From assembly GCF_900155545.1 (NCBI RefSeq), contig NZ_LT732526.1, forward strand, positions 3,566,837 to 3,630,836: 64,000 nucleotides of DNA. The letters are read 5' to 3'. This stretch comes from Clostridium sp. Marseille-P2415 (lineage in GTDB: Bacteria; Bacillota; Clostridia; Lachnospirales; Lachnospiraceae). Under the pieces are notes generated by a model. It did not search any database. It was not told the DNA's origin and saw only the letters and a program-made list of their open reading frames with translations. Of the stretch, positions 1-64,000 are shown piece after piece. Made by a program: the position numbers and the translations under genes. Within the stretch, counting starts at the first letter, position 1, and every line of letters starts with the position of its first letter.

Positions 1-863
1 ACAATGCCGCCGGACAGGTAAACACCGGAACGGAACAGGTTTCTGCGGGAGCACAGGAACTGGCCGCAGGATCTACCGAACAGGCATCGTCTGTGGAGGA
101 ATTATCCGCATCCGTTGCAAGCATTGCAGAACAGTCTGCAGAGAATTCGGAAAATGTATATAAAGCAACACGGTATGTGGAACAGACGAGTCAGAATGTA
201 AAAAACGGCGGTGCCCATATGCGGCAGCTTACTGAGGCAATGGATAATATCGGCTCCGCTTCCGATCAGATTACGAATATTACAAAAGTAATCGAAGATA
301 TTGCTTTCCAGACCAATATCCTTTCCCTCAACGCTGCAATTGAAGCTGCACGGGCCGGGACAGCAGGAAAAGGCTTTTCCGTTGTAGCCGACGAGGTCCG
401 CAACCTGGCTGCCAAGTCTGCAGAAGCTGCCAAGCAAACGGCCGAGCTGATCCAGCATTCTGTGAATGCAGTACAGGAAGGTACCCAGATAACGCGCAAG
501 ACCGCACAGATTCTGCAGGATATTGATGAAACAACCGGTCAGATCAATGATATCGTCAATAAAATCAACGACGCTACCTCGGAACAGGCCTCTTCCATTG
601 AACAGATCCGGTCAGGATTGGAACAGGTATCTGCCGTAATACAGACAAATGCTGCTACAGCCGAGGAAAATTCAGCCGCCAGTGAGGAAATGAGCGCCCA
701 GGCCAATACATTGCGCGAAGAAGTGGGGAGATTCCGGCTGAATACGCAGCCGAAAGAGCATTATTCCCAGAACATTTCGAAAGCCCCGGACGCTGCTGAG
801 GAGCCCAGGGAAGAATCGCTCTCTCAGAAATACAGGGAAGAATCACGCTCTCAGAAGTATTGA
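1..863 (+). CDS. methyl-accepting chemotaxis protein, C-terminal part (truncated by window edge)
   Basis: The open frame runs in from the left edge (first full codon at base 3), so only the cytoplasmic signalling half is visible. The hairpin-tip signature of the MCP family is clear around residues 90-125 of the visible frame ([20 protein letters not shown], then [15 protein letters not shown]). This is the part that binds CheA and CheW at the pole. Flanking it are the long heptad-patterned helices expected for adaptation regions, rich in Gln, Glu and Ala. The sensor domain, membrane segments and HAMP lie outside the window. The C-terminal tail is unusual: it ends in a tandem repeat, REESLSQKY then REESRSQKY, encoded by two near-identical 27-base units (about 805-858). 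It is not the NWETF-type CheR-binding pentapeptide. A GTG at 93 could serve as an artificial start but is internal to the domain. Confidence 0.95.
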
Positions 864-1052
864 CATAAGGCTGAAATCATGGTAAAGTCAAGTCATATTT
901 TAAACGAAAAGGTGGTGTCTGTTTGTCTATTGTTCTGTAAGGAGCATTTTTATTTGTAATCATACAAAAACGCAATGATTTGGTTGCTTTTATTTGTGAT
1001 GCAATTATGTTTCATACAGAACTATGTCAAACCAAATTAATAAAATAACGGT

Positions 1053-1084
1053 CCGGGCATAGTGCTTGCTATGCCCGGTTTTTT
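1053..1084 (+). terminator. rho-independent terminator after the chemoreceptor gene
   Basis: A perfect 10-bp stem (CCGGGCATAG with CTATGCCCGG) with a 6-base loop is followed by TTTTTT. It lies 190 bases after the chemoreceptor stop and 64 bases before the methyltransferase start. The remaining AT-rich gap (864-1052) shows no convincing gene. Confidence 0.9.
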
Positions 1085-1147
1085 AATCTGACATATTCCA
1101 AAATTGTCATTGCAGATAAAAGCATCGCACAATGGAAAGGAAGATGA

Positions 1148-1879
1148 ATGATGAATGATTCACTCTCACAAAAATATGACAGGGATTTTATCGCGAAAAA
1201 CATCATGGGCCCTAATCCCATGAAAATCGCAGAAGAACTGCTTGCCATGGAACCCTTAAAGGAAGATATGACTGTACTTGACCTTGGCTGCGGCCATGGT
1301 GTCACTTCCGTATTCCTCGCAAAAGAATACGGATTAAAGGTTTTTGCTGTAGATCTCTGGATCTCACCTACCGATAATAAAAAAACATTTGATGAAATGG
1401 GGCTGACTAATGAGCAGATCATCCCTCTTAAGGGAGAAGCCCATGACCTGCCTTTTGCGGAAGAATTCTTTGATGCGGCCGTCAGTATTGACTCCTACCA
1501 TTACTTTGGGCGGGATAAGACCTATCTGAATCAGCATTTATTGCCGCTTGTTCGATGCGGAGGATACCTTTTGCTCGCTTTCCCAGGGTTAAAGAAGGAT
1601 ATCCATGATAACATCCCATCTGAGATGTTACTTTCTTGGACTGCAGAGGACATTGAAACATTGCACGATATGGATTACTGGAAAAACATCATTGGCTCTG
1701 CGGAGGGCGCAGAACTGCTTACGGTCTGGGAAATGGAATGCTTTGAGGAGAGCTGGAATGACTGGCTCTCCTGTGACAACAAATATGCGGTGAACGATAG
1801 AAAATCTATGGAAGCCGGAGCTGGAAAATACATGAACATTATTGCCATGATATTAAGAAAAAGCCAGAATCCCAAATAA
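1148..1879 (+). CDS. class I SAM-dependent methyltransferase
   Basis: A 243-residue soluble protein with the Rossmann-fold SAM-binding motif I, TVLDLGCGHGVTS, near residue 50. An acidic motif II follows (FAVDLW) and a motif III/IV region, DLPFAEEFFDAAVSIDSYHYF, typical of the Methyltransf_11 family. The substrate cannot be read from the sequence. The start has two consecutive ATG codons (1148 and 1151) behind a GGAAAGGAAG Shine-Dalgarno region. The gene stands alone between two terminators. Its N-terminus (NDSLSQKYDRDF) shares the hexapeptide SLSQKY with the repeated tail of the upstream chemoreceptor, which may be chance. Family assignment is secure, function unknown. Confidence 0.85.
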   Translation: MMNDSLSQKYDRDFIAKNIMGPNPMKIAEELLAMEPLKEDMTVLDLGCGHGVTSVFLAKEYGLKVFAVDLWISPTDNKKTFDEMGLTNEQIIPLKGEAHDLPFAEEFFDAAVSIDSYHYFGRDKTYLNQHLLPLVRCGGYLLLAFPGLKKDIHDNIPSEMLLSWTAEDIETLHDMDYWKNIIGSAEGAELLTVWEMECFEESWNDWLSCDNKYAVNDRKSMEAGAGKYMNIIAMILRKSQNPK

Positions 1880-1888
1880 AACAGATGC

Positions 1889-1924
1889 AAAGGGCGAGAC
1901 CTGTTATCAGGCTTCGCCCTTTTT
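1889..1924. terminator. bidirectional terminator between convergent genes
   Basis: AAAGGGCGA pairs with TCGCCCTTT (1914-1922). The stem is flanked by A-rich sequence on the left and T-rich on the right, so it can end both the methyltransferase (+) and the hydrolase (-) transcripts. Confidence 0.85.
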
Positions 1925-1938
1925 AGGAATTTCACTCT

Positions 1939-2757
1939 TTAACATTTTCCTTTCACAAATTCAGACAATACTTTATTAAATTCATCCTTCTGATCATAAA
2001 ATGTGGCATGACCGCTGAACTCAAATGGTACCAGCACCGAGTTCCTAATGGATTGATGCTGAATCTCACCCAAAGGAAATAGTACAACTTTATCATGGAT
2101 CCCGTGAATGATTAAGGTTGGAACCCTGATTGCGTTTAAATCCGTAAACAATACCTCTTTGATCCAGGTATTGGCAACCTCTGCAGTTGCCCAGCCGGCT
2201 GCCTGCAGACCTAACTGGAAAAACCAGTCGGAAAACGGTCCGGTGATATGTTGGAAAAAGAACATATTACCAAAATTGCTCAGCATTTGCGGGCGGTCGG
2301 CGTAGGTCCCCTCAATGATTTGAACAACTGCCTCCTTATCAATCCCATAAGGAAAATTCGGACGTTTAATCAGGCTTGGGGCGGCAGCGGCACATAGAAC
2401 AAGCTTCGATACCCCGAAGCCCTTATGCCTGGCCATATATCTGATTGCGATGGCTCCGCCGGTGGAATGTCCCAACAAAGTAATGTCCTGTAATTTCAGC
2501 TCATTGATGACCTCTCTTACGTCATCTGCTAACCGGTCATAATCATACCCGCAAAAAGGCTTGTCGGAATTCCCAAAGCCTCTAGTATCAATTCCGATAC
2601 AGCGAAATCCCATTTTAGGAAGCACATTAAACTGATACTCAAAAAGTTTATGGCTTCCCGGCCAGCCATGAAGAAACAAAATCGTTTTTTTACAGTCCGG
2701 ATTTAAATCTTCAACATAAATCTTTACGTTACCATCAACAGTTATATAATAGCCCAT
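1939..2757 (-). CDS. alpha/beta-fold hydrolase
   Basis: A 272-residue alpha/beta hydrolase with all catalytic elements visible: the oxyanion-hole HGWPGS motif near residue 30, the nucleophile elbow GHSTGG near residue 95, an acid in IIHGIHDKVV near residue 218, and the catalytic His in FSGHATFYDQ near residue 246. No signal peptide is seen, so it is presumably cytosolic. Relatives include chloroperoxidase- and epoxide-hydrolase-like esterases; the substrate is unknown. The start ATG at 2757 has only a weak ribosome site (TGAG). The gene is monocistronic, convergent with the methyltransferase. Confidence 0.85.
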   Translation of the reverse strand: MGYYITVDGNVKIYVEDLNPDCKKTILFLHGWPGSHKLFEYQFNVLPKMGFRCIGIDTRGFGNSDKPFCGYDYDRLADDVREVINELKLQDITLLGHSTGGAIAIRYMARHKGFGVSKLVLCAAAAPSLIKRPNFPYGIDKEAVVQIIEGTYADRPQMLSNFGNMFFFQHITGPFSDWFFQLGLQAAGWATAEVANTWIKEVLFTDLNAIRVPTLIIHGIHDKVVLFPLGEIQHQSIRNSVLVPFEFSGHATFYDQKDEFNKVLSEFVKGKC

Positions 2758-2869
2758 GATCTCATTTCACATAATCTTTTATTTTATATTATTCCATTCT
2801 TCGGGGCGTGGTTACGACTTTTTTCATTATTATAGCTGCTCTTGCTGCCGACATGTCCATGTCAATCTA

Positions 2870-3307
2870 TTAATTTGTCTTTGTTGTTGTCAATGAAACC
2901 GTCTCAGATTTGCTGCCAGCATATACTTTTCCGGAAAATGTGAGTACATATTTTCCGGATCCGCTTAATGACGCATTTTTTTCACTTTGCAATATCTTAC
3001 CATTGGAGGAAAGGCTCCAGGAAGATATTTTCGTTTTGCTCCCATTTGACTGCTGTTTGTACAGAGTCATCGTACCGGATATCTTTGTCACATTTTCATA
3101 CCCCACAATTTTAACAAGACATGTTGCGGAGTTACCGCTTAAATCCAAAGCCAGATGAGTATCATTGGTATATACAAACTGAGGCATGATGATTTGATAC
3201 ATGGAAGAGTCTTCTTCCGCAGGGGTTGCGCTCGTAGATGCTGCCAGACAATTCATGGGAAGCAGAAATGTCACCAGCGGGACCAGTAAAAGCTTTTTCA
3301 ATTTCAT
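2870..3307 (-). CDS. small exported protein of unknown function
   Basis: A 145-residue protein beginning with a clear Sec signal peptide (MKLKKLLLVPLVTFLLP, cleavage probably after CLAAS near residue 25). The mature part is rich in Ser, Thr, Gly and Lys with alternating beta-strand patterning (KISGTMTLYKQQSNGSKTKI, GKYVLTFSGKVYAGSKSETV), suggesting a small secreted beta-sandwich. I do not recognise the family. It lies downstream of the XRE / sigma / anti-sigma operon on the same strand, 64 bases after the anti-sigma stop, so it could be a target or distal member of that system; this is inference. A GGAG-type ribosome site (AAAGGAGACTAC) precedes the ATG. Confidence 0.7.
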   Translation of the reverse strand: MKLKKLLLVPLVTFLLPMNCLAASTSATPAEEDSSMYQIIMPQFVYTNDTHLALDLSGNSATCLVKIVGYENVTKISGTMTLYKQQSNGSKTKISSWSLSSNGKILQSEKNASLSGSGKYVLTFSGKVYAGSKSETVSLTTTKTN

Positions 3308-3371
3308 ATGTAGTCTCCTTTCAAAATATGATTTATGTTTATAAACGCATATTGGGAAATTTTACTACGAG

Positions 3372-4058
3372 CTATTTTATATTTTTACCAATTTTTTTAA
3401 ATTCTTCCTCATCCAGGTTTCCTCTGATTACGATCAGACCAATGTCCGAACTCATAATGAGCTTATTGACCTTATCATTATCATAAAGATAAATCTCACA
3501 TTCCCAACCATTTATTTTCCAATCCACCACGGTACAATCCTCATGATCGATCTGGCTGACGCTGTTCCCTTCCTTGAAAAACTCAACCGTCAGTTCCTCT
3601 TGATTGTCATTTTCGTATGTAATGGTTTTAAGGAGGGAACTTTGTTCTACGCCCACCGCATCATAGCCATCCGGGACATAACCCAGGCTATACTCCATGG
3701 CCGATTCCTTCGGCGAATCCAAAAATTTATATTCTATAAATTTCTCATAGATCGTCTTTATAAAACGGGCACAGGAAGCTCCGGCTTCTTTTGCATTCAT
3801 AAAGCCCGCAAAGGTTACTCCAATTACCATAATTATCGCTGCTGTTGCTATCTTGCCGTATAAATACAGTTTCTGAACAAAAAATTTTTGTTCAAGTCTC
3901 TTAATGTATTTTCGAATCCTGTTATCATATTGGCTGTCATCAACTTTGTTGATTATGTCATCTGCGGGATACGCTTCCAGTTCTTTATAGCTGCGCTCGA
4001 TTACGGCAGTTCTTAGCAGCGTTTCAAAAAGCGCATCCTCACGATCCAATCTCGCCAC
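3372..4058 (-). CDS. membrane-anchored DUF4367-like protein, probable anti-sigma factor
   Basis: A 228-residue protein with a cytosolic N-terminal part (residues 1-65), one hydrophobic segment (IATAAIIMVIGVTFAGFM, about 69-86) and an extracytoplasmic domain. That domain contains SLGYVPDGYDAV and ends in VIRGNLDEEEFKKIGKNI, matching DUF4367 proteins paired with ECF sigma factors. It starts with GTG at 4058, about 9 bases after a GGAGG, and its first 20 bases overlap the 3' end of the sigma-factor gene. This implies translational coupling. Position and topology support a role in sequestering the sigma factor at the membrane; the signal is unknown. There is no ZAS zinc motif, so it is not a classical RsrA-type anti-sigma. 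Confidence 0.7.
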   Translation of the reverse strand: MARLDREDALFETLLRTAVIERSYKELEAYPADDIINKVDDSQYDNRIRKYIKRLEQKFFVQKLYLYGKIATAAIIMVIGVTFAGFMNAKEAGASCARFIKTIYEKFIEYKFLDSPKESAMEYSLGYVPDGYDAVGVEQSSLLKTITYENDNQEELTVEFFKEGNSVSQIDHEDCTVVDWKINGWECEIYLYDNDKVNKLIMSSDIGLIVIRGNLDEEEFKKIGKNIK

Positions 4059-4590
4059 TTGATAATTCCTCCATATATTTACGTACCATTAATTTGGCGC
4101 GGTAAATTCTCATTTGTACATTTTTTTTATTAATATTAAGAATCTTAGCTATATTATCATCACTGAGATCATTGATATATTTCAGTTCCAATGCAGCACG
4201 ATACTTATAATCCAATTTATCCAGGGCTTTTACAAGCATCTCATAGGATTCTATATTAATCACAATATTTAAAGGATCAAATCTTTCATTCTGATAATCC
4301 ACTGTATCAGAGAATTCTTCTTCCTTTACATTCTTATTCTTCCGCCAACGGCTGATACAATAATTGCGCGTCAATGTGATTACATAATTTCTGGTCCTTC
4401 TCTCATTATTTTCATCAATCCGATTGAGATTTTCACCAACAATCAAGTAAATATCCTGTAAGTAATCCTCAATATCAGCTTCATTGGATATGAATCTTTT
4501 TACCGTATAAAAAATGAACTTTCTGTATTTGTCATAAAGCCGGATAAACTTGCTCTTTTCTTCTTCCGTATCAAAAATCATGAATATCAT
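4039..4590 (-). CDS. ECF-type RNA polymerase sigma-70 factor
   Basis: About 183 residues, the usual ECF size. Region 2 is seen early (FIRLYDKYRKFIFYTVKRFI, then DIEDYLQDIYLIV, and RTRNYVITLTRNYCISRWRK, the -10 recognition helix). Region 4 follows (ALDKLDYKYRAALELKYIND, then LSDDNIAKILNINKKNVQMR), the -35 binding helix-turn-helix. I prefer the ATG at 4590, because an AGGTGA site that includes the upstream gene's stop codon lies about 6 bases before it; a GTG at 4599 is the alternative. The gene sits between an XRE regulator and the DUF4367 protein, as one tightly packed operon. No ECF-type target promoter was identified with confidence. Confidence 0.85.
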   Translation of the reverse strand: MIFMIFDTEEEKSKFIRLYDKYRKFIFYTVKRFISNEADIEDYLQDIYLIVGENLNRIDENNERRTRNYVITLTRNYCISRWRKNKNVKEEEFSDTVDYQNERFDPLNIVINIESYEMLVKALDKLDYKYRAALELKYINDLSDDNIAKILNINKKNVQMRIYRAKLMVRKYMEELSSGEIGS

Positions 4591-4595
4591 CGCAT

Positions 4596-4928
4596 TCACC
4601 TGTTCAGGTCTGCATTTTTAACCATGACTTCCACTACATCATATATCTTTTTCTGTTCCGCAAACGGAAGACCTTGAATCAATTCACCAAGCTTTGAACC
4701 TTTTATTTCATAATGGGTCCGGATCTGATATCCAAGCAAATCGTCTGCAGAAACAGACAGGATATTGGCAATTTTTATAAAACTATCCAGGCTGGGGGTT
4801 TTGACTCCCTGCTCAATGCTTGCAATAAAAGCTGTACTCAGACCAGCCTGTTCCGCCAGAACTTCCTGACTTATGCCTTTTCTTTCCCGAAACAGCTGTA
4901 CATTTTTCCCTAACAAGGTTCTATCCAT
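4596..4928 (-). CDS. XRE-family transcriptional regulator
   Basis: A 110-residue protein with a lambda-repressor-like helix-turn-helix in its first half (LGKNVQLFRERKGISQEVLA, then LSTAFIASIEQGVKTPSLDS), plus a short C-terminal helix region. The frame is open further upstream to 5051. However, GGAG lies 8 bases before the ATG at 4928 and nothing upstream looks protein-like, so 4928 is the better start. It is the first gene of the operon with the ECF sigma factor (the sigma start overlaps its stop) and the anti-sigma-like gene. An inverted repeat 29 bases upstream may be its own operator. Confidence 0.8.
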   Translation of the reverse strand: MDRTLLGKNVQLFRERKGISQEVLAEQAGLSTAFIASIEQGVKTPSLDSFIKIANILSVSADDLLGYQIRTHYEIKGSKLGELIQGLPFAEQKKIYDVVEVMVKNADLNR

Positions 4929-4956
4929 TGGCATACTCCATTCGTTGTATTTTATT

Positions 4957-4971
4957 AATACTACAGGTATT
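4957..4971. promoter_or_regulatory. inverted repeat AATAC-N5-GTATT, candidate XRE operator
   Basis: A perfect 5-bp inverted repeat with a 5-base spacer (centre TACAG), just upstream of the XRE start and beside TATA-rich promoter-like sequence. The size and spacing suit an XRE dimer. That the neighbouring regulator binds here is inference. Confidence 0.4.
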
Positions 4972-5107
4972 AGATATAGTATACATATACATATTTTCCA
5001 ATGAAAGAACCTTAAAGTATTAGTGTCATACCATAAGTAATTCCATTTCAATACTACAATTTTCGGACAAGGTTAATCGAAATACCTGTGAAATAAATGA
5101 TATGCCT

Positions 5108-5983
5108 TCAATATGTTAATATTTCATAGCCCGTTTCTGTCACAAGCACCGTTTTTTCCCATTGCGCCGAGGGCTTTCCATCGGCAGTATAAACGGTCCA
5201 GTTATCATTTTCATCTGTAAACACTTCGTCGTTCCCCATATTGATCATTGGCTCTACGGTAAAAACAAGGCCAGGAACCAAAACCATCCCTGTTCCTTTT
5301 TTGGACACAAAGCTGACCCAGGGATCTTCATGGAATTGCAGGCCAATACCATGACCTCCGATTTCACGGACAACAGAATAGCCATTTTTACCGGCATGTT
5401 CATGGACCGCCTGCCCTACATCCCCAAGAAATCCCCAGGGTTTGACCTGTTCAATGCCAAGCTCCATGCATTCTCTTGAGACATCAACAAGCCTTTGCTT
5501 CTCGTCGGATACGTCTCCGACACAATACATGCGGGAAGAATCCGAAAAAAAACCGTTGTAAACCGTAGACACATCAACGTTTACAATATCTCCATTTTTC
5601 AGGGCTGTCCGATTGGATGGGATGCCGTGGCATACAACGTCATTGATCGAAATGCAGACGCTTTTAGGGTATCCATTGTAATGAAGCGGAGCCGGTATGC
5701 CTCCCAGCTCCCCGGTTTTTTCATAAATGAGCCGGTCAAGTTCTCCGGTGGTAATTCCCTCAATAACATAAGGCCCGATGAAATCCAGCAAGGCAATGTT
5801 TCGTTTGCTGCTTTCCCGGATTCCTTCCAATTGCTGTCGGGTTTTCAGCAGATTGCGGCCGGGTACCTGATACCCTTTTGAACGGCAGACTGCCATTCGA
5901 TCCTCAATGAGGGCATGGCATCTTTTGTATTCACGTCCGCTGCCGCACCAGCAGGCACCGTTACTTCCAAATTTTCCAGACAT
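5108..5983 (-). CDS. map: type I methionine aminopeptidase with N-terminal SEC-C zinc motif
   Basis: A 291-residue protein that removes initiator Met from new polypeptides. The first 25 residues form a SEC-C zinc-binding knuckle (CWCGSGREYKRCH), found in the longer bacterial MetAPs and thought to aid ribosome docking. The catalytic domain shows the five metal ligands expected for the family: two Asp in VDVSTVYNGFFSDSSRMY, His in GGHGIGLQFHEDP, Glu in TVEPMINMG, and the last Glu in WEKTVLVTETGYE. The length matches SEC-C MetAPs. An AAGGAGTAAAA ribosome site precedes the ATG. It is probably monocistronic and is not the map copy of the ribosomal-protein operon, so it is likely a second MetAP. 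Confidence 0.93.
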   Translation of the reverse strand: MSGKFGSNGACWCGSGREYKRCHALIEDRMAVCRSKGYQVPGRNLLKTRQQLEGIRESSKRNIALLDFIGPYVIEGITTGELDRLIYEKTGELGGIPAPLHYNGYPKSVCISINDVVCHGIPSNRTALKNGDIVNVDVSTVYNGFFSDSSRMYCVGDVSDEKQRLVDVSRECMELGIEQVKPWGFLGDVGQAVHEHAGKNGYSVVREIGGHGIGLQFHEDPWVSFVSKKGTGMVLVPGLVFTVEPMINMGNDEVFTDENDNWTVYTADGKPSAQWEKTVLVTETGYEILTY

Positions 5984-6104
5984 ATTTTACTCCTTACCTC
6001 CTACATTCCAATCACGCCTGTTACAGGATCTGCATCCGTAGTCAAAGCATTTTAAGAAAATCAGAAGATATAATATTAATTATTTTAGTCATTAAACTTT
6101 TTTA

Positions 6105-6524
6105 TTATACGAGGGATATCTCTTTACACTTGATAAAATATTTTTCTAAAGCAATAGCAGTTTCATCACTGATGAGATGCTCGATTTTACAGGCATCTTC
6201 ACTTGCTGTCCGCTCATTAATATTGCAACAAGTAATTAAGAATTGTTTTATCAGGTGAAATTTAGCTGTAATGATCCGCCCTTGTTTACGTCCTTCATCA
6301 GTAAGATGGATTTCACCACCTAAAGGCTTAACGACCAGTCCCTCCTCTTGCAATATAGTCACAGCATGATTAACACTTGGCTTTGAAACTTCTAAATAAA
6401 CAGAAAGATCAATTGAACGTACTGCTTGTGCTTTTTCAGACAACTTATATATTGCTTTTAAATATTCCTCCTTTGAGGGACTAAGTTTTTTTCCCGAACG
6501 ACAACGCATATTTTGATACACCAT
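6105..6524 (-). CDS. DtxR/MntR-family metal-dependent regulator
   Basis: A 139-residue protein with an N-terminal winged helix (SPSKEEYLKAIYKLSE, RSIDLSVYLEVSKPSVNHAV, GEIHLTDEGRKQG). A dimerisation and metal-binding helix contains DACKIEH, where the Cys, Glu and His correspond to the C-x-x-E-H ligands of iron-type DtxR proteins rather than the Glu of MntR. The C-terminal SH3 domain is absent, as in short forms. AAGGAGGAGCA lies right before the ATG. Its promoter carries a MarR-like inverted repeat shared with two neighbours (6554-6583). It is a paralogue of the shorter protein at 17756-18112. It may repress or activate metal-uptake genes such as the island to the right; that link is inference. 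Confidence 0.88.
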   Translation of the reverse strand: MVYQNMRCRSGKKLSPSKEEYLKAIYKLSEKAQAVRSIDLSVYLEVSKPSVNHAVTILQEEGLVVKPLGGEIHLTDEGRKQGRIITAKFHLIKQFLITCCNINERTASEDACKIEHLISDETAIALEKYFIKCKEISLV

Positions 6525-6553
6525 TGCTCCTCCTTACCTTAACCATAGCAAGA

Positions 6554-6583
6554 TGTATATGGCTGCTATACGCCTTGATACAA
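6554..6583 (-). promoter_or_regulatory. promoter of the DtxR-type gene with embedded GTATA...TATAC operator
   Basis: On the minus strand, TTGTAT (6578-6583) and TATACA (6554-6559) are 18 bases apart. The inverted repeat GTATATGGCTGCTATAC (6555-6571, plus-strand reading) fills the spacer and overlaps the -10. A near-identical 17-mer lies in the marR promoter (7380-7396) and a related one at 6867-6885, which points to shared control by the neighbouring MarR protein. Confidence 0.6.
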
Positions 6584-6587
6584 TTCT

Positions 6588-6833
6588 TTATTCATCTTGC
6601 TTTTTTAAATGTTTATCAATTTTATTATTTTCCAACTTATTGTCAAAAGGATTGACTTGTGGAAACATTGGGTATGCATATAGATAAAAACAAAAGGGAA
6701 CGCATGAGGCTAAAGAATTATAGATAGCCCATAAAGCCCTTTCGTCAGCTTCAAGTATTTGCTTATACCTCCGCTCATTCACTCCACGATTATCAGAAGC
6801 CACACATGGCTTTGATGATTTTTTCTTTTTAAT
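6588..6833 (-). CDS. small putative membrane protein with apparent ATT start
   Basis: An open frame of 81 codons with one likely membrane segment (ALWAIYNSLASCVPFCFYLY), a basic N-terminus (KKKKSSKP) and a polar tail. I do not recognise it. No ATG is in frame. A GTG at 6803 has no ribosome site, whereas the ATT at 6831-6833 lies exactly 7 bases after a perfect GGAGG (6841-6845). So either ATT is a rare, low-efficiency start like that of infC, or a former ATG has mutated and the gene is dying. It lies between the DtxR and MarR genes on the same strand. A palindromic operator (6867-6885) sits upstream, which argues that it is a real transcription unit. Confidence 0.45.
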   Translation of the reverse strand: MKKKKSSKPCVASDNRGVNERRYKQILEADERALWAIYNSLASCVPFCFYLYAYPMFPQVNPFDNKLENNKIDKHLKKQDE

Positions 6834-6866
6834 GTTAGTACCTCCTAACTCAACAATAATAAAAAT

Positions 6867-6885
6867 GTGTATAGTAACTATACAC
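6867..6885. promoter_or_regulatory. perfect palindrome GTGTATAGT-A-ACTATACAC, MarR-type operator
   Basis: A perfect 9+1+9 palindrome between the marR stop and the small ORF's ribosome site. Its core GTATAG...CTATAC is the same half-site as in the promoters at 6554-6583 and 7379-7407. TTTACA-like and TATACA-like hexamers surround it on the minus strand, but with a short 15-base spacing, so the exact promoter is uncertain. Confidence 0.6.
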
Positions 6886-6898
6886 TTGTGTAAAATTT

Positions 6899-7372
6899 TT
6901 ACTCATCAAAATTTTCATTGAAAATTTTAACCTTGTTTATCAGGGACGACAGAAAGTCTGACAAAAATTCCAATTCATGTACGGAGGCATTTTGCAGCTC
7001 ATCTTCAACCATACTGTTTAAAATAGAATGATAGTACATATGGTTGCTATGAGCTTTTTTACCTTTTTCAGTCAGACTCAATGAATATCTGGATAAATTA
7101 AGATCATCAACTTCCTTTATAACCAGAGCCTTTCTCTCTAACTTTTTGAGAATTTCGGAAACGGCCCCTTTTGTTACTCCCAGAATCTCGGCCAGACCAC
7201 CCACATGAATGCCAGGATGTTCGGCGATGGCCATTATTACATGTATTTCAGAGTGAAAAATCGGCACATCCGTTCCGTAGTAACGAGTCTTTTTATCCAG
7301 ATCAACTAAAGCAAGTGCTAAATACAGAGAATTGTATGCAATTTGATGTTTGTTATTAATAACTTTATCCAT
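6899..7372 (-). CDS. MarR-family winged-helix regulator
   Basis: A 157-residue protein with a MarR fold. The N-terminal dimer helix (residues 1-30) precedes the winged helix: HSEIHVIMAIAEHPGIHVGG, then LAEILGVTKGAVSEILKKLE and a wing ending LNLSRYSLSLTEKGKKAHSN. C-terminal helices close the dimer interface. There is no Shine-Dalgarno sequence before the ATG; the promoter at 7379-7407 would put the transcript start at or next to the A of ATG, so the mRNA is probably leaderless. The operator in its promoter, and copies before the next two minus-strand genes, suggest self-repression and control of those neighbours. No Cys redox switch is seen. Confidence 0.88.
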   Translation of the reverse strand: MDKVINNKHQIAYNSLYLALALVDLDKKTRYYGTDVPIFHSEIHVIMAIAEHPGIHVGGLAEILGVTKGAVSEILKKLERKALVIKEVDDLNLSRYSLSLTEKGKKAHSNHMYYHSILNSMVEDELQNASVHELEFLSDFLSSLINKVKIFNENFDE

Positions 7373-7378
7373 GCTTAT

Positions 7379-7407
7379 AGTATATGGTTGCTATACGCTT
7401 TTGTCAA
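7379..7407 (-). promoter_or_regulatory. marR promoter: TTGACA-17-TATACT with operator in spacer
   Basis: On the minus strand a perfect -35 (TTGACA, 7402-7407) and TATACT (7379-7384) are 17 bases apart. GTATATGGTTGCTATAC (7380-7396, plus-strand reading) overlaps the spacer and -10, where a bound repressor would exclude RNA polymerase. Transcription should begin near 7372-7373, the start codon itself. Confidence 0.7.
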
Positions 7408-7516
7408 GTTTCTATTGAATTAATATTTGAAATAATATTTGCAAAGCAACTCCACCTGCGACTATGGAAAAAGAACACCCTGCGCGTATCCATATAACCG
7501 ATTGGCGGTATCTGGA

Positions 7517-7927
7517 TCAAAACCCAAATGCCGGGTAATGATGACCGGAAATGCAATTGTAATCAGCGAAGCCAGCATGAAATGTTCCTGATTTAATTGC
7601 AATGCAGTCATCCCCTACATCAATCATATGGTTATCAACAATAATGGCCTTTGGGTAAGTGGAGTTTTGACTATAAACCGGTATTGCAGCAGCATATGCC
7701 TGCGGAAATGATATAACATCACTGATATAAATAGCATAGGATTTGTCTTGAAACTCGATTTCAATTATATCATTATTCTTAGAAAAGTATTTTTCAAACT
7801 TCTCGTACTGCGCACCATAGTGAGCTGGCGGTAATCCCACAGCAAGTTGTACTTCCATGATATTATCTGCATCACGAGGTCTTGTATGCCAAAGAAAAAG
7901 GCGGTCAGAATACGCGCCTCTAAGCAT
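7517..7927 (-). pseudogene. remnant of a glycoside hydrolase family 28 (polygalacturonase) gene
   Basis: The 136-codon frame carries the hallmark GH28 active-site block, VDNHMIDVGDDCIAIKSG (near residue 100). In intact enzymes this is followed by a GHG segment and about 150 further residues of beta-helix, all missing here. The stretch before it (residues 1-90) does not look like a normal GH28 N-terminal half, so the frame may join two unrelated fragments. The ribosome site is poor. It lies alone in a 650-base gap between marR and the AraC gene; I see no other gene in 7408-8024. A decaying fragment is the most economical reading. Confidence 0.6.
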
Positions 7928-8033
7928 CCTAACTTCGTGATTGCAGAAAAATACGGTGGACTATAAGAAGGTAAACGTGTTATAGTGAACGTAATTAGCG
8001 GGAGATAATTTACTAAGGAATGAGGTGAACGAA

Positions 8034-9005
8034 ATGGGCGAAAAACCGTTTACAGATTTTTTTGATCCGGAAGTACAACGAATTGCCAGCGAAGATGGCT
8101 GCTCCATATACAAAATGAAGAACGCCACCGGAGAAGGTGTTATCACAAGATATGAAATACTTCCGGGAATTGAATTATTTTATAATGATTTTCATATGAG
8201 TGACGGGCAGAACCAGAATAAAATCCCCCACCCGGATGTTCTTGAAATCAACCACTGCCGGGAGGGCCGCTTTGAGTGTATATTCAGCAGCGGAGACTAT
8301 CAATATGTCGGAGCCGGTGATTTGGCGATTAATCACCTGACCAATGAAACAAGTTCTACCTATTTTCCACTATCACATTATCATGGGATATCTATCACAA
8401 TTGATTTATATAAAGCGAAGCAAACCCTAAATCAGATTGAAAGTGTTATTGGCGGACTGAATATAGACATATTTAATCTTGCAGATAAATTCTGCAAAAA
8501 TGATTCATGCCTTGTTTTAAGAAGTCAAAGAGAAATTGAACACATCTTTTCTGAATTGTACTGTGTTTCTCCTAAAATGATTGCATATTACCTTAAAGTT
8601 AAGGTTTTGGAACTACTTATGTTCTTGAATCATATGTCTGTCGATGACTGTCAGAAGGAACGTAGATATTTTGCGAGAAATCAGGTTCAGATTATTAAAC
8701 AGATACAGGCATATATGACGGCCAACCTAAAAAGGCATTATACTTTGCAAGAATTGTCTGATAAATTTAAAATCCCCCTTACTACGATGAAAATTTGTTT
8801 CAAGGGCGTTTACGGGTCTTCCGTGTATGCCTATATGAAATCTTACCGAATGCAGGCAGCCACAATTCTGCTTCGGGATACTTCTGACAGCATCACCGAA
8901 ATTGCCGCCAAAATGGGATATGATAATCCAAGCAAATTTTCTGAAGTATTTAAAAAAGAGGTTGGCGAACTCCCTTCTGAATTTAGAAAGAAGTTGTCTA
9001 AATAG
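8034..9005 (+). CDS. AraC-family regulator, PchR/YbtA-like
   Basis: A 323-residue regulator. The N-terminal sensing half (residues 1-200) resembles the PchR/YbtA type that responds to metallophores. The C-terminal double helix-turn-helix is typical: YTLQELSDKFKIPLTTMKIC and ITEIAAKMGYDNPSKFSEVF, then KKEVGELPSEFRKK. I choose the ATG at 8034 because GAGGTG lies 5-6 bases upstream; a GTG at 8025 with AAGGA before it is possible. It is followed by a terminator and then by the transport operon on the same strand. That resembles ybtA-ybtPQ and pchR arrangements, where the regulator activates transport genes when the metal complex is present. Ligand and targets are inference. Confidence 0.85.
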   Translation: MGEKPFTDFFDPEVQRIASEDGCSIYKMKNATGEGVITRYEILPGIELFYNDFHMSDGQNQNKIPHPDVLEINHCREGRFECIFSSGDYQYVGAGDLAINHLTNETSSTYFPLSHYHGISITIDLYKAKQTLNQIESVIGGLNIDIFNLADKFCKNDSCLVLRSQREIEHIFSELYCVSPKMIAYYLKVKVLELLMFLNHMSVDDCQKERRYFARNQVQIIKQIQAYMTANLKRHYTLQELSDKFKIPLTTMKICFKGVYGSSVYAYMKSYRMQAATILLRDTSDSITEIAAKMGYDNPSKFSEVFKKEVGELPSEFRKKLSK

Positions 9006-9081
9006 AGGTTTTTTGGTCTTTCCGGAGTAGCGGAAAAACACAGGATAAAGTATACTCCCATTTGTGTGAGCAGATGACAGG

Positions 9082-9107
9082 AGCGCCGCACGCGGTGCTT
9101 CTTTTTT
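9082..9107 (+). terminator. terminator after the AraC gene
   Basis: A GC-rich hairpin (AGCGCC with GGTGCT, including one G-T pair, small loop) is followed by TTCTTTTTT. It separates the regulator from the transport operon, which must then have its own promoter. Confidence 0.75.
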
Positions 9108-9118
9108 ATTTACCTTAT

Positions 9119-9136
9119 AGTTAGTCGCATCTAACT
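9119..9136. promoter_or_regulatory. inverted repeat AGTTAG-N6-CTAACT before the transport operon
   Basis: A perfect 6-bp inverted repeat 20 bases upstream of the first permease start and just before its GGTGGAGG ribosome site. The TTAG...CTAA arms resemble operators of DtxR/IdeR-type repressors. Two DtxR-type genes flank the island, so metal-dependent repression here is plausible but untested. Confidence 0.45.
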
Positions 9137-9155
9137 TGGTGGAGGATTTTTTCGT

Positions 9156-10097
9156 ATGAAACGAGAAATGAAGAAATATATTTTACAAAAACTGATTGAA
9201 TTACTATTTACTTTGCTCTTAGTCACCTTGTTGTCTTTTTTGCTGATGCGGCTATCTTCTGTTGATCCGGCAACTGCATATGCAAAACGGATGATTGGAA
9301 ATCCCACTGCAGAGCAGATTGACAAAATACGGGTACAGTTAGGCTTTGACAAGCCGCTCTTGGTGCAGTATGGCAGCTGGGTATGGGATCTGCTTCATTT
9401 TAACTTGGGAACTTCCCTGGCAAACGGGCATGATGTCTGGACAGATATTGCAACGGCATTCCCCAAAACGTTGGGAATTGTTTTTCTGGCAGCAGTATTT
9501 CAGATGGTTTTTATTGTTATTATCAGCTGCATAGCTTTTTTACTTCCCTGGAAAGTTCCAAAGGCTGCAATCAGGTTTCTTTGCATTCTGGGAGTATCCG
9601 TTCCGTCTTTCTATTTGGCGGCTGTGTTTTTGGACTATTTTGCCGTACAAAAATCCATAATTTCAGTGGCTGGAAATACCACTGTTCTAAGCTATGTGTC
9701 GCCGGCTATTTGTATCGGGGTTTTTGGAGCATCCTTTTATACGCCGCTTTTGATGGATGCTTTAGAGCATGAAAGCAATGAAGATTATGCATTTTATGCC
9801 CGTTGCCGCGGACTTTCGGAAAGCACTCTTTTGTTTTCTCACTTTCTTCCGCGCGCAGCGATAGGATTAGTACCGAATTTTTTACAAAGTATCGGACTTG
9901 CCCTGGCAAATGCAACTGTAATTGAATCCATTTTTTCAATTCCCGGTTTTGGATATTTAATTGTAAATCATGTGCTGGATCGGGATACACCGATGATTCA
10001 TGCCGAAGTATTCTTTCTGGCATTGGCGATAGCGCTTTGCAATATAGCGGCAGACTTCATTCAATGGTCCATCGGATTGAAAAAGGGGGTGCAGTAA
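9156..10097 (+). CDS. ABC importer permease, Nik/Opp type (NikB/OppB-like)
   Basis: A 313-residue integral membrane protein, the first of the two permeases of a nickel/peptide-type importer. The N-terminal BPD_transp_1_N segment (LIELLFTLLLVTLLSFLLMR, then IDKIRVQLGFDKPLLVQYGSW) precedes about six membrane helices. The EAA-type coupling loop near residue 220 (YAFYARCRGLSESTLLFSHF) contacts the ATPases, and the end reads SIFSIPGFGYLIVNHVLDRD, as in NikB/OppB. GGAGG precedes the ATG. The gene is directly adjacent to the second permease (stop at 10097, ATG at 10098). Family membership is certain; whether nickel, another metal chelate or a peptide is carried cannot be read from the permease. Confidence 0.92.
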   Translation: MKREMKKYILQKLIELLFTLLLVTLLSFLLMRLSSVDPATAYAKRMIGNPTAEQIDKIRVQLGFDKPLLVQYGSWVWDLLHFNLGTSLANGHDVWTDIATAFPKTLGIVFLAAVFQMVFIVIISCIAFLLPWKVPKAAIRFLCILGVSVPSFYLAAVFLDYFAVQKSIISVAGNTTVLSYVSPAICIGVFGASFYTPLLMDALEHESNEDYAFYARCRGLSESTLLFSHFLPRAAIGLVPNFLQSIGLALANATVIESIFSIPGFGYLIVNHVLDRDTPMIHAEVFFLALAIALCNIAADFIQWSIGLKKGVQ

Positions 10098-10898
10098 ATG
10101 AAGTCAAACCAGATTGTAAAGTGGATTTCCATCTTCGTTTCTGTGGCTATGATTGTATTCTTTTTTGCAGGGTTTTTATTCGCACCCAATGATCCAATGG
10201 AATCCAATCTCCTGCTGCGATATTCGCCCTCTTCTCCTGAATATCCTTTCGGAACAGATGCACTTGGAAGATGTATCCTATCCCGAATCCTCTATGGCGG
10301 ATGGACGACCTTGGGAATTGTGCTGGGCGGCTCATTTATTGTGTTTTTCATGGGAACCTTCCTTGGAATGGCTGTGAGCCGTGTCATTATGAAAGAAAAT
10401 GCTCTGATTGACGGATTGATTAATGCAGTTACAGCGATTCCGCCAATTGCTTACCTGATTGTTTTTATCGGCGCATGGGGAAGCGGCGCTAAAACAACGC
10501 TTTTTGCACTAACGGTATCTTATATTTTGCGGTATATCAAATTAGTACGTACAAGGACTGACATGGAAATGGGGAAAGCTTATGTCATGTGCGCAATCGC
10601 TTCGGGCGCTTCCAAATTCAGAATACTGTTAATACATATATTTCCGAACTTGCTTTCGGAGATGATTCGTTTCCTGAGTCTGTCCTGCGCCGATATGATT
10701 TTGGCGGTTACCGGCTTTTCTTTTATTGGCTTGGGACTGGGTGATAATGTGGTTGATTGGGGAAGTATGATTCTGGATGCGCGTGGGGCATTAGTTCTCC
10801 ATCCGACTATGATTTTATATCCCATTGGTGCTGTTGTTCTAGCTACACTCTGTTTCAATATACTTGGCAGACAATTAACAAAAAAGGAGGCGGTCTGA
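10098..10898 (+). CDS. ABC importer permease, Nik/Opp type (NikC/OppC-like)
   Basis: A 266-residue permease. The segment YPFGTDALGRCILSRILYGG (residues 50-69) is the NikC/OppC family signature, five to six membrane helices follow, and the end has SFIGLGLGDNVVDWGSMI with the typical GLG...P/DWG motif. It pairs with the preceding permease to form the channel. The ribosome site lies inside the end of the upstream gene (AAAAAGGGGGTGCAGTAA). Its TGA overlaps the ATG of the next gene (TGATG), showing translational coupling. Confidence 0.92.
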   Translation: MKSNQIVKWISIFVSVAMIVFFFAGFLFAPNDPMESNLLLRYSPSSPEYPFGTDALGRCILSRILYGGWTTLGIVLGGSFIVFFMGTFLGMAVSRVIMKENALIDGLINAVTAIPPIAYLIVFIGAWGSGAKTTLFALTVSYILRYIKLVRTRTDMEMGKAYVMCAIASGASKFRILLIHIFPNLLSEMIRFLSLSCADMILAVTGFSFIGLGLGDNVVDWGSMILDARGALVLHPTMILYPIGAVVLATLCFNILGRQLTKKEAV

Positions 10899-11689
10899 TG
10901 TTAACCATAGATCGATTAAGTGTCCAGGAAAAATCAGGCCGTTTCCTGTTAGATCAGGTATCTGTGGAAATACCGGTCGGACAGATTGTCGGTCTTACCG
11001 GACACAGCGGTTCTGGAAAAACAACATTGTTAAGAAGCATCTTTGGGATGCTGCACGGAAGCTGCATAATAAGCTGCGGAAATATTTTTTTGGATGATAT
11101 AGATTTAATCAGACTCTCAAGGAAAGAGCACCGCTCACTTTGCGGAAAAAAAGTGGGTTTTATCCCGCAAAACCCTATGACCGCTTTTGACAGCCGAATA
11201 AAAATAGGGATTCAGATGCGGGAAACTTTTATGAAACGGCTGAAACTTGATAAATCATCGGCTCTCGCATTGGCAAGAGAAAAATTGTCTTTCGTCAATT
11301 TAAAAGAGGCCGACAGAGTTTTAAACGCATACCCCTCCGAGCTTTCAGGCGGTATGCTTCAGCGGATAGCCGCCGCTATTTTATTGGGAATGTCACCGGA
11401 TTATATCCTTGCCGATGAACCAACCGCCGCACTTGATGCGGAAAACAGAAATCTATTTTTGGATGTCATAGGAAAGCAGATGCAGGATAAAGGGATTTTA
11501 TTTGTGTCACACGACGTAGCTGCGCTTCGCAGGCTCTGTCAAAAGATATACGTTCTTGAGGCCGGAAAAATAATTGAACAAGGCTCAATGGAACAGCTGT
11601 TATCAACACCAAAAACAGATTGGATGAAGCAATTTTCCAAATTAAGTCAAGAAGAAAGCAAGGGTGATTGGAAGTGGGAGAAATTTTAG
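10898..11689 (+). CDS. ABC importer ATPase, Nik/Opp type (NikD/OppD-like)
   Basis: A 263-residue ATP-binding subunit. Walker A is GHSGSGKTT (near residue 36), the Q-loop GFIPQNPMTAFD follows, then the signature SELSGGMLQRIAAA, Walker B YILADEPTAALDAENR and the switch His in FVSHDVAAL. The ATG at 10898 overlaps the preceding stop and follows AAAGGAGGCGG, so it is preferred to upstream in-frame starts such as 10757. It lacks the C-terminal oligopeptide/iron-sulfur extension of many OppD proteins, which fits the shorter NikD type. Its 3' end overlaps the next ATPase gene. Confidence 0.92.
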   Translation: MLTIDRLSVQEKSGRFLLDQVSVEIPVGQIVGLTGHSGSGKTTLLRSIFGMLHGSCIISCGNIFLDDIDLIRLSRKEHRSLCGKKVGFIPQNPMTAFDSRIKIGIQMRETFMKRLKLDKSSALALAREKLSFVNLKEADRVLNAYPSELSGGMLQRIAAAILLGMSPDYILADEPTAALDAENRNLFLDVIGKQMQDKGILFVSHDVAALRRLCQKIYVLEAGKIIEQGSMEQLLSTPKTDWMKQFSKLSQEESKGDWKWEKF

Positions 11690-12378
11690 TAAAGGATGTA
11701 AATCAAATTTATCATAACGAAAGCCTTGGGGATTTTCACGCTTTATCCAACGTTAACTTCCATCTTGTAAAAGGAAAAAATTTGGCAATTGAAGGAGAGA
11801 GCGGGTCAGGAAAAAGTACTTTGGCCAGGTTATTGATTGGCCTGGAAAAACCAACTTCCGGTACAATTCTATTGGACAACGAGAATATTACAAATTGGAA
11901 TTATTCCACATGGAAGAAGCATCGGAAGAAAATACAGGCTGTATTTCAGGATTCCTCCGGAACACTAAATCCGGCACGGTCTGCTTACGCAAATGTGGAA
12001 GAGGCTTTGATTAACCTGACGAATTTAAGCAGACAGGAACGAAAAAACCGCATTCTGGAACTAATGGATGCTGTTCATATGGATTACAAGCTTCTTCGCA
12101 CCCCTGTCCGTCAGTTATCAGGCGGTGAGCAGCGCCGCCTTTCATTGCTTCGTGCCATCGCTGTGCAGCCGGAATATTTGATAATGGACGAAGTGACCAG
12201 TGGCCTCGATTTGATCTCATCTGATGCTGTATTAACCTTAGTAGAAAACTCTGTGCAGTTTCACCATTGCTCCTGCATCTTTATTACACATAGCAGAAAA
12301 GATGCTATGCGGATTTCCGACAGGATTATAATCATGAGAAATGGGAAAATTGCGGAGCAGGGTTATCTGATAAATTAA
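11674..12378 (+). CDS. ABC importer ATPase, Nik/Opp type (NikE/OppF-like)
   Basis: A 234-residue second ATP-binding subunit with Walker A GESGSGKST, Q-loop AVFQDSSGTLNP, signature RQLSGGEQRRLSLL, Walker B YLIMDEVTSGLD and switch His FITHSRKDA. The GTG at 11674 is preferred: it lies 7 bases after AAGGGTG, whereas the TTG at 11668 is too close. It overlaps the 3' end of the NikD-like gene, consistent with heterodimer assembly. It ends without the usual C-terminal OppF extension, again like NikE. The binding-protein gene follows after 27 bases. Confidence 0.92.
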   Translation: MGEILVKDVNQIYHNESLGDFHALSNVNFHLVKGKNLAIEGESGSGKSTLARLLIGLEKPTSGTILLDNENITNWNYSTWKKHRKKIQAVFQDSSGTLNPARSAYANVEEALINLTNLSRQERKNRILELMDAVHMDYKLLRTPVRQLSGGEQRRLSLLRAIAVQPEYLIMDEVTSGLDLISSDAVLTLVENSVQFHHCSCIFITHSRKDAMRISDRIIIMRNGKIAEQGYLIN

Positions 12379-12405
12379 TTTAAAAACAGAAAGGACAAGA
12401 AGATT

Positions 12406-14040
12406 ATGAGAAACAGATATAAAAAACTGCTTTCAGCTGTCCTGGGCTGCGCACTTATGGCGCTTTACCTGGTTGGCTGCGGCAATCAAAGTGCGGCCAC
12501 ATCTACAGAAAGCCAGACACCGCTCTCAGAGGAAAAAGAAAGCAAAACCAGGGTTTTGACAGTTGTTACCGCTAAGGAACTGGACAGCCTCACCACCTTG
12601 ACAATGAATAAGGAGAACAATATCGCCTGCGGCCTTGTGTATGAAACTCTGGTCAGCTATAAAAATGGTGAAATTGTTCCGATGCTTGCAAAAAGCTGGA
12701 GTTGGGACGATACAAACACAATTCTTACGTTTAAGCTGCATGAGGGAATTACATTTACGGATGGAGCGCTGTTCAATGCCGAAAGTGTAAAAGCGATTCT
12801 GGAATTTGATAAGTCCAACCCAAATTTCAGCGGCATTAAAGGCATTTACAATATTCAAAGTGTAGAGGTTGTTGATGAGTACACCGTAGCTGTTCATTAT
12901 GAAGCTCCCTGCTACTCGTATTTGAATGATTTTTGCTTCCAGAATGTTGCAGGCATGATGTCACCAAATGTGTTTGAAGCAGAGAATTTCCAGACCTTTA
13001 CGGATATTGTTGGCACCGGCCCGTATGTAAGAGCGGAATTTATTTCCGGCGACTGCACCCGGTTTGTCCGCAACGAAAAATATTGGGGTGAAGCACCATA
13101 CTACGATGAAGTGGTTGTTAAGTACATACCGGAGGCTTCGTCCCGCCTTCAGGCTCTGCAAACCGGCGAAGTCGATTTGATTTATGGAGCAGACCTGATT
13201 ACTTATGACGACTATAATCAGGCTCTTTCACTGGATGATATTGAGGGCGCCATTAATGACGGTTCCACGTTGACCAGAAACCTTGTACTAAACGCTTCCA
13301 GTTCCAAACTGGGTAATGTGAAAGTGCGCCAGGCGGTTGCTTGTGCAGTGAACAAGAAGGAAATTACCGAGGGCCTGACCTACGGCTACGAAACCCCAGC
13401 CACAGCTCTCTTTGGTGAAAATGCACCGTACACCGATATTACTTATAATACAACATGGAATTTTGACCTGGATAAAGCCAATGCACTCTTGGATGAAGCT
13501 GGCTGGATGTTAAACAAAAGCACAGGCTTCCGTGAGAAAGACGGCGAAACTCTGACGCTGAATTACACCTATTGGACGGATCTTTCTTTGGCACAGGATA
13601 TGGCACTGGCCATTAAGACACAGCTTGCCAAGGCAGGCATCGATGTGGTGACAACCGGGCAGGATCAGATGACTTGGTGGACAGAAGGTGTTGCCGGTAA
13701 CTATGATATCACCACATGGAATACGGAAGGTTCCTATACAGAGGCGCATAAATACCTTCAGGAATCTCTTGGTGCCGATCCCCATGCAATTTCTTTGCAG
13801 GCTCTTGAAGATTTCCAGACATATTCTGATGCGGTAAATCAGTTCTCCACCTCTGCGGATTCAACCGTTGTCCAAAGCGCGGTTGCTGCTGCTTTAAATA
13901 TTTCAAATGATAACGTAATTGATTTGCCTGTTTCTTACGCGAAAGATTTGGTAGTATATAATTCAGCAAAAGTCGCCGGATATACATTCTCCAGTGTTCC
14001 GCAGTTTTTTGATATCAACAATGTAAAGCCTGTGGAATAA
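12406..14040 (+). CDS. family 5 extracellular solute-binding lipoprotein (NikA/OppA-like)
   Basis: A 544-residue binding protein delivering substrate to the importer. The N-terminus is a lipoprotein signal (MRNRYKKLLSAVLGCALMAL then LVGC, with Cys25 the lipidated residue), followed by a Ser/Thr/Glu-rich linker. The SBP_bac_5 fold is shown by the start ELDSLTTLTMNKENNIACGL, by MLAKSWSWDDTNTILTFKLH and by TDGALFNAESVKAILEF. In several metallophore receptors (NikA, CntA) this fold binds a metal-chelate complex. The lack of peptide-pathway genes and the presence of metal-type regulators favour a metal ligand, but the ligand is not shown by the sequence. It is the last gene of the importer operon before a long hairpin. 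Confidence 0.9.
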   Translation: MRNRYKKLLSAVLGCALMALYLVGCGNQSAATSTESQTPLSEEKESKTRVLTVVTAKELDSLTTLTMNKENNIACGLVYETLVSYKNGEIVPMLAKSWSWDDTNTILTFKLHEGITFTDGALFNAESVKAILEFDKSNPNFSGIKGIYNIQSVEVVDEYTVAVHYEAPCYSYLNDFCFQNVAGMMSPNVFEAENFQTFTDIVGTGPYVRAEFISGDCTRFVRNEKYWGEAPYYDEVVVKYIPEASSRLQALQTGEVDLIYGADLITYDDYNQALSLDDIEGAINDGSTLTRNLVLNASSSKLGNVKVRQAVACAVNKKEITEGLTYGYETPATALFGENAPYTDITYNTTWNFDLDKANALLDEAGWMLNKSTGFREKDGETLTLNYTYWTDLSLAQDMALAIKTQLAKAGIDVVTTGQDQMTWWTEGVAGNYDITTWNTEGSYTEAHKYLQESLGADPHAISLQALEDFQTYSDAVNQFSTSADSTVVQSAVAAALNISNDNVIDLPVSYAKDLVVYNSAKVAGYTFSSVPQFFDINNVKPVE

Positions 14041-14108
14041 ACTGAAACTTTCTGTCTGAATAGAGGATTAAACGCCGCATCAGAGTGGCGGAAAATAATC
14101 AAATAGCT

Positions 14109-14150
14109 ATAATAGAGGTTGGTTAGCTTTCGTTAACCAACCTCTATTAT
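14109..14150 (+). promoter_or_regulatory. long intercistronic hairpin without a T-tract
   Basis: ATAATAGAGGTTGGTTA (14109-14125) pairs perfectly with 14134-14150 around a GCTTTCGT loop, a 17-bp stem. It is not followed by a T-run, and the ribosome site of the next gene begins 7 bases later. It may protect the 3' end of the importer mRNA or act as a partial terminator setting the importer/exporter ratio. The role is inference. Confidence 0.6.
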
Positions 14151-14170
14151 TATGATAAGGAGAAAATGTC

Positions 14171-15919
14171 ATGGATAAAAATACAAATCCTATGTCCAGA
14201 CTGATGGAACTTGCAGCTCCATACAAGAGCAAATATATTCTTTCAGTTATTTTAGCAATTCTGGGTGTTGCCGCAGGATTGCTTCCGTTTTTTGTTGTTT
14301 CTAAAATTGTGCTGCTTTTAATGAGTGGAGAAACTTCAGCACGTGTCTATATGGAGTGGTGCGGGATAGCAGGCATCGGTTTTTTAGCGAAGGTTTGTTT
14401 TGCAAACCTTTCCACACTGGTTTCCCATACGGCAGCATTTGAAACTTTGGCGGAAATCCGTCTCAGGCTTGCGGACAAGCTTACCAGGCTTCCAATGGGA
14501 TATATGTTAAATACTCCTTCGGGCCAGCTTAAAAATGTTTTGGTAGATCGGGTAGAGGGAATGGAAACAACTCTTGCACATTTAGTTCCGGAACTGACAG
14601 CTAACATCTGTATACCTGTTTGCATCTTTATCTATCTGCTGTTTCTGGATGTAAGAATGGCACTGGCCGCTTTGGTTACCCTGCCGGTTGGATTGCTTTG
14701 TTATAAAGGTATGGCAAATGGCTATGAAGAAAAATTTCAGGGACTCATGCTTCGTGTTCGGAAAATGACAAATACAGTTGTGGAATACATCAGCGGCATT
14801 GAAGTGATCAAAGCATTTAACCAATCGGCAAATTCCTATCAGAAATATTCGGATGCTGTCCTGGATCATGCAGCCTATGCCGTTAATTGGATGAAAAGCG
14901 TGCAGTGGTACAAATCAATGCTGTTTACTATTTGGCCAAGTGTGTTGGTCTGCGTGCTTCCTGCCGGCTGTCTGCTGTATCGCAATGGGAGCCTTAGCGC
15001 AACTGCGTTTATTACTTGCATTGTTCTTTCATTGGGAATTATTACTCCCCTTTTGAATGCAATGAATTTTACGGACAGCATTGCACAAATGAAATCTGTG
15101 ATAGGAGAAATTTGCTCCGTTCTGGATGAAAAAGAGTTGGATCGTCCCACACAGCCCATAGCAATACACTCGTCCAATATCACCATGGAAGATGTCAGCT
15201 TTTCTTATGAGAAGGAAACATCTCTGATGGAAAATGTAAATCTGTCTATTCCAGAAAAAACAATTACAGCTTTTGTAGGGCCAAGCGGCGGCGGAAAATC
15301 TACCATTACAAAATTGATCGCAGGTTTTTGGGATGTAACTGACGGGGTGGTAAAGCTTGACGGTACTGACATCCGTAAAATTCCACTGGAACAGCTTATG
15401 GATCAAATCTCATATATTTCGCAGGACAATTATTTATTTGATGAAACAGTTCTTGAAAATATTCGTATGGGTAAGCCCTCAGCCTCGGATGAAGAAGTCT
15501 TTAAGGCGGCAAAGGACTGTGGCTGCTGTGACTTTATTCTAAAATTAGAAAATGGATTCCAGACTTTAGCAGGAGGTGCCGGGGGACATATGTCCGGAGG
15601 GGAGCGGCAAAGAATCGCGATTGCCAGAGCAGTACTCAAAAATGCTCCCATTGTTATTCTGGATGAAGCGACTGCATACATTGACGCTGAAAATGAAGCT
15701 TTGATTCAGGAAGCTATGGCGAAGGTAATTGCAGGAAAAACTGTATTAATGATTGCTCACCGTCTTTCTACCATTACGGATGCAGATAAAATTGTGGTGG
15801 TGAAAGCAGGACATATTGAAGCGCAAGGGACACATGAGGAGCTGCTTGCATCCTGTACTTTATATCAGGAAATGTGGAGAGCACACATAGATACCAAAGA
15901 GGATGCACAGGAGGTGTAA
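14171..15919 (+). CDS. half ABC transporter, membrane + ATPase fusion (YbtP/IrtA-like)
   Basis: A 582-residue protein with an N-terminal six-helix ABC membrane domain (residues 15-310) and a C-terminal ATPase: Walker A GPSGGGKST, Q-loop YISQDNYLFDET, signature MSGGERQR, Walker B IVILDEATAYID, switch His IAHRLS. The D-loop reads AYIDAENE rather than SALD. Together with the next gene, 9 bases downstream, it should form a heterodimer. The pairing with a PchR/YbtA-like regulator and a Nik-type importer resembles YbtPQ and IrtAB, exporter-fold proteins that import ferric siderophores. Export of a chelator or drug is the alternative. AAGGAG precedes the ATG. Confidence 0.87.
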   Translation: MDKNTNPMSRLMELAAPYKSKYILSVILAILGVAAGLLPFFVVSKIVLLLMSGETSARVYMEWCGIAGIGFLAKVCFANLSTLVSHTAAFETLAEIRLRLADKLTRLPMGYMLNTPSGQLKNVLVDRVEGMETTLAHLVPELTANICIPVCIFIYLLFLDVRMALAALVTLPVGLLCYKGMANGYEEKFQGLMLRVRKMTNTVVEYISGIEVIKAFNQSANSYQKYSDAVLDHAAYAVNWMKSVQWYKSMLFTIWPSVLVCVLPAGCLLYRNGSLSATAFITCIVLSLGIITPLLNAMNFTDSIAQMKSVIGEICSVLDEKELDRPTQPIAIHSSNITMEDVSFSYEKETSLMENVNLSIPEKTITAFVGPSGGGKSTITKLIAGFWDVTDGVVKLDGTDIRKIPLEQLMDQISYISQDNYLFDETVLENIRMGKPSASDEEVFKAAKDCGCCDFILKLENGFQTLAGGAGGHMSGGERQRIAIARAVLKNAPIVILDEATAYIDAENEALIQEAMAKVIAGKTVLMIAHRLSTITDADKIVVVKAGHIEAQGTHEELLASCTLYQEMWRAHIDTKEDAQEV

Positions 15920-15928
15920 GGTAAAAAA

Positions 15929-17659
15929 ATGATAAGCACATTAAGAAAAATATATCGGTTCTCCGGAAAAACACAAGGGCTTTTGAAGGTTTCCATCTTG
16001 TTCTCAGTTTTACATTCAATTTTTGATATGATGTCTTTTGCAGCTTTGGCACTGACCTTTTCCGGAATAATAAGCGGATTTACCACGGCAAAAATTTGGA
16101 TGATTTTTGGAATTATGTTTTCCGGCATGATTTTTAAAATGATATGCAGTTACATCACGGATTTTTACAAAGTTAAAGTTGGTTACTTTATGTGTGCAGA
16201 AAAACGCATTCACATTGGTGACCGCATTAAATATATGCCAATGGGTTATTTCAGCGACCACAATCTTGGTAATCTTACTTCCGTTGTGACTACGGCCATG
16301 GGAGAAATTGAAAATAGCGCATCTATGGTGTTGGCCAATATATTAGGAGGTTATATTCACGCCGCCGTTATTACAGCTGTAATGCTTTGCGTTGATTGGC
16401 GGACCGGTTTAACAATCCTTTGCGGCATCTTGTTATTTACATGGTGCATCAGCAGTCTTCAGAAAAAGTCGGAAGCCGTTTCTCCTCAAAGGCAGGCGGC
16501 ACAGGAATTCCTTGTATCTAATGTGCTGGAATATGTACAGGGAATGCTGATTGTCAAATCTTTTAATCTGGGAAAGCGATCCAACAGCAAAATAAAACAG
16601 GCAATCACGGAAAGCAAGAATAAAAACTTGAAATTAGAGCGCTCATTTGTACCTTATAATATCCTTCAGCAAATGATTCTCTATGGAACCGGTGTCATCG
16701 TTCTTGCAGAGGCTCTGCTCTTTTATCTGAAGGGCACCATGGATTTGTCCGTTTGCCTGTTAATGGCAGTTGCTTCCTTTATGCTTTTCGGGCAGCTCCA
16801 ATCCGCAGGGAATACTTCGTCTTTACTGCGTTTACTGGATGCGTCTATTGACAGTGTGGAAGAAATCGACAAAACACCTGTTATAGACCAACACGGAAAA
16901 CCGCAGATTCCCGACAATTACCATATTGCCTTCAAAGATGTGTCCTTTTCTTATGGTGAGCATAAAATTTTGGAGCACGTCAGTTTTTCAATACCGGAAA
17001 AAACGACAACAGCTATCGTAGGACCTTCCGGTGCGGGTAAAAGCACCTTGTGCAATTTGATTGCCCGCTTTTGGGATGTTGATGGCGGTCAAATCACAAT
17101 TGGCGGTATTGATGTTCGTAACTATACATTGGACAGCTTGCTCACTAATATCAGTGAAGTCTTCCAGGAAGTCTATTTATTCGCAGACACAATTGAAAAC
17201 AACATTAAATTTGGAAACCCTGATGCTTCACACAAGGAAGTTGCCGCGGCAGCGAAAAAAGCATGCTGTCATGACTTTATTATGGGCTTGCCAGACGGTT
17301 ACCATACCATAATCGGTGAAGGAGGGGCCACGCTGTCCGGCGGAGAAAAGCAAAGAATTTCTATTGCCAGAGCCATTTTAAAAAATGCGCCCATCATAAT
17401 TTTGGACGAAGCTACATCCAGTGTTGACCCGGAGAATGAGAGCCTGCTGATGAATGCTATTACAAAATTGACGGAAAACAAAACTGTAATTATGATTGCT
17501 CATCGTTTGAAAACTGTCAGAAATGCAAATCAGATTTTTGTCTTATCTGAAGGAAATATTGTTCAAAGGGGTACCCATGAAGAATTATTGGCGCAACCGG
17601 GAATATATGCTGATTTTATTGGTGTACGAAAAAAAGCAATTGGGTGGAAGCTGAAATGA
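15929..17659 (+). CDS. half ABC transporter, membrane + ATPase fusion (YbtQ/IrtB-like)
   Basis: A 576-residue partner of the preceding protein with the same layout: a membrane domain (residues 10-300), then Walker A GPSGAGKST, Q-loop EVFQEVYLFADT, signature LSGGEKQR, Walker B IIILDEATSSVDPENE and switch His IAHRLK. Both ATP sites look intact on this side, with a canonical D-loop. GGAGG (inside the end of the previous gene) precedes the ATG. The downstream DtxR-like gene begins 97 bases later. Whether the pair imports a metal chelate or exports something cannot be decided from the sequence. Confidence 0.87.
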   Translation: MISTLRKIYRFSGKTQGLLKVSILFSVLHSIFDMMSFAALALTFSGIISGFTTAKIWMIFGIMFSGMIFKMICSYITDFYKVKVGYFMCAEKRIHIGDRIKYMPMGYFSDHNLGNLTSVVTTAMGEIENSASMVLANILGGYIHAAVITAVMLCVDWRTGLTILCGILLFTWCISSLQKKSEAVSPQRQAAQEFLVSNVLEYVQGMLIVKSFNLGKRSNSKIKQAITESKNKNLKLERSFVPYNILQQMILYGTGVIVLAEALLFYLKGTMDLSVCLLMAVASFMLFGQLQSAGNTSSLLRLLDASIDSVEEIDKTPVIDQHGKPQIPDNYHIAFKDVSFSYGEHKILEHVSFSIPEKTTTAIVGPSGAGKSTLCNLIARFWDVDGGQITIGGIDVRNYTLDSLLTNISEVFQEVYLFADTIENNIKFGNPDASHKEVAAAAKKACCHDFIMGLPDGYHTIIGEGGATLSGGEKQRISIARAILKNAPIIILDEATSSVDPENESLLMNAITKLTENKTVIMIAHRLKTVRNANQIFVLSEGNIVQRGTHEELLAQPGIYADFIGVRKKAIGWKLK

Positions 17660-17755
17660 GTAACACCTGTTACAAACAGGAAAGCATTCATGGAACTTAA
17701 GAACATTCTACTGACAAACTGACAGCATGCAGGCAAAATAGGAGGTGATTCTTTG

Positions 17756-18112
17756 ATGATTGGAAAATCTCTGGAAGATTATTTGAAAACAATTCTGATA
17801 CTGAAAGAAAAACTTGGCATTGTCCGGTCTGTGGATGTCGCCAGATATATGAATTTTTCAAAGGCAAGTGTCAGCCATGCGGTAAAACTCCTCAGACAAA
17901 AGGGATTGTTGGCCGTAGATGGTGAATGGAATTTACGGCATGAATGTTTTGCGGAAATCCTCACATCACTGGGAGTAGATGAAAAGACCGCAGAGCAGGA
18001 TGCCTGTCAGATTGAGCATATCGTTAGTAATCAAACTTTTGAAAAAGTAAGAAGTGCATATTTGGCTCAAAATCCTGAAACAGGTCTCTGTCTTTTTCGG
18101 AATCTCAAATAA
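17756..18112 (+). CDS. shortened DtxR-family regulator-like protein
   Basis: A 118-residue protein with a DtxR winged helix (LEDYLKTILILKEKLGIVRS, VDVARYMNFSKASVSHAVKL) and a metal-ligand helix with DACQIEH. Compared with its paralogue at 6105-6524, it is 14 residues shorter between the wing's Gly-Glu and the DAC motif. The end of the wing and the start of the linker helix are lost in frame (GEWNLRHECF). The ligand-type residues Cys, Glu and His remain, so it may still bind metal while DNA binding or dimer geometry is altered. A strong GGAGGTG lies 8 bases before ATG 17756 (a TTG at 17753 is also possible). It ends the transport island and is probably co-transcribed with it. Confidence 0.75.
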   Translation: MIGKSLEDYLKTILILKEKLGIVRSVDVARYMNFSKASVSHAVKLLRQKGLLAVDGEWNLRHECFAEILTSLGVDEKTAEQDACQIEHIVSNQTFEKVRSAYLAQNPETGLCLFRNLK

Positions 18113-18386
18113 CAACCTGTCCAAAGACACAGGGTCTAAGGCGCTTTCCGGCGCTATGAGAGCCTGGCTGTCTAAACCACTCAGGGTCTGCCTTCTCCAC
18201 AAGAGGGTAGGCCGAACTGATACATAACTGCTAATGGAAATCGTCAGGTCTATCCAATCCGTTAATTAAGAATGATTTTATTAGCAGATAGATTTTCAGT
18301 CTTTAGCAGTTCACCTGGAATTTACACAAGGTTCACTTTTCATAATGTATTAGCATATTAGCAAAACCAGAGGTAACACGGAAAAT
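18113..18386. other. gene-free stretch with several inverted repeats, possible structured RNA
   Basis: No coding frame is seen. The first half (18113-18220) is GC-richer than its surroundings. It can form CCTGT/ACAGG (18116-18133), GCGC/GCGC and GCCT-CTC/GAG-AGGC hairpins. Further on, AACTGCTAA (18226-18234) pairs with TTAGCAGTT (18303-18311). The motif TTAGCA recurs near 18281, 18304, 18350 and 18357. It matches no riboswitch or RNA family I can name. It could be a 3' UTR structure, a small RNA or a remnant. Confidence 0.35.
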
Positions 18387-18424
18387 AAAAAAAGCCAAAA
18401 ACCCGGCAAAATCAGGTTTTTGGC
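18387..18424 (-). terminator. terminator of the tRNA transcript
   Basis: On the minus strand GCCAAAAACC and GGTTTTTGGC form a 10-bp stem followed by a run of seven T. It lies 12 bases beyond the 3' end of the tRNA. Confidence 0.85.
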
Positions 18425-18435
18425 ATTATTTCCAG

Positions 18436-18509
18436 CGTTCCCGAGGTGATTTGAACACCCGACCTACCGCTTAGGAGGCGGTCGCTCTATCCAGCTGAGC
18501 TACGGAAAC
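18436..18509 (-). tRNA. tRNA-Arg, anticodon CCT
   Basis: A complete 74-base cloverleaf on the minus strand. The acceptor GTTTCCG pairs with CGGGAAC (one T-G pair), the D arm contains GCTCAGCTGGATAGAGC, the anticodon stem is ACCGC/GCGGT around the loop CTCCTAA (anticodon CCT at 18473-18475), and the T arm is GGGTG-TTCAAAT-CACCT. CCA is not encoded, so it must be added after transcription. It reads AGG codons. It has its own promoter and terminator and is not visibly disrupted by an integrated element. Confidence 0.95.
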
Positions 18510-18551
18510 ATGGCTGTGCTGCAACAAACATTGTAACACAGTCCGTTTACT

Positions 18552-18580
18552 ATTATATTCACAATTACCCTTTTCGTCAA
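18552..18580 (-). promoter_or_regulatory. promoter of tRNA-Arg: TTGACG-17-TATAAT
   Basis: On the minus strand TTGACG (18575-18580) and a perfect TATAAT (18552-18557) are separated by 17 bases. The predicted start lies about 35 bases before the tRNA 5' end. Confidence 0.8.
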
Positions 18581-18605
18581 GACAAAACTTATATTTATTC
18601 CGCCT

Positions 18606-19493
18606 TTATTCCATCGGCTCTGCGAAATTCACGGTTCCCTGCATCCAGATCTGTCCCTTAAACCGGCGCCCGATCTCAGGAGTTCCCACCAGATCCTTTT
18701 TGGCAATTCCCACATGGAAAATCAAATCACTGCATTCCAGTGTAAAATCATAAACCTCTTCTTCCGTGATCTGATTTTTTTTCTCATCGATCTTGATGAT
18801 CTCACCGATAATGGAGTACTGGTCACATTCCACGCCGCAAGGCATAAAACAGGAATCAATAATGGAATACAGATCCTCTTTCATCACCCTTCTGGAAGCC
18901 TGGGAATATAAATCGATATCTTCGATCGTCAGGGTTTCCATAGCGTCTTCATCGCCGTTCTTTGCCGCTTCCAAAAGCGTGTTGCGGTCTTTTGCCGCCA
19001 CTCTGGCCTTTTCCCTCTGCTTCTCCGTTTTCTGGATGGGAAGAAGGATCTTTCCGCTTACCGCCAGGCCGGACAGACATGAATCCCTGTTATCCAGCGG
19101 ATGATGATCTATCATCCGTTCCCTGCATTCAAAGGAATTGTCTATATAAAAGATCAGGGAAATCCCCACTTTATATTCATCCAAAAGGCCGGCATAGGTT
19201 TCCCGCTCCGTGTGGCGCTGGATGGAACAGGACACATCTGATGTCATGTCATTGCTTTTCAAATACGGATAATAATAGCTTCTTTGAAAGTTACCTTCCC
19301 GGTCCATCTCTCCAAAAATGGCAATTCCCATACCCGGGGCCACTTCCTTACGAAGCTCACAGAGATTGGACTCCTCATCAATCTGTATCCGTTTCATGCC
19401 GGATAAATCTTCGCAGAGCTTATCCAATAATTTCTCTATGTCCCTGTCTTTTTGATAAAGACTGAAACCAATGGTTCTTAAGAATTTGTGCAT
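18606..19493 (-). CDS. DUF3881 family protein
   Basis: A 295-residue soluble protein of the DUF3881 type found in Lachnospiraceae and relatives; function unknown. The start MHKFLRTIGFSLY at 19493 is the family's conserved N-terminus and has AGGTGA 8 bases upstream. The frame is open to 19568, but that extension is not protein-like. The C-terminal third contains a small beta domain (YSIIGEIIKIDEKKNQITEE then GRRFKGQIWMQGTVNF) reminiscent of an OB-like fold. No signal peptide or membrane segment is seen. It stands alone between tRNA-Arg and gdhA on the same strand. Confidence 0.8.
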   Translation of the reverse strand: MHKFLRTIGFSLYQKDRDIEKLLDKLCEDLSGMKRIQIDEESNLCELRKEVAPGMGIAIFGEMDREGNFQRSYYYPYLKSNDMTSDVSCSIQRHTERETYAGLLDEYKVGISLIFYIDNSFECRERMIDHHPLDNRDSCLSGLAVSGKILLPIQKTEKQREKARVAAKDRNTLLEAAKNGDEDAMETLTIEDIDLYSQASRRVMKEDLYSIIDSCFMPCGVECDQYSIIGEIIKIDEKKNQITEEEVYDFTLECSDLIFHVGIAKKDLVGTPEIGRRFKGQIWMQGTVNFAEPME

Positions 19494-19627
19494 AGAATCA
19501 TCACCTGCTTTCTGTTTTTCTAAGATAATTTTCAGGAAAACAATAAGGCGAAGAATACTCCGCCTCAAGCCTTATCGCTTATTATATACCATAAACGCAG
19601 ATAATGCCAGTAAAATTTTTGTATTTT

Positions 19628-19669
19628 AAAAAATGAGGTCCGCCCCTTCCTCTCAAAGGTTCGAACCTC
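19628..19669 (-). terminator. probable terminator after gdhA
   Basis: On the minus strand GAGGT and ACCTC, with an internal self-complementary GGTTCGAACC, are followed by ATTTTTT. It lies just after the gdhA stop. The stem is short, so confidence is moderate. Confidence 0.5.
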
Positions 19670-19675
19670 TATTTT

Positions 19676-21025
<1,350 letters not shown>

Positions 21026-21076
21026 TTAGATTATTTTATACACACTTCCATTAATAATATTAAGTTACGTAAAAAT

Positions 21077-21116
21077 GGCAAAAAGGGGCCAGAACTCCCT
21101 CAAGTTCCGGCCCCAT
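21077..21116 (-). terminator. terminator of the giant surface-protein gene
   Basis: GGGGCC (21085-21090) pairs with GGCCCC (21109-21114), extended inward by GAACT/AGTTC. On the minus strand the stem is followed by TTTTT. It lies 75 bases after the stop of the adhesin gene and also marks the region upstream of gdhA. Confidence 0.8.
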
Positions 21117-21190
21117 TGCCTTCGCATAACCTGTAAAAAATTATAACAAGTTAATTTAATAAAGTCAATAAACGGTTTTACTTTATTTTA

Positions 21191-24100
21191 TTAATTTTCC
21201 TTTTTCTTTTTGCTAAGTGCCGCATAAAGAGCCATCATGAATCCGGATAATGCTACCATCACCTTTCCGGCGGCATTTTTCCGTTCGCCCGTCTTAGGCA
21301 GATTGGCAAGCGGTACGTTTCCGTCGTCAATATTCAGTAGATCAACGGATCCGTCGCCTGGCAGACCGGCAAGAGGCACCTGGTCCGGTATAATCGTCAC
21401 AACACCGGGACCGTTTGAAGGATCTCCACCGGAAGAACCTCCCGGGGAACGTCCGCCGCCGCTGTCTCCCCCGCTGTTCCTTATTTTCTCATCCTGTATG
21501 GTAATGGTGAAGCTGTTGATTCCATCCAGAGTTACAGGCGGGATGTGATCGTTAATATAATATCCGGACGGAGCCTTTGTCTCAATGAAGGTATAGGTAT
21601 CCTTCGGCAGTCTCTTAATGATAAACTGTCCGTCGCTGTCAGTTACAAACGTTCCGGCGGACGCCTTCTCGTCTGTATATCCGTCAAAGGAACCACCATT
21701 CAATTTTACGTATCTGCCATCCGAAGCTTTCAGGATAAACCCGGCACCGCCAAGCTTTGTATCCGCATAGACCGCATTGGTCTTTATTACGGTGATCTTT
21801 GAAGGCATATTGGCAATTGCGCCGTTGGTCTTTGTAAATAACACAGGTGCAGTATGCCGGATCACCTTACTTGTTTCATTGACGGTAAACTCTGCGGTCC
21901 ATGGTTCGCTGCCCAGGATATACCCATCCGGCGCTTTTGTCTCTGTCAGCCGGTAGGTTCCATAGGGCAGGTTTGTAATGACTCCCCTTCCGCTCAGCAC
22001 AAAGGTTATGGTATTTCCGGCCACATCCCCTGTCGTCCAGGAAGCGCCCTCTGACGCTGCCTGATAGCGGTAACTGTCCCAGGCTCCCGGAACCAGGGTT
22101 GAAAGGTTCGTAAGCGTGAATTCTGCTCCGTTAAGCCTCTTATCCGTGTTTTCGCTGTCTACCTTCTCCAGTTCCAGATTTCCGGTACTGATCTTATTGG
22201 TTATTGTCAGGGTTACAGATGAGTCTTTTGAAACAGCAGCCGCGCCGCTGTTATCCTTTAAGATGCTTCCATTGCCTTCCTCATCAATTCTGATATAGAA
22301 TGGACCAATGGGATCATACCGGCCGGAAGAAATCTCCCTTATCCGGTAATCGCCGTGTTTTAAGCCCAGAAGAATCAGTCCGTCGCCGTCAGTCGTAAAT
22401 AACCCAGTGTCAGATTCTGCACTCGCGTTAAACCGGCCAGCCCCAAAAACGGATAAAATACCCTCCTCTTCATACCGGCCCGGACCCAATATTTCGAACT
22501 GCATTCCGCTGATGCTGCGTCCAAGATCATCCACTTTCTTAAGCCGGAGTTCAAACTGTGCCCGCTCGTTGACAACCTGATTGCCGTTGCCAAGGTCAGC
22601 CGCCTTTTGATCCTCTGTAATGGTAAAGGTAAACTCAGCCTTTCCATTCAGGCTTAAATATCCTTTTGGTGCGTTCTCTTCCTTAAGCGTATAGGTTCCG
22701 TATGGGAGCCCTTCCATGCTTACATGACCGTTTACCGCCGTAAAGCGGATAACACTGGCCTCCGTCTCAACGCCGCTGATCCCCATTGCCTCCAGCTCTT
22801 CCTGGCTCCTCTGAACCAGATTTGCTGCAAAATGATCAAAGGCACCGTCTACCTCCGTTTCCTTCCCTGTCAGAGAAAACCGGGCCGACGCAAGGGCTTC
22901 TCCTGTTAAGCGGTCAACTTTATCAAATACCAGAGAACCGGTTCCATAGTCATTGGTTATAAAATCACTGCCATCTGCCCGGACCGTAAAGACCTGGCTG
23001 TCATCCTTTAATGTCACTTCGTATACTCTGTCACTTGCCTCATAACCTGCAGGAGCCTTCTGCTCCTTCACATAATAGGTCCCCAGAGGAAGCATTTCTG
23101 ATTCCCCAAAGCCGTCGTTTCCAGTTGTCATAGTTCCTGCAAGTGCTGTCAGACCCTCATCGGAGTAAATCCCGAATACTGCTCCGCCCAGCTTCCTTTC
23201 ATGATCGTGGGACGCAACCTTGTTGATACGTATTTGGGCCCTGTTCCTCACATCATATACGATTACAGTCTCTGTATTGCCTGACTGCAGTACCGTGACC
23301 GGCTGATCTGCAGATACTGCATAGTTGGCAGGCGCTTCGATTTCCTTCAAAATATAGTTTCCTGCCGGCAGGCGTTTTATGGTAACCCTGCCGTCGTTTC
23401 CGGTTGTGAACCTGGAACCATCCAATTCGCTGTCGTTAAACCCGCTGTAAGAATGATCTTCATTCAGGCTGACATATTTTCCATCTGCATTCATTAATAC
23501 AAATACAGCACCGGACAGCACCTCATCCGTCACCTTATCCCGTTTTTCAATGTTCAGTTCATGAGGAATATTAACCACTGCATCGTTTCCTGTCAGACGG
23601 ATCCCTTCATCGCTTTCAATATTAAACTCCCTGGTCCATTCACTTCCGCTGCTGAACAGATATCCTTCCGGCGCCTTAATTTCCTTCAGCGTATAGCTGC
23701 CGTATGGAATCTGTGTCAAAAGTCCTGTCTTTGAATCTGAACTTCCATCCACCTGGAACCGGATCCAGAGCCTTCCGCCGTCGTTTCCTGCCGATACACC
23801 GGAAACGCCCAGCCCGGTAACATGTTTCTGGTAAGCAGCGAACGCCCCTTCGATCACAGAGGTTCCGCTGAGCTCAAACTGAGCTCCCGCGATGGCTTCT
23901 CTGCTCTCACGGTCGACCTTCTCAATGGAAAGCTCTCCCGTCCTGACCTCATTTGTCACTGCCACGTTGATCTGCTTCTGGTCCGCGCTGTTTAACGTAA
24001 GCTCGCTGCGGTCTTCGGCATCCAACAGGGATACCGTTCCATTCGCATCAATTCTCACGTAAAATGGCTCAACCGTCTCATACCCCGCTGCATCCGACTC

Positions 24101-27100
24101 TTCGATCCTGTAATCCCCATAAGGCAGATTCCAGGTAACGAGGCCCTCTGCATTGGTTTCTTTCACTTCATATCCGTTCCCGGACGGATCGTTTAACTTA
24201 AATTTCGTTTTGCCAAACGGGATCCAGGAACTGTTCCCATACTTTCCGGGACCGTAAATGGCGAACTTTATTCCGGATACCTTATCATTTCCGGCATTAT
24301 CTGCCTTCTTAAGGCTTAAGCCGTACTCTGTCCTGGTATTCTTAATGATGTTTCCTTCATGGTCCGCAAGCACTGCCTTCTGTCCGTCGGTTTCAATGTG
24401 AAATGTCATATCCGCCGGCTTCTTTGTGATATCATATCCATCCGGCACCCGGATCTCCGACAGGGTGTAGCTTCCAAATGGAATTCCTGTCAGTGTTACC
24501 TTGCCTGATGCCACTTCAAAATCGACTGAGCTGTCTGTGGCCTCTACCTCAGCCACTCCCATGGAGTCCGGATCAGCTTTCATAGCTGCCGTAAATGCTT
24601 TCCATGCATCTTCTACCACCGTACCGTTTTTCTCGATCCGGAATGCTGCTCCGGCCAGCTCTTTACCAGTCAGTCCGTCTTCCTTCGTAAACTCCAGCAT
24701 TCCCGACACATAGCTGTTCTGAACCGTTATGGTGCTCGGTACCGCATTCTCAGCCGTTTTAAACTCCTTGCTGGGCAATACCCAGGCCTTCTGACCGTTC
24801 ACCTGATAGGATTCCATGACACTCATATCCCCGGTCCTTGCATCAGCGATCTGATATCCGGCGGGAGCACCATCCTCTACAATGATGTAATTCCGATAAT
24901 ACAGGAGTTCCCCGGCATTCCATACTGCCTCACCGTCTGACAGGACAGTACTTCCCTCAGCCGCCGGAGCACCAAGAATGCTTGCGTCCGTAATTCCGGT
25001 TTCACGAAATGTTTTCATTTCTTCGTTGGTAAACGGGCCATATGCTCTAAAGTGAGCGCCCTCCACAGGGTTACCGGCTTGGTTGATCTTTTTAATTGTT
25101 ACATTTCTGTACGGTACGAAACCAATGTCCTTTGTCTTGTCATAGTCATCTCCTGCCGACCACAGGAAGAAATCTTCAGAGGCATAAGAGCCCTTGACTT
25201 CGTTAAAGTTGCTGTCAAGGCTTTCCCCGTAATTGCTGCCCCCTGCTGCCAGAGTCTGAGGCAGCCTGGATCTTCCGGCTTCCTGATTTACCCCTGTTGC
25301 AAGCATAACAGGCTTCGCCAGCTTAAGCACCAGATCCTCATATCCTTCCGGCATGGTGCCGGTGGTCACATAAATCCGGTAATGGGCAGGATCTTCCCCT
25401 TTCAGCTTCGAAGGGATCAGCGATTGACCGCTGTACCAGCTGTCTTCCTGCTCTTTGGTGAATTCGGATCCGGTTATTCCGAACGGCTTAGCCGGGGTCA
25501 GCCCATCAAATAAGAATCTGGCATCGCTTAACCCTGCCGTACCTGCCGCTTCATCGTCACCGCTCTTACTGTACTTTAGCAGGCTGACGTTAAAATAACC
25601 GGATTGAAGCACCGGAAGCAAATCAGTCAGCAGATGATCCTTCTCAATACTTTCATCCTGTATTCCGTTGTTATTATCGTCGATCCAGATCCGTCCTGAT
25701 ACCTTTACATTGCCAGGAACCAGAACTACCTGAACCGCATTGCTGGTTTGAACCTGTGAAAATTTGGTGTCAGAAGTCTCTGATAAGTTTTTCTTATAGC
25801 TGTAGGAGGTTGCAAAATCGTTTACCGCATACCCATAAGCTTCCTCATCCAGTTCCTTCATTGTGGTATACGGAACCGCCGCCTTATAAGTCACCACCAG
25901 GTTCTCGCCCGGAGCCAGATAGAACCCGGGATCCGTGATTTTAATGCGGATGGCCGTCGGATCACTGATACCGCCGTTCCAGAATCCATCGCTGTTATCA
26001 TTCAGCATGGAGTCCCTGCCCGCTCTTGTTGTTTCTTTGTTCTGAAACGCCTCGCCGGAGTAAGTCACCTGATAGTCAAAGCCCCGGACCTTTCGTCCCG
26101 CCGTGTTATCTGTCCTGTTCTCAATGGCGATCGACTGGATATTCTCATATCCCAGCCGGTAATCACTGAGCCGTTCAAAATTGCCGGTACTGTAATCTCC
26201 CTTGACCGGAAGGATATCCATGAGCTGCAGCTGGGTCACAAAATCCGTGGCAGAAGCATTGTTCACAGTAAGCCGGTATAATACGGTACCGTCATAATCG
26301 GTCATATCCCCATCTTCCGCGCTCTTTGCTACCTTGCCCACCGTTGTTCCGGATACAAATCTCGTGTCTAAGTTCCCCTTTACCTCCTTATGGAGAATCA
26401 GCCCGGTTCCGGTGCTCATGGTGTTTTCGGCGGAGTCCGAGGCATACCCGTAGGTGCGGTATTTTTCATCCGGCAGCTGCACATCCTTTGGTAAGTCCGC
26501 GCTGGGCCATTTGCTTCCGGTCAAGGTCTCAATCATAAAGGAAGCACCTGTCTGGTTTAAGGAAAATGCAGGCTGCAGAACATCACTTGTAACGTAGAGC
26601 TCATTGAGAATATTCTTTCCATAATTGATAATGCTCCCGGCAATCTGCGATTTTACCTGGACCGTTACGGATTCCCCCTTCTTTAACTCCCCATCCAGCT
26701 GAATGAACAGAGTCTCCTGACCGGTTTTCGCATCAACCTTTCTGATGGTTTTTTCAATCGTAACTCCTTTCGGTCCATCCTTTAACTCAACGGCCTTTAA
26801 CAGGCGGTTTTCTCCGTTGGATTCTCCGGAAACGGTAACTCCAGGCGGAACATGGTCAATGAGGACCGGCCTTCTCATCGGTACAATGCCGGAATCGTCA
26901 CTTGTGGTAGCGTTCTTTACATAAAGCGTATATGTCAGGGTATCATCCGGCTGTATGCTTCTGACCGGATCAACGCTCTTTTTTACCGAGATAACCGGCG
27001 CCTGGCTCTGAACAACCTGGAGGTCGCAGTCCTTCCTTGCCTCACTCGTTTCCTGACCCTGGGTCAGTGTTCCGTTCCAATCCCATTTCCTGAAGTACAT

Positions 27101-30100
27101 GGTCGCATCGGCCTGATTACGGATATACTTGATTTCTTTCTTATAATTTCCATTGGACAGCTTTGCATCCTGACGGCTCAGCTTAACCGTGACCTCTACG
27201 CTTCCGGGCACAAAATCCTGGCCGAGAACATATTGGTTCTCCGTAGAGCCTTTCAGGGTGTCATTCCGGTAGCTGATCCGGAAGGATCTCACCTTTTTGC
27301 CGCCGGCCGGTTTTACCGGACTGATCTCACCGTCACCGGATACGCGGACACTCTGCACTTCTCCCACCTGATTTCCATTAAAATCATAGAAAGTCACATC
27401 CGCCATAATGGTTCCTGTCTTTGCGTCCCTGATCCGGTTCTGCTCCGCCGCTTTTCCCGGCTTTACTGAGGTGATCGTATATTTTTCATAGGTATACTCA
27501 TCCTCAGAAAGAACATTTTTACCTGCATCCAGCATCTGCAATCCTGTATCATTGATCACAAACTGATCCAGCGGTATGCTGTTGGTCACATTCGGAGTCA
27601 GCGTATAGGTTACAGTCTGGCCGTCATTCCACCAAAGATCCTTTAACGCAGCTGCGGAAGATGTCTTATCCAGTGTTACTCCGGTCTTCTGTTTCACATT
27701 TGTGAACTCGCAGGAACCGGGAATTTCTCCTTCTTTAATTGTTACTTCTTTCTTATAAATTGTTCTGGCATCATCCTTGTTGATGACATAGCCCTGGCTG
27801 TTCCGGGTGACCGCAGTCTCTTCAATCTCATAGGTTCCCGGCAACAGCTGTATGGTTGTGCCCGTTTCCCCATATGGTACGGCGATTAAATCCCCCACCT
27901 GTCTGCGGGTTTCTGCGTCTGTAACCTTCATAAATGCTGTAATTGCACCATCCGGATTATCAGACTTATTTACATCGTTCTTAATGAGCTTTAAAGGCAG
28001 AGCTTCCTGGTTATGGGCCTTAAATCCATATACACCCGGAGAAACGGTTCCGCTTCCTGTCAGCACATAAAGGTCAACACCGGTTATTGTTTCCCCGTTC
28101 TTTATCACATCCGCGGTTGTCGGAAGGATGGTTCCTTCCTCCCCTTCAAAGGAAGCCATACGGTATGTTTCAAACCCCTGCTCCTTCTTCGTAACCTCAT
28201 AAACGGCATAAGAATCGCCTGCCGGAAGCTCCAACCCCCGAAATGCCAGTTCACCCCCGGAATCGGTGGTTCCTCCGGCAACATAGTTCCACGGGCCGCT
28301 GCCGGATTTCCGGTAGAGTTCAAAGTCTAATCCGGCTTTTAATGATTCCGTGCCTCCATTCCCGCTGTATTTGGTGATCTGCAGATCAATGCCGCCCTGA
28401 TTCTGTACGGTGAGCGGGCTTTCCATACCGGTTTCGACTGTTAACCCCTCCGCCGGTATGGCTGTCTGGATCGCAATGTAGCCTGCCGGAGCATTTACTT
28501 CTCTTACGTAATATGTTCCGGGGTTATAAGACTTGGTGGAGAATACAATTTCGTATACACCGCTCTGCCCGATTTCCGTGAAATCACCGACCTCCTTGGT
28601 CAGATCCGGATCGGAATACAGCTTAAAGGCTGCCCCGGATAATTTCTTTGAAGGATCCGCACCGTCAACCTTGGTCAGGCTTACCTTTGCCTTCGCATAT
28701 TGGTTGTTAACCACAACGGATACCGGGCTGCCGGAAGTAAACTCGGCTCCCGTTCCTGCCTGAATATAGCCGTCTGCCCAAAGCGTTCCGTTTTGAATTC
28801 CACCTTCTGCCGGAATCATCCAGTCCGGATTTTCCTGTTCCTTCAGATAGTAGGCACCGCCTTCCGGATTCTGAGGAAGAAGTACGGTCCCGGCTGCGGT
28901 ATAGTAACCATCCTGAGCCCTAAAGTTCCGAATTTTTACCTGGACCGGTTTATTTCCTTCATCCAATACCCGCTTATAAGCATGATCGGAATACGTGTAA
29001 ACATCAAATACGATTTCAGCCGGAAGCTTCTGCGCGATGTCCCCATCGTTCCGGAAACCATCGCCGAAATCAAGCCTTTTGGTTACTGTTAATTCTGCTT
29101 TCTTTCTGTTTTCAAAGGTCACATCGGCCGTTTCTTCATAGCCTGCTGCCATATCTCCCACAACAGCCGTAACCATTGGCTGTGCGGCAGCCGTATAACC
29201 TTCCGGAGCCTTTTGTTCCGTAATCCTATACCAGCCCGGCGAACAGTCCTTAAGCGCATAGGTGCCGTCTCCGTTATCGGTCAGACTTCCTGATATGGCC
29301 TCAAAGCCCTGTTCCGGTTTCTGATAACCTTCATCCTGCACATTCTGCAGCACGCCGCCGATTAAGTCAGTGCCTGACCGGAACTTCAAATATTCCAGCT
29401 GAAAGGAAGCTCCTGCCATCACCGGGCCACTTTCCTTCGTTTCCGCATCTGTTTTATGGATAACGAGCTCCGCAAGACGCGGATTTTTAACGGCTGCGGA
29501 CACGGTCTTACCTGTCACGCTGTCTCCTGCAGGAGTTAAATACACCTTTTCCCCTTCGGCTTTGGCCATATATCCCACATTTACCGCTGACGTTTCAAAA
29601 TAAACATTGGTTACGGCTTTTGCCGCATCAACACTTAAGGCTTCTCCCTTTATGGTGTAAACGCCGCTGTCCAGGTTTTTAAAGCTGGCAGCAAATCTGC
29701 CGTCCTCCATTTTCCCGGTAACAGCTTTTATCTCACTGCTCCCGGACTTTTGGATGGTAAATGCAATTCCGTTAAGGCTTATGGAAGGATCCCCGTTCCA
29801 TGTGGTTTTTTCAATCTCCAGATCCGGCTTCTCCGGATTGTAAACAGTCACAGTGGAAGGCGTGCTCCCTACCGTAAAATATCTCCAAAGATTGCTCTGG
29901 CCGGTATACATGGTGATATATTTCTTCTGCTGCCCGCCTGTCAGAGTTTCCTTCAGCCTGTAATGCCCGGCCTTTAAGCCACCCGGAACCGTTACCCGGC
30001 CATCGCTTCCGGTCGTATAAGTTCCCGTTTTAACATAGCTGTAGCCGGTATCCTTCCACTGATACTGCCAGACTTCAAATTTCACTCCGCTTAACGGAGT

Positions 30101-33100
30101 TTTATCAATGTCCAGGCCAGCCAGTTCCTCATCTGTTTTACCAAAAGTGCCGGTATCAGGCCGGTATCCGTATTTTACAAATGTTACCGGATATTCCCCG
30201 GACACCTTATTTATCAGGCGGAACGCCTCCGGTTTTCCTGTCTTCCAGAAATATTGTTCATCAATATAATCCTTATTTTTCGGAACCGCTGCCTCAAGAT
30301 AATGAAGCGTTGTATCCATCTGGACCTTGGAAGGCGCATAAACCTCTTCCAGGGCAAAGACCGCCTTTACCTGTTCCCTGCCTTCATCAAGCTTAAGAAC
30401 TTTTTCCGGATCAAGCCCCTTATTCTCAAGCTCAGTTTTTAGCTTCCCCATGTTGATCATCTGGGAAAGAGCATAGCCTGTTTTATAATGATCATCCGAT
30501 TCCAGACCGGTTTCAACCACTTCAATGGGAAGCAGCTTTTCTTTTGTCTCAGGATCCACCAGCCATATCCGGAACTTCGCTCCACCCAAGAGCGTTGGCT
30601 CAGCATTTGGTTTTGTATCATCCCCCAGCCATTTATTTAATGCAATCTGGAAATAGTACGCAGAAAGTCCACCCGGGTCTTCCCCATGCTGGTTTTTCAC
30701 CACAGCGATCTTTTCATTGCGGCCGCTTTTATACAAATGCAGCATTCCCTTATAATCCTTATATCCGGAGTTTTCCGGTGCAAATACGGCTACGATCTGA
30801 CGTCCGCCAGGTAATTTATAGCCAGGAGCTGCCTCTTCCTCTACCAGCCAGTATACCTTGCCGGTTTCCAGAATGGCCGTATCAAACTGGCCGTCTGCCC
30901 TTTTCTCTGTGGCCGGATCGATCCGGGTACCGCTTTCATAATTGTCTACTTTCTCAAATTGGGTTTCATCCTCCAGATCTTCTAATTTGATTTTAGACAG
31001 ATTCTTATTTTCCGCCTTCATCTTATAGAGGGTGAACTTCGCTCCGTTAACCGGCTCCGGCGTGTGCCGGGTTCCGTCGGCTGCGATCCCATCACAGGTC
31101 TTTAATATATGAAACTGAACCCAGGGCTTATAGTTGTAAAGCGGACCGGTATACTGGATCAGAGAATCCGCAGTATTTACAAGGTCCTTTCCCGTATATT
31201 TAACCGCATTGTATTTTCCTGCCTCTAAGTCTGCTGCCGAAAGCGTCTTCGGAGGTTCTCCGTTTCCTTCCGCCAAAGGTGTTTTATCTTTCATATTCAA
31301 GTCAAAGCCAAATCCGGTTTCTTCCCTGGTCGGAACCCGTACTTCAACCACATAATAGGTATCATTCCGGTTAATATCATAGAAGGTTGCAATGCCGTCA
31401 TAGGCATTGGTGGTTTCCGTTTTAACATACTCCGCAATGCCGGCCTGGTTTACCTTATAAAGCGCCAGCTTTACATTTCCAAGAACATGGTCAACCGGAT
31501 AGAACTGATAACTCCATTCATCCTGCCAGTATTTCTGAGTGCGGATGGTCAGCTTTGGTTCATTCTGAATGACAAGGGCACTGCCGCCCGCATCTCCGTT
31601 GACCGTAGTGATGACCGTGCCTTCCTTTAGCGCAGTAGTAAGAATTTCATAGGACTGCAGATAACCGGTCGGAGGTGTGATTTCAGCAATAACATAGGAG
31701 ATCCTGTTTCCGCTGCCATCAAAAATTTTCAAATTCCTGCTGTCAAAGGTCACCTGGCCGTTTCCACTGGTGGTTAACTTCTGGATCGGTTTTTTTATGC
31801 TGTCCGCCCAGTGATTCACATCAAACTGGTCCGCCCTGAATATACCAAGCACCGCTCCTTTCAGGGCAGTATTTCTTAAGGCATCCTTTTTGGTTACTGT
31901 TACCTTTCCATAGTCCTGGTAATTCTCTAACGGTTTGTTTCCTTTTCCCAGATTGATTTCCTGATTCTTTTCATTGGCTGCTGATGCAGCAGTTACAATA
32001 ACCGGCCCATAGTACACATCAGTCCCGCGAACTTCATAATCCGGATGAATCCCTTCCGCCTTATCGGACAGCAGGTAATAGGAATTGATAAATCCACTGG
32101 GAACAACTTCTTTAAAATAATACGTTCCGGGAGCAAGCGGGGTCAGTTCATTGGAGTAGAGGCTGCCCGTCTTTCCGAATTTGCCATTGTTTTTTACATA
32201 AACTTCAAATGGGATTCTGGCACTCTCATCCTCACGGTCACCGGTATAATACTGTATCTTTCTGATCAGAACCGATTTATATGGCTTGTTTTCAAAGGTC
32301 AGACGAGTCTCTTTGCTGTTCTCCCCAAACCATTTTTCCAGCTTTTCCCTTGTTACAGGCCCGGACGGAGTCGTAATATCACGATTCCCACTTTTTTCAA
32401 AATTGAAAGGCGGCGTTATCTCTTCGACAGTATAAGTGGTTCCCGGATCAAGGGAAACATATCTGCCGTCCCTGGAAACGTAATCTTTCCATACGACTTC
32501 TCCACTCCCCTTTTTTGTTATTTCAAACTCTGCGGAAATATCATTGTCTTTATCTGTAATATCGGTTTTATAAAGCCAGTAAGGGATCTTCTGCGGAATG
32601 TTGTATGCCTTTACAGACGTATCACTTTCCCTGTTTACCTCATAAGGACCGATAAAAGGCTTGATCCCTTCAAAAGTCCACATATTCCTCATTTTTCCAG
32701 TATCATCCACTTCCAGCCTGCCGTCGCTTCCGACCTCACACCAATAATAATCTTTGGTAACATCAAGGCCTTTGACTGTGATTTCACCGTTGCTGTCCGT
32801 GGTATAGATGGTTCCGGGCGATACTTCATATAAATAGCCGCTGTACTTAAATGCAGCATAAAGTTTAAACTGAAATCCCCGCTTTGAAGCATTCTTGTCT
32901 AACGACCCGTAATTGATTGACCATGCTTCCTTTTGAAGCTTTAACGTACCTCCTTTATTATTTTTCAGGTCAACGAAAGCTGTCTTTAAAGGTTCTAACG
33001 AAAAGGTCTTATAAACATAGGTCCTGTTATCCTTTGTTTCACAGGAATAGCCGTTTCCATATCCATTGCCGTCTGAATATCCCTCCGGCACCTCCTCTGC

Positions 33101-36100
33101 AACGCGGTAAAGAATCTTACGGTTATCCCCATCGGAAACAGGAAGTGTGGCCATAAACCGGCTGCTGCCGTCAAGAGAATACGTGACCCTGGAATCAATG
33201 CTTACTTTTGTCCATGTGATCCCATCTGTGGATTTTTCAAACCAGAATCTGTCATTAAAATCTCCCCGGAAGCTTTCCGGCACCTTACTATAACCGCCCT
33301 GATCGTTTTGAATCCACTTCTTAACATTTACTTTTGCTTCATTTAATGTATTAACAATAAAATTCCCATTTTGCCTGATTGGAGAAGTCTGGCCGGCAGC
33401 CACGGTTACAGCATAATCCTTCGTATCAACGATATAGCCATTGGCGCTCTTTTCTCTTACAACGTACTGGCCCGGTGTGACCGGCTTAAATAAGACAGCT
33501 CCGTTCCCATCCGATTTTACAGTTTTGACTTCCTCCAGCTTCCCCTCTTTATTCTTCTGATAAAGAGAAAATTCCGCTCCCTCCAGGGAATTAAGATCCT
33601 TGTCAGCCAGATCCGCGCTGTTCCAGGTACGGGCCTTCTTATAAAATTCTATGGCTCCTTTACCTATGACTCCGTTAATAACCGTAACCTCTGCAGTTTC
33701 CCCTGCCTTCAGAGTGACCTTAATGTCTTCCTCTTTCCCAACGGCTGCAGTTCCTACCGCCGCGGAGCTGAATTCGGTTCCTACCGGTTGATTCACTTCC
33801 TTAATGACATACGTTCCCGGATCAACCTGAACCCGAATGGAACCATCCTCGCCTGTAGTATAATAACCGTTTTCCGTTTCCCCGTTTGATGGATTAACTA
33901 CAATTTTATCACTGTCAATTTTTTTGTTATATCTGTCTATAACCGTGTAGTTAGTGTACGGAATCCGTTTGTTGTCCGAATCCAGGGAAAATATCTCAAA
34001 ACCTGCCATCCCGGGGTATTCCTTCTCCATGGCCAGACCATATTTCTGAATGACCCCAACGCCTTCATCAATCTCTTTTTTAATCTTAATCACAGCCGGT
34101 TTATTAACTTCATGTATTGCAACAGCCGCAGCAGAGTCTTCCGTCACCTTTTGAGCTGTTCCCAGCTTGGTGTACTCCAGCCGGGCATAATTGTTGACCG
34201 TAAATACCGAATCATCTCCAGCCCGTTCATCGTTGTACTTCAGTAAAAACGGTTCATATGGATAGCGGGCCGTTACCAGATAGGAACTGTAGGTAGGCGC
34301 TGATTCTGAGACAAATATATGGTCTGCCGCATTCTGCCCCTGTGTCTTGAATTCATCGATGGTGATGGACCCATCCGGATTGTCAGTGAAATTCACCTTC
34401 GAGCCATCTCCCCATTTTGCGGTTACAGAGACAGGCTTCATGGCCTCCGGGGCATTGGGTGTAGTGATTTTTAAGGAATCTGTGATCTGAAAGCTATCCT
34501 TTAGAAAACCGGTCCGTCCATACGTCTGATAAATGGTGCCTCCCGGCTGCCTGGATATTTCGCCCGAGCTTCCATATATACCCATTTCAATAAGATACGT
34601 AATGTCCACAAACTCCGGATTCCCGGCATCATCCCTTACGACCGTATAAGATTGATCATTGGGATATACTCTTTTTTTGATATGCCATACATCATCGGAT
34701 TGAAGTATCAATGAGGTGTTCTCCGGCTGTTCCGCATAAGTGACCGTTTCAATGTTTCCCGGGTAGGTAACATTGTCCTTATCTGTCTTATCTGCAACCT
34801 TAACATCGGCATAAAAAGCAACGCTGTCCTCAGGTAACTTAAAGTGTTCTCCTACCGCTCTTTCCCCATTCCCGTCAATAAACGCATTTATGGCAATGCT
34901 GTCTGACTTACCCGGACGGATCGCATTCTGCTCATCCCCCACACGGATTTCATAGACCTTGCTGTTGCCGTTGGAGGAGATCAGTTTCACTTTTCCTGCC
35001 TGCTCCTCTAACGCAATGCCGGCAGGAACGGTAAATTCAATCCTTGAGTTCTCATAGGTATCAAACAGGGAAAGCTTCCCGCCTGCCGCATATTCATAAA
35101 GGGGCGCTGCCTGCATGGTATAGGTGATGGTATAGGTATACAGAATTCCCGCCTTTATGGAGCCGGTTTTGCTCTGTGCCAGATTAATTTCAACGGTATC
35201 CTTCTTTTCTGTGGAATCCGGTCCATAATAGGTCAGAGCGGTTTCATAAGGCGTGAGCTTTTCCTCTTCACCGCTCACTTCCGTGTTTAACGTTGTGATT
35301 CCTAAGCTGCGGACCACCATGCTGAATGATGGCTGGCTGGTAAAGGAGAATAAACTTACGCTTTTTTTCCCGTCATTTCCTTCGTCTGCATCCGTTCCCA
35401 TCAGAGCAGCTCTTTCCTCTTCTGATAAGACCCTGGTTTCACCTACGGAAATAATATCAGGCTCTTCCTGATAAAAAGTTTCACCCGCTGCTTCGGAATC
35501 CGTTGCAAGCGAATCCGCGGTACGGAAAAGTACAGGAACTTCATGCTTTGTTAAGGTAACTCCATCCGCTCCTGTGATGCGCCTGCTTATGGAAACCGCT
35601 TCGCCGTCCGCCCCGGCATCTCTCTCATCGGATTTTTCATCATCAGAAGCATTGTCATTGCTGATTTCCTCTTCCTGGTTCACATCCTCTTCATGAACCA
35701 CATCCTCAGAAGCCTCAACAGCTTCGATTGAATCCTCCGCTGCATCCTCTGTTTCATCCGCTGTGTCATCTGTTTTAACTTCTCCGGCCTTTTCCCGGAT
35801 TTCTTCAACCGGTTCCGTACTGTTTTTTTCTGCCACATTGGTCTCATCCGCCTTTGTCTCTCCTTCTGTTACAGCGGTTGTTTCCCTGATACCGGAGCTG
35901 CCGGAATGATCTCCGGCCGCCGAAGTTTTCGTGACCGCTTCTTCCTGTGCATTTTCTCCAACAACTTCGTACTCCTCCAGCTCAGCATTCGTTACTGTTA
36001 AATCATCGCCTAAGATCCGAAGCCGGAATTCACATTCCCGGTCTTTATAGCCGTTCACACCAATGATCCGAACATTTTGAAGAGCAGATTCCTGTTTGAT

Positions 36101-36556
36101 CCGTTCCGATTTTTCGGTTTCAAAAAACGGCTCTCCATCCAGAGTATCGGAAACCACTACCATATACATGGCTTTTCCTACTTTTTTCTGAAGCACCAGG
36201 GTCTTCTCCTCCAGCTCTTCATACAGCTTTTGTATTACCAGTTCCTTTTGTTCCCCTTCAAAAGGAACCAGTTCCTCCTTTAATTCCGGTCTGTTGTCAA
36301 AATCCTTTTTTAAAACCTTCTCAATAGCAGACTGAGTGACCCTGACATCAATGATCCGCCTTGCCTCTGACGGGGTCGCTTCTGATGGAGATGCCTTCCC
36401 CGCATTGGAAGAAGATGCGGTTTTACGCTCCGATGTTTCCGCAGCGTATGCCGTAGTAACGGTAAGCTGTGATATGTTTCCGGTAACAATTGCAGCTGTC
36501 AGTAACCAGGCAATTACCCTTTTTAAGCGGTGTACGTTCCTTATAGCGCCCTTCAT
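21191..36556 (-). CDS. giant LPXTG-anchored Cna-B/SpaA-repeat surface protein
   Basis: A single frame encodes 5121 residues, presumably displayed on the wall by sortase. ATG 36556 has AAGGAGG 8 bases upstream; a TTG at 36562 is too close. Layout: a signal peptide (residues 1-40, ending TTAYAAETS); a conserved N-domain (about 50-185); an acidic Glu/Asp/Ser/Thr linker (195-330); an adhesin-like region (about 340-820); a first block of Cna-B/SpaA folds (about 825-2950), each ending in an E-box such as YVIKEVNQP or YRITEQKAPEGY; DUF11/isopeptide-like domains (2955-3600); an SdrD-B-like unit with WIDDNNNGIQD near 3620; and a second SpaA block (3820-5029). A Gly/Ser linker, LPKTGE, a hydrophobic helix and KKKK end it. 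E-boxes imply self-forming Lys-Asn bonds. No sortase gene lies in the window. The binding target is unknown. Confidence 0.93.
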   Translation of the reverse strand: MKGAIRNVHRLKRVIAWLLTAAIVTGNISQLTVTTAYAAETSERKTASSSNAGKASPSEATPSEARRIIDVRVTQSAIEKVLKKDFDNRPELKEELVPFEGEQKELVIQKLYEELEEKTLVLQKKVGKAMYMVVVSDTLDGEPFFETEKSERIKQESALQNVRIIGVNGYKDRECEFRLRILGDDLTVTNAELEEYEVVGENAQEEAVTKTSAAGDHSGSSGIRETTAVTEGETKADETNVAEKNSTEPVEEIREKAGEVKTDDTADETEDAAEDSIEAVEASEDVVHEEDVNQEEEISNDNASDDEKSDERDAGADGEAVSISRRITGADGVTLTKHEVPVLFRTADSLATDSEAAGETFYQEEPDIISVGETRVLSEEERAALMGTDADEGNDGKKSVSLFSFTSQPSFSMVVRSLGITTLNTEVSGEEEKLTPYETALTYYGPDSTEKKDTVEINLAQSKTGSIKAGILYTYTITYTMQAAPLYEYAAGGKLSLFDTYENSRIEFTVPAGIALEEQAGKVKLISSNGNSKVYEIRVGDEQNAIRPGKSDSIAINAFIDGNGERAVGEHFKLPEDSVAFYADVKVADKTDKDNVTYPGNIETVTYAEQPENTSLILQSDDVWHIKKRVYPNDQSYTVVRDDAGNPEFVDITYLIEMGIYGSSGEISRQPGGTIYQTYGRTGFLKDSFQITDSLKITTPNAPEAMKPVSVTAKWGDGSKVNFTDNPDGSITIDEFKTQGQNAADHIFVSESAPTYSSYLVTARYPYEPFLLKYNDERAGDDSVFTVNNYARLEYTKLGTAQKVTEDSAAAVAIHEVNKPAVIKIKKEIDEGVGVIQKYGLAMEKEYPGMAGFEIFSLDSDNKRIPYTNYTVIDRYNKKIDSDKIVVNPSNGETENGYYTTGEDGSIRVQVDPGTYVIKEVNQPVGTEFSSAAVGTAAVGKEEDIKVTLKAGETAEVTVINGVIGKGAIEFYKKARTWNSADLADKDLNSLEGAEFSLYQKNKEGKLEEVKTVKSDGNGAVLFKPVTPGQYVVREKSANGYIVDTKDYAVTVAAGQTSPIRQNGNFIVNTLNEAKVNVKKWIQNDQGGYSKVPESFRGDFNDRFWFEKSTDGITWTKVSIDSRVTYSLDGSSRFMATLPVSDGDNRKILYRVAEEVPEGYSDGNGYGNGYSCETKDNRTYVYKTFSLEPLKTAFVDLKNNKGGTLKLQKEAWSINYGSLDKNASKRGFQFKLYAAFKYSGYLYEVSPGTIYTTDSNGEITVKGLDVTKDYYWCEVGSDGRLEVDDTGKMRNMWTFEGIKPFIGPYEVNRESDTSVKAYNIPQKIPYWLYKTDITDKDNDISAEFEITKKGSGEVVWKDYVSRDGRYVSLDPGTTYTVEEITPPFNFEKSGNRDITTPSGPVTREKLEKWFGENSKETRLTFENKPYKSVLIRKIQYYTGDREDESARIPFEVYVKNNGKFGKTGSLYSNELTPLAPGTYYFKEVVPSGFINSYYLLSDKAEGIHPDYEVRGTDVYYGPVIVTAASAANEKNQEINLGKGNKPLENYQDYGKVTVTKKDALRNTALKGAVLGIFRADQFDVNHWADSIKKPIQKLTTSGNGQVTFDSRNLKIFDGSGNRISYVIAEITPPTGYLQSYEILTTALKEGTVITTVNGDAGGSALVIQNEPKLTIRTQKYWQDEWSYQFYPVDHVLGNVKLALYKVNQAGIAEYVKTETTNAYDGIATFYDINRNDTYYVVEVRVPTREETGFGFDLNMKDKTPLAEGNGEPPKTLSAADLEAGKYNAVKYTGKDLVNTADSLIQYTGPLYNYKPWVQFHILKTCDGIAADGTRHTPEPVNGAKFTLYKMKAENKNLSKIKLEDLEDETQFEKVDNYESGTRIDPATEKRADGQFDTAILETGKVYWLVEEEAAPGYKLPGGRQIVAVFAPENSGYKDYKGMLHLYKSGRNEKIAVVKNQHGEDPGGLSAYYFQIALNKWLGDDTKPNAEPTLLGGAKFRIWLVDPETKEKLLPIEVVETGLESDDHYKTGYALSQMINMGKLKTELENKGLDPEKVLKLDEGREQVKAVFALEEVYAPSKVQMDTTLHYLEAAVPKNKDYIDEQYFWKTGKPEAFRLINKVSGEYPVTFVKYGYRPDTGTFGKTDEELAGLDIDKTPLSGVKFEVWQYQWKDTGYSYVKTGTYTTGSDGRVTVPGGLKAGHYRLKETLTGGQQKKYITMYTGQSNLWRYFTVGSTPSTVTVYNPEKPDLEIEKTTWNGDPSISLNGIAFTIQKSGSSEIKAVTGKMEDGRFAASFKNLDSGVYTIKGEALSVDAAKAVTNVYFETSAVNVGYMAKAEGEKVYLTPAGDSVTGKTVSAAVKNPRLAELVIHKTDAETKESGPVMAGASFQLEYLKFRSGTDLIGGVLQNVQDEGYQKPEQGFEAISGSLTDNGDGTYALKDCSPGWYRITEQKAPEGYTAAAQPMVTAVVGDMAAGYEETADVTFENRKKAELTVTKRLDFGDGFRNDGDIAQKLPAEIVFDVYTYSDHAYKRVLDEGNKPVQVKIRNFRAQDGYYTAAGTVLLPQNPEGGAYYLKEQENPDWMIPAEGGIQNGTLWADGYIQAGTGAEFTSGSPVSVVVNNQYAKAKVSLTKVDGADPSKKLSGAAFKLYSDPDLTKEVGDFTEIGQSGVYEIVFSTKSYNPGTYYVREVNAPAGYIAIQTAIPAEGLTVETGMESPLTVQNQGGIDLQITKYSGNGGTESLKAGLDFELYRKSGSGPWNYVAGGTTDSGGELAFRGLELPAGDSYAVYEVTKKEQGFETYRMASFEGEEGTILPTTADVIKNGETITGVDLYVLTGSGTVSPGVYGFKAHNQEALPLKLIKNDVNKSDNPDGAITAFMKVTDAETRRQVGDLIAVPYGETGTTIQLLPGTYEIEETAVTRNSQGYVINKDDARTIYKKEVTIKEGEIPGSCEFTNVKQKTGVTLDKTSSAAALKDLWWNDGQTVTYTLTPNVTNSIPLDQFVINDTGLQMLDAGKNVLSEDEYTYEKYTITSVKPGKAAEQNRIRDAKTGTIMADVTFYDFNGNQVGEVQSVRVSGDGEISPVKPAGGKKVRSFRISYRNDTLKGSTENQYVLGQDFVPGSVEVTVKLSRQDAKLSNGNYKKEIKYIRNQADATMYFRKWDWNGTLTQGQETSEARKDCDLQVVQSQAPVISVKKSVDPVRSIQPDDTLTYTLYVKNATTSDDSGIVPMRRPVLIDHVPPGVTVSGESNGENRLLKAVELKDGPKGVTIEKTIRKVDAKTGQETLFIQLDGELKKGESVTVQVKSQIAGSIINYGKNILNELYVTSDVLQPAFSLNQTGASFMIETLTGSKWPSADLPKDVQLPDEKYRTYGYASDSAENTMSTGTGLILHKEVKGNLDTRFVSGTTVGKVAKSAEDGDMTDYDGTVLYRLTVNNASATDFVTQLQLMDILPVKGDYSTGNFERLSDYRLGYENIQSIAIENRTDNTAGRKVRGFDYQVTYSGEAFQNKETTRAGRDSMLNDNSDGFWNGGISDPTAIRIKITDPGFYLAPGENLVVTYKAAVPYTTMKELDEEAYGYAVNDFATSYSYKKNLSETSDTKFSQVQTSNAVQVVLVPGNVKVSGRIWIDDNNNGIQDESIEKDHLLTDLLPVLQSGYFNVSLLKYSKSGDDEAAGTAGLSDARFLFDGLTPAKPFGITGSEFTKEQEDSWYSGQSLIPSKLKGEDPAHYRIYVTTGTMPEGYEDLVLKLAKPVMLATGVNQEAGRSRLPQTLAAGGSNYGESLDSNFNEVKGSYASEDFFLWSAGDDYDKTKDIGFVPYRNVTIKKINQAGNPVEGAHFRAYGPFTNEEMKTFRETGITDASILGAPAAEGSTVLSDGEAVWNAGELLYYRNYIIVEDGAPAGYQIADARTGDMSVMESYQVNGQKAWVLPSKEFKTAENAVPSTITVQNSYVSGMLEFTKEDGLTGKELAGAAFRIEKNGTVVEDAWKAFTAAMKADPDSMGVAEVEATDSSVDFEVASGKVTLTGIPFGSYTLSEIRVPDGYDITKKPADMTFHIETDGQKAVLADHEGNIIKNTRTEYGLSLKKADNAGNDKVSGIKFAIYGPGKYGNSSWIPFGKTKFKLNDPSGNGYEVKETNAEGLVTWNLPYGDYRIEESDAAGYETVEPFYVRIDANGTVSLLDAEDRSELTLNSADQKQINVAVTNEVRTGELSIEKVDRESREAIAGAQFELSGTSVIEGAFAAYQKHVTGLGVSGVSAGNDGGRLWIRFQVDGSSDSKTGLLTQIPYGSYTLKEIKAPEGYLFSSGSEWTREFNIESDEGIRLTGNDAVVNIPHELNIEKRDKVTDEVLSGAVFVLMNADGKYVSLNEDHSYSGFNDSELDGSRFTTGNDGRVTIKRLPAGNYILKEIEAPANYAVSADQPVTVLQSGNTETVIVYDVRNRAQIRINKVASHDHERKLGGAVFGIYSDEGLTALAGTMTTGNDGFGESEMLPLGTYYVKEQKAPAGYEASDRVYEVTLKDDSQVFTVRADGSDFITNDYGTGSLVFDKVDRLTGEALASARFSLTGKETEVDGAFDHFAANLVQRSQEELEAMGISGVETEASVIRFTAVNGHVSMEGLPYGTYTLKEENAPKGYLSLNGKAEFTFTITEDQKAADLGNGNQVVNERAQFELRLKKVDDLGRSISGMQFEILGPGRYEEEGILSVFGAGRFNASAESDTGLFTTDGDGLILLGLKHGDYRIREISSGRYDPIGPFYIRIDEEGNGSILKDNSGAAAVSKDSSVTLTITNKISTGNLELEKVDSENTDKRLNGAEFTLTNLSTLVPGAWDSYRYQAASEGASWTTGDVAGNTITFVLSGRGVITNLPYGTYRLTETKAPDGYILGSEPWTAEFTVNETSKVIRHTAPVLFTKTNGAIANMPSKITVIKTNAVYADTKLGGAGFILKASDGRYVKLNGGSFDGYTDEKASAGTFVTDSDGQFIIKRLPKDTYTFIETKAPSGYYINDHIPPVTLDGINSFTITIQDEKIRNSGGDSGGGRSPGGSSGGDPSNGPGVVTIIPDQVPLAGLPGDGSVDLLNIDDGNVPLANLPKTGERKNAAGKVMVALSGFMMALYAALSKKKKEN
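21476..24709 (-). repeat. duplicated four-domain cassette L-G-L-K / S / L-G-L-K in the adhesin C-terminus
   Basis: Nine consecutive SpaA-type domains (residues 3952-5029 counted from the TTG frame) fall into four classes. Class L: about 125 residues with a GA(W/F)..Y/F insertion. Class G: GPGxYG then an FGxxxF region. Class K: GKYVxLN or GRYVKLN then IKRLP. Class S: short, GIYSDEGL. Their order is L-G-L-K, S, L-G-L-K. Cassette 1 spans 23243-24709, the single S domain 22949-23242, and cassette 2 21476-22948. Within classes, phrases such as LPYGTYTLKE/LPYGTYRLTE and GPFYIRID/EPFYVRID recur. A segmental duplication followed by divergence explains this best. Confidence 0.75.
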
Positions 36557-36790
36557 ACCCAAATCCTCCTTTATTTCCCTTCCCCCTCAATATCAGTATC
36601 TATTTATAAGCTAAAAAAGGTTACACATTTTTGTATCAGTATACATCAGGCTGGTTACAAACCGGTTATTTTTCCAGATATTTATATTTTTTCCTATTTG
36701 TGTATTATGTTTAATCAAGCCTCATATTTTTTCATATTTTATATCTCTTTTTACCTATAAATTTTCATTTTACCTCCATTCTTTTTCATT

Positions 36791-36842
36791 GTTAACCTCG
36801 TATTTATTTATAGTTGACATCTATTTTTTCATGTGTTACCAT
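36791..36842 (+). promoter_or_regulatory. bioY promoter overlapped by a BirA-type operator
   Basis: GTTAAC (36791-36796) and GTTGAC (36813-36818) are separated by 16 bases, the half-site and spacing pattern of Firmicute BirA operators (TTGTTAAC...GTTAACA). The right half-site contains the -35 TTGACA (36814-36819). TACCAT, the probable -10, follows after 17 bases (36837-36842) behind TGTG. Biotin-loaded BirA would block polymerase here; this is inferred from the known regulon. The rest of the gap, 36563-36790, is AT-rich with no gene seen. Confidence 0.7.
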
Positions 36843-36882
36843 TTCAATAGAATTTCATACTACGATAAAGGAGTCTGACATT

Positions 36883-37473
36883 ATGAATGCAGCACAATTT
36901 TCTCAAACGGATACGGCATCAGCCGTTAAGCGTCCGATTTCAACAAAGGAACTGGTTCTGACCGGGATATTTGCGGCTGTCCTTGCCGTGATTTCCCAGA
37001 TATCCATTCCCATGCCTACAGGTGTTCCGATTACCATCCAGATTTTCGGCGTGGCACTTGTAAGCACGATCCTGGGATCGAGGCTTGGCTTTTTAGCGAC
37101 CCTTGTTTATATCCTTCTGGGGTCCGTGGGCCTTCCCATTTTTGCAAATTTCCAAGGGGGGTTAAATTCTTTATTTGGATTTACCGGCGGCTACATATGG
37201 GCCTGGCCTTTGATGGCGCTCTTATGCGGGATAAGGCCCAAAACAGGCAGCAAGCATTTAAACACCTTCCTTACGTTTCTGTTTCCCATTTTAGGTACGC
37301 TGATCAATGAAACAATCGGCGGCCTTCAATGGGCGGCATTATCCGGAGATATGTCTGTCTGGGGCGTATTTGCTTACTCCATGGTCGCATTTATTCCAAA
37401 GGATATCATCCTCACTGTCATCGCAGTTGTAATCGGTATTCCCTTACGAAGGCTGATTTCACGACAGCTATAA
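36883..37473 (+). CDS. bioY: biotin transporter S-component BioY
   Basis: A 196-residue membrane protein of the BioY family, the substrate-binding unit of the ECF-type biotin importer. About six hydrophobic helices are visible. Family marks include ISQISIPMPTGVPITIQIFG near residue 40 and GLPIFANFQGGLNSLFGFTG near 85, with biotin-site Gly-rich turns. ATG 36883 has AAAGGAG 9 bases upstream; the longer frame from 36814 begins inside the promoter. No ECF ATPase or EcfT lies nearby, so it probably shares a housekeeping energising module. The BirA-like operator supports biotin as substrate. Confidence 0.92.
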   Translation: MNAAQFSQTDTASAVKRPISTKELVLTGIFAAVLAVISQISIPMPTGVPITIQIFGVALVSTILGSRLGFLATLVYILLGSVGLPIFANFQGGLNSLFGFTGGYIWAWPLMALLCGIRPKTGSKHLNTFLTFLFPILGTLINETIGGLQWAALSGDMSVWGVFAYSMVAFIPKDIILTVIAVVIGIPLRRLISRQL

Positions 37474-37524
37474 TCCCATTTTGTCAAATGCATTGCAAAA
37501 CGGCACCTCCAACCCAGGTAGAAA

Positions 37525-37612
37525 AAGTCAGGGCTGAAATCCTGGTTTGAGGATTTCAGCCCTGACTTCCGGCTTAAAAAGGGAAGTCAAAGCGGATATT
37601 CGCAATCCGCTT
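37525..37612 (+). terminator. two stacked hairpins after bioY
   Basis: A perfect 19-bp stem (AAGTCAGGGCTGAAATCCT, 37525-37543, with 37550-37568; loop GGTTTG) is followed 21 bases later by AAGCGGAT/ATCCGCTT (37590-37612). Neither has a T-tract. They may stabilise or end the convergent bioY and SLC13 transcripts. The pair resembles REP-like intergenic elements. Confidence 0.55.
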
Positions 37613-37690
37613 CGCTACTTGCTCATAGAGCTTGAACTTCCTTGATAAGGTTAAAATATTAATACAGGTTCGTTATCTGACGAATTTCCA

Positions 37691-38968
37691 TCAGTAAATC
37701 GGATACATGAAGTTGGCCGCAACCGCACAGGTCACGATCGCAAGAATCATGAATGGAAAGGTAAATTTCAACACCTTCATCGGATTGTAGCCGCCGGCTG
37801 CATAACAGACAGCCGCTTCCCCGGAACCAGAGGGGAATCCAAGTGCAAAGTAATTGCAGGTACCGATAATCAGAACGATTCCTCTTGGGTCCCAGCCACC
37901 GGCCAGAGCCACAGATGCTGCAATCGGGATCAGAACCGTCTGAGTCGCCATGTTGGATAAGAAGGTGGTCATGATAACCGTAGCTGCTGCGAACAGCAGC
38001 ATTACGCTCATGGAACTTGGGTTGTCGCCTAAAAGGCTCAGAATCAGGTTTCCGATAGCATTGCCTGCTCCTGACTTCCCAAGGGCATCCGCTACGACCA
38101 GAACGCCTGCAATCATCCATACCATATCGGCGGTCATGTCCTTTACTGCTTCTTCAACCTTCAGGATTTTCGCATAAATCAGCACCAGAACACCAAAAGC
38201 CGGAGCCAGATATAACAGATTACCGGTCCATTTATTAAGCATCATCAGAAGCATAACGATTACAAATACAATGTATACCAGCGTCTCCTGTCCGCGGGAC
38301 AGCATTTCTTTCTTCTTTGTTTCCTTTAGCTTGGACTGGTCGACCTCCCTCCCCTTCGGCATCAACTTCCAGAAAAACAGGCAGTAAAGTGTCAGCACGA
38401 TTATGGAAGGAATAGAAAAGATAAACGGATCCAGCATGGTAAGCTGATATTCCGGGTTTGAAATAATCCCCTCATACATGCCGTTAACCGTGGCAAAGAC
38501 CGACGCACCCAAACCGATCGGGAAACGGAATTTCCATGCAACCATAACGCCCAATAACGGCAGAAGCAGGCGGTTGGGCGTAATATCGCCGGTGTTATCC
38601 AAGGTTGCCAGGAATATGACTAAAATTGTGATCGCAGCCGTTGTTGGAATGAACTGCGCAAAAATAGCGCCCACGAGATAAAAGGAAAAAACCAGCAGCA
38701 TTCCCTGTCTTCCTTTTATGCAATTCATAATCTCACTGATTCTGACAACCAGGCTGGTCTTCGTCAGCACGGTGCTGAGGGCCAACATAGGAGCGATCAA
38801 TACCACAATCTTATTTCCAAAGCCGCTGAAGGCCGTCTGGATATCCATGATACCGGTCATAGCAAGTACCAGACAGCAAACCATTGTGGTTACGCCGAAT
38901 GGTACTTTATGTAAAATAAACGAAACCATCATAAACACTGTTACCGCTAAAACAATATACATTTCCAT
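37691..38968 (-). CDS. SLC13/DASS-type ion or carboxylate transporter
   Basis: A 425-residue membrane protein with about eleven hydrophobic helices in two similar halves. Each half has a re-entrant hairpin-like segment (FAQFIPTTAAITILVIF and MTTFLSNMATQTVLIPIAA), corresponding to the SNT/TNT-type substrate and sodium sites of the DASS superfamily. The likely substrates are di- or tricarboxylates or a related anion; the exact one is unknown. ATG 38968 has GGGAG 7 bases upstream. It is the second gene of an operon with the MBL hydrolase 41 bases upstream, and the two probably act on the same compound. Confidence 0.82.
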   Translation of the reverse strand: MEMYIVLAVTVFMMVSFILHKVPFGVTTMVCCLVLAMTGIMDIQTAFSGFGNKIVVLIAPMLALSTVLTKTSLVVRISEIMNCIKGRQGMLLVFSFYLVGAIFAQFIPTTAAITILVIFLATLDNTGDITPNRLLLPLLGVMVAWKFRFPIGLGASVFATVNGMYEGIISNPEYQLTMLDPFIFSIPSIIVLTLYCLFFWKLMPKGREVDQSKLKETKKKEMLSRGQETLVYIVFVIVMLLMMLNKWTGNLLYLAPAFGVLVLIYAKILKVEEAVKDMTADMVWMIAGVLVVADALGKSGAGNAIGNLILSLLGDNPSSMSVMLLFAAATVIMTTFLSNMATQTVLIPIAASVALAGGWDPRGIVLIIGTCNYFALGFPSGSGEAAVCYAAGGYNPMKVLKFTFPFMILAIVTCAVAANFMYPIY

Positions 38969-39009
38969 AGTTTTTCTCCCACTTTCTCATTCGAGTCTGC
39001 CCTTTCCCG

Positions 39010-39846
39010 TTATTTCATCAGCACTTTTACCTGCCGAATTCTCTTATCAATAAAATCTGGCCAAACTGTGTCATCCAGATATGGCTGGTTCTTATGGGTA
39101 TACTGACCTGCCCGGTCCACAATCTCAATCTGGTTTGGATGGCTGGGCAGAGCAATGTCTACATGAATTGCTCTCAGCTTTTCAGAATCCTCAATAAATC
39201 TGATTCTTAAATCCGGGGTCAGATACCTGCTGGTAGAATAGTATTCATCATTCATGGTATTAGCGCCTACGCCCCCGTGCATGGCAACCGCATAAGTCTC
39301 CCCATTTTCCGGATTTTTTTCTTTCCAGAAGAAGCTGGTGCAGCCAATGGTATGTCCCGGAGTGAGCATGGTCTGAATGGAAATGTTTCCTAATCTGACC
39401 GGCTCTTCATCGGAATAAAATGCATCTGCTTCAAAATCCTGCGGATGGGAATCCGGATCCAACACCATGGTCTCCTCCGGACAGGCTTTATAAAAATCGT
39501 AATCTTCCTTTGACATATAAAGCTGTGCTCCGGTCAGCTTCTTCATAGCCGCCGCTCCTCCAAAATGGTCAAAATGGGCATGGCTCAGTAAAATCTTTTT
39601 AATATCTTCCGGTTTATACCCTAACCGGTAAATGGAATCCACCAGCAGATACACGCTTTCCGGAATCGCAGTGTCAATTAGAATCAGCCCGTCTCCCGTA
39701 TCAATCAGATAGCAGCCTACCCAGGTCTGTCCTGATACATACCAGGTCTGAGGAGACACCTGGAATGGCTTAATTGCGATTTCCCATGGCTCATAAGCCA
39801 GAGTTTTTACTGGATGTAGAATTGGTTTTGTACAGCGAAATGACAT
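39010..39846 (-). CDS. MBL-fold metallo-hydrolase, subclass-B3-lactamase-like
   Basis: A 278-residue cytosolic metallo-beta-lactamase-fold protein. The metal-binding motif is HAHFDH (residues 89-94), followed by the second His in TPGHTIGCTSFFW near 170 and the third in ALPSHPNQIE near 235. The arrangement with an N-terminal TWYVSGQTWVGCYLIDTGDG segment resembles B3-type lactamases and related lactonases. There is no signal peptide, so a periplasm-style antibiotic lactamase role is unlikely; a lactone or ester hydrolase feeding the downstream transporter operon is more plausible. GGAG precedes the ATG. Confidence 0.85.
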   Translation of the reverse strand: MSFRCTKPILHPVKTLAYEPWEIAIKPFQVSPQTWYVSGQTWVGCYLIDTGDGLILIDTAIPESVYLLVDSIYRLGYKPEDIKKILLSHAHFDHFGGAAAMKKLTGAQLYMSKEDYDFYKACPEETMVLDPDSHPQDFEADAFYSDEEPVRLGNISIQTMLTPGHTIGCTSFFWKEKNPENGETYAVAMHGGVGANTMNDEYYSTSRYLTPDLRIRFIEDSEKLRAIHVDIALPSHPNQIEIVDRAGQYTHKNQPYLDDTVWPDFIDKRIRQVKVLMK

Positions 39847-39912
39847 ATCATTCTCTCCTTCTCATATTTGCACTATTTATTCTCAGCCGGCTTGAGTTTT
39901 TTGTGTATTTTG

Positions 39913-39941
39913 ATTATAATATCAGCGTAGACTTATTCCAA
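39913..39941 (-). promoter_or_regulatory. promoter of the MBL-SLC13 operon: TTGGAA-17-TATAAT
   Basis: On the minus strand TTGGAA (39936-39941) and a perfect TATAAT (39913-39918) are 17 bases apart, about 65 bases before the MBL start. It lies in the divergent region shared with the LysR gene. Confidence 0.65.
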
Positions 39942-40057
39942 CTTATTGTTTTTTATATTTTATCTTATATAAATTAAGTCTAATAAGCCCATATCGAAGA
40001 AATAATGCACAAATTCCGTCTACACATGGAATATATTTCAAAAAATGGAGGGGTATT

Positions 40058-40868
40058 ATGGATTTACGCATGATTGAAAATATCATTGCTATTGAACAAG
40101 AGCAGAGCATTTCGAAGGCTGCCGAAAAACTCTATCTGACACAGTCTGCCTTAAACCAGCAGCTTCTCCGATTGGAGAAGGAACTAAAAATCCAGCTTTT
40201 TGAGCGGCGAAAGCACAGTATGATACCCACATTTGCCGGACGGACTTATCTGGCTACGGCTCACCGGATGGTAGATATGAAACAGGAAACTTATAAGATT
40301 ATTCATGATATAACGGAAGAGACTGCAGGAGAGATCTCCGTGGCTTCTGCTCCGGAAGGAGGTCTCTTTGGCATGCCTGACCTACACCAGCGATTCAAAG
40401 AATCCTGAGCTGGAATATTTTGATATGGCGGACGAGTTGATGATTCTCGGGCTTCCGGCCAGTCATCCCCTTGCTTATCTGGCCGGTGAGAGAAGCTGGG
40501 AACGGTTCCCTGAAATTGACCTGCGGCTGTTGAAAGATGAATCCTTTTCCTTAATCTCCAGAGAAACCAAAATGAGAGACATGATTAGCCGGTCATTTGA
40601 GCTTGCCGGTTTCTGCCCGCAGATACTGTTTGAATCAACCAGCACCTTAACCGTTGTCAATATGGTTAAAAACCAGGTCTGCCCCTCCTTCTTTCCTCAG
40701 TCTTACGTAGAACCGGATGCTCCGGTCGCATATTTTTCCGTTCCTCCCCGCCAGAGCTGGATGCGGTGTGTCGCATTTTTAAAAGGCAGTTACTTAACCA
40801 AACCGGAAAAATATTTTATAGAACTGGCCACATTGTATACACAGGGGCTTTTGGAACACTCTGATTAA
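40058..40868 (+). pseudogene. LysR-family regulator, broken by an internal deletion and frame change
   Basis: The first frame (40058-40408) has a full LysR helix-turn-helix (MDLRMIENIIAIEQEQSISK, then LYLTQSALNQQLLRLEKELK) and enters the effector domain (ISVASAPEGGLFGMPD) before a stop. The effector domain resumes in another frame (about 40371-40868: CLTYTSDSKNPELEYFDMAD ... FFPQSYVEPD). Joining the frames gives about 270 residues, some 30-40 short of the usual 300, so a segment around GGCATGCCTGAC is missing together with the frame. The gene is divergent from the MBL-SLC13 operon and was presumably its regulator. A truncated DNA-binding protein of 116 residues could still be made. GGAGGGG precedes the ATG. 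Confidence 0.85.
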
Positions 40869-40929
40869 TGAAGAAGGTGGGCAGATGTAAAATTTTTCAC
40901 CTTTCAAGGTTTATTTACGGGACCCAAGC

Positions 40930-40958
40930 TTGACAGAATGCATTCTGGAACTTAAAAT
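40930..40958 (+). promoter_or_regulatory. nudC promoter with a palindrome in its spacer
   Basis: TTGACA (40930-40935) and TAAAAT (40953-40958) are 17 bases apart. The 14-base perfect palindrome CAGAATGCATTCTG (40934-40947) begins in the -35 and fills the spacer, a classic repressor position. The regulator is unknown. Confidence 0.65.
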
Positions 40959-41007
40959 AGTTTAAAATGTCTGAAAGATAAATAATCAAAAAGAAGGTTT
41001 TTCACAT

Positions 41008-41853
41008 ATGATTCAGGAAATTTTCCCACATGTATTCCATAACGAATTTGAAATAAAAACTCCCCGGGAAGACAGTTATTTTCTGTATTTTCAGGATGGC
41101 CGCCTCCTGCTTAAAAAAGAGAATTCCCCGAAACCTCCCCGATTTGAAGCATTAAAAGACTTAAAACAGGAGGCCATGTCCCACTGCGATTATCTTTTTT
41201 CCATTGACCGAATGAATTTCTTTCTTATCGATGAAACCTGTGTCTCCTTAGAAGAAAACGATTCCCTGAGCTTTTATAAAACCAGCATCATAAGGGACTT
41301 AAAGCCTATGTGGGTCTCCTTCGCGGCTGCATCTGCCGAACAGCTTCACCGGTTCTATTCATCCAACCGGTTTTGCGGCTGCTGCGGTTCTTCCATGATG
41401 AAAAGCAAAAAAGAGCGGTCCATGGTCTGCTCTTCCTGCGGGAATACGGTTTATCCTAAGATCGCTCCCGCTGTCATTGTTGCTGTTTTACATGAAGGAA
41501 AGCTTCTGTTAACCAAATATGCCGGAAGGGAATACACCCGGTACGCTTTGATCGCCGGTTATACGGAATTCGGAGAAACCCTGGAAGAGACCGTAAAGCG
41601 GGAAGTGATGGAGGAAGTGGGGCTCCGGGTTAAGAATATCCGTTATTACAAGAACCAGCCCTGGGCATTCAGCGATTCCTTATTGGTGGGATACTGGGCA
41701 GAACTGGATGGTTCTCCACAAATTCATCTGGATGAAACAGAGTTATCCGCAGCAGTGTGGATGACTCCGGAGGAAATCCCCGACGGCTTTACCAACATAA
41801 GCCTGACCCATGAGATGATTCTTCTCTTTAAAAACGGGAAAATAACACAATAA
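41008..41853 (+). CDS. nudC: NAD+/NADH pyrophosphatase (deNADding Nudix hydrolase)
   Basis: A 281-residue Nudix enzyme that cleaves NADH and removes NAD caps from RNA 5' ends. The zinc ribbon is CGCCGSSMM...CSSCGN (residues 129-150), followed by the family's YPKIAPAVIVAVL. The Nudix box is GYTEFGETLEETVKREVMEE, then VGL, and the NudC-specific QPWAFSDSLL motif (SQPWPFPxS type) lies 20 residues further. The length is typical. The ribosome site AAGAAGG lies 10 bases before the ATG. The promoter carries a palindrome; the gene ends at a 44-base palindromic terminator. Confidence 0.93.
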   Translation: MIQEIFPHVFHNEFEIKTPREDSYFLYFQDGRLLLKKENSPKPPRFEALKDLKQEAMSHCDYLFSIDRMNFFLIDETCVSLEENDSLSFYKTSIIRDLKPMWVSFAAASAEQLHRFYSSNRFCGCCGSSMMKSKKERSMVCSSCGNTVYPKIAPAVIVAVLHEGKLLLTKYAGREYTRYALIAGYTEFGETLEETVKREVMEEVGLRVKNIRYYKNQPWAFSDSLLVGYWAELDGSPQIHLDETELSAAVWMTPEEIPDGFTNISLTHEMILLFKNGKITQ

Positions 41854-41855
41854 AC

Positions 41856-41899
41856 AGAACATGCCGGAAAGTCCTGCGCAGGACTTTCCGGCATGTTCT
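41856..41899. terminator. 44-base perfect palindrome, bidirectional terminator
   Basis: Each strand reads the same: AGAACATGCCGGAAAGTCCT (41856-41875) is mirrored exactly to 41899 with no spacer, so the RNA stem is about 20 bp with a minimal loop. It lies between the convergent nudC and DUF3267 genes, 2 bases from the latter's stop. Confidence 0.85.
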
Positions 41900-41901
41900 A
41901 T

Positions 41902-42516
41902 TTATTGATAAAATGTAACCAACCCATTGGACACGATCTTTCCGCTGCCTGGAACCTGTATGGATACAAGTATGATATTTAAAAAGTCCACGCAGGCTCC
42001 TCCCGCATTCAACACGCTTAAAAACATGATATACCCATTCATCCTGCCTGCAGCTGACATTATGAACGGAAAAATAAAAGACAGTACAACCAATGGCATA
42101 ACAGATATCAGAAGAAAACGTCCCTTTGAGATCATTTCCTGTGTATACACAAATCCAAAAACACCGTTAAATCCCCAGAAGGTTTGATCGGAGCGCCATA
42201 CATTGGGAATAAATAAGGCATGGATGAGTTCATGTACCAGAAGAAAAGCGATGACCCCGGCCACATACAAAAGGCTTTTAAAACCAATGGAAAACTCTAT
42301 CATGAATTCTGTTTCTCCCTTTACAAGCGCCTGAAAAGACGGATAAAGAAAATAACACCATATGCAGCTAAGCAGCATCAATAGAACGGAAAGCGGCAAA
42401 GCCCATAGGATGGCTGCCTCAACCGTTTTCGGTTCCTTTAGCTTAATCCAGCCATCTTCTGATAACTGTTTCGTCCTGCCGCAATCCTCCTGAGGAATTT
42501 TCCTGATAAATTTCAT
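41902..42516 (-). CDS. DUF3267 membrane protein with HExxH-like motif
   Basis: A 204-residue membrane protein with four to five hydrophobic helices. The segment LLVHELIHALFIP near residue 105 carries the zinc-protease signature HExxH inside a membrane helix, as in DUF3267 and site-2-protease-like families. An Asp in the last third (ACVDFLNIILV) could be the third ligand. The substrate is unknown. The start is preceded by GAGGTCGGAAT. It stands alone, convergent with nudC, and no protease-target operon is visible beside it. Confidence 0.75.
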   Translation of the reverse strand: MKFIRKIPQEDCGRTKQLSEDGWIKLKEPKTVEAAILWALPLSVLLMLLSCIWCYFLYPSFQALVKGETEFMIEFSIGFKSLLYVAGVIAFLLVHELIHALFIPNVWRSDQTFWGFNGVFGFVYTQEMISKGRFLLISVMPLVVLSFIFPFIMSAAGRMNGYIMFLSVLNAGGACVDFLNIILVSIQVPGSGKIVSNGLVTFYQ

Positions 42517-42640
42517 ATTCCGACCTCTTAAGAATTTCTGTTAACGTTATAATTACCTGTATTCTACCACGAAATAAAAAATTAATCCATCTCTTGTCCT
42601 CTTTCATGAAATGTCACTTTCCTCTTATTATGCATCAATG

Positions 42641-42665
42641 AAAAAGCAGGTTCCAAAGAACCTGC
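42641..42665 (-). terminator. terminator of the PTS / glycosidase operon
   Basis: On the minus strand GCAGGTTC-TTTG-GAACCTGC forms an 8-bp stem followed by TTTTT. It lies 17 bases after the stop of the GH140-like gene. Confidence 0.9.
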
Positions 42666-42681
42666 CCTCCATGTTTCTATT

Positions 42682-43956
42682 TTATTTCCATAAAATAATC
42701 AATGCATCATTCTGGAAACCGTGTATATGAATCAATGTCCGGTCATTTTCACATTCCACCGGAACTCTTGCTGTTCGTCCGTCAGCAAGATCTATGGCTT
42801 TTGCATGGTATCCTTCCAGACATCTTCCAATCACCAGATTCGTAGTATATGGAATATAAATCAAATATCTTTCATCCTCGGTCTGAGCCATTCGAATCTC
42901 CTGTGAATGATCAATCAGCAGCTCATTCACAGGCTTAAGCTCTACGATCCCCCTGGTTTCCAGGAAATCCCTGATAAATCCATAGTCCCAGGCCCCTGGA
43001 AAATGAATCGCCTCCTGCACTGGGAATGACTCATCAAATCCTTCTCCCAATACCGGATTCTGCCTTTTCCCGGTCTTTTTCCAGTTCCATACTCCATGGG
43101 CTCCATAGGTAACTCCGGCGCATGCGCCGGACAGAATTCCGCTCCATGCAGCTTTGCGTATATCATAAGGCCCAAACCGTCCATAGCGTTTACGGCTGTA
43201 ACCCATTTGTTCGTAACAGGGCTCCGCGTTTACAATGGGTTTTCTGGGATAATTCCTGTAAAAATGTTCCGCAAGCGCATAAGCCATTTCCTGCCCATCG
43301 GCATTATGTCCTGACTGGTACATATAAAAACTTAATCTGTCCAGAAATTGTTCCGGAATATAATCATAACCTCTTTTCACGTGCACTGCCTTTAAAGACT
43401 CTGGAGATTTCTCACATATTGTATCAAGTGCTATCTCATAATATTCGACCGCTTCTTTCGTATCAAAGTCCGTATCCCCGCTTATAAGATAGATCGGGTC
43501 AAATTCATCGAATTCTGTAACGACCTTTTCGGCATATTTACGGACAAAATCCTTAGGCATTACATTGATGTCAACCATTTTGCTCCCCCATGTACCGGGA
43601 ACATAATTCAGCCACAGTACCACCAGGGACAGTTGAAAGCCTTTGTCAACTGCCATTTTACACATCTTGCGCGCCCGGGTATAATAATCCTCATTCCACC
43701 GTTCAAAATCATATCTTTGACCGTCTTCTGTATAGAATGGATATATATTTACATCAGTCAGGCATCTGTCCCACTGCGGAAGCGTATTTATCTGAAGGAC
43801 ATTATAGCCCTGGGACCACCTTTTTTCCAGATAAAACTCCCATTCCTCCATGGTTGCATTGGTAAATGCACTCCACACGGTATCCGCAAGATAAAAGAAG
43901 TTCTGTCCATCTAATATAAAATTTCTTCCATTCTCGTGTATTTTTAACTTACTCAT
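42682..43956 (-). CDS. DUF4038 / GH140-like glycoside hydrolase
   Basis: A 424-residue TIM-barrel protein of the DUF4038 group, which includes apiosidases (GH140). The characteristic N-terminus NGRNFILDGQNFFYLADTVW is followed by WEFYLEKRWSQGYNVLQINT and, further on, by YLISGDTDFD near 155 and PIVNAEPCYEQMG near 240, where family acid residues lie. It has no signal peptide, so it acts on a sugar already inside the cell, presumably the phosphorylated or free glycoside brought in by the PTS encoded 21 bases upstream. GGAGG lies 7 bases before the ATG. The actual glycosidic bond is not known. Confidence 0.8.
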   Translation of the reverse strand: MSKLKIHENGRNFILDGQNFFYLADTVWSAFTNATMEEWEFYLEKRWSQGYNVLQINTLPQWDRCLTDVNIYPFYTEDGQRYDFERWNEDYYTRARKMCKMAVDKGFQLSLVVLWLNYVPGTWGSKMVDINVMPKDFVRKYAEKVVTEFDEFDPIYLISGDTDFDTKEAVEYYEIALDTICEKSPESLKAVHVKRGYDYIPEQFLDRLSFYMYQSGHNADGQEMAYALAEHFYRNYPRKPIVNAEPCYEQMGYSRKRYGRFGPYDIRKAAWSGILSGACAGVTYGAHGVWNWKKTGKRQNPVLGEGFDESFPVQEAIHFPGAWDYGFIRDFLETRGIVELKPVNELLIDHSQEIRMAQTEDERYLIYIPYTTNLVIGRCLEGYHAKAIDLADGRTARVPVECENDRTLIHIHGFQNDALIILWK

Positions 43957-43977
43957 AGGAAACCTCCGGTATTTCTA

Positions 43978-45831
43978 TTACCTGGAAATGCAATTTAAAA
44001 TTACATCTCCGGCTTTTATATCCTTTTCTGATGTCGGCAGAATATCTGCAAAATTATCGGTATTGGTGATCAATACTATGGTTGTAACATCGTATCCCTC
44101 ACGCTTCATACTGTCAACATCTGCTTCTATCATAAGGTCACCGGCCTTTACTTTATCACCGGTTTTTCCCTTCAGTTCCAGATATTTCCCATCCAGTTTC
44201 ACAGTATCCAGTCCAAAGTGAACGAGCACCTCAGCACCGGATTCCGTGATCAGGCCAACTGCATGTGGATATGCCGTAATGATGGTTCCGTTTACCGGTG
44301 CATATACCATACCGTCAGCCGGAATGATCGCCGTTCCTTTCCCCAGCATTCCGCTTGAGAATGTTTCATCCTTTACTTCAGATAATGGAATTACCTTACC
44401 GCTCACAGGCGCTGTTATTGATTCATTTTTCGCATCCCCTAAAGCAGCAGAGACTTCCGGCGTTCCATCAAGAAGCATCTTGTCACTGTATCCGAACAGA
44501 TACGTAACGATTGCAGAACCAAAATATGCGATCGCACATGCAACGCAGAAGCCTGCAAATCCAACTCCAATATAAGCCGACATGGTCAGCAGACTGGTAC
44601 CGATAAGCGCCGGCGCCCCTGCTCCGGCTACTGCGGTGATCGCTCCTGCAATACCGGAGAAGAATGCTCCGATAAAGAATGGCTTTTTATATTTCAATGT
44701 TACACCATAGATAGCAGGCTCCGTGATTCCCGCAAGTACGGCTGATAACGCTGCCGGTCCTGCTATATCCTTTACCTTTTTGTTCTTTGACTTTAAGAAT
44801 ACGCCTAAAGTTGCTCCGGCCTGAGCAAAATTATTCGGTCCTGTAATAGTAAACAGGGTATCTCTTCCGTACTGTGCGATGTTGTTCATAACGATCGGAG
44901 CAAATCCCCAATGCAGGCCGAACATAACTGCCGCCGGCCAGATAAGACCAAGGAGGAATCCCGCAACCGCCGGACTGAACCCGACCAGTGCCATATATCC
45001 GCCTGCCATCATTTTACCTGCATAGTCTGCTACCGGTCCGATTGCAAGATAGGTCGCAGGAACCATGATCACAAACGATAACAGCGGTGTAAATATATTT
45101 TTAATCACCTCCGGCAGGATTTTCCTCAATCCTCTTTCCACTTTGGAAAGTACATAAACGGAAATGATAATCGGGATTACCGATGAAGTATAACTTACAA
45201 GCACTACCGGTATTTTTAAGAAAGTAAGAGCTTCTTTGGCAGAAAATGCAGCCGTAAGATCCGGATATACCAGAGCGGCAGCAATTCCCACGGATACAAA
45301 GGTATCTGCCTTGAATTTCTTAGCCGCTGTAAATGCCAGAAATACGGGCAGAAATGTGAATACGCCATCTGCTGCCGCATATAAAATCCTATAGGTGCCC
45401 ATATCAGCAGTCAGCCAGCCAAGGGTCGTAGCCAATATTAAAAGACCTTTTAAAAGCCCTGCTCCCGACATTGCTCCAAGAATCGGAGCAAAAATGCCTG
45501 CAATGGTTTCCATAAACAGGTTGATCAGATTCTTTTCCTTCTTCTTATTTCCATCCTCTTCCGCTTCCCCTGCTTTTACCCCTGTTTTTTCAATAATGGC
45601 ATCATATACATCGCCTACTGCATTGCCGATTACGACCTGTAACTGGCCGCCGGCTTCTATAACGGTAATAACCTTTTCCGTCTGATTCAGCCGTTCCTTA
45701 TCAACCTTTGACCGGTCAACGATCTGAAAACGAAGACGTGTTGCACAATGTATCAGTGATCTGACATTCTGGCCCCCGCCAACACTGGCTACGATTTGCT
45801 TCGCCAGCTCATCATAGTTCTTCTTAGCCAT
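43978..45831 (-). CDS. PTS beta-glucoside-type transporter, EIIBCA fusion
   Basis: A 617-residue sugar permease that phosphorylates its substrate during uptake. Domains in order: EIIB (1-90) with the phospho-Cys in SLIHCATRLRF (Cys29); EIIC (about 105-460), ten hydrophobic helices with the family loop GITEPAIYGVTLKYKKPF; and EIIA (about 480-617) with the His in VLVHFGLDTVKLDG. The order matches BglP/BglF. GAGGAGGG precedes the ATG. It forms an operon with the GH140-like gene and lies downstream of a LacI regulator gene. The substrate is probably a beta-glucoside-like disaccharide. No BglG-type antiterminator site was seen, so control is likely by LacI. Confidence 0.93.
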   Translation of the reverse strand: MAKKNYDELAKQIVASVGGGQNVRSLIHCATRLRFQIVDRSKVDKERLNQTEKVITVIEAGGQLQVVIGNAVGDVYDAIIEKTGVKAGEAEEDGNKKKEKNLINLFMETIAGIFAPILGAMSGAGLLKGLLILATTLGWLTADMGTYRILYAAADGVFTFLPVFLAFTAAKKFKADTFVSVGIAAALVYPDLTAAFSAKEALTFLKIPVVLVSYTSSVIPIIISVYVLSKVERGLRKILPEVIKNIFTPLLSFVIMVPATYLAIGPVADYAGKMMAGGYMALVGFSPAVAGFLLGLIWPAAVMFGLHWGFAPIVMNNIAQYGRDTLFTITGPNNFAQAGATLGVFLKSKNKKVKDIAGPAALSAVLAGITEPAIYGVTLKYKKPFFIGAFFSGIAGAITAVAGAGAPALIGTSLLTMSAYIGVGFAGFCVACAIAYFGSAIVTYLFGYSDKMLLDGTPEVSAALGDAKNESITAPVSGKVIPLSEVKDETFSSGMLGKGTAIIPADGMVYAPVNGTIITAYPHAVGLITESGAEVLVHFGLDTVKLDGKYLELKGKTGDKVKAGDLMIEADVDSMKREGYDVTTIVLITNTDNFADILPTSEKDIKAGDVILNCISR

Positions 45832-45942
45832 AATAATCCCTCCTCATAATAACACATTTTATATGGAAGCTGCATGCTTAACTTTGTGTAACCTTATCCT
45901 AACATTGCCCGATTTCGCTTTCAAGCCCTCCCCTTCTTTTCT

Positions 45943-45964
45943 CTGTTTCTATCAAAACAGTATA
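45943..45964 (-). promoter_or_regulatory. PTS operon -10 element with overlapping inverted repeat
   Basis: On the minus strand a TATACT (45959-45964) is followed at once by CTGTTT-N6-AAACAG (45943-45960), a 6-bp perfect inverted repeat at the expected start site. The matching -35 is weak. It is a candidate operator for the LacI-type protein encoded upstream. Confidence 0.45.
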
Positions 45965-45999
45965 CTTCCACGCCATTTTATCCTTGTTTTTTTGTAAAA

Positions 46000-46040
46000 A
46001 AATAACATGTTTTTAAATTTTCTTTAAAAACATGTTATTT
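46000..46040 (-). terminator. terminator overlapping the end of the LacI gene
   Basis: AAATAACATGTTTTTAAA (46000-46017) pairs perfectly with 46023-46040. The stem includes the LacI stop codon, and on the minus strand it is followed by TTTTTTAC. It separates the regulator transcript from the PTS operon. Confidence 0.85.
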
Positions 46041-47087
46041 ATAAATGTATTTCGTCTTATCAAACACGCTGTCACCTTCTATCAGTCTGGTACGGTAATA
46101 TACCCGCACCATCTCATCCTCTTCTCCTTCATTTAAAATGTGACGGATCAGATGTTTCAATGCCGCCGTAAATCTTTTGGTATGAGTTCCCTTTATTAAT
46201 GTCAGGTTCAGCCCGGGAATGCTCAGTTCCGGCAGCGCATCAAAGCCGACCAGCGACACTTCCTTCGGCACCTTAATATTACGCTCTAACAATGCTTTGC
46301 TGACCCCCAAAGAAATAACATTACTTTCCAGCACAAAAGCTGTGGTCTTGCGCAATCCCCCGGCCAGATAATGATTCATGGATTCATACACTTCATCTAC
46401 CGTATTCCCAAGATGTACGATCCGGTTGCTGCTGTCACCGCATTGCCGTTCCGCCATTTCCTGTACAAAGGCTTCTCTTCGTTCTTCAAAATTAAAAATA
46501 TTTAAGTTCTCTGCAAGATATACAATATGGCTGTGCCCCTTATCCACCAGATAATCCACGCCTCTGCGGATTCCTTCCTTGTTATCAATCAGAAAACTGT
46601 CCATTCCCTGTTCATAGAACAGGTTATCTCCAACCACAATAGGAATCTTTAGTTGCTGAAATGGATAGATATCACTTTGATTCATTTCTGCAGCCATGAT
46701 AAAGATGCCTTTTACATCACTTTCCACACATTTCTGCAGAAACTTTTCCAGATCGTTCGATTTCTCATAGAATTCCTGGTAATCGAACCGATAACCTGCT
46801 TTATTGACCATGTATTCAAAATTATCCAAATGAAGGGGTTGTGAAATATTCTCCAACCGCTTCATAATAATCCCATGTTTGATATAATTCAGCATGAGCA
46901 CAGTTCCCCTGCCTTCCGGAGATTCGGCTCTTATCCTACTGTTATTTCTCTTTTCTAACTGCTCTAAGTATTCCTGCACCTTTCTTCGTGTTACAGGATT
47001 TACACCGGGCTTTTCATTTAAAACCAGCGATACGGTTGCCGGTGATATACCTAGCGCTGCTGCAATATCTTTGGATTTGATACGCAT
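46035..47087 (-). CDS. LacI-family transcriptional regulator
   Basis: A 350-residue sugar-responsive repressor. The N-terminal helix-turn-helix reads IKSKDIAAALGISPATVSLV with the hinge helix after VNPVTRRKVQEYLEQL. A periplasmic-binding-protein-like domain follows, with GIFIMAAEMN, IPIVVGDNLFY, FLIDNKEGIRRGVDYLVDKG and SLVGFDALPELSIPGLNLTL. The ATG at 47087 has AGGGAGG 6 bases upstream and opens with the conserved helix; the longer frame from 47120 is not supported. It probably controls the downstream PTS/GH140 operon. Confidence 0.9.
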   Translation of the reverse strand: MRIKSKDIAAALGISPATVSLVLNEKPGVNPVTRRKVQEYLEQLEKRNNSRIRAESPEGRGTVLMLNYIKHGIIMKRLENISQPLHLDNFEYMVNKAGYRFDYQEFYEKSNDLEKFLQKCVESDVKGIFIMAAEMNQSDIYPFQQLKIPIVVGDNLFYEQGMDSFLIDNKEGIRRGVDYLVDKGHSHIVYLAENLNIFNFEERREAFVQEMAERQCGDSSNRIVHLGNTVDEVYESMNHYLAGGLRKTTAFVLESNVISLGVSKALLERNIKVPKEVSLVGFDALPELSIPGLNLTLIKGTHTKRFTAALKHLIRHILNEGEEDEMVRVYYRTRLIEGDSVFDKTKYIYK

Positions 47088-47192
47088 AACAGACCTCCCT
47101 TGCCCTATCCTGTCTTTCATGCCCTCATTATAACAGACCGTATATTAAAATTCCACTTCCATTTTTTCCATTATATAAATAATGGCGGACAC

Positions 47193-47221
47193 AAAAAGCC
47201 GCCCCGCGAATCGGGTACGGC
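47193..47221 (-). terminator. terminator after adhE
   Basis: On the minus strand GCCG..CCCG-ATTCG-CGGG..CGGC forms an interrupted GC-rich stem followed by TTTTTG, 20 bases after the adhE stop. Confidence 0.8.
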
Positions 47222-47241
47222 CTTTTGCCACCTATTTTAAC

Positions 47242-49857
47242 TTATTTACCGTAGTAAGCTTTTAAATACATTTCCTTGATCTCGCTCATGAGAGGATATC
47301 TCGGGTTTGCTCCAGTACACTGGTCGTCGAATGCATTTTCAACCATTTCATCCAGAGTATCTAAGAAGTACTTCTCATCAACGCCGTAATCCTTAATGGT
47401 CGCCTTTATTCCGACAGCCTTCTTTAATTCCTCAACCTTAGCAAGGAATTTCTTAAATACATCTGCATCATCTTTGCCTTCTACGCCACAGAAACGTGCG
47501 CATTCCGCATATCTTGCAAGTGTATGCGGATACTGGTACTGCGGGAAGGTTCCCATCTTAGCCGGAACCTCAGAGGAGTTGAAATCCATAACCAGCGTGA
47601 TCAGCAGAGCATTTGCAACACCGTGTGGAAGGTGATGATAAGCGCCCAATTTGTGTGCCATGGAATGGCATACCCCTAAGAATGCATTGTTAAATGCCAT
47701 ACCCGCCATGCAGGAGGCATCCGCCATTTTACTTCTGGCCTCCACATTGGTGCCGTCATTATAAGCGGTCGGCAGATATTCAAATACGTTCTTCATCGCC
47801 TTAAGTGCCAGACCGTCTGTATAATCAGTAGCCATGACAGAAGCATATGCTTCTAATGCATGAGTCAGAACATCTACACCGGAAGCGCTTGTTAAGCCCT
47901 TTGGCTGGCTCATCATATTGTCCGCATCCACGATAGCCATGTTAGGCATTAACTGATAATCGGCAAGCGGATATTTCACACCTGTTTCCTGATCGGTGAT
48001 AACCGCAAAGGAGGTCACCTCAGAACCAGTACCGGAAGAGGTTGGGATTGCAACGAAATAAGCCTTCTCACCCATTTTGGGGAATGTATAGACTCTCTTT
48101 CTGATATCTATAAAACGCATTGCCATATCCTGGAAATCCACTTCCGGATGCTCATACATCACCCACATGATCTTTCCTGCGTCCATCGCGGAGCCGCCGC
48201 CCAGCGCGATAATGGTATCCGGCTGGAATGCCTGCATTGCTTTTGCACCCGCCTGGGCGTTTGCCAGGGTCGGGTCTGGCTGAACATCTGAGAATACCGT
48301 ATAAACGATGCCCATTTCATCTAATTTATCCGTAATCGGTTTTGTATAACCGTTCATATAAAGGAAGGAGTCTGTTACAACGAATGCCCTCTTTTTGTTA
48401 TAAACAGCCTTTAACTCGCTAAGTGCAACCGGCATACAGCCTTTCTTAAAATATACTTTCTCCGGATTTCTGAACCACAGCATGTTCTCTCTCCTCTCAG
48501 CAACGGATTTAATATTCAGTAAGTGCTTTACGCCGACATTCTCGGAAACAGAGTTTCCTCCCCATGTGCCGCACCCTAAGGTTAAGGATGGCTGTAACTT
48601 AAAGTTATAAATATCACCGATGCCGCCGTGAGAAGATGGGGTATTAATTACAATACGGCAGGTCTTCATGGCCGCTGCATGCTTTTCCATCTTTTCCTTT
48701 TCATTTACATTGATATAAAGAGAAGAAGTATGGCCGTAACCGCCGTCAGCTACAAGCTGCTCTGCCTTTGCAATGGCATCATCAAAATTCTTGGCCTTAT
48801 ACATAGCCAGAACCGGAGAAAGCTTCTCATGTGCGAATTCTTCTTCAATATTAACAGATTCTACCTCACCGATCAGAATCTTGGTGGATTCCGGAACATC
48901 TACACCGGCGAGCTTTGCAATGGTATGCGCTTTCTGTCCAACAATCTTGGCATTTAACGCACCATTGATGATGATAGTCTTACGAACCTTATCTATTTCT
49001 TCACCCTTTAAGAAGTAGCAGCCGCGTGCTGCAAATTCTTTCTTAACCGCATCATAAACCTTATCCAGAACTGTTACGGACTGCTCGGAAGCACAGATCA
49101 TACCGTTATCAAAAGTTTTGGAATGGATGATGGAGTTCACCGCCAGCTTGATATCCGCTGTATCATCAATGATAACAGGGGTATTTCCTGCACCGACGCC
49201 CAGAGCCGGTTTTCCGGAAGAATAAGCTGCCTTAACCATTCCCGGTCCGCCTGTTGCCAGAATGATATCTGCACCTTTCATAACTTCATTCGTCAGTTCC
49301 AGAGAAGGAACATCAATCCAGCCAATAATTCCTTCCGGAGCACCTGCCTTAACAGCTGCCTCAAGAACTACCTTAGCCGCCGCAATGGTACAATTCTTTG
49401 CACGCGGATGAGGGGAAATGATAATTGCATTTCTGGTCTTTAAACTGATCAGAGTCTTGAAAATAGCAGTTGAAGTGGGGTTCGTGGTTGGGATAACAGC
49501 CGCGACCAGACCGATTGGTTCTGCAATTTTCTTAAAACCGTATGCTTTATCTTCTTCAATGACGCCGCAGGTTTTCGTATTCTTATAATAATTATAAATA
49601 TATTCTGCAGCCAAATTATTCTTAATGACCTTATCTTCCACAACGCCCATGCCTGTTTCTTCTACAGCCATTTTTGCAAGAGGAATTCTTAACTTATTGG
49701 CAGCACATGCTGCTTCATAAAAGATCTTATCCACCTGTTCCTGTGTGAAGGTAGCAAATACTTTCTGTGCTTCTCTCATGGCGTCCATTTTGGTAATCAA
49801 TGCATCTACATTATCAATGATTTCAGGTACTCTCACCTGTTCTTCTTTCTTTGCCAT
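47242..49857 (-). CDS. adhE: bifunctional acetaldehyde-CoA / alcohol dehydrogenase
   Basis: An 871-residue fusion that reduces acetyl-CoA to ethanol in two NADH-dependent steps and assembles into spirosomes. The N-terminal aldehyde dehydrogenase (about 1-440) has the catalytic Cys in DNGMICASEQS and the nucleotide loop ILATGGPGMVKAAYSSGKPA. The C-terminal iron alcohol dehydrogenase (about 460-871) has GGGSAMDAGK, the GSGTGSEVTSFAVITD region and iron-ligand His residues in VCHSMAHKLGAYHHLPHG. Length and order match clostridial AdhE. GGAGG precedes the ATG. The promoter is consensus and carries a Rex-like operator, as expected for NADH-sensing control of fermentation. Confidence 0.97.
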   Translation of the reverse strand: MAKKEEQVRVPEIIDNVDALITKMDAMREAQKVFATFTQEQVDKIFYEAACAANKLRIPLAKMAVEETGMGVVEDKVIKNNLAAEYIYNYYKNTKTCGVIEEDKAYGFKKIAEPIGLVAAVIPTTNPTSTAIFKTLISLKTRNAIIISPHPRAKNCTIAAAKVVLEAAVKAGAPEGIIGWIDVPSLELTNEVMKGADIILATGGPGMVKAAYSSGKPALGVGAGNTPVIIDDTADIKLAVNSIIHSKTFDNGMICASEQSVTVLDKVYDAVKKEFAARGCYFLKGEEIDKVRKTIIINGALNAKIVGQKAHTIAKLAGVDVPESTKILIGEVESVNIEEEFAHEKLSPVLAMYKAKNFDDAIAKAEQLVADGGYGHTSSLYINVNEKEKMEKHAAAMKTCRIVINTPSSHGGIGDIYNFKLQPSLTLGCGTWGGNSVSENVGVKHLLNIKSVAERRENMLWFRNPEKVYFKKGCMPVALSELKAVYNKKRAFVVTDSFLYMNGYTKPITDKLDEMGIVYTVFSDVQPDPTLANAQAGAKAMQAFQPDTIIALGGGSAMDAGKIMWVMYEHPEVDFQDMAMRFIDIRKRVYTFPKMGEKAYFVAIPTSSGTGSEVTSFAVITDQETGVKYPLADYQLMPNMAIVDADNMMSQPKGLTSASGVDVLTHALEAYASVMATDYTDGLALKAMKNVFEYLPTAYNDGTNVEARSKMADASCMAGMAFNNAFLGVCHSMAHKLGAYHHLPHGVANALLITLVMDFNSSEVPAKMGTFPQYQYPHTLARYAECARFCGVEGKDDADVFKKFLAKVEELKKAVGIKATIKDYGVDEKYFLDTLDEMVENAFDDQCTGANPRYPLMSEIKEMYLKAYYGK

Positions 49858-49937
49858 CTTTGACTTTCCTCCAATTTTTTAATAAGTTAAATAGGTTTTT
49901 TACGCTCGATATATTTTTAACAATCTATCGTAGCTTC

Positions 49938-49966
49938 ATTATATTCTTTTGTTATTTTTTTGTCAA
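49938..49966 (-). promoter_or_regulatory. adhE promoter TTGACA-17-TATAAT with Rex-like operator
   Basis: On the minus strand both hexamers are perfect: TTGACA (49961-49966) and TATAAT (49938-49943), 17 bases apart. TTGACAAAAAAATAACAA (49949-49966) fits the Rex pattern TTGTTAA-N4-TTAACAA at most positions and covers the -35. High NADH would release Rex and allow ethanol formation; this is inferred from known Rex regulons. Confidence 0.75.
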
Positions 49967-50147
49967 TGTAATATCACACAAAAATAAACATGGTTAAAGC
50001 CAATTTTTGTCGAATTGTAATAAATACTTTTTTACTTATTTCATAATTATTCTCAATACATTTTTCTTCTAAAAACTAACATTTTCCCCGGCCGGACAGC
50101 TAAGGGATGAGTGAACAGGACTATGATCTTTGAACGTATTTAAAAAC

Positions 50148-50176
50148 TTGGCAATCCGTTTCATGTATGGTATAGT
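50148..50176 (+). promoter_or_regulatory. promoter of the pantothenate kinase gene: TTGGCA-17-TATAGT
   Basis: TTGGCA (50148-50153) and TATAGT (50171-50176) with a 17-base spacer leave a leader of about 115 bases. ATAGTA (50172-50177) can pair with TACTAT (50191-50196). The rest of the 442-base gap between adhE and this gene is AT-rich and, apart from the two promoters, I see nothing in it. Confidence 0.6.
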
Positions 50177-50299
50177 AGGGCCTGGAACCATACTATTATC
50201 TGCAGCTATCAGGAAATTTAACCAGAAAATACCGCAGGCTGACAGGTAACGGCAGGTTTTACTATGTTTTCTATACAAAAATAAGGGGACTTTAGAATT

Positions 50300-51142
50300 A
50301 TGAAAATCACAATTGGAATTGATCTTGGAGGCAGTACAACAAAAATTGTAGGATTTCAGGATAATAAATTAAAGATTCCGACGTTTGTCAAAGCGGATAA
50401 TCCCATAGCCTCCCTGTTTGGTGCTCTGGGAAAGTTTATCTATGACAACAGTATCCGGTTGAACGAAATTGAAAAAATCATGATTACGGGAGTAGGAAGT
50501 GCTTATGTGGAGCAGCCCCTATACGGAATCCCTACTTATAAGGTAGACGAATTTACCTGCAACGGACTGGGCGGTCAATACTTTACAGGCCTTAATGATT
50601 TAATCGTGGTGAGCATGGGAACGGGAACCTCTCTGGTTCAGGTAAACGGAGATAAAATCGTCCACACCGGAGGTATCGGCATTGGGGGAGGAACCATCCT
50701 GGGGCTGTCCAGTCTGTTGTTAAAAACCCAGGATATCTCCCAGATCATGGATCTGGCAAGCCGGGGAAATTTAAGCAACATTGACTTGCAGATTCAGGAT
50801 ATTTCAAGAACAGCCCTTCCCGGTTTACCGATGACAGCCACTGCATCTAATTTTGGAAAGGTCCGCAGTCTCGTATCGGATGAGGATATCGCCATCGGAA
50901 TTATCAATATGGTACTCCAGGTCATCGGAAAATCCGCCATTTTGTCATCTTTAAACAGCAACATCAATAACTTTGTCATGACCGGAAATCTGGCGAAATT
51001 TCCTCAGTGCAAGGGCATATTCCAGTCTCTGGAAGCTTTATTTGACGTCCATTTCATCATACCCGACCAGGCCGAATACGGTACTGCCATCGGAGCGGCT
51101 CTCACAGAGGAGCGGCACATGGAGATGAAGCAGATTCTATAA
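50300..51142 (+). CDS. coaW: type II pantothenate kinase
   Basis: A 280-residue ASKHA-fold kinase, the first step of coenzyme A synthesis. The phosphate-1 motif GIDLGGSTTKIVGF is at residues 6-19, the adenosine/phosphate-2 region VVSMGTGTSLVQVNGDKIVH near 110, GIGIGGGTILGLSSLL near 130, and the C-terminal AEYGTAIGAAL. These features match the type II (CoaW) family of staphylococci and clostridia rather than type I or III. The ATG follows AAGGGGACTTT, a slightly distant ribosome site. It is monocistronic, with adhE divergent. Confidence 0.88.
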   Translation: MKITIGIDLGGSTTKIVGFQDNKLKIPTFVKADNPIASLFGALGKFIYDNSIRLNEIEKIMITGVGSAYVEQPLYGIPTYKVDEFTCNGLGGQYFTGLNDLIVVSMGTGTSLVQVNGDKIVHTGGIGIGGGTILGLSSLLLKTQDISQIMDLASRGNLSNIDLQIQDISRTALPGLPMTATASNFGKVRSLVSDEDIAIGIINMVLQVIGKSAILSSLNSNINNFVMTGNLAKFPQCKGIFQSLEALFDVHFIIPDQAEYGTAIGAALTEERHMEMKQIL

Positions 51143-51196
51143 TCACGCTGTTAAAAATGTATCACTCCGGGCTGTCCAATGCCGCTTTCATGATAG

Positions 51197-51225
51197 TTGC
51201 TCCTTTTCAGTAACCGTGTTATAAT
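51197..51225 (+). promoter_or_regulatory. promoter of the HxlR gene: TTGCTC-17-TATAAT
   Basis: TTGCTC (51197-51202) and a perfect TATAAT (51220-51225) are 17 bases apart. A second ATTATAAT follows at 51237-51244. Confidence 0.5.
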
Positions 51226-51262
51226 GTTTATGAGACTATTATAATGCATAGTTTAAATTTTG

Positions 51263-51277
51263 TAAGTACGACACTTA
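51263..51277. promoter_or_regulatory. inverted repeat TAAGT-N5-ACTTA, candidate HxlR operator
   Basis: A perfect 5-5-5 inverted repeat (spacer ACGAC) in the leader of the HxlR gene, 30 bases before its start. HxlR/YodB-type regulators commonly bind such repeats in their own promoters. Self-control is inferred. Confidence 0.45.
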
Positions 51278-51306
51278 TCGATACCGTTATAAGAAAGGAT
51301 ATCCAT

Positions 51307-51654
51307 ATGCTGAAAAAAGAACTATTTGGTATATGCCCGTATGTAACATCCCAAAAGGTGTTAACCGGAAAGTGGTCCATATACATCCTATATCTGCTCT
51401 CAAAAGGTCCCATCCGGTTTAATGAATTACAGCGCAATATGCCGGAAGAAATCACTCATACCACTCTTTCAAGGCAGTTAAAAACCCTGGAAAAAGAAGG
51501 TCTGATATTACGAATGGAGTATTCCCAGATCCCCCCCAAGGTCGAATATACATTAAGCGGTATCGGAGTAAAATTCCAAAAAGTGCTGGATGCTCTGGGA
51601 GAATGGGGAGAAGAATACATCGAATATATTAAGCTGTCGGAGAACAAACCGTAA
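51307..51654 (+). CDS. HxlR-family winged-helix regulator
   Basis: A 115-residue regulator with the HxlR layout: CPYVTSQKVLTGKWSIYILY near the N-terminus (the first Cys is the position of the redox or electrophile-sensing Cys of YodB/HypR-like members), then FNELQRNMPEEITHTTLSRQ, the recognition helix, and a wing ending PKVEYTLSGIGVKFQKVLDA. ATG 51307 has AAAGGAT 6 bases upstream; the frame is open to 51244, but that part lies in the leader. It is monocistronic, so its target beyond itself is unknown. Confidence 0.88.
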   Translation: MLKKELFGICPYVTSQKVLTGKWSIYILYLLSKGPIRFNELQRNMPEEITHTTLSRQLKTLEKEGLILRMEYSQIPPKVEYTLSGIGVKFQKVLDALGEWGEEYIEYIKLSENKP

Positions 51655-51660
51655 AAAGAA

Positions 51661-51697
51661 CCAGGTGCAGCATTTGCGAGTGCTGCACCTGGTTTTT
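51661..51697. terminator. bidirectional terminator
   Basis: CCAGGTGCAGCA (51661-51672) pairs perfectly with TGCTGCACCTGG (51681-51692), followed by TTTTT on the plus strand and a T-rich run on the minus strand. It ends both the HxlR and the convergent DUF4446 transcripts. Confidence 0.92.
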
Positions 51698-52204
51698 CTA
51701 TGAATGATATCCCAATGCCTGTTCCAAAGCATCTTTTTCTTCGCTTCCCAACAGAACGTCAGTTTCTCCTCGATCTACTTCTTTGATGTATACGTAACAG
51801 CCTTCCCGGCTATGGACGGAATTCAAAACAAATCCGGTATTCGTATAATCAAGCATTGCTATGACAAAGCTCAAATTTCCACCCATTCCTTTAAACGCAT
51901 TGTATTTTACAAGACCGAATTTCTGGAATGCACTTCTGTAATTCTTATTGGTATTGCGGAGGGAGTCTTTATTGGCACGGTCTTCCGCTTTTAATTCCGC
52001 AATATCCTCCATCTGCCCCATAATAATTTCTTCCAGAGTCTCCGCATCTTTCCCCCTCATAAAATAGTCGTATCTGCGGTACAGCTTTTTCATCTGAACC
52101 AGACATATGATTATAACGATCAGTAATATTATGGTAATTGCGGCCAATCCAATGATTAAAAAAGCAGGATCAATCGGCAACTGATTCAATATACTGTTAT
52201 CCAT
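51698..52204 (-). CDS. DUF4446 membrane-anchored protein
   Basis: A 168-residue protein with one N-terminal membrane helix (FLIIGLAAITIILLIVIIIC, about 17-36), a coiled-coil-like region (YDYFMRGKDAETLEEIIMGQ and following, to about 90) and a C-terminal beta domain (GGNLSFVIAMLDYTNTGFVL, then SREGCYVYIKEVDRG). This matches DUF4446, commonly found next to parB in clostridia. Its function is unknown; the position suggests a link to chromosome segregation or division. GCGAGG precedes the ATG. It is the last gene of the parA-parB operon, 24 bases after parB. Confidence 0.85.
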   Translation of the reverse strand: MDNSILNQLPIDPAFLIIGLAAITIILLIVIIICLVQMKKLYRRYDYFMRGKDAETLEEIIMGQMEDIAELKAEDRANKDSLRNTNKNYRSAFQKFGLVKYNAFKGMGGNLSFVIAMLDYTNTGFVLNSVHSREGCYVYIKEVDRGETDVLLGSEEKDALEQALGYHS

Positions 52205-52228
52205 TCTTTCGTCCTCGCTTCCATGATG

Positions 52229-53173
52229 TTATCTTATGGATTCTATTAATTCTACTATTCTTTCCAATTCTGCCTCAGAATAGTACTCAATTTCAACTCT
52301 TCCTTTATTTTTATCTTTTCGGTTTATGCTGACTTTGGTTCCCATGGCAGATTTCATACGATCTTCCAGTTCCCGGAAAATCAGAACAATGCCTTCATCC
52401 TCTTCCTTTTTTTCCTTTGGCTCTTTCTTCTTGGATAAGGATTTTACAAGCTTTTCCACCTCACGGACGCTCAAATTTTCCGAAACGATCTTTCCTGCAA
52501 GCTGAAACTGCAGGTCATAATCTTCAACAGCCAGAAGTGCTCTGGCATGACCGCCTGTAATCAGATTTTGGGTCAACATATCCTGGACCCTTTCATCCAG
52601 CTTTAATAAACGCATGCTGTTGGTGACAGTTACCCTGTTTTTCGCCACCCGGGCTGCTATTTCTTCTTGTTTTAAGCCAAATTCCTGCATCAGTCTCTGA
52701 TAAGCTTTGGCTTCTTCAATGGGATTTAAATCCTCTCTCTGAACATTTTCGATCAAGGCAATTTCCATTGATTGCTGCTTGGTATATTCCCGGATCACAA
52801 CCGGAACTTCTTTCAAACCTGCCAGTTTCGCTGCTCTCCATCTTCGTTCACCAGCTATAATCTCATAGATATCCCCCTTTTTCTGTACCAAAAGGGGCTG
52901 CAGAACGCCATATTCCTTCATGGATTCTGCCAGCTCAATCAGGGATTCTTCCTTAAACTCCGTTCGTGGCTGATCATGATTGGGTTCTATAGATGATATT
53001 TTGAGAAACATTTCCCTGCCTGTCTCCTGTTCCTCTTCTTCCTTAACTGTTTTTACAATCTGGTTCTCCGGCTTTGGATGGCTTTTCATTTCCTGTTCTA
53101 CTGCCGCAGATTCCATTACTTCATCTCCGAAAATTGCTCCGAGTCCTTTTCCTAAACCTGTTCTCTTTCCCAT
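52229..53173 (-). CDS. parB: chromosome-partitioning protein ParB (Spo0J)
   Basis: A 314-residue CTP-dependent DNA clamp that loads at parS and recruits SMC. The N-terminal ParB/Srx domain has ELAESMKEYGVLQPLLVQKK and the CTP-binding GERRWRAAKLAG. The central helix-turn-helix (EEIAARVAKNRVTVTNSMRL) reads parS. The C-terminal dimer domain (VEIEYYSEAELERIVELIES) closes the clamp. A Lys/Glu-rich linker lies around 245-260. It begins 2 bases after parA. Three perfect parS sites lie within 2 kb, supporting a functional system. Confidence 0.97.
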   Translation of the reverse strand: MGKRTGLGKGLGAIFGDEVMESAAVEQEMKSHPKPENQIVKTVKEEEEQETGREMFLKISSIEPNHDQPRTEFKEESLIELAESMKEYGVLQPLLVQKKGDIYEIIAGERRWRAAKLAGLKEVPVVIREYTKQQSMEIALIENVQREDLNPIEEAKAYQRLMQEFGLKQEEIAARVAKNRVTVTNSMRLLKLDERVQDMLTQNLITGGHARALLAVEDYDLQFQLAGKIVSENLSVREVEKLVKSLSKKKEPKEKKEEDEGIVLIFRELEDRMKSAMGTKVSINRKDKNKGRVEIEYYSEAELERIVELIESIR

Positions 53174-53175
53174 AT

Positions 53176-53946
53176 TTAAATTTCTTCTCCTCTGCTTATA
53201 ACTTCTGCCGCCAGCAGCCGGTAGCTCTCCGCTCCCGCTGATCTGGAATCATATAAGTTGATAGGCATTCCATGGCTGGGAGCCTCTGCCAGTCTGACAT
53301 TTCTGGGTATAATGGTCTTATAGATATTCTGGTTTAAATTGTTTTTAACGCTCTCCACAACTTCCAACGAAAGATTTGTCCTGGCATCATACATGGTAAA
53401 GACAACGCCTTCCATCTCCAGATAAGGATTCAGCTTCTTTTTTACAAGATTTACCGTTTTCAGCACCTGACTTAAGCCTTCTAATGCATAATATTCACAT
53501 TGAATTGGCACTAACACGGTATTTGCTGCTGTTAAGGCATTAATTGTCAATAGATTCAATGACGGAGGACAATCTATGATAATGAAATCATAGTGTTTCT
53601 TGATTTTTTCAAGATATGTTTTGAGGAGTGTTTCCTTATTCTCAATCTCCAATAATTCGATCTCAGCTCCCGCCAGATCCACATTAGAAGGAAGCAAATC
53701 CAGATTTTCCTGAACATTGAAAATCAAACATTCTTCAATTTCACACTCTCCCACCAGCAGATCGTATACCGTTCGTTCCATGGTGCTTTTTTCGATCCCC
53801 AGTCCGCTGGTTTCATTTCCCTGTGGATCAAAATCCACAGCTAATACCCGTTGCCCTGATTCCGCAAGGCATGCAGATAGATTAATTGCAGTAGTCGTCT
53901 TACCGACTCCGCCTTTCTGGTTTGCTATTGCAATGATTCTTCCCAT
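53176..53946 (-). CDS. parA: chromosome-partitioning ATPase ParA (Soj)
   Basis: A 256-residue Walker-type ATPase with the deviant Walker A KGGVGKTTTAINLS (residues 10-23), Walker A' LAVDFDPQGNET, Walker B FIIIDCPPSLNLLTINALTA and the DNA-binding Arg-containing C-terminal region. It is of the short, chromosomal Soj type without an N-terminal regulator domain. GGAG lies 9 bases before the ATG. It is first in the parA-parB-DUF4446 operon. A TATACT -10 lies at 53994-53999 on the minus strand, though its -35 is weak. Confidence 0.97.
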   Translation of the reverse strand: MGRIIAIANQKGGVGKTTTAINLSACLAESGQRVLAVDFDPQGNETSGLGIEKSTMERTVYDLLVGECEIEECLIFNVQENLDLLPSNVDLAGAEIELLEIENKETLLKTYLEKIKKHYDFIIIDCPPSLNLLTINALTAANTVLVPIQCEYYALEGLSQVLKTVNLVKKKLNPYLEMEGVVFTMYDARTNLSLEVVESVKNNLNQNIYKTIIPRNVRLAEAPSHGMPINLYDSRSAGAESYRLLAAEVISRGEEI

Positions 53947-54059
53947 TTTTTATTTTCTCCTGTTACAACATCGGAAATTGCAGTTCAAACTAGAGTATAG
54001 CATATTTTATTTTTTTTTCCTATGGTTTCATGTAAAAAAAATACATAAATTATAAAAAA

Positions 54060-54075
54060 TGTTTCACGTGAAACA
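54060..54075. promoter_or_regulatory. parS site 1
   Basis: A perfect 16-base TGTTTCACGTGAAACA, the bacterial ParB loading site, in the divergent region between parA and the hydrolase gene. Confidence 0.97.
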
Positions 54076-54113
54076 TTTTTCCAAGTTTTAAGAATAAATT
54101 AATATGTTTTCCG

Positions 54114-54142
54114 TTGTAAGTCCATATCGATTATATTATAAT
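54114..54142 (+). promoter_or_regulatory. promoter of the hydrolase-like gene: TTGTAA-17-TATAAT
   Basis: TTGTAA (54114-54119) and TATAAT (54137-54142) are 17 bases apart. The predicted start is about 28 bases before the ATG and 39 bases beyond parS site 1, so ParB spreading could affect it. Confidence 0.65.
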
Positions 54143-54175
54143 AAGAAGAGATTAACTCACTTCAGGAGGTAAAAT

Positions 54176-55126
54176 ATGAAAACAAAAAACAAATTGCTGA
54201 CCCTGCTCATCTTATCAGCCAGTGCAGCTACTGCAACTGCTGTCATAAATAAATGCATCAAGATTTCTGCTGTTTCAAAAAACTTGCTGACTGACGCAAA
54301 ATCCTTATGTTATAAATGGCGTTTTGGCAACATTCATTATACCAAGGCCGGTACCGGAAAGCCTTTGCTGTTAATCCATGATTTGACCGCATATTCCAAT
54401 GGTTATGAATGGAACCAGATGATCAACTCTTTAAAAGATCACTATACGGTATACACCATTGATCTCCTTGGATGCGGACGCTCTGAAAAACCAGATTTGA
54501 CTTATACCAATTATCTTTATGTTCAGATGATCTCGGATTTCATTAAATCAGAAATTGGTCACAGAACCAATGTCATTGCATCCGGTTCTTCCTCAGCACT
54601 CGCTGCTATGGCATGCAATAACGCACCGGAGCTTTTCGACAAGATCATGCTTATCAATCCGGACAGCCTGTTGGCATGCAGTCAAATTCCCAACAAACAC
54701 GGGAAGCTGTACAAGTTTATTTTAGATCTTCCGATTTTAGGAACACTCCTCTATCATATAGCTACCAGCAAACAGGCAATTATGGAAGAACTTACCACCA
54801 ATTATTATTACAATCCTTATTCCGTAAAATCTTCACTCATTGACATCTATTATGAATCGGCTCATTTGGGAGAGTCACCAAAATCATTATATGCCAGTGT
54901 AAAATGCAATTATACCAAATGCAATATTATAAATGCACTAAAGAAAATCAATAACAGCATATATATTATTGGCGGAAGTGAAATGGAAAATATCGAAGAA
55001 TTGATTCGTGAATATCAGATATATAATCCAGCCATTGAAAGTTCTTTGATAAGCAGCTCAAAATATCTTCCACAAATGGAAAATCCTTCAGAGCTATTTA
55101 ATATCATCCAAATGTTCTTTGTTTAA
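54176..55126 (+). CDS. alpha/beta-hydrolase-fold protein, probably catalytically impaired
   Basis: A 316-residue protein with an N-terminal hydrophobic segment (LLTLLILSASAATATAVI, 6-23), so it is membrane-anchored or exported. The fold is an alpha/beta hydrolase: GKPLLLIHDLTAYSNGYEWN, then YTIDLLGCGRSEKPD. The nucleophile elbow reads ASGSSSALA, with Ala where the last Gly of GxSxG belongs. The position of the catalytic His (GHLPHxExP in relatives) reads KYLPQMENP, Tyr instead of His. It may be a pseudo-enzyme or use another residue. It lies between parS sites 1 and 2, divergent from parA. CAGGAGG precedes the ATG. Confidence 0.8.
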   Translation: MKTKNKLLTLLILSASAATATAVINKCIKISAVSKNLLTDAKSLCYKWRFGNIHYTKAGTGKPLLLIHDLTAYSNGYEWNQMINSLKDHYTVYTIDLLGCGRSEKPDLTYTNYLYVQMISDFIKSEIGHRTNVIASGSSSALAAMACNNAPELFDKIMLINPDSLLACSQIPNKHGKLYKFILDLPILGTLLYHIATSKQAIMEELTTNYYYNPYSVKSSLIDIYYESAHLGESPKSLYASVKCNYTKCNIINALKKINNSIYIIGGSEMENIEELIREYQIYNPAIESSLISSSKYLPQMENPSELFNIIQMFFV

Positions 55127-55147
55127 TCTATAAATTTGTAAAAATAA

Positions 55148-55163
55148 TGTTTCACGTGAAACA
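55148..55163. promoter_or_regulatory. parS site 2
   Basis: A perfect TGTTTCACGTGAAACA, 21 bases after the hydrolase-like gene. Confidence 0.97.
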
Positions 55164-55197
55164 TCCCCAATATTATGGCTAAGCTTTTGCTCATGGA

Positions 55198-55213
55198 TGT
55201 TTCACGTGAAACA
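55198..55213. promoter_or_regulatory. parS site 3
   Basis: A perfect TGTTTCACGTGAAACA, 34 bases beyond site 2 and 2 bases from the rsmG stop codon. Confidence 0.97.
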
Positions 55214-55215
55214 TT

Positions 55216-55947
55216 TTATTTTAAAGGGTCTTTGGCTGGTAATCCGGCTTTCCTGGGATACTTTTTTGAAATAGTATTATTCTTTATGATTTTCACAAGT
55301 GACCGCTCTGCTTCCGTACCCGGCAGCAAGAATGTTTCTACTTCTTCCATCTTTCCGCCCAATAAAAAGACAGCGTGTTTTGCTGCTTCCAGCTCCTCTT
55401 CAATTTTCCCGGATTTATAAGGAATAAAATGACCTCCTACCTTTACAAAAGGCATGCAATATTCGGACAAGGTACTTAAATTAGCGACTGCTCTGGAAAC
55501 ACAAAAATCATATTGTTCCCTGTAAAGGGGATCCCTGCCCAAATCTTCCGCCCTGCCATGGATGGTTTCTACATTCCCAATCCCCAAACATTTTATTACT
55601 TCATTTAAAAAATTGATTCTTTTATTCAATGAGTCCATTAAAGTTATCTTTAAATTGGGAAAAGCTATTTTTAGAGGGATTCCGGGAAAACCCGCACCTG
55701 TTCCTACATCAATGATCCGATGATCATTTGTTCCAATATCTTCCACTGCCTTGATCAAGGATAAGCTGTCTACAAAATGTTTTGTAACCACTTCATCCAT
55801 TTCAGTAATGGCAGTCAGATTCATAAATTTATTCCATTCTATTAATAATTCAAAATAGTTATAAAATTGATTTAATTGATTTTCTTCTAATTTTATAGAC
55901 AATAAATTTAATTCTTTTTGGAATTTTTCTTTAAAAGCTTCTGTCAT
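55216..55947 (-). CDS. rsmG: 16S rRNA m7G527 methyltransferase
   Basis: A 243-residue SAM methyltransferase modifying G527 of 16S rRNA (loss gives low-level streptomycin resistance in other bacteria). The SAM motif is RIIDVGTGAGFPGIPLKIAF near residue 75; then ITLMDSLNKRINFLNEVI, HGRAEDLG and VSRAVANLSTLSEYCMPFV follow, as in the family. GAGG lies 9 bases before the ATG. It begins 10 bases after mnmG and belongs to the mnmE-mnmG-rsmG group. A parS site abuts its 3' end. Confidence 0.96.
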   Translation of the reverse strand: MTEAFKEKFQKELNLLSIKLEENQLNQFYNYFELLIEWNKFMNLTAITEMDEVVTKHFVDSLSLIKAVEDIGTNDHRIIDVGTGAGFPGIPLKIAFPNLKITLMDSLNKRINFLNEVIKCLGIGNVETIHGRAEDLGRDPLYREQYDFCVSRAVANLSTLSEYCMPFVKVGGHFIPYKSGKIEEELEAAKHAVFLLGGKMEEVETFLLPGTEAERSLVKIIKNNTISKKYPRKAGLPAKDPLK

Positions 55948-55957
55948 ATAAAATGCC

Positions 55958-57859
55958 TCACTCTTTCTTCTCCACGCTCTTCTGATACCGGAGCTGCTCC
56001 AGATAAACCAGTAAAACGGAGATATCTGCCGGCGACACGCCCGATATCCTGGATGCCTGCCCGATCGACATGGGCTTATATAGATTCAGCTTCTGGATGG
56101 CCTCTCTTCTAAGCCCTTTCACCGCAGAATAATTAAATTCCACATCCAGCTTTCTATTTTCCAGCTTTTTATACTGGGATACCTGCTGTTTCTGTCTGCG
56201 GATATAGCCTTCGTACTTGATATTGATATCGACCTGTTCCATCACATCCGCTGAAAGCTCATGTCTGTTTTTGTCGATTTTAGTTAACATAACATAATCT
56301 AACTCCGGCCTGCGTACCAGCTCTGCCAGCGTTGTACCAGTTTTCAAAGGTGTGCTCCCATTCTCCTCCAGAAATTCCTGAATCTCTCTGGATGCTCCCA
56401 CATTGGTAGTTTCCAGGCGCTTTATTTCGTCCTCAATGGCCCTTTCCTTTGCAAGCAGCTTCTCATACTGCCCGTCAGTGATCAGACCGATCTCATGTCC
56501 GATTTTCATCAGACGAAGATCCGCATTATCCTGGCGCAGCAAAAGCCTGTATTCAGCCCTTGAAGTCATCATACGGTATGGCTCATGATTTTCCTTTGTA
56601 ACAAGATCATCAATTAAAACGCCGATATAAGCCTGGGAACGGTCCAATACCACCGGCTCTCTCCCTAAAACCTTCATAGCCGCATTGACTCCCGCCATAA
56701 AGCCCTGGACAGCCGCTTCCTCATATCCGGAACTTCCATTAAACTGTCCGCCGCTGAATAAACCGCCAATAGCCTTAAATTCCAGCGTCGCCTTCAGCTG
56801 TCTGGAATTAATACAATCGTATTCAATGGCATAAGCATTCCTCACGATTTTTACATGCTCCAGTCCCGGTACCGTCCGGTACATGGCATACTGCACATCC
56901 TCAGGCAGAGAGCTTGACATGCCGCCTAAATACATTTCATTGGTATAAAGGCCTTCCGGTTCCACGAAAACCTGATGACGCTCCTTATCCGGGAACTTTA
57001 CCACCTTGTCCTCAATGGATGGGCAGTATCTCGGCCCGGTTCCTTCAATAGCCCCGGAATATAAGGGGGACCGGTCCAGATTATTCCGGATGATCTGATG
57101 GGTCTCTTCATTGGTATAAGTAAGCCAGCAGGATACCTGCTCCTTTTGCACGGTCTCCGGATCCGTGGAAAAAGAGAAAGGAACCACTCTCTCATCCCCC
57201 AGCTGCTCTTCCATCCTGGAAAAATTAATGCTCCTCTTATCCACCCTGGCCGGAGTCCCGGTCTTAAAGCGCAGCATTTCGATTCCATGAGCCTTTAAGG
57301 AATCCGTCAGATGATTGGCCGCCTGAAGTCCATTGGGACCGGTATAATTGCTGACATCACCGTAAATGCACCTGGCTCTTAAATAAGTTCCCGTAGCCAA
57401 TACCGCTGCCTTACAATGATAAACTGCCCCGGAAAACGTTTTGACGCCCGTAAGGATTCCATCCTCTACAATGATTTCAGATACTTCTGCCTGTCTGACG
57501 GTCAGATGCTCCGTATTTTCTAATGTCCTTCTCATGGACTTAGAATAATCCTGTTTATCAGCCTGGGCACGCAGGGAGTGGACGGCCGGACCCTTTGACT
57601 GGTTTAACATTTTGGACTGAATAAACGTTCTGTCAATATTTTTTCCCATTTCACCGCCTAAGGCATCCAGCTCTCTTACCAGGTGTCCCTTGGAGCTTCC
57701 GCCGATATTGGGATTACATGGCATCAGCGCAATGCTGTCTACGCTGACTGTAAATATAATTGTCTCAAGGCCCAGCCTTGCACAGGCCAATGCCGCCTCA
57801 CAGCCGGCATGGCCTGCGCCGACTACGGCAACATCATAAGACTCCTCTAAATACTGCAT
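55958..57859 (-). CDS. mnmG: tRNA uridine-34 carboxymethylaminomethyl-modifying FAD enzyme
   Basis: A 633-residue FAD protein that, with MnmE, makes the cmnm5U34 or nm5U34 wobble modification. The N-terminal dinucleotide fold is [20 protein letters not shown], the family motif [20 protein letters not shown]-like segment follows near 50, the FAD loop [20 protein letters not shown] lies near 375, and the C-terminal MnmE/tRNA-binding helices contain YEGYIRRQ and SISGVSPAD-like ends. The length is typical. GAGGAGAG precedes the ATG. Confidence 0.97.
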
Positions 57860-57939
57860 TTTATACTCCTCTCCTCTTTGCCGCCCGTTTTTCCGGGCAT
57901 AAAGGTATGCCTGTAAGGCATTTTTCCAAATAAAACGCC

Positions 57940-59325
57940 TTACTTACCCATACAGAACTTACTGAAAATTTCGCTCACCAGATCATCTTCCACCGACTCT
58001 CCCAGGATGGTTCCTAACTGCTCATAAGCATCCATTAAGTCAATGGAATAAAAATCCTCCGGCACTCCGTCTTCCATGCTCTGTTCCACCATGGAAAGGC
58101 TCTTAAGAGCCCCTGAAAGTGCATTCTTATGTCTTACATTGGTGATATAGACCTGATCATTAAAATCGATCTCACCCTGATAAAACATGGATTTAACCTC
58201 ATCTTCCAAATTCTCAATCCCGGTTCGTTCCCTGGCGGAAATGGAAATCACCTTATGCCCGGTCCTCTCCTTTAACATATCCGCCGTGACCACTGTAGCC
58301 AGATCCGTTTTATTTAAAAGAACGACCGCTTTCCGGTCCTCAATAAACTTAAGAATTTCCTCATCATTTTCATCAAGAGGACAGGATCCATCCACCACGT
58401 AGATGATTAAATCTGCCCCCTGTGCCGCACTCCGTGCCTTTTCCACGCCGATCTTTTCAACCACATCCGAAGTCTTGCGGATGCCCGCCGTATCAACGAT
58501 ATTAAGGCTTAGATCCTCCAGCCGGATCTGCTCCTTTAAGGTATCCCTTGTGGTACCGGCAATATCCGTCACAATGGCACGGTCCTCTCCCACCAGAACA
58601 TTTAAGAGAGAAGATTTTCCTGCATTTGGCTTTCCTAAGATAACCGTCTCAATGCCCTCGGAAAGAACCCGCCCATGATCCGCGGATTTTATCAGACCGT
58701 TCAGTTCCTCCTTTAAGGGAATGACCACTTTTAAAAGATTTTCCTGATACCCATCCAGAGAAATATGCTCCGGATCATCAAGCGCCGATTCAAGAAAAGC
58801 AATCTGATAAATGATCTTCTCCCGCATTTCCCTTATCTTCTTTGAAACAGCGCCCTCCAGCTGGCTGACAGAAGATTTTAAGGCATAATCATTTTTGGCG
58901 TTTATCACATCAATTACTGCTTCCGCCTGGGAAAGATCCACTCTGCCGTTTAAAAATGCCCTCTTTGTAAACTCTCCCGGTTCCGCAGGCCTTGCCCCAT
59001 ATTTTAAGACTGTCTCCAAAATCTTCTTTGTGACAAGAACCCCACCATGGCAGTCGATCTCAACCGTATCCTCCGCCGTATAGCTTCTCGGGCCTCTCAT
59101 GATCAGGACCAGGACCTCATCCACCACCTCATCCCCATCACAAATATACCCGTAATGGATGGTATGGGATGGCTCTTCGGAAAGCCTTTTATCCCTCTTA
59201 CCCTTTCCCTTAAATATTTTATCTATAATCTGAAATGACTCTTCGCCGCTGATCCGCACGATTCCGATACCGGAACTGGACATGGCTGTGGCGATAGCCG
59301 CTATTGTATTCATCTTCATTTTCAA
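57940..59325 (-). CDS. mnmE: tRNA modification GTPase MnmE
   Basis: A 461-residue dimeric GTPase, partner of MnmG. The N-terminal folate-binding domain opens [20 protein letters not shown]. The G domain in the middle has [12 protein letters not shown] (G1), DIAGTTRDT (G2), DTAGIR (G3) and NKTD (G4). The C-terminus ends in the invariant CMGK, whose Cys is the family's functional residue. AAGGTGA lies 6 bases before the first of three closely spaced ATGs. mnmG follows 80 bases downstream, past small hairpins. Confidence 0.97.
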
Positions 59326-59345
59326 TCACCTTAATACGCGTAAGA

Positions 59346-59382
59346 AAGGGGTGAGGGTGCCTTCCGACAGCCCCAACCCCTC
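59346..59382 (-). terminator. weak terminator-like hairpin between jag and mnmE
   Basis: AGGGGT (59347-59352) pairs with ACCCCT (59376-59381) and inner GGG with CCC. On the minus strand it is followed only by TTTCTTA, so it may attenuate rather than end transcription. Confidence 0.4.
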
Positions 59383-59394
59383 ATTGTTGTTTCA

Positions 59395-60060
59395 CTATTT
59401 ATCTTTTTCCTGAATCCTGTCCTTTTTCGGATAATCCTTTTTTAAGGAAATAACAACATGCCGGAACGGCTCTTCTCCTTCACTTCTGGTAACAACAAAT
59501 TTGTCATTCTGAAGCGCGGAATGGATGATCCGCCTCTCATAAGGATTCATGGGTTCCAGAGAAACGGAACGCCTTGTTCGTTTCACTTTGTAAGCAATGT
59601 TCTTTGAAAGGGTCTCCAGAGTTTCCTTTCTCCGCTCCCTGTAATTCTCCGTATCAAGCTTGACACGGATATAATCTTCGCTTTCCCTGTTCACCACAAG
59701 GCTGACCAGATACTGCAGGGAATCCAGGGTCTGTCCCCTCTTCCCGATTAATATGCCCATATCATCACCGGACATATTGATGGAAAGCTCCCTCTCATCT
59801 TCCTGAAAGGAAGCCTCCACATGAACTCCTAAATCCATAGCACCGAACACATCGGAAAGAAAAGTCATAGCCTTATCTTCCAGGGTTTCTTTCTTCTTTG
59901 CACGGATGACAGCCGGTTTTGAACCGATAATTCCCAGAATACCATTACTGCCCTTATCAACAATTTCATACTCCAGCCTGTCACTGGTCGTCTCCAATTC
60001 GATCAATGCCTTTGTAATCGCTTCATCAACGTTTTTTGCTGAAACTGTAATCATATCCAT
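59395..60060 (-). CDS. jag: RNA-binding protein Jag (KhpB/EloR)
   Basis: A 221-residue protein: an N-terminal Jag domain (MDMITVSAKNVDEAITKALI, 1-50), a KH domain with the GxxG-type loop MGILIGKRGQTLDSLQYLVS (about 105-125), and a C-terminal R3H domain (LEPMNPYERRIIHSALQNDK). In related Firmicutes it binds RNA with KhpA and affects cell elongation and division. It lies 13 bases after yidC in the rpmH operon order, its conserved place. Confidence 0.95.
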   Translation of the reverse strand: MDMITVSAKNVDEAITKALIELETTSDRLEYEIVDKGSNGILGIIGSKPAVIRAKKKETLEDKAMTFLSDVFGAMDLGVHVEASFQEDERELSINMSGDDMGILIGKRGQTLDSLQYLVSLVVNRESEDYIRVKLDTENYRERRKETLETLSKNIAYKVKRTRRSVSLEPMNPYERRIIHSALQNDKFVVTRSEGEEPFRHVVISLKKDYPKKDRIQEKDK

Positions 60061-60073
60061 AGGTCATCCCCTC

Positions 60074-61354
60074 CTATTTATTGTGCTTTTCATTGTATTT
60101 CTCAACCATACGCGCCTTTGCCGCAATGCTGTTTGGATTTGAAGAGCCGCTGCTGTAAAAATCATTGGAAGCCTTGACCTGTTCCTTTGTTTTTTCCAGC
60201 TTCTCATTCTTCTCAGCCTCTGCCCTTTCATTGGAAGCCTGAAGGTTCTTCAAATTTGCTGTGGCATTCTGGGCAACACGCTGTGGCGGAAGTCCTTTCT
60301 TTGCACGCTTTTTATTGGCCTTTTCCACGTTCTTTTTAATCATATCATCCATATCGATCTTATTCAAATAGCGGTTTACCGCAACCTGCTGGATGATCTG
60401 GAACACGCTGGAAGCAATCCAGTAAATACCGATACCGGAAGCAAAGGTGAAACAGAAAAATACGGACATAAGCGGCATTACCGTATTCATGCTCTTCATG
60501 GACTGGGACATGACATTGCTCTCATCATTTCCGCTCTGCGGCTGATTCACTGTCATCAGTCTTGCACTGAACCACTGACTGACACCGGCAAGGATCGGAA
60601 TGAGGATCGCAATGCTGAGATGAAATCCTCCGCCGCTTGGAAACATGACGCTTGCAGGTGTGGAAGCCAGATTGATCCCCAAAAAGGAATTCATATGCGC
60701 AATCTGGGCTGCATTGGAAGCGATCGTCTCCTGGACCTTCGGAAACAATCCCTGAAGAGAATTCCACTGATCCGGATTTAACTGATACAAAAAGTCAACC
60801 ATTCCATTGCTGGAGCCTAAATCTCCCACTCTTGAAATATTGATCTTATTATCCGCAGCAAACTGAGTCAGCATCCCCACATGATCGACACCAAGGGAAC
60901 TGATCGCAGTCACCACATTTTCAAATACCGCCTTAACACTCTGTACATAAGCAGGAATATGATAAATAACCTGATAAAGGGCAAACAGGATGGGCATCTG
61001 GATAATGAGCTGCACACAGCCGCCCGTCATGGAAGTTCCGTATTTCTCATAAACGGCCTGTATCTCCACGTTCTGTTTCCTCATGGATTCCTGGTCTGTT
61101 TTTCCTTTATACTTTGCCTGAACGGCTGCAATTTCCGGCTGCATGACGCTCATCAGCTTTGAAGATTTCTGCTGCTTTAACGTCAGAGGGAACATAAGAA
61201 GCTTTGTTACAAGAGTAAATAAAATAATACATAAACCAATATTCTGGATTCCGAATGTACTGGTCAGCTGAAACAGCCAATCCATGATAACACCCAGAAC
61301 GGTTGCAAACGGCCCCAGAACGCCTCCTACCTTAGTGAGTACTAAGAATTCCAA
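60074..61354 (-). CDS. yidC: membrane protein insertase YidC/Oxa1
   Basis: A 426-residue insertase with five expected membrane helices. The first is VLGVIMDWLFQLTSTFGIQN; then CIILFTLVTKLLMFPLTLKQ with the hydrophilic groove, LIIQMPILFALYQVIYHIPA, and a C-terminal pair near 295-345 (MPLMSVFFCFTFASGIGIYW). A basic cytosolic tail (350-426) is rich in Lys and Asn. There is no lipobox, unlike B. subtilis SpoIIIJ. The loop between helices 2 and 3 is long (about 130-240). It follows yidD by 19 bases. GAGGTAGTTC precedes the ATG. Confidence 0.95.
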   Translation of the reverse strand: MEFLVLTKVGGVLGPFATVLGVIMDWLFQLTSTFGIQNIGLCIILFTLVTKLLMFPLTLKQQKSSKLMSVMQPEIAAVQAKYKGKTDQESMRKQNVEIQAVYEKYGTSMTGGCVQLIIQMPILFALYQVIYHIPAYVQSVKAVFENVVTAISSLGVDHVGMLTQFAADNKINISRVGDLGSSNGMVDFLYQLNPDQWNSLQGLFPKVQETIASNAAQIAHMNSFLGINLASTPASVMFPSGGGFHLSIAILIPILAGVSQWFSARLMTVNQPQSGNDESNVMSQSMKSMNTVMPLMSVFFCFTFASGIGIYWIASSVFQIIQQVAVNRYLNKIDMDDMIKKNVEKANKKRAKKGLPPQRVAQNATANLKNLQASNERAEAEKNEKLEKTKEQVKASNDFYSSGSSNPNSIAAKARMVEKYNEKHNK

Positions 61355-61373
61355 TGAACTACCTCCTCATCTG

Positions 61374-61589
61374 TTACGGAACTGGATCATAACCGCCTTT
61401 TGCAAAGGGATTACACCGAAGTATCCTCTTGCAAGCCAAAAACGTACCTTTGAACACGCCATATTTTTGCAGTGCCTCAATGGCGTATTGAGAACACGTA
61501 GGCGTGTAAATGCAGTGAGTTCTTATTTTCAGAGGTGACAGAAATTTTTGATACCCCCTGATCAACAAAATAATGACTTTCTTTACCAT
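61374..61589 (-). CDS. yidD: membrane protein insertion efficiency factor YidD
   Basis: A 71-residue protein with the family block [20 protein letters not shown] then [20 protein letters not shown] and a second Cys near [13 protein letters not shown]. The amphipathic N-terminus binds the membrane. It is found between rnpA and yidC, as in most bacteria, 4 bases after rnpA. Confidence 0.95.
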
Positions 61590-61593
61590 AAGA

Positions 61594-61941
61594 TCACTTC
61601 GATTCTTTTTTTATAATGTTATGAAGTCCGCACAAGTGCAGATATGCACTTTCGATTGTTTTGTAATTTTCTTCTTTTGCCGCCGCTCTAGCAACGACCA
61701 CGATGTCTAACCCTGTCTCCACCATGTTTTCATGAAGCCTGAAGCTTTCTCTGATTAATCTGGTTATGTGATGCCTCACAACGCTGTTTCCGACCTTCTT
61801 GCTGACGGATATGCCGATTCTGGTTTCCAGCCTGTCCGTTTTCTTCACATACATGACAAGAAGTCTGTTTGCAAGGGACTTTCCACTCTGATAAACCTCT
61901 TGAAAATCCCTGTTTTTTTTAATTGAATTAAAATGTTTCAT
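61594..61941 (-). CDS. rnpA: ribonuclease P protein component
   Basis: A 115-residue basic protein assisting the RNase P RNA in tRNA 5' maturation. The start is [20 protein letters not shown], then the RNR-like motif in [20 protein letters not shown] and [10 protein letters not shown]. The length is typical. It is co-transcribed with rpmH, whose stop is 72 bases upstream. Confidence 0.96.
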
Positions 61942-62013
61942 GAAAATCTTTCCTTATCCGTTTTTCTGGAATTTGAGAAAAGAAAAGGCCACAATTACTT
62001 GCGGCCTGGTCCA

Positions 62014-62148
62014 TTAAGCTGATAATTTTGCTCTTCCTTTTGCTCTTCTGGCAGCTAATACTTTTCTTCCGCCTGGAGTGCTCATTCTGGCTCTGAAACC
62101 ATGAACTTTGGATCTCTGTCTCTTCTTTGGCTGAAACGTCATCTTCAT
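62014..62148 (-). CDS. rpmH: 50S ribosomal protein L34
   Basis: A 44-residue highly basic protein: [20 protein letters not shown], then [20 protein letters not shown] and KLSA. This is the standard L34 sequence. ATG 62148 follows a strong GAGGAGGTG; a second in-frame ATG at 62142 gives the more usual MTFQPKK start and is possible. It is first in the rpmH-rnpA-yidD-yidC-jag operon. Confidence 0.97.
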
Positions 62149-62234
62149 AATCTACGGACACCTCCTCTTATTACAATAGCTTATCATAGGCAATATGATG
62201 AAACATATTGAGACTATTTTAGTTAAACATCGTT

Positions 62235-62504
62235 TCAATTATATAGAAGAAAAGGTGGTTCGTCAAGGGAAAAATGCAAATTTTCCACGACATACACATG
62301 AATCCTTTTCCTGGCCCAATATTGAAAATAATCTTTTTTAATATTTCTTCCAGATATCTCATTGGATTCATGATCTGCCCTTTTAGCTGAAGCTGCTGAA
62401 GATATTCTGGACATATCATTCCCATTGCACCCTGATTCATACCATGAGATGGAATCCCGTTCTTTAACCCGATATAACGGCGCAGGTATGTAACCTGTAT
62501 CCAT
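62235..62504 (-). CDS. uncertain small ORF after the PspC-like gene
   Basis: Eighty-nine polar codons starting 4 bases after the PspC-like stop, so reinitiation could translate it, but there is no ribosome site. The sequence (MDTGYIPAPLYRVKERDSIS ... FSLDEPPFLLYN) matches no family I know. Its end overlaps the rpmH promoter. The competing frame 62219-62545 is less protein-like. It may be a remnant. Confidence 0.3.
   Translation of the reverse strand: MDTGYIPAPLYRVKERDSISWYESGCNGNDMSRISSAASAKRADHESNEISGRNIKKDYFQYWARKRIHVYVVENLHFSLDEPPFLLYN
62238..62266 (-). promoter_or_regulatory. rpmH operon promoter: TTGACG-17-TATAAT
   Basis: On the minus strand TTGACG (62261-62266) and TATAAT (62238-62243) are separated by 17 bases, about 90 bases before rpmH. 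Confidence 0.8.
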
Positions 62505-62508
62505 CTCA

Positions 62509-62691
62509 TTAAGGAAGCATGGGATTTTCCGGTATAAAACAACATAATATAAAATAAGCTACAATTCCTATTCCAGAAAATAGAAAAATAAGCCGTATAA
62601 TTATAGGATCTATATCAAAGAATTCACCTAACCCACCACAAAGTCCTAGTAATACCCTACTATGCTTTGATCTATATAATTTTTTCTTCAT
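62509..62691 (-). CDS. PspC-domain small membrane protein
   Basis: A 60-residue protein: KKLYRSKHSRVLLGLCGGLG, then EFFDIDPIIIRLIFLFSGIG and a hydrophobic helix to CCFIPENP. This is a stand-alone PspC domain, usually linked to envelope-stress systems. ATG 62691 has GGAGG 9 bases upstream; the longer frame from 62748 runs into the terminator. It lies between rpmH and a small exported protein. Confidence 0.85.
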   Translation of the reverse strand: MKKKLYRSKHSRVLLGLCGGLGEFFDIDPIIIRLIFLFSGIGIVAYFILCCFIPENPMLP

Positions 62692-62723
62692 TATATATAA
62701 CCTCCATCCGATAATAATGTTAT

Positions 62724-62765
62724 AAAAGTGTGCCAAATTTAAATTCAAAATATTGGCACACTTTT
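62724..62765. terminator. terminator after the exported-protein gene
   Basis: AAAAGTGTGCCAA (62724-62736) pairs with TTGGCACACTTTT (62753-62765), a perfect 13-bp stem with a 16-base AT loop and T/A-rich flanks on both sides. Confidence 0.85.
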
Positions 62766-62789
62766 GTTATAGTGAATCAGCATATTTTG

Positions 62790-63308
62790 TTAGTAAATGG
62801 TATTAGTCACCACCAAATTAGAGCCGCTAATCTTAGCATATAAAGAACCAGAAGCTCCTAAAATATCCGGTAATGGGTCAGGAATTTTATAAGTCAATTT
62901 ATACGTTGCCTTAGATGATGTATAACTAAGGGAATCTGAGTTTACGGTAACCCCTATAGCGGTATACCCTTCATCATAAGCATCTGTTATTTTACCTTTT
63001 GAACTGATGTCAATTTTATAGTATGCACTTAATGGACCATATACATATATATCCCAAGTACCCTCTGACCATGGTTCTGATGAGTGTATAGACACTTTAG
63101 CCGGTTTAATACCGATAGTTATTTTATTACCTTCTGTATCAAAATATGTATAAACCTGTTCTGATTTATCTTTTAAATCAAAAACAGCTGTAGTTCCGTA
63201 TCCCTCAGATGCCGCCTCATTATCAGCTGCTAATGCTGTAAATGAAAAGCAATAAGCTAAAATTACCGTTAAAAATAAAGCAGTTAACCTTCTTGACATT
63301 CTTATCAT
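62790..63308 (-). CDS. small exported protein of unknown function
   Basis: A 172-residue protein with a Sec signal (MSRRLTALFLTVILAYCFSF, cleavage after ALAA near 28). The mature chain is a beta-rich domain: FDLKDKSEQVYTYFDTEGNK, then KPAKVSIHSSEPWSEGTWDI and TYKLTYKIPDP. The pattern fits small secreted DUF5626-like proteins, but I cannot confirm the family. GGAGG lies 9 bases before the ATG. A membrane-anchored XRE regulator is encoded 36 bases upstream on the same strand, so both may be one unit. Confidence 0.7.
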   Translation of the reverse strand: MIRMSRRLTALFLTVILAYCFSFTALAADNEAASEGYGTTAVFDLKDKSEQVYTYFDTEGNKITIGIKPAKVSIHSSEPWSEGTWDIYVYGPLSAYYKIDISSKGKITDAYDEGYTAIGVTVNSDSLSYTSSKATYKLTYKIPDPLPDILGASGSLYAKISGSNLVVTNTIY

Positions 63309-63344
63309 AGATTTTTTCCTCCTTTAAATTTTATGGGATTTATA

Positions 63345-63773
63345 CTAATTCACTATAGCCTTTATAAAATACATTAATCGCACCACAATATAGATCGCTA
63401 ATAATATAAGATTAAAATCCATTACCCAAAAAAACATATGTTTGCTTATACATATCAATACAATACTTAACAATATATCGACAACAACAAACAGTAATAC
63501 TAGATAGTTTTTTTTTCTAACTTTATTACTCTGAAAAATGTTTTCTTCTTTTTCCACATGATCTCCATCATTCTCAACTCCTAATAATTCATCTATTGAT
63601 ATCTTATATATCTCGCTAATTTTTTTTATATATGTAGCATCCGGGGTACTTTTTCCGGTTTCCCATTTAGATAATGTCTGCCTGCTAATGCCTAACTCTT
63701 TCGCTACTTCACATTGTGAAAGCGAAACTTTTTTTCGTAAAAGCAATAAATTTTTGCTAAAATTCTCATTCAT
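63345..63773 (-). CDS. XRE-family regulator with C-terminal membrane helices
   Basis: A 142-residue protein with an N-terminal HTH_3 domain (LLLLRKKVSLSQCEVAKELG, then ISRQTLSKWETGKSTPDATY) and two hydrophobic helices at the end (NYLVLLFVVVDILLSIVLIC and FFWVMDFNLILLAIYIVVRL). Such proteins anchor the DNA-binding domain at the membrane and often sense envelope state. AGGTGA lies 9-10 bases before the ATG. It is probably in one operon with the exported protein downstream. Confidence 0.85.
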   Translation of the reverse strand: MNENFSKNLLLLRKKVSLSQCEVAKELGISRQTLSKWETGKSTPDATYIKKISEIYKISIDELLGVENDGDHVEKEENIFQSNKVRKKNYLVLLFVVVDILLSIVLICISKHMFFWVMDFNLILLAIYIVVRLMYFIKAIVN

Positions 63774-63954
63774 AATTTTATCTCACCTTTTTAAGTTTGA
63801 TTAAAGTATATCATTGGCAATTGCAATGAACAAGATTCTTTTTGTTGCATAAGGTTAATATTCATTGCTATTCCTGACCCTGAAAGTAAAACAACTGTCA
63901 GAAAAAGCAGATAAGAAAATTTTAAACCATTTTAAAATTTTTCTATAAAAATAG

Positions 63955-63995
63955 CTGCTAATTTTTACATGTAAACTGCTATTTTTTACATGTAA
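63955..63995. repeat. tandem 20-mer with TTACATGTAA palindromes
   Basis: CTGCTAATTTTTACATGTAA (63955-63974) and CTGCTATTTTTTACATGTAA (63976-63995) differ at one base and are offset by 21 bases, two helical turns. Each ends in the palindrome TTACATGTAA. The array may continue past the window. It could be a regulator's operator pair for a gene beyond the edge, or iteron-like repeats. Confidence 0.7.
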
Positions 63996-64000
63996 GCCAA

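Follow-up and report, generated by a model that had tools for sequence, protein, structure and literature searches.

The window, a 64,000-nucleotide stretch of DNA from Clostridium sp. Marseille-P2415, carries the gene of a giant surface protein whose last nine domains follow a repeated order. This raises two questions: whether the order arose by duplication of a whole block of domains, and whether it makes a stalk that changes in length, both of which had been proposed in a preliminary description.

The giant protein and its nine-domain tail

The gene occupies 21191..36562 on the minus strand, its frame comprising 5123 aa from a TTG codon or 5121 aa from an ATG two codons in, the latter being the length first reported for the protein. 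SpaA domains (PF17802) are found in both halves, and a Pfam search over the whole protein returned only SpaA and weak sub-threshold matches; an adhesive domain, the mark of a fibrillar adhesin, is possible if it is one for which no model exists. The C-terminus (21194..21478, minus strand) consists of a glycine-rich linker, a doubled LPXTG-type motif and a hydrophobic/charged tail, as recognised from the sequence and by the doubled-motif anchor model NF033073 (86.7 bits versus a cut-off of 48), and includes an LPKTG motif at 21287-21301 on the same strand. With three sortase matches above cut-off in the same genome, both marks of a sortase-anchored surface protein, a C-terminal LPXTG-type signal and a genomic sortase, are present.

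The tail (aa 3953-5028; window 21479-24706, minus strand) has the order L1 G1 L2 K1 / S / L3 G2 L4 K2. All of its domains lie on the minus strand, cassette 1 being formed by L1 (24332..24706, aa 3953-4077), G1 (23945..24331, aa 4078-4206), L2 (23567..23944, aa 4207-4332) and K1 (23243..23566, aa 4333-4440), and cassette 2 by L3 (22562..22939, aa 4542-4667), G2 (22184..22561, aa 4668-4793), L4 (21809..22183, aa 4794-4918) and K2 (21479..21808, aa 4919-5028), with the lone short domain S (22940..23242, aa 4441-4541) separating the two. The domain that precedes cassette 1, X, is located at 24707..25111 (minus strand, aa 3818-3952). The cassettes measure 1464 and 1461 nt, so that the figure of about 1.5 kb initially given for the duplicated segment is accurate. 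Assignment of all nine domains to the SpaA type holds for eight, which pass the Pfam cut-off of 23.1 bits, but not quite for G2, which at 22.9 bits falls 0.2 bits below it.

The tail domains have the CnaB-type beta-sandwich fold of SpaA/CnaB stalk domains, a model of the nine-domain tail having a low pTM (0.43), and the Lys/Glu/Asn-or-Asp triad is present in 9 of 9 tail domains in all 21 genomes compared. Judged from these sequences, each domain is most likely self-stapled by a Lys-Asn or Lys-Asp isopeptide bond formed with the assistance of the Glu residue. Nine SpaA/CnaB-like domains that carry the triad throughout therefore most likely constitute a self-stapled, sortase-anchored stalk; with this predicted function, the stapling would keep the chain from unfolding under pull.

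Same-position domains pair across the two cassettes

The two cassettes are joined by a single collinear alignment (35.4% identity over 503 columns, E 6e-84), and when each cassette domain was searched against the whole protein with blastp, the best non-self match was the same-position partner in 8 of 8 cases, with the narrowest margin for L2 (63.2 bits to L4 versus 61.6 bits to L3). Global alignment scores likewise favour the same-position partners, while raw global identity runs slightly against the pairing in two near ties among the L domains (L1-L2 40% versus L1-L3 38%; L2-L3 45% versus L2-L4 44%). By score, then, the partner across cassettes is the closest relative of all eight domains, as had been predicted. 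An all-versus-all comparison of profiles for 27 domains of the giant protein, built from six orthologues, gave the reciprocal best pairs L1-L3 (152), G1-G2 (150), L2-L4 (120), K1-K2 (109) and S-B15 (86), and the true cassette order scored highest among its 24 permutations (698, the runner-up reaching 611). An exact four-block repeat appeared in 0.3% of shuffles of the nine domains with five classes and in 0.9% with the four classes originally named, percentages that serve as a guide only because the class labels were assigned with the order already in view.

The L domains were also analysed by tree (42 L domains from 12 genomes), in which every one of the four L classes forms one side of a branch, the weakest being L2 (support 95/64). 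L1 and L3 are split from L2 and L4 with support of 100/96; the repeated order is thus upheld by end-to-end alignment, pairing, profiles and trees, but the scheme of four sequence classes needs amendment, since the four L domains comprise two subclasses, L1+L3 and L2+L4. Forcing L1 with L2, the adjacent-domain pairing that had been named in advance as the refuting outcome, was rejected in an approximately unbiased (AU) test (p 0.022), as was forcing L1 with L4, a constraint picked later (p 0.0033). The tail has the form of a super-repeat, in which an ordered block of unlike domains is repeated and same-position domains are the most alike.

Some observations point away from duplication as a block. 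L2 is nearly as near to L3 as to L4, the raw identities of L1 and L2 lean slightly the other way, the L1+L2 pairing is rejected only at the level given above, and the best local DNA match between the cassettes, a stretch of 48 nt with 79% identity (E 3e-7), joins places that are out of register.

The unit of duplication

S is matched best, both in the blastp search and among the profiles, by B15 (28388..28699, minus strand, aa 2622-2725), a body domain some 1,800 residues upstream in the giant protein; K2 comes next in the profiles (56), and X, the domain preceding L1, scores only 30. X in turn finds its best partner in G1 (39). The description of the tail as four plus one domains was retained because S is nearest to B15 and reaches so low a score with X. 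An alternative is that the repeat unit comprises five domains, X-L-G-L-K, in tandem, S then being what has become of the second X. The stretch across X and L1 does align with that across S and L3 (31%, E 4e-8), and the longest self-match run, with an offset of 588 aa, begins within X; the junction match, however, takes in the starts of L1 and L3, which are themselves homologous, and the profile comparison provides no support for S as a fifth cassette member matching X. We consider the five-domain unit unlikely and the weaker of the two descriptions. In the four-plus-one description S is a single domain, similar to the far-upstream B15, that ended up between the cassette copies, probably as a copy of that upstream domain. 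No further super-repeat was seen in the remainder of the giant protein beyond the S-B15 match and weak similarity.

Age and divergence of the cassettes

At the DNA level the four same-position domain pairs share 48-56% identity, and the longest exact word common to both cassettes is 10 nt. Across 21 genomes, the mean identity of the four pairs within a genome (0.349, 0.357, 0.341 and 0.336) equals that between genomes (0.353, 0.353, 0.332 and 0.335), from which it follows that gene conversion has left no sign. The cassettes have drifted apart to about 35% identity, and sequence exchange between them is no longer seen.

That the four pairs are equally diverged fits one block event and, together with their collinearity and the rejection of adjacent-domain pairing, bears out the original suggestion of a segmental duplication inside one gene. 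The same order could instead have been reached by duplication of one domain at a time, if an arrangement of unlike neighbours was selected because it suits folding or spacing. That unlike neighbours are favoured because they aggregate less has been put forward in print (PMC1553488), and L192, the other giant SpaA-rich frame in this genome, has a self-match period of about 90 aa, i.e. one domain, and fails the multi-domain rule described below. Against such a course stand the equal divergence of the pairs and the one continuous alignment that joins them, which make it improbable. Although four separate duplications in identical order are, strictly speaking, conceivable, a single duplication event would account for the tail more readily than several.

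Conservation in Lacrimispora and two short tails

The nine-domain tail is whole in 22 of 25 Lacrimispora genomes, shorter in two (G011 and G012) and cut off by the end of a contig in one (G016). It is identical (100%) in the window's own genome, and the other full-length matches are 60-76% identical to the tail of the window's protein. The tails align in 1078 columns with per-domain length variation of at most 2 residues (25 rows from 21 genomes, of which four contributed two rows each). The duplication is older than the set of Lacrimispora species examined.

In Clostridium sp. HBUAS56010 (G012) the tail consists of L3-G2-L4-K2 only, again preceded by X, and in Clostridium sp. E02 (G011) of L1-G1-L2-K1-G2-L4-K2. 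In a tree built from the remainder of the protein (residues 1501 onward, 2512 columns, 9 rows, calculated by a quick method), G011 comes out as sister to G004 and G012 as sister to G001 plus G022, both inside species with nine domains. The G012 cassette falls in the cassette-2 clade, holding it outside being rejected (p 0.0205), and the same glutamate dehydrogenase gene adjoins both short-tail loci as at the other Lacrimispora loci compared (22 of 22 loci, 17 genomes); this gene is absent from the L077 locus. Taken together, tree position, cassette-2 placement and the shared neighbour gene favour later deletion as the origin of the short tails. A single-cassette ancestral state in G012 is rejected on the tree position and the AU test. 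Relative to the ends of X and S, the joint in G012 is in register, with L1-G1-L2-K1-S missing. A chimeric L domain at this joint was also considered; no part of the domain is clearly L1-like, and its initial 25 residues resemble both L1 and L3. Two independent losses, with joints at domain borders, are the preferred explanation of the short tails, and deletion would explain them better than gain.

The same data bear on whether the stalk changes its length today. In periscope proteins, as the available text of the source describes them, highly similar tandem domains form the stalk, and high DNA identity between them is proposed to drive change in their number (PMC8201768). A stalk of this type, with cassettes that recombine at present, a count that differs between strains and a tip whose reach is set accordingly, would be in keeping with the differences in tail length between species (seen in 2 of 24 genomes with an assessable tail, one genome per species having been sampled) and with the in-register removal of L1-G1-L2-K1-S in G012. 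The high DNA identity between repeats that defines periscope proteins is, however, missing from the four pairs, no exact word exceeds 10 nt, gene conversion has left no sign, and the whole tail is kept in 22 of 25 genomes. Length switching was accordingly rejected as the main reading on DNA identity and mostly constant length, and is in our view very improbable. The earlier proposal that stalk length could vary between strains is not borne out in the form given; the tail length comparison is one between species.

Distribution outside Lacrimispora

Of 397 family genomes, 239 gave some match to a profile of the four-domain cassette, but the match was full-length in two of them, each a Lacrimispora (at most 4 candidates scored per genome). 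Similarly, the middle of the giant protein was recovered from two Lacrimispora genomes among the 397 (at most 2 candidates scored). Full-length matches to class G came from five Lacrimispora genomes among 392 genomes of the order, with 8 others giving partial matches of at most 27.1 bits. Matches to 27 phage records, with identities of 22.8-27.8% among the 10 matches listed, are read as probable generic SpaA similarity.

A distant relative of most of the giant protein (28.6% identity over 3763 columns) is found in [Clostridium] asparagiforme DSM 15981, which we take to be Enterocloster asparagiformis. Its tail consists of L-K only, followed by the anchor, and when 17 genomes of its genus were compared, its own being one of them, 14 gave some match and only its own exceeded 53 bits. 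The L-K tail may be ancestral or another reduction. It is not claimed as an ancestor because its L domain groups with L4 (support 95/89) and the program flagged long branches; read literally, the L tree would place the split of L2 and L4 before the separation of the [Clostridium] asparagiforme lineage, a placement that speaks against the history preferred below.

Multi-domain repeats as such are not confined to this protein. Repetition with a period of 200 aa or more, longer than a single domain, extended over a run of 300 aa or more in 14 of 84 other SpaA-rich frames from outside Lacrimispora, a set (the longest frames of 86 loci, L024-L051 and L078-L135, less two of <600 aa) that is biased to tail matches, cut by locus ends and inclusive of some mutual relatives.

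Comparison with known systems

Super-repeats of this form are familiar from the A-band of titin, where a fixed series of domains is repeated, domains in the same place are most alike and recursive block duplication has been proposed (PMC10665226, as far as the available text goes). The tail resembles it in both the fixed series and the same-position likeness and differs in belonging to a wall-anchored bacterial protein and in carrying a block of four CnaB-type domains twice, rather than many copies of eukaryotic Ig/FnIII domains. Domain repeats more generally expand by several domains at once, for example by seven in nebulin, and the fraction of repeat proteins is far lower in prokaryotes (PMC1553488, available portion), whereas the tail is a bacterial case. 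Among bacterial proteins, the Mobiluncus giant adhesins are likewise very long LPXTG proteins whose domains are cross-linked internally; a 21-domain block makes the difference between two relatives, and growth by domain duplication is presumed by the authors (PMC10619420). Their domains are of Ig-like ester and isopeptide types, in contrast to those of the tail, and a two-copy ordered cassette was not met in the available part of that source. Periscope proteins are alike in having a surface-protein stalk of repeated domains whose length would set reach and, by the account available, unlike in the changing number and high similarity of those domains (PMC8201768), set against 35% identity and the same count in 22 of 25 genomes here. 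With the SpaA stalk domains of fibrillar adhesins and sortase pilins the tail has the fold, the family and the Lys/Glu/Asn-or-Asp triad in common (PMC8286594 and PMC12617251, in the parts available), while the L-G-L-K order and full-length class G were encountered only in Lacrimispora among the genomes searched.

No description of L-G-L-K/S/L-G-L-K in bacterial surface proteins or in Lacrimispora was found among the titles and abstract openings listed from the open-licence PubMed Central literature. The view that the arrangement had not been described thus fits this protein within the literature searched, but not the kind: the copying of multi-domain blocks into long stalks and repeats is already well known, and the tail is another case of it, in a bacterium.

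A proposed history of the stalk and its meaning

Probably, the tail is a CnaB/SpaA stalk made by one old duplication of a four-domain block, with later divergence and two lineage-specific deletions. Its nine domains would keep the remainder of the giant protein, anchored by sortase, at a distance from the cell wall, each locking itself by a Lys-Asn or Lys-Asp isopeptide bond with the help of Glu. The chain would have been extended once, by duplication of the L-G-L-K block, before the Lacrimispora species parted; S, resembling a far-upstream domain, would have come to lie between the copies, these would have drifted apart to about 35% identity as sequence exchange ended, and two lineages would afterwards have lost part of the array at domain borders. 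We give very little credence to a further reading, in which the L-G-L-K order owes its persistence in both copies across the Lacrimispora species, despite sequence drift, to its own usefulness: every cassette would act as a unit, mechanical or binding, that engages a regular partner in the envelope through class G and the helix-bearing L domains, in the manner of a titin ruler.

The tail is a clean bacterial multi-domain super-repeat that can be given a relative date: it is older than the examined genus, was not homogenised afterwards and was probably trimmed on two separate occasions. A giant surface protein with a repeated domain order need not have a hypervariable stalk, and the DNA identity between units offers a quick discriminator. 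The four-, seven- and nine-domain tails found at one locus constitute a small natural test set for the effects of stalk length.

Most of the giant SpaA-domain surface protein has a distant counterpart in [Clostridium] asparagiforme DSM 15981 (loci L077 and L180), in which the C-terminal tail comprises two domains, L-K. Among 17 genomes of its genus, only that of [Clostridium] asparagiforme DSM 15981 itself goes beyond a partial match to the giant, and glutamate dehydrogenase, the gene adjoining the giant's locus in Lacrimispora, was not found within the L077 locus; on these two grounds, this relative may possibly have been acquired by transfer. In one Lacrimispora xylanisolvens genome (completeness 89%), the giant's frame is in pieces (loci L055 and L071), with all nine tail domains still present, and this fragmentation likely reflects a noisy assembly.

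The genome that carries the giant also contains another giant SpaA-rich frame, of 4668 aa (L192, G000:C8:946500-966000), with a sortase gene nearby (G000:C8:948849-949331); across its SpaA domains, its likeness to the giant is just 23-25%. Within the giant gene, near its 5' end, a 21-bp unit is repeated 1.9 times (35736-35775) inside an acidic low-complexity region, and a second 21-bp unit, present in two copies with a 95% match, lies at the end of the window (63955-63995).

Multi-domain repeats far more identical than those of the giant occur in two other SpaA-rich frames, L097 of Catenibacillus scindens and L103, with periods of 364 aa at 79-82% and 219 aa at 64-71% identity. Because of this much higher repeat identity, these two frames would be better candidates than the giant for a stalk of variable length.
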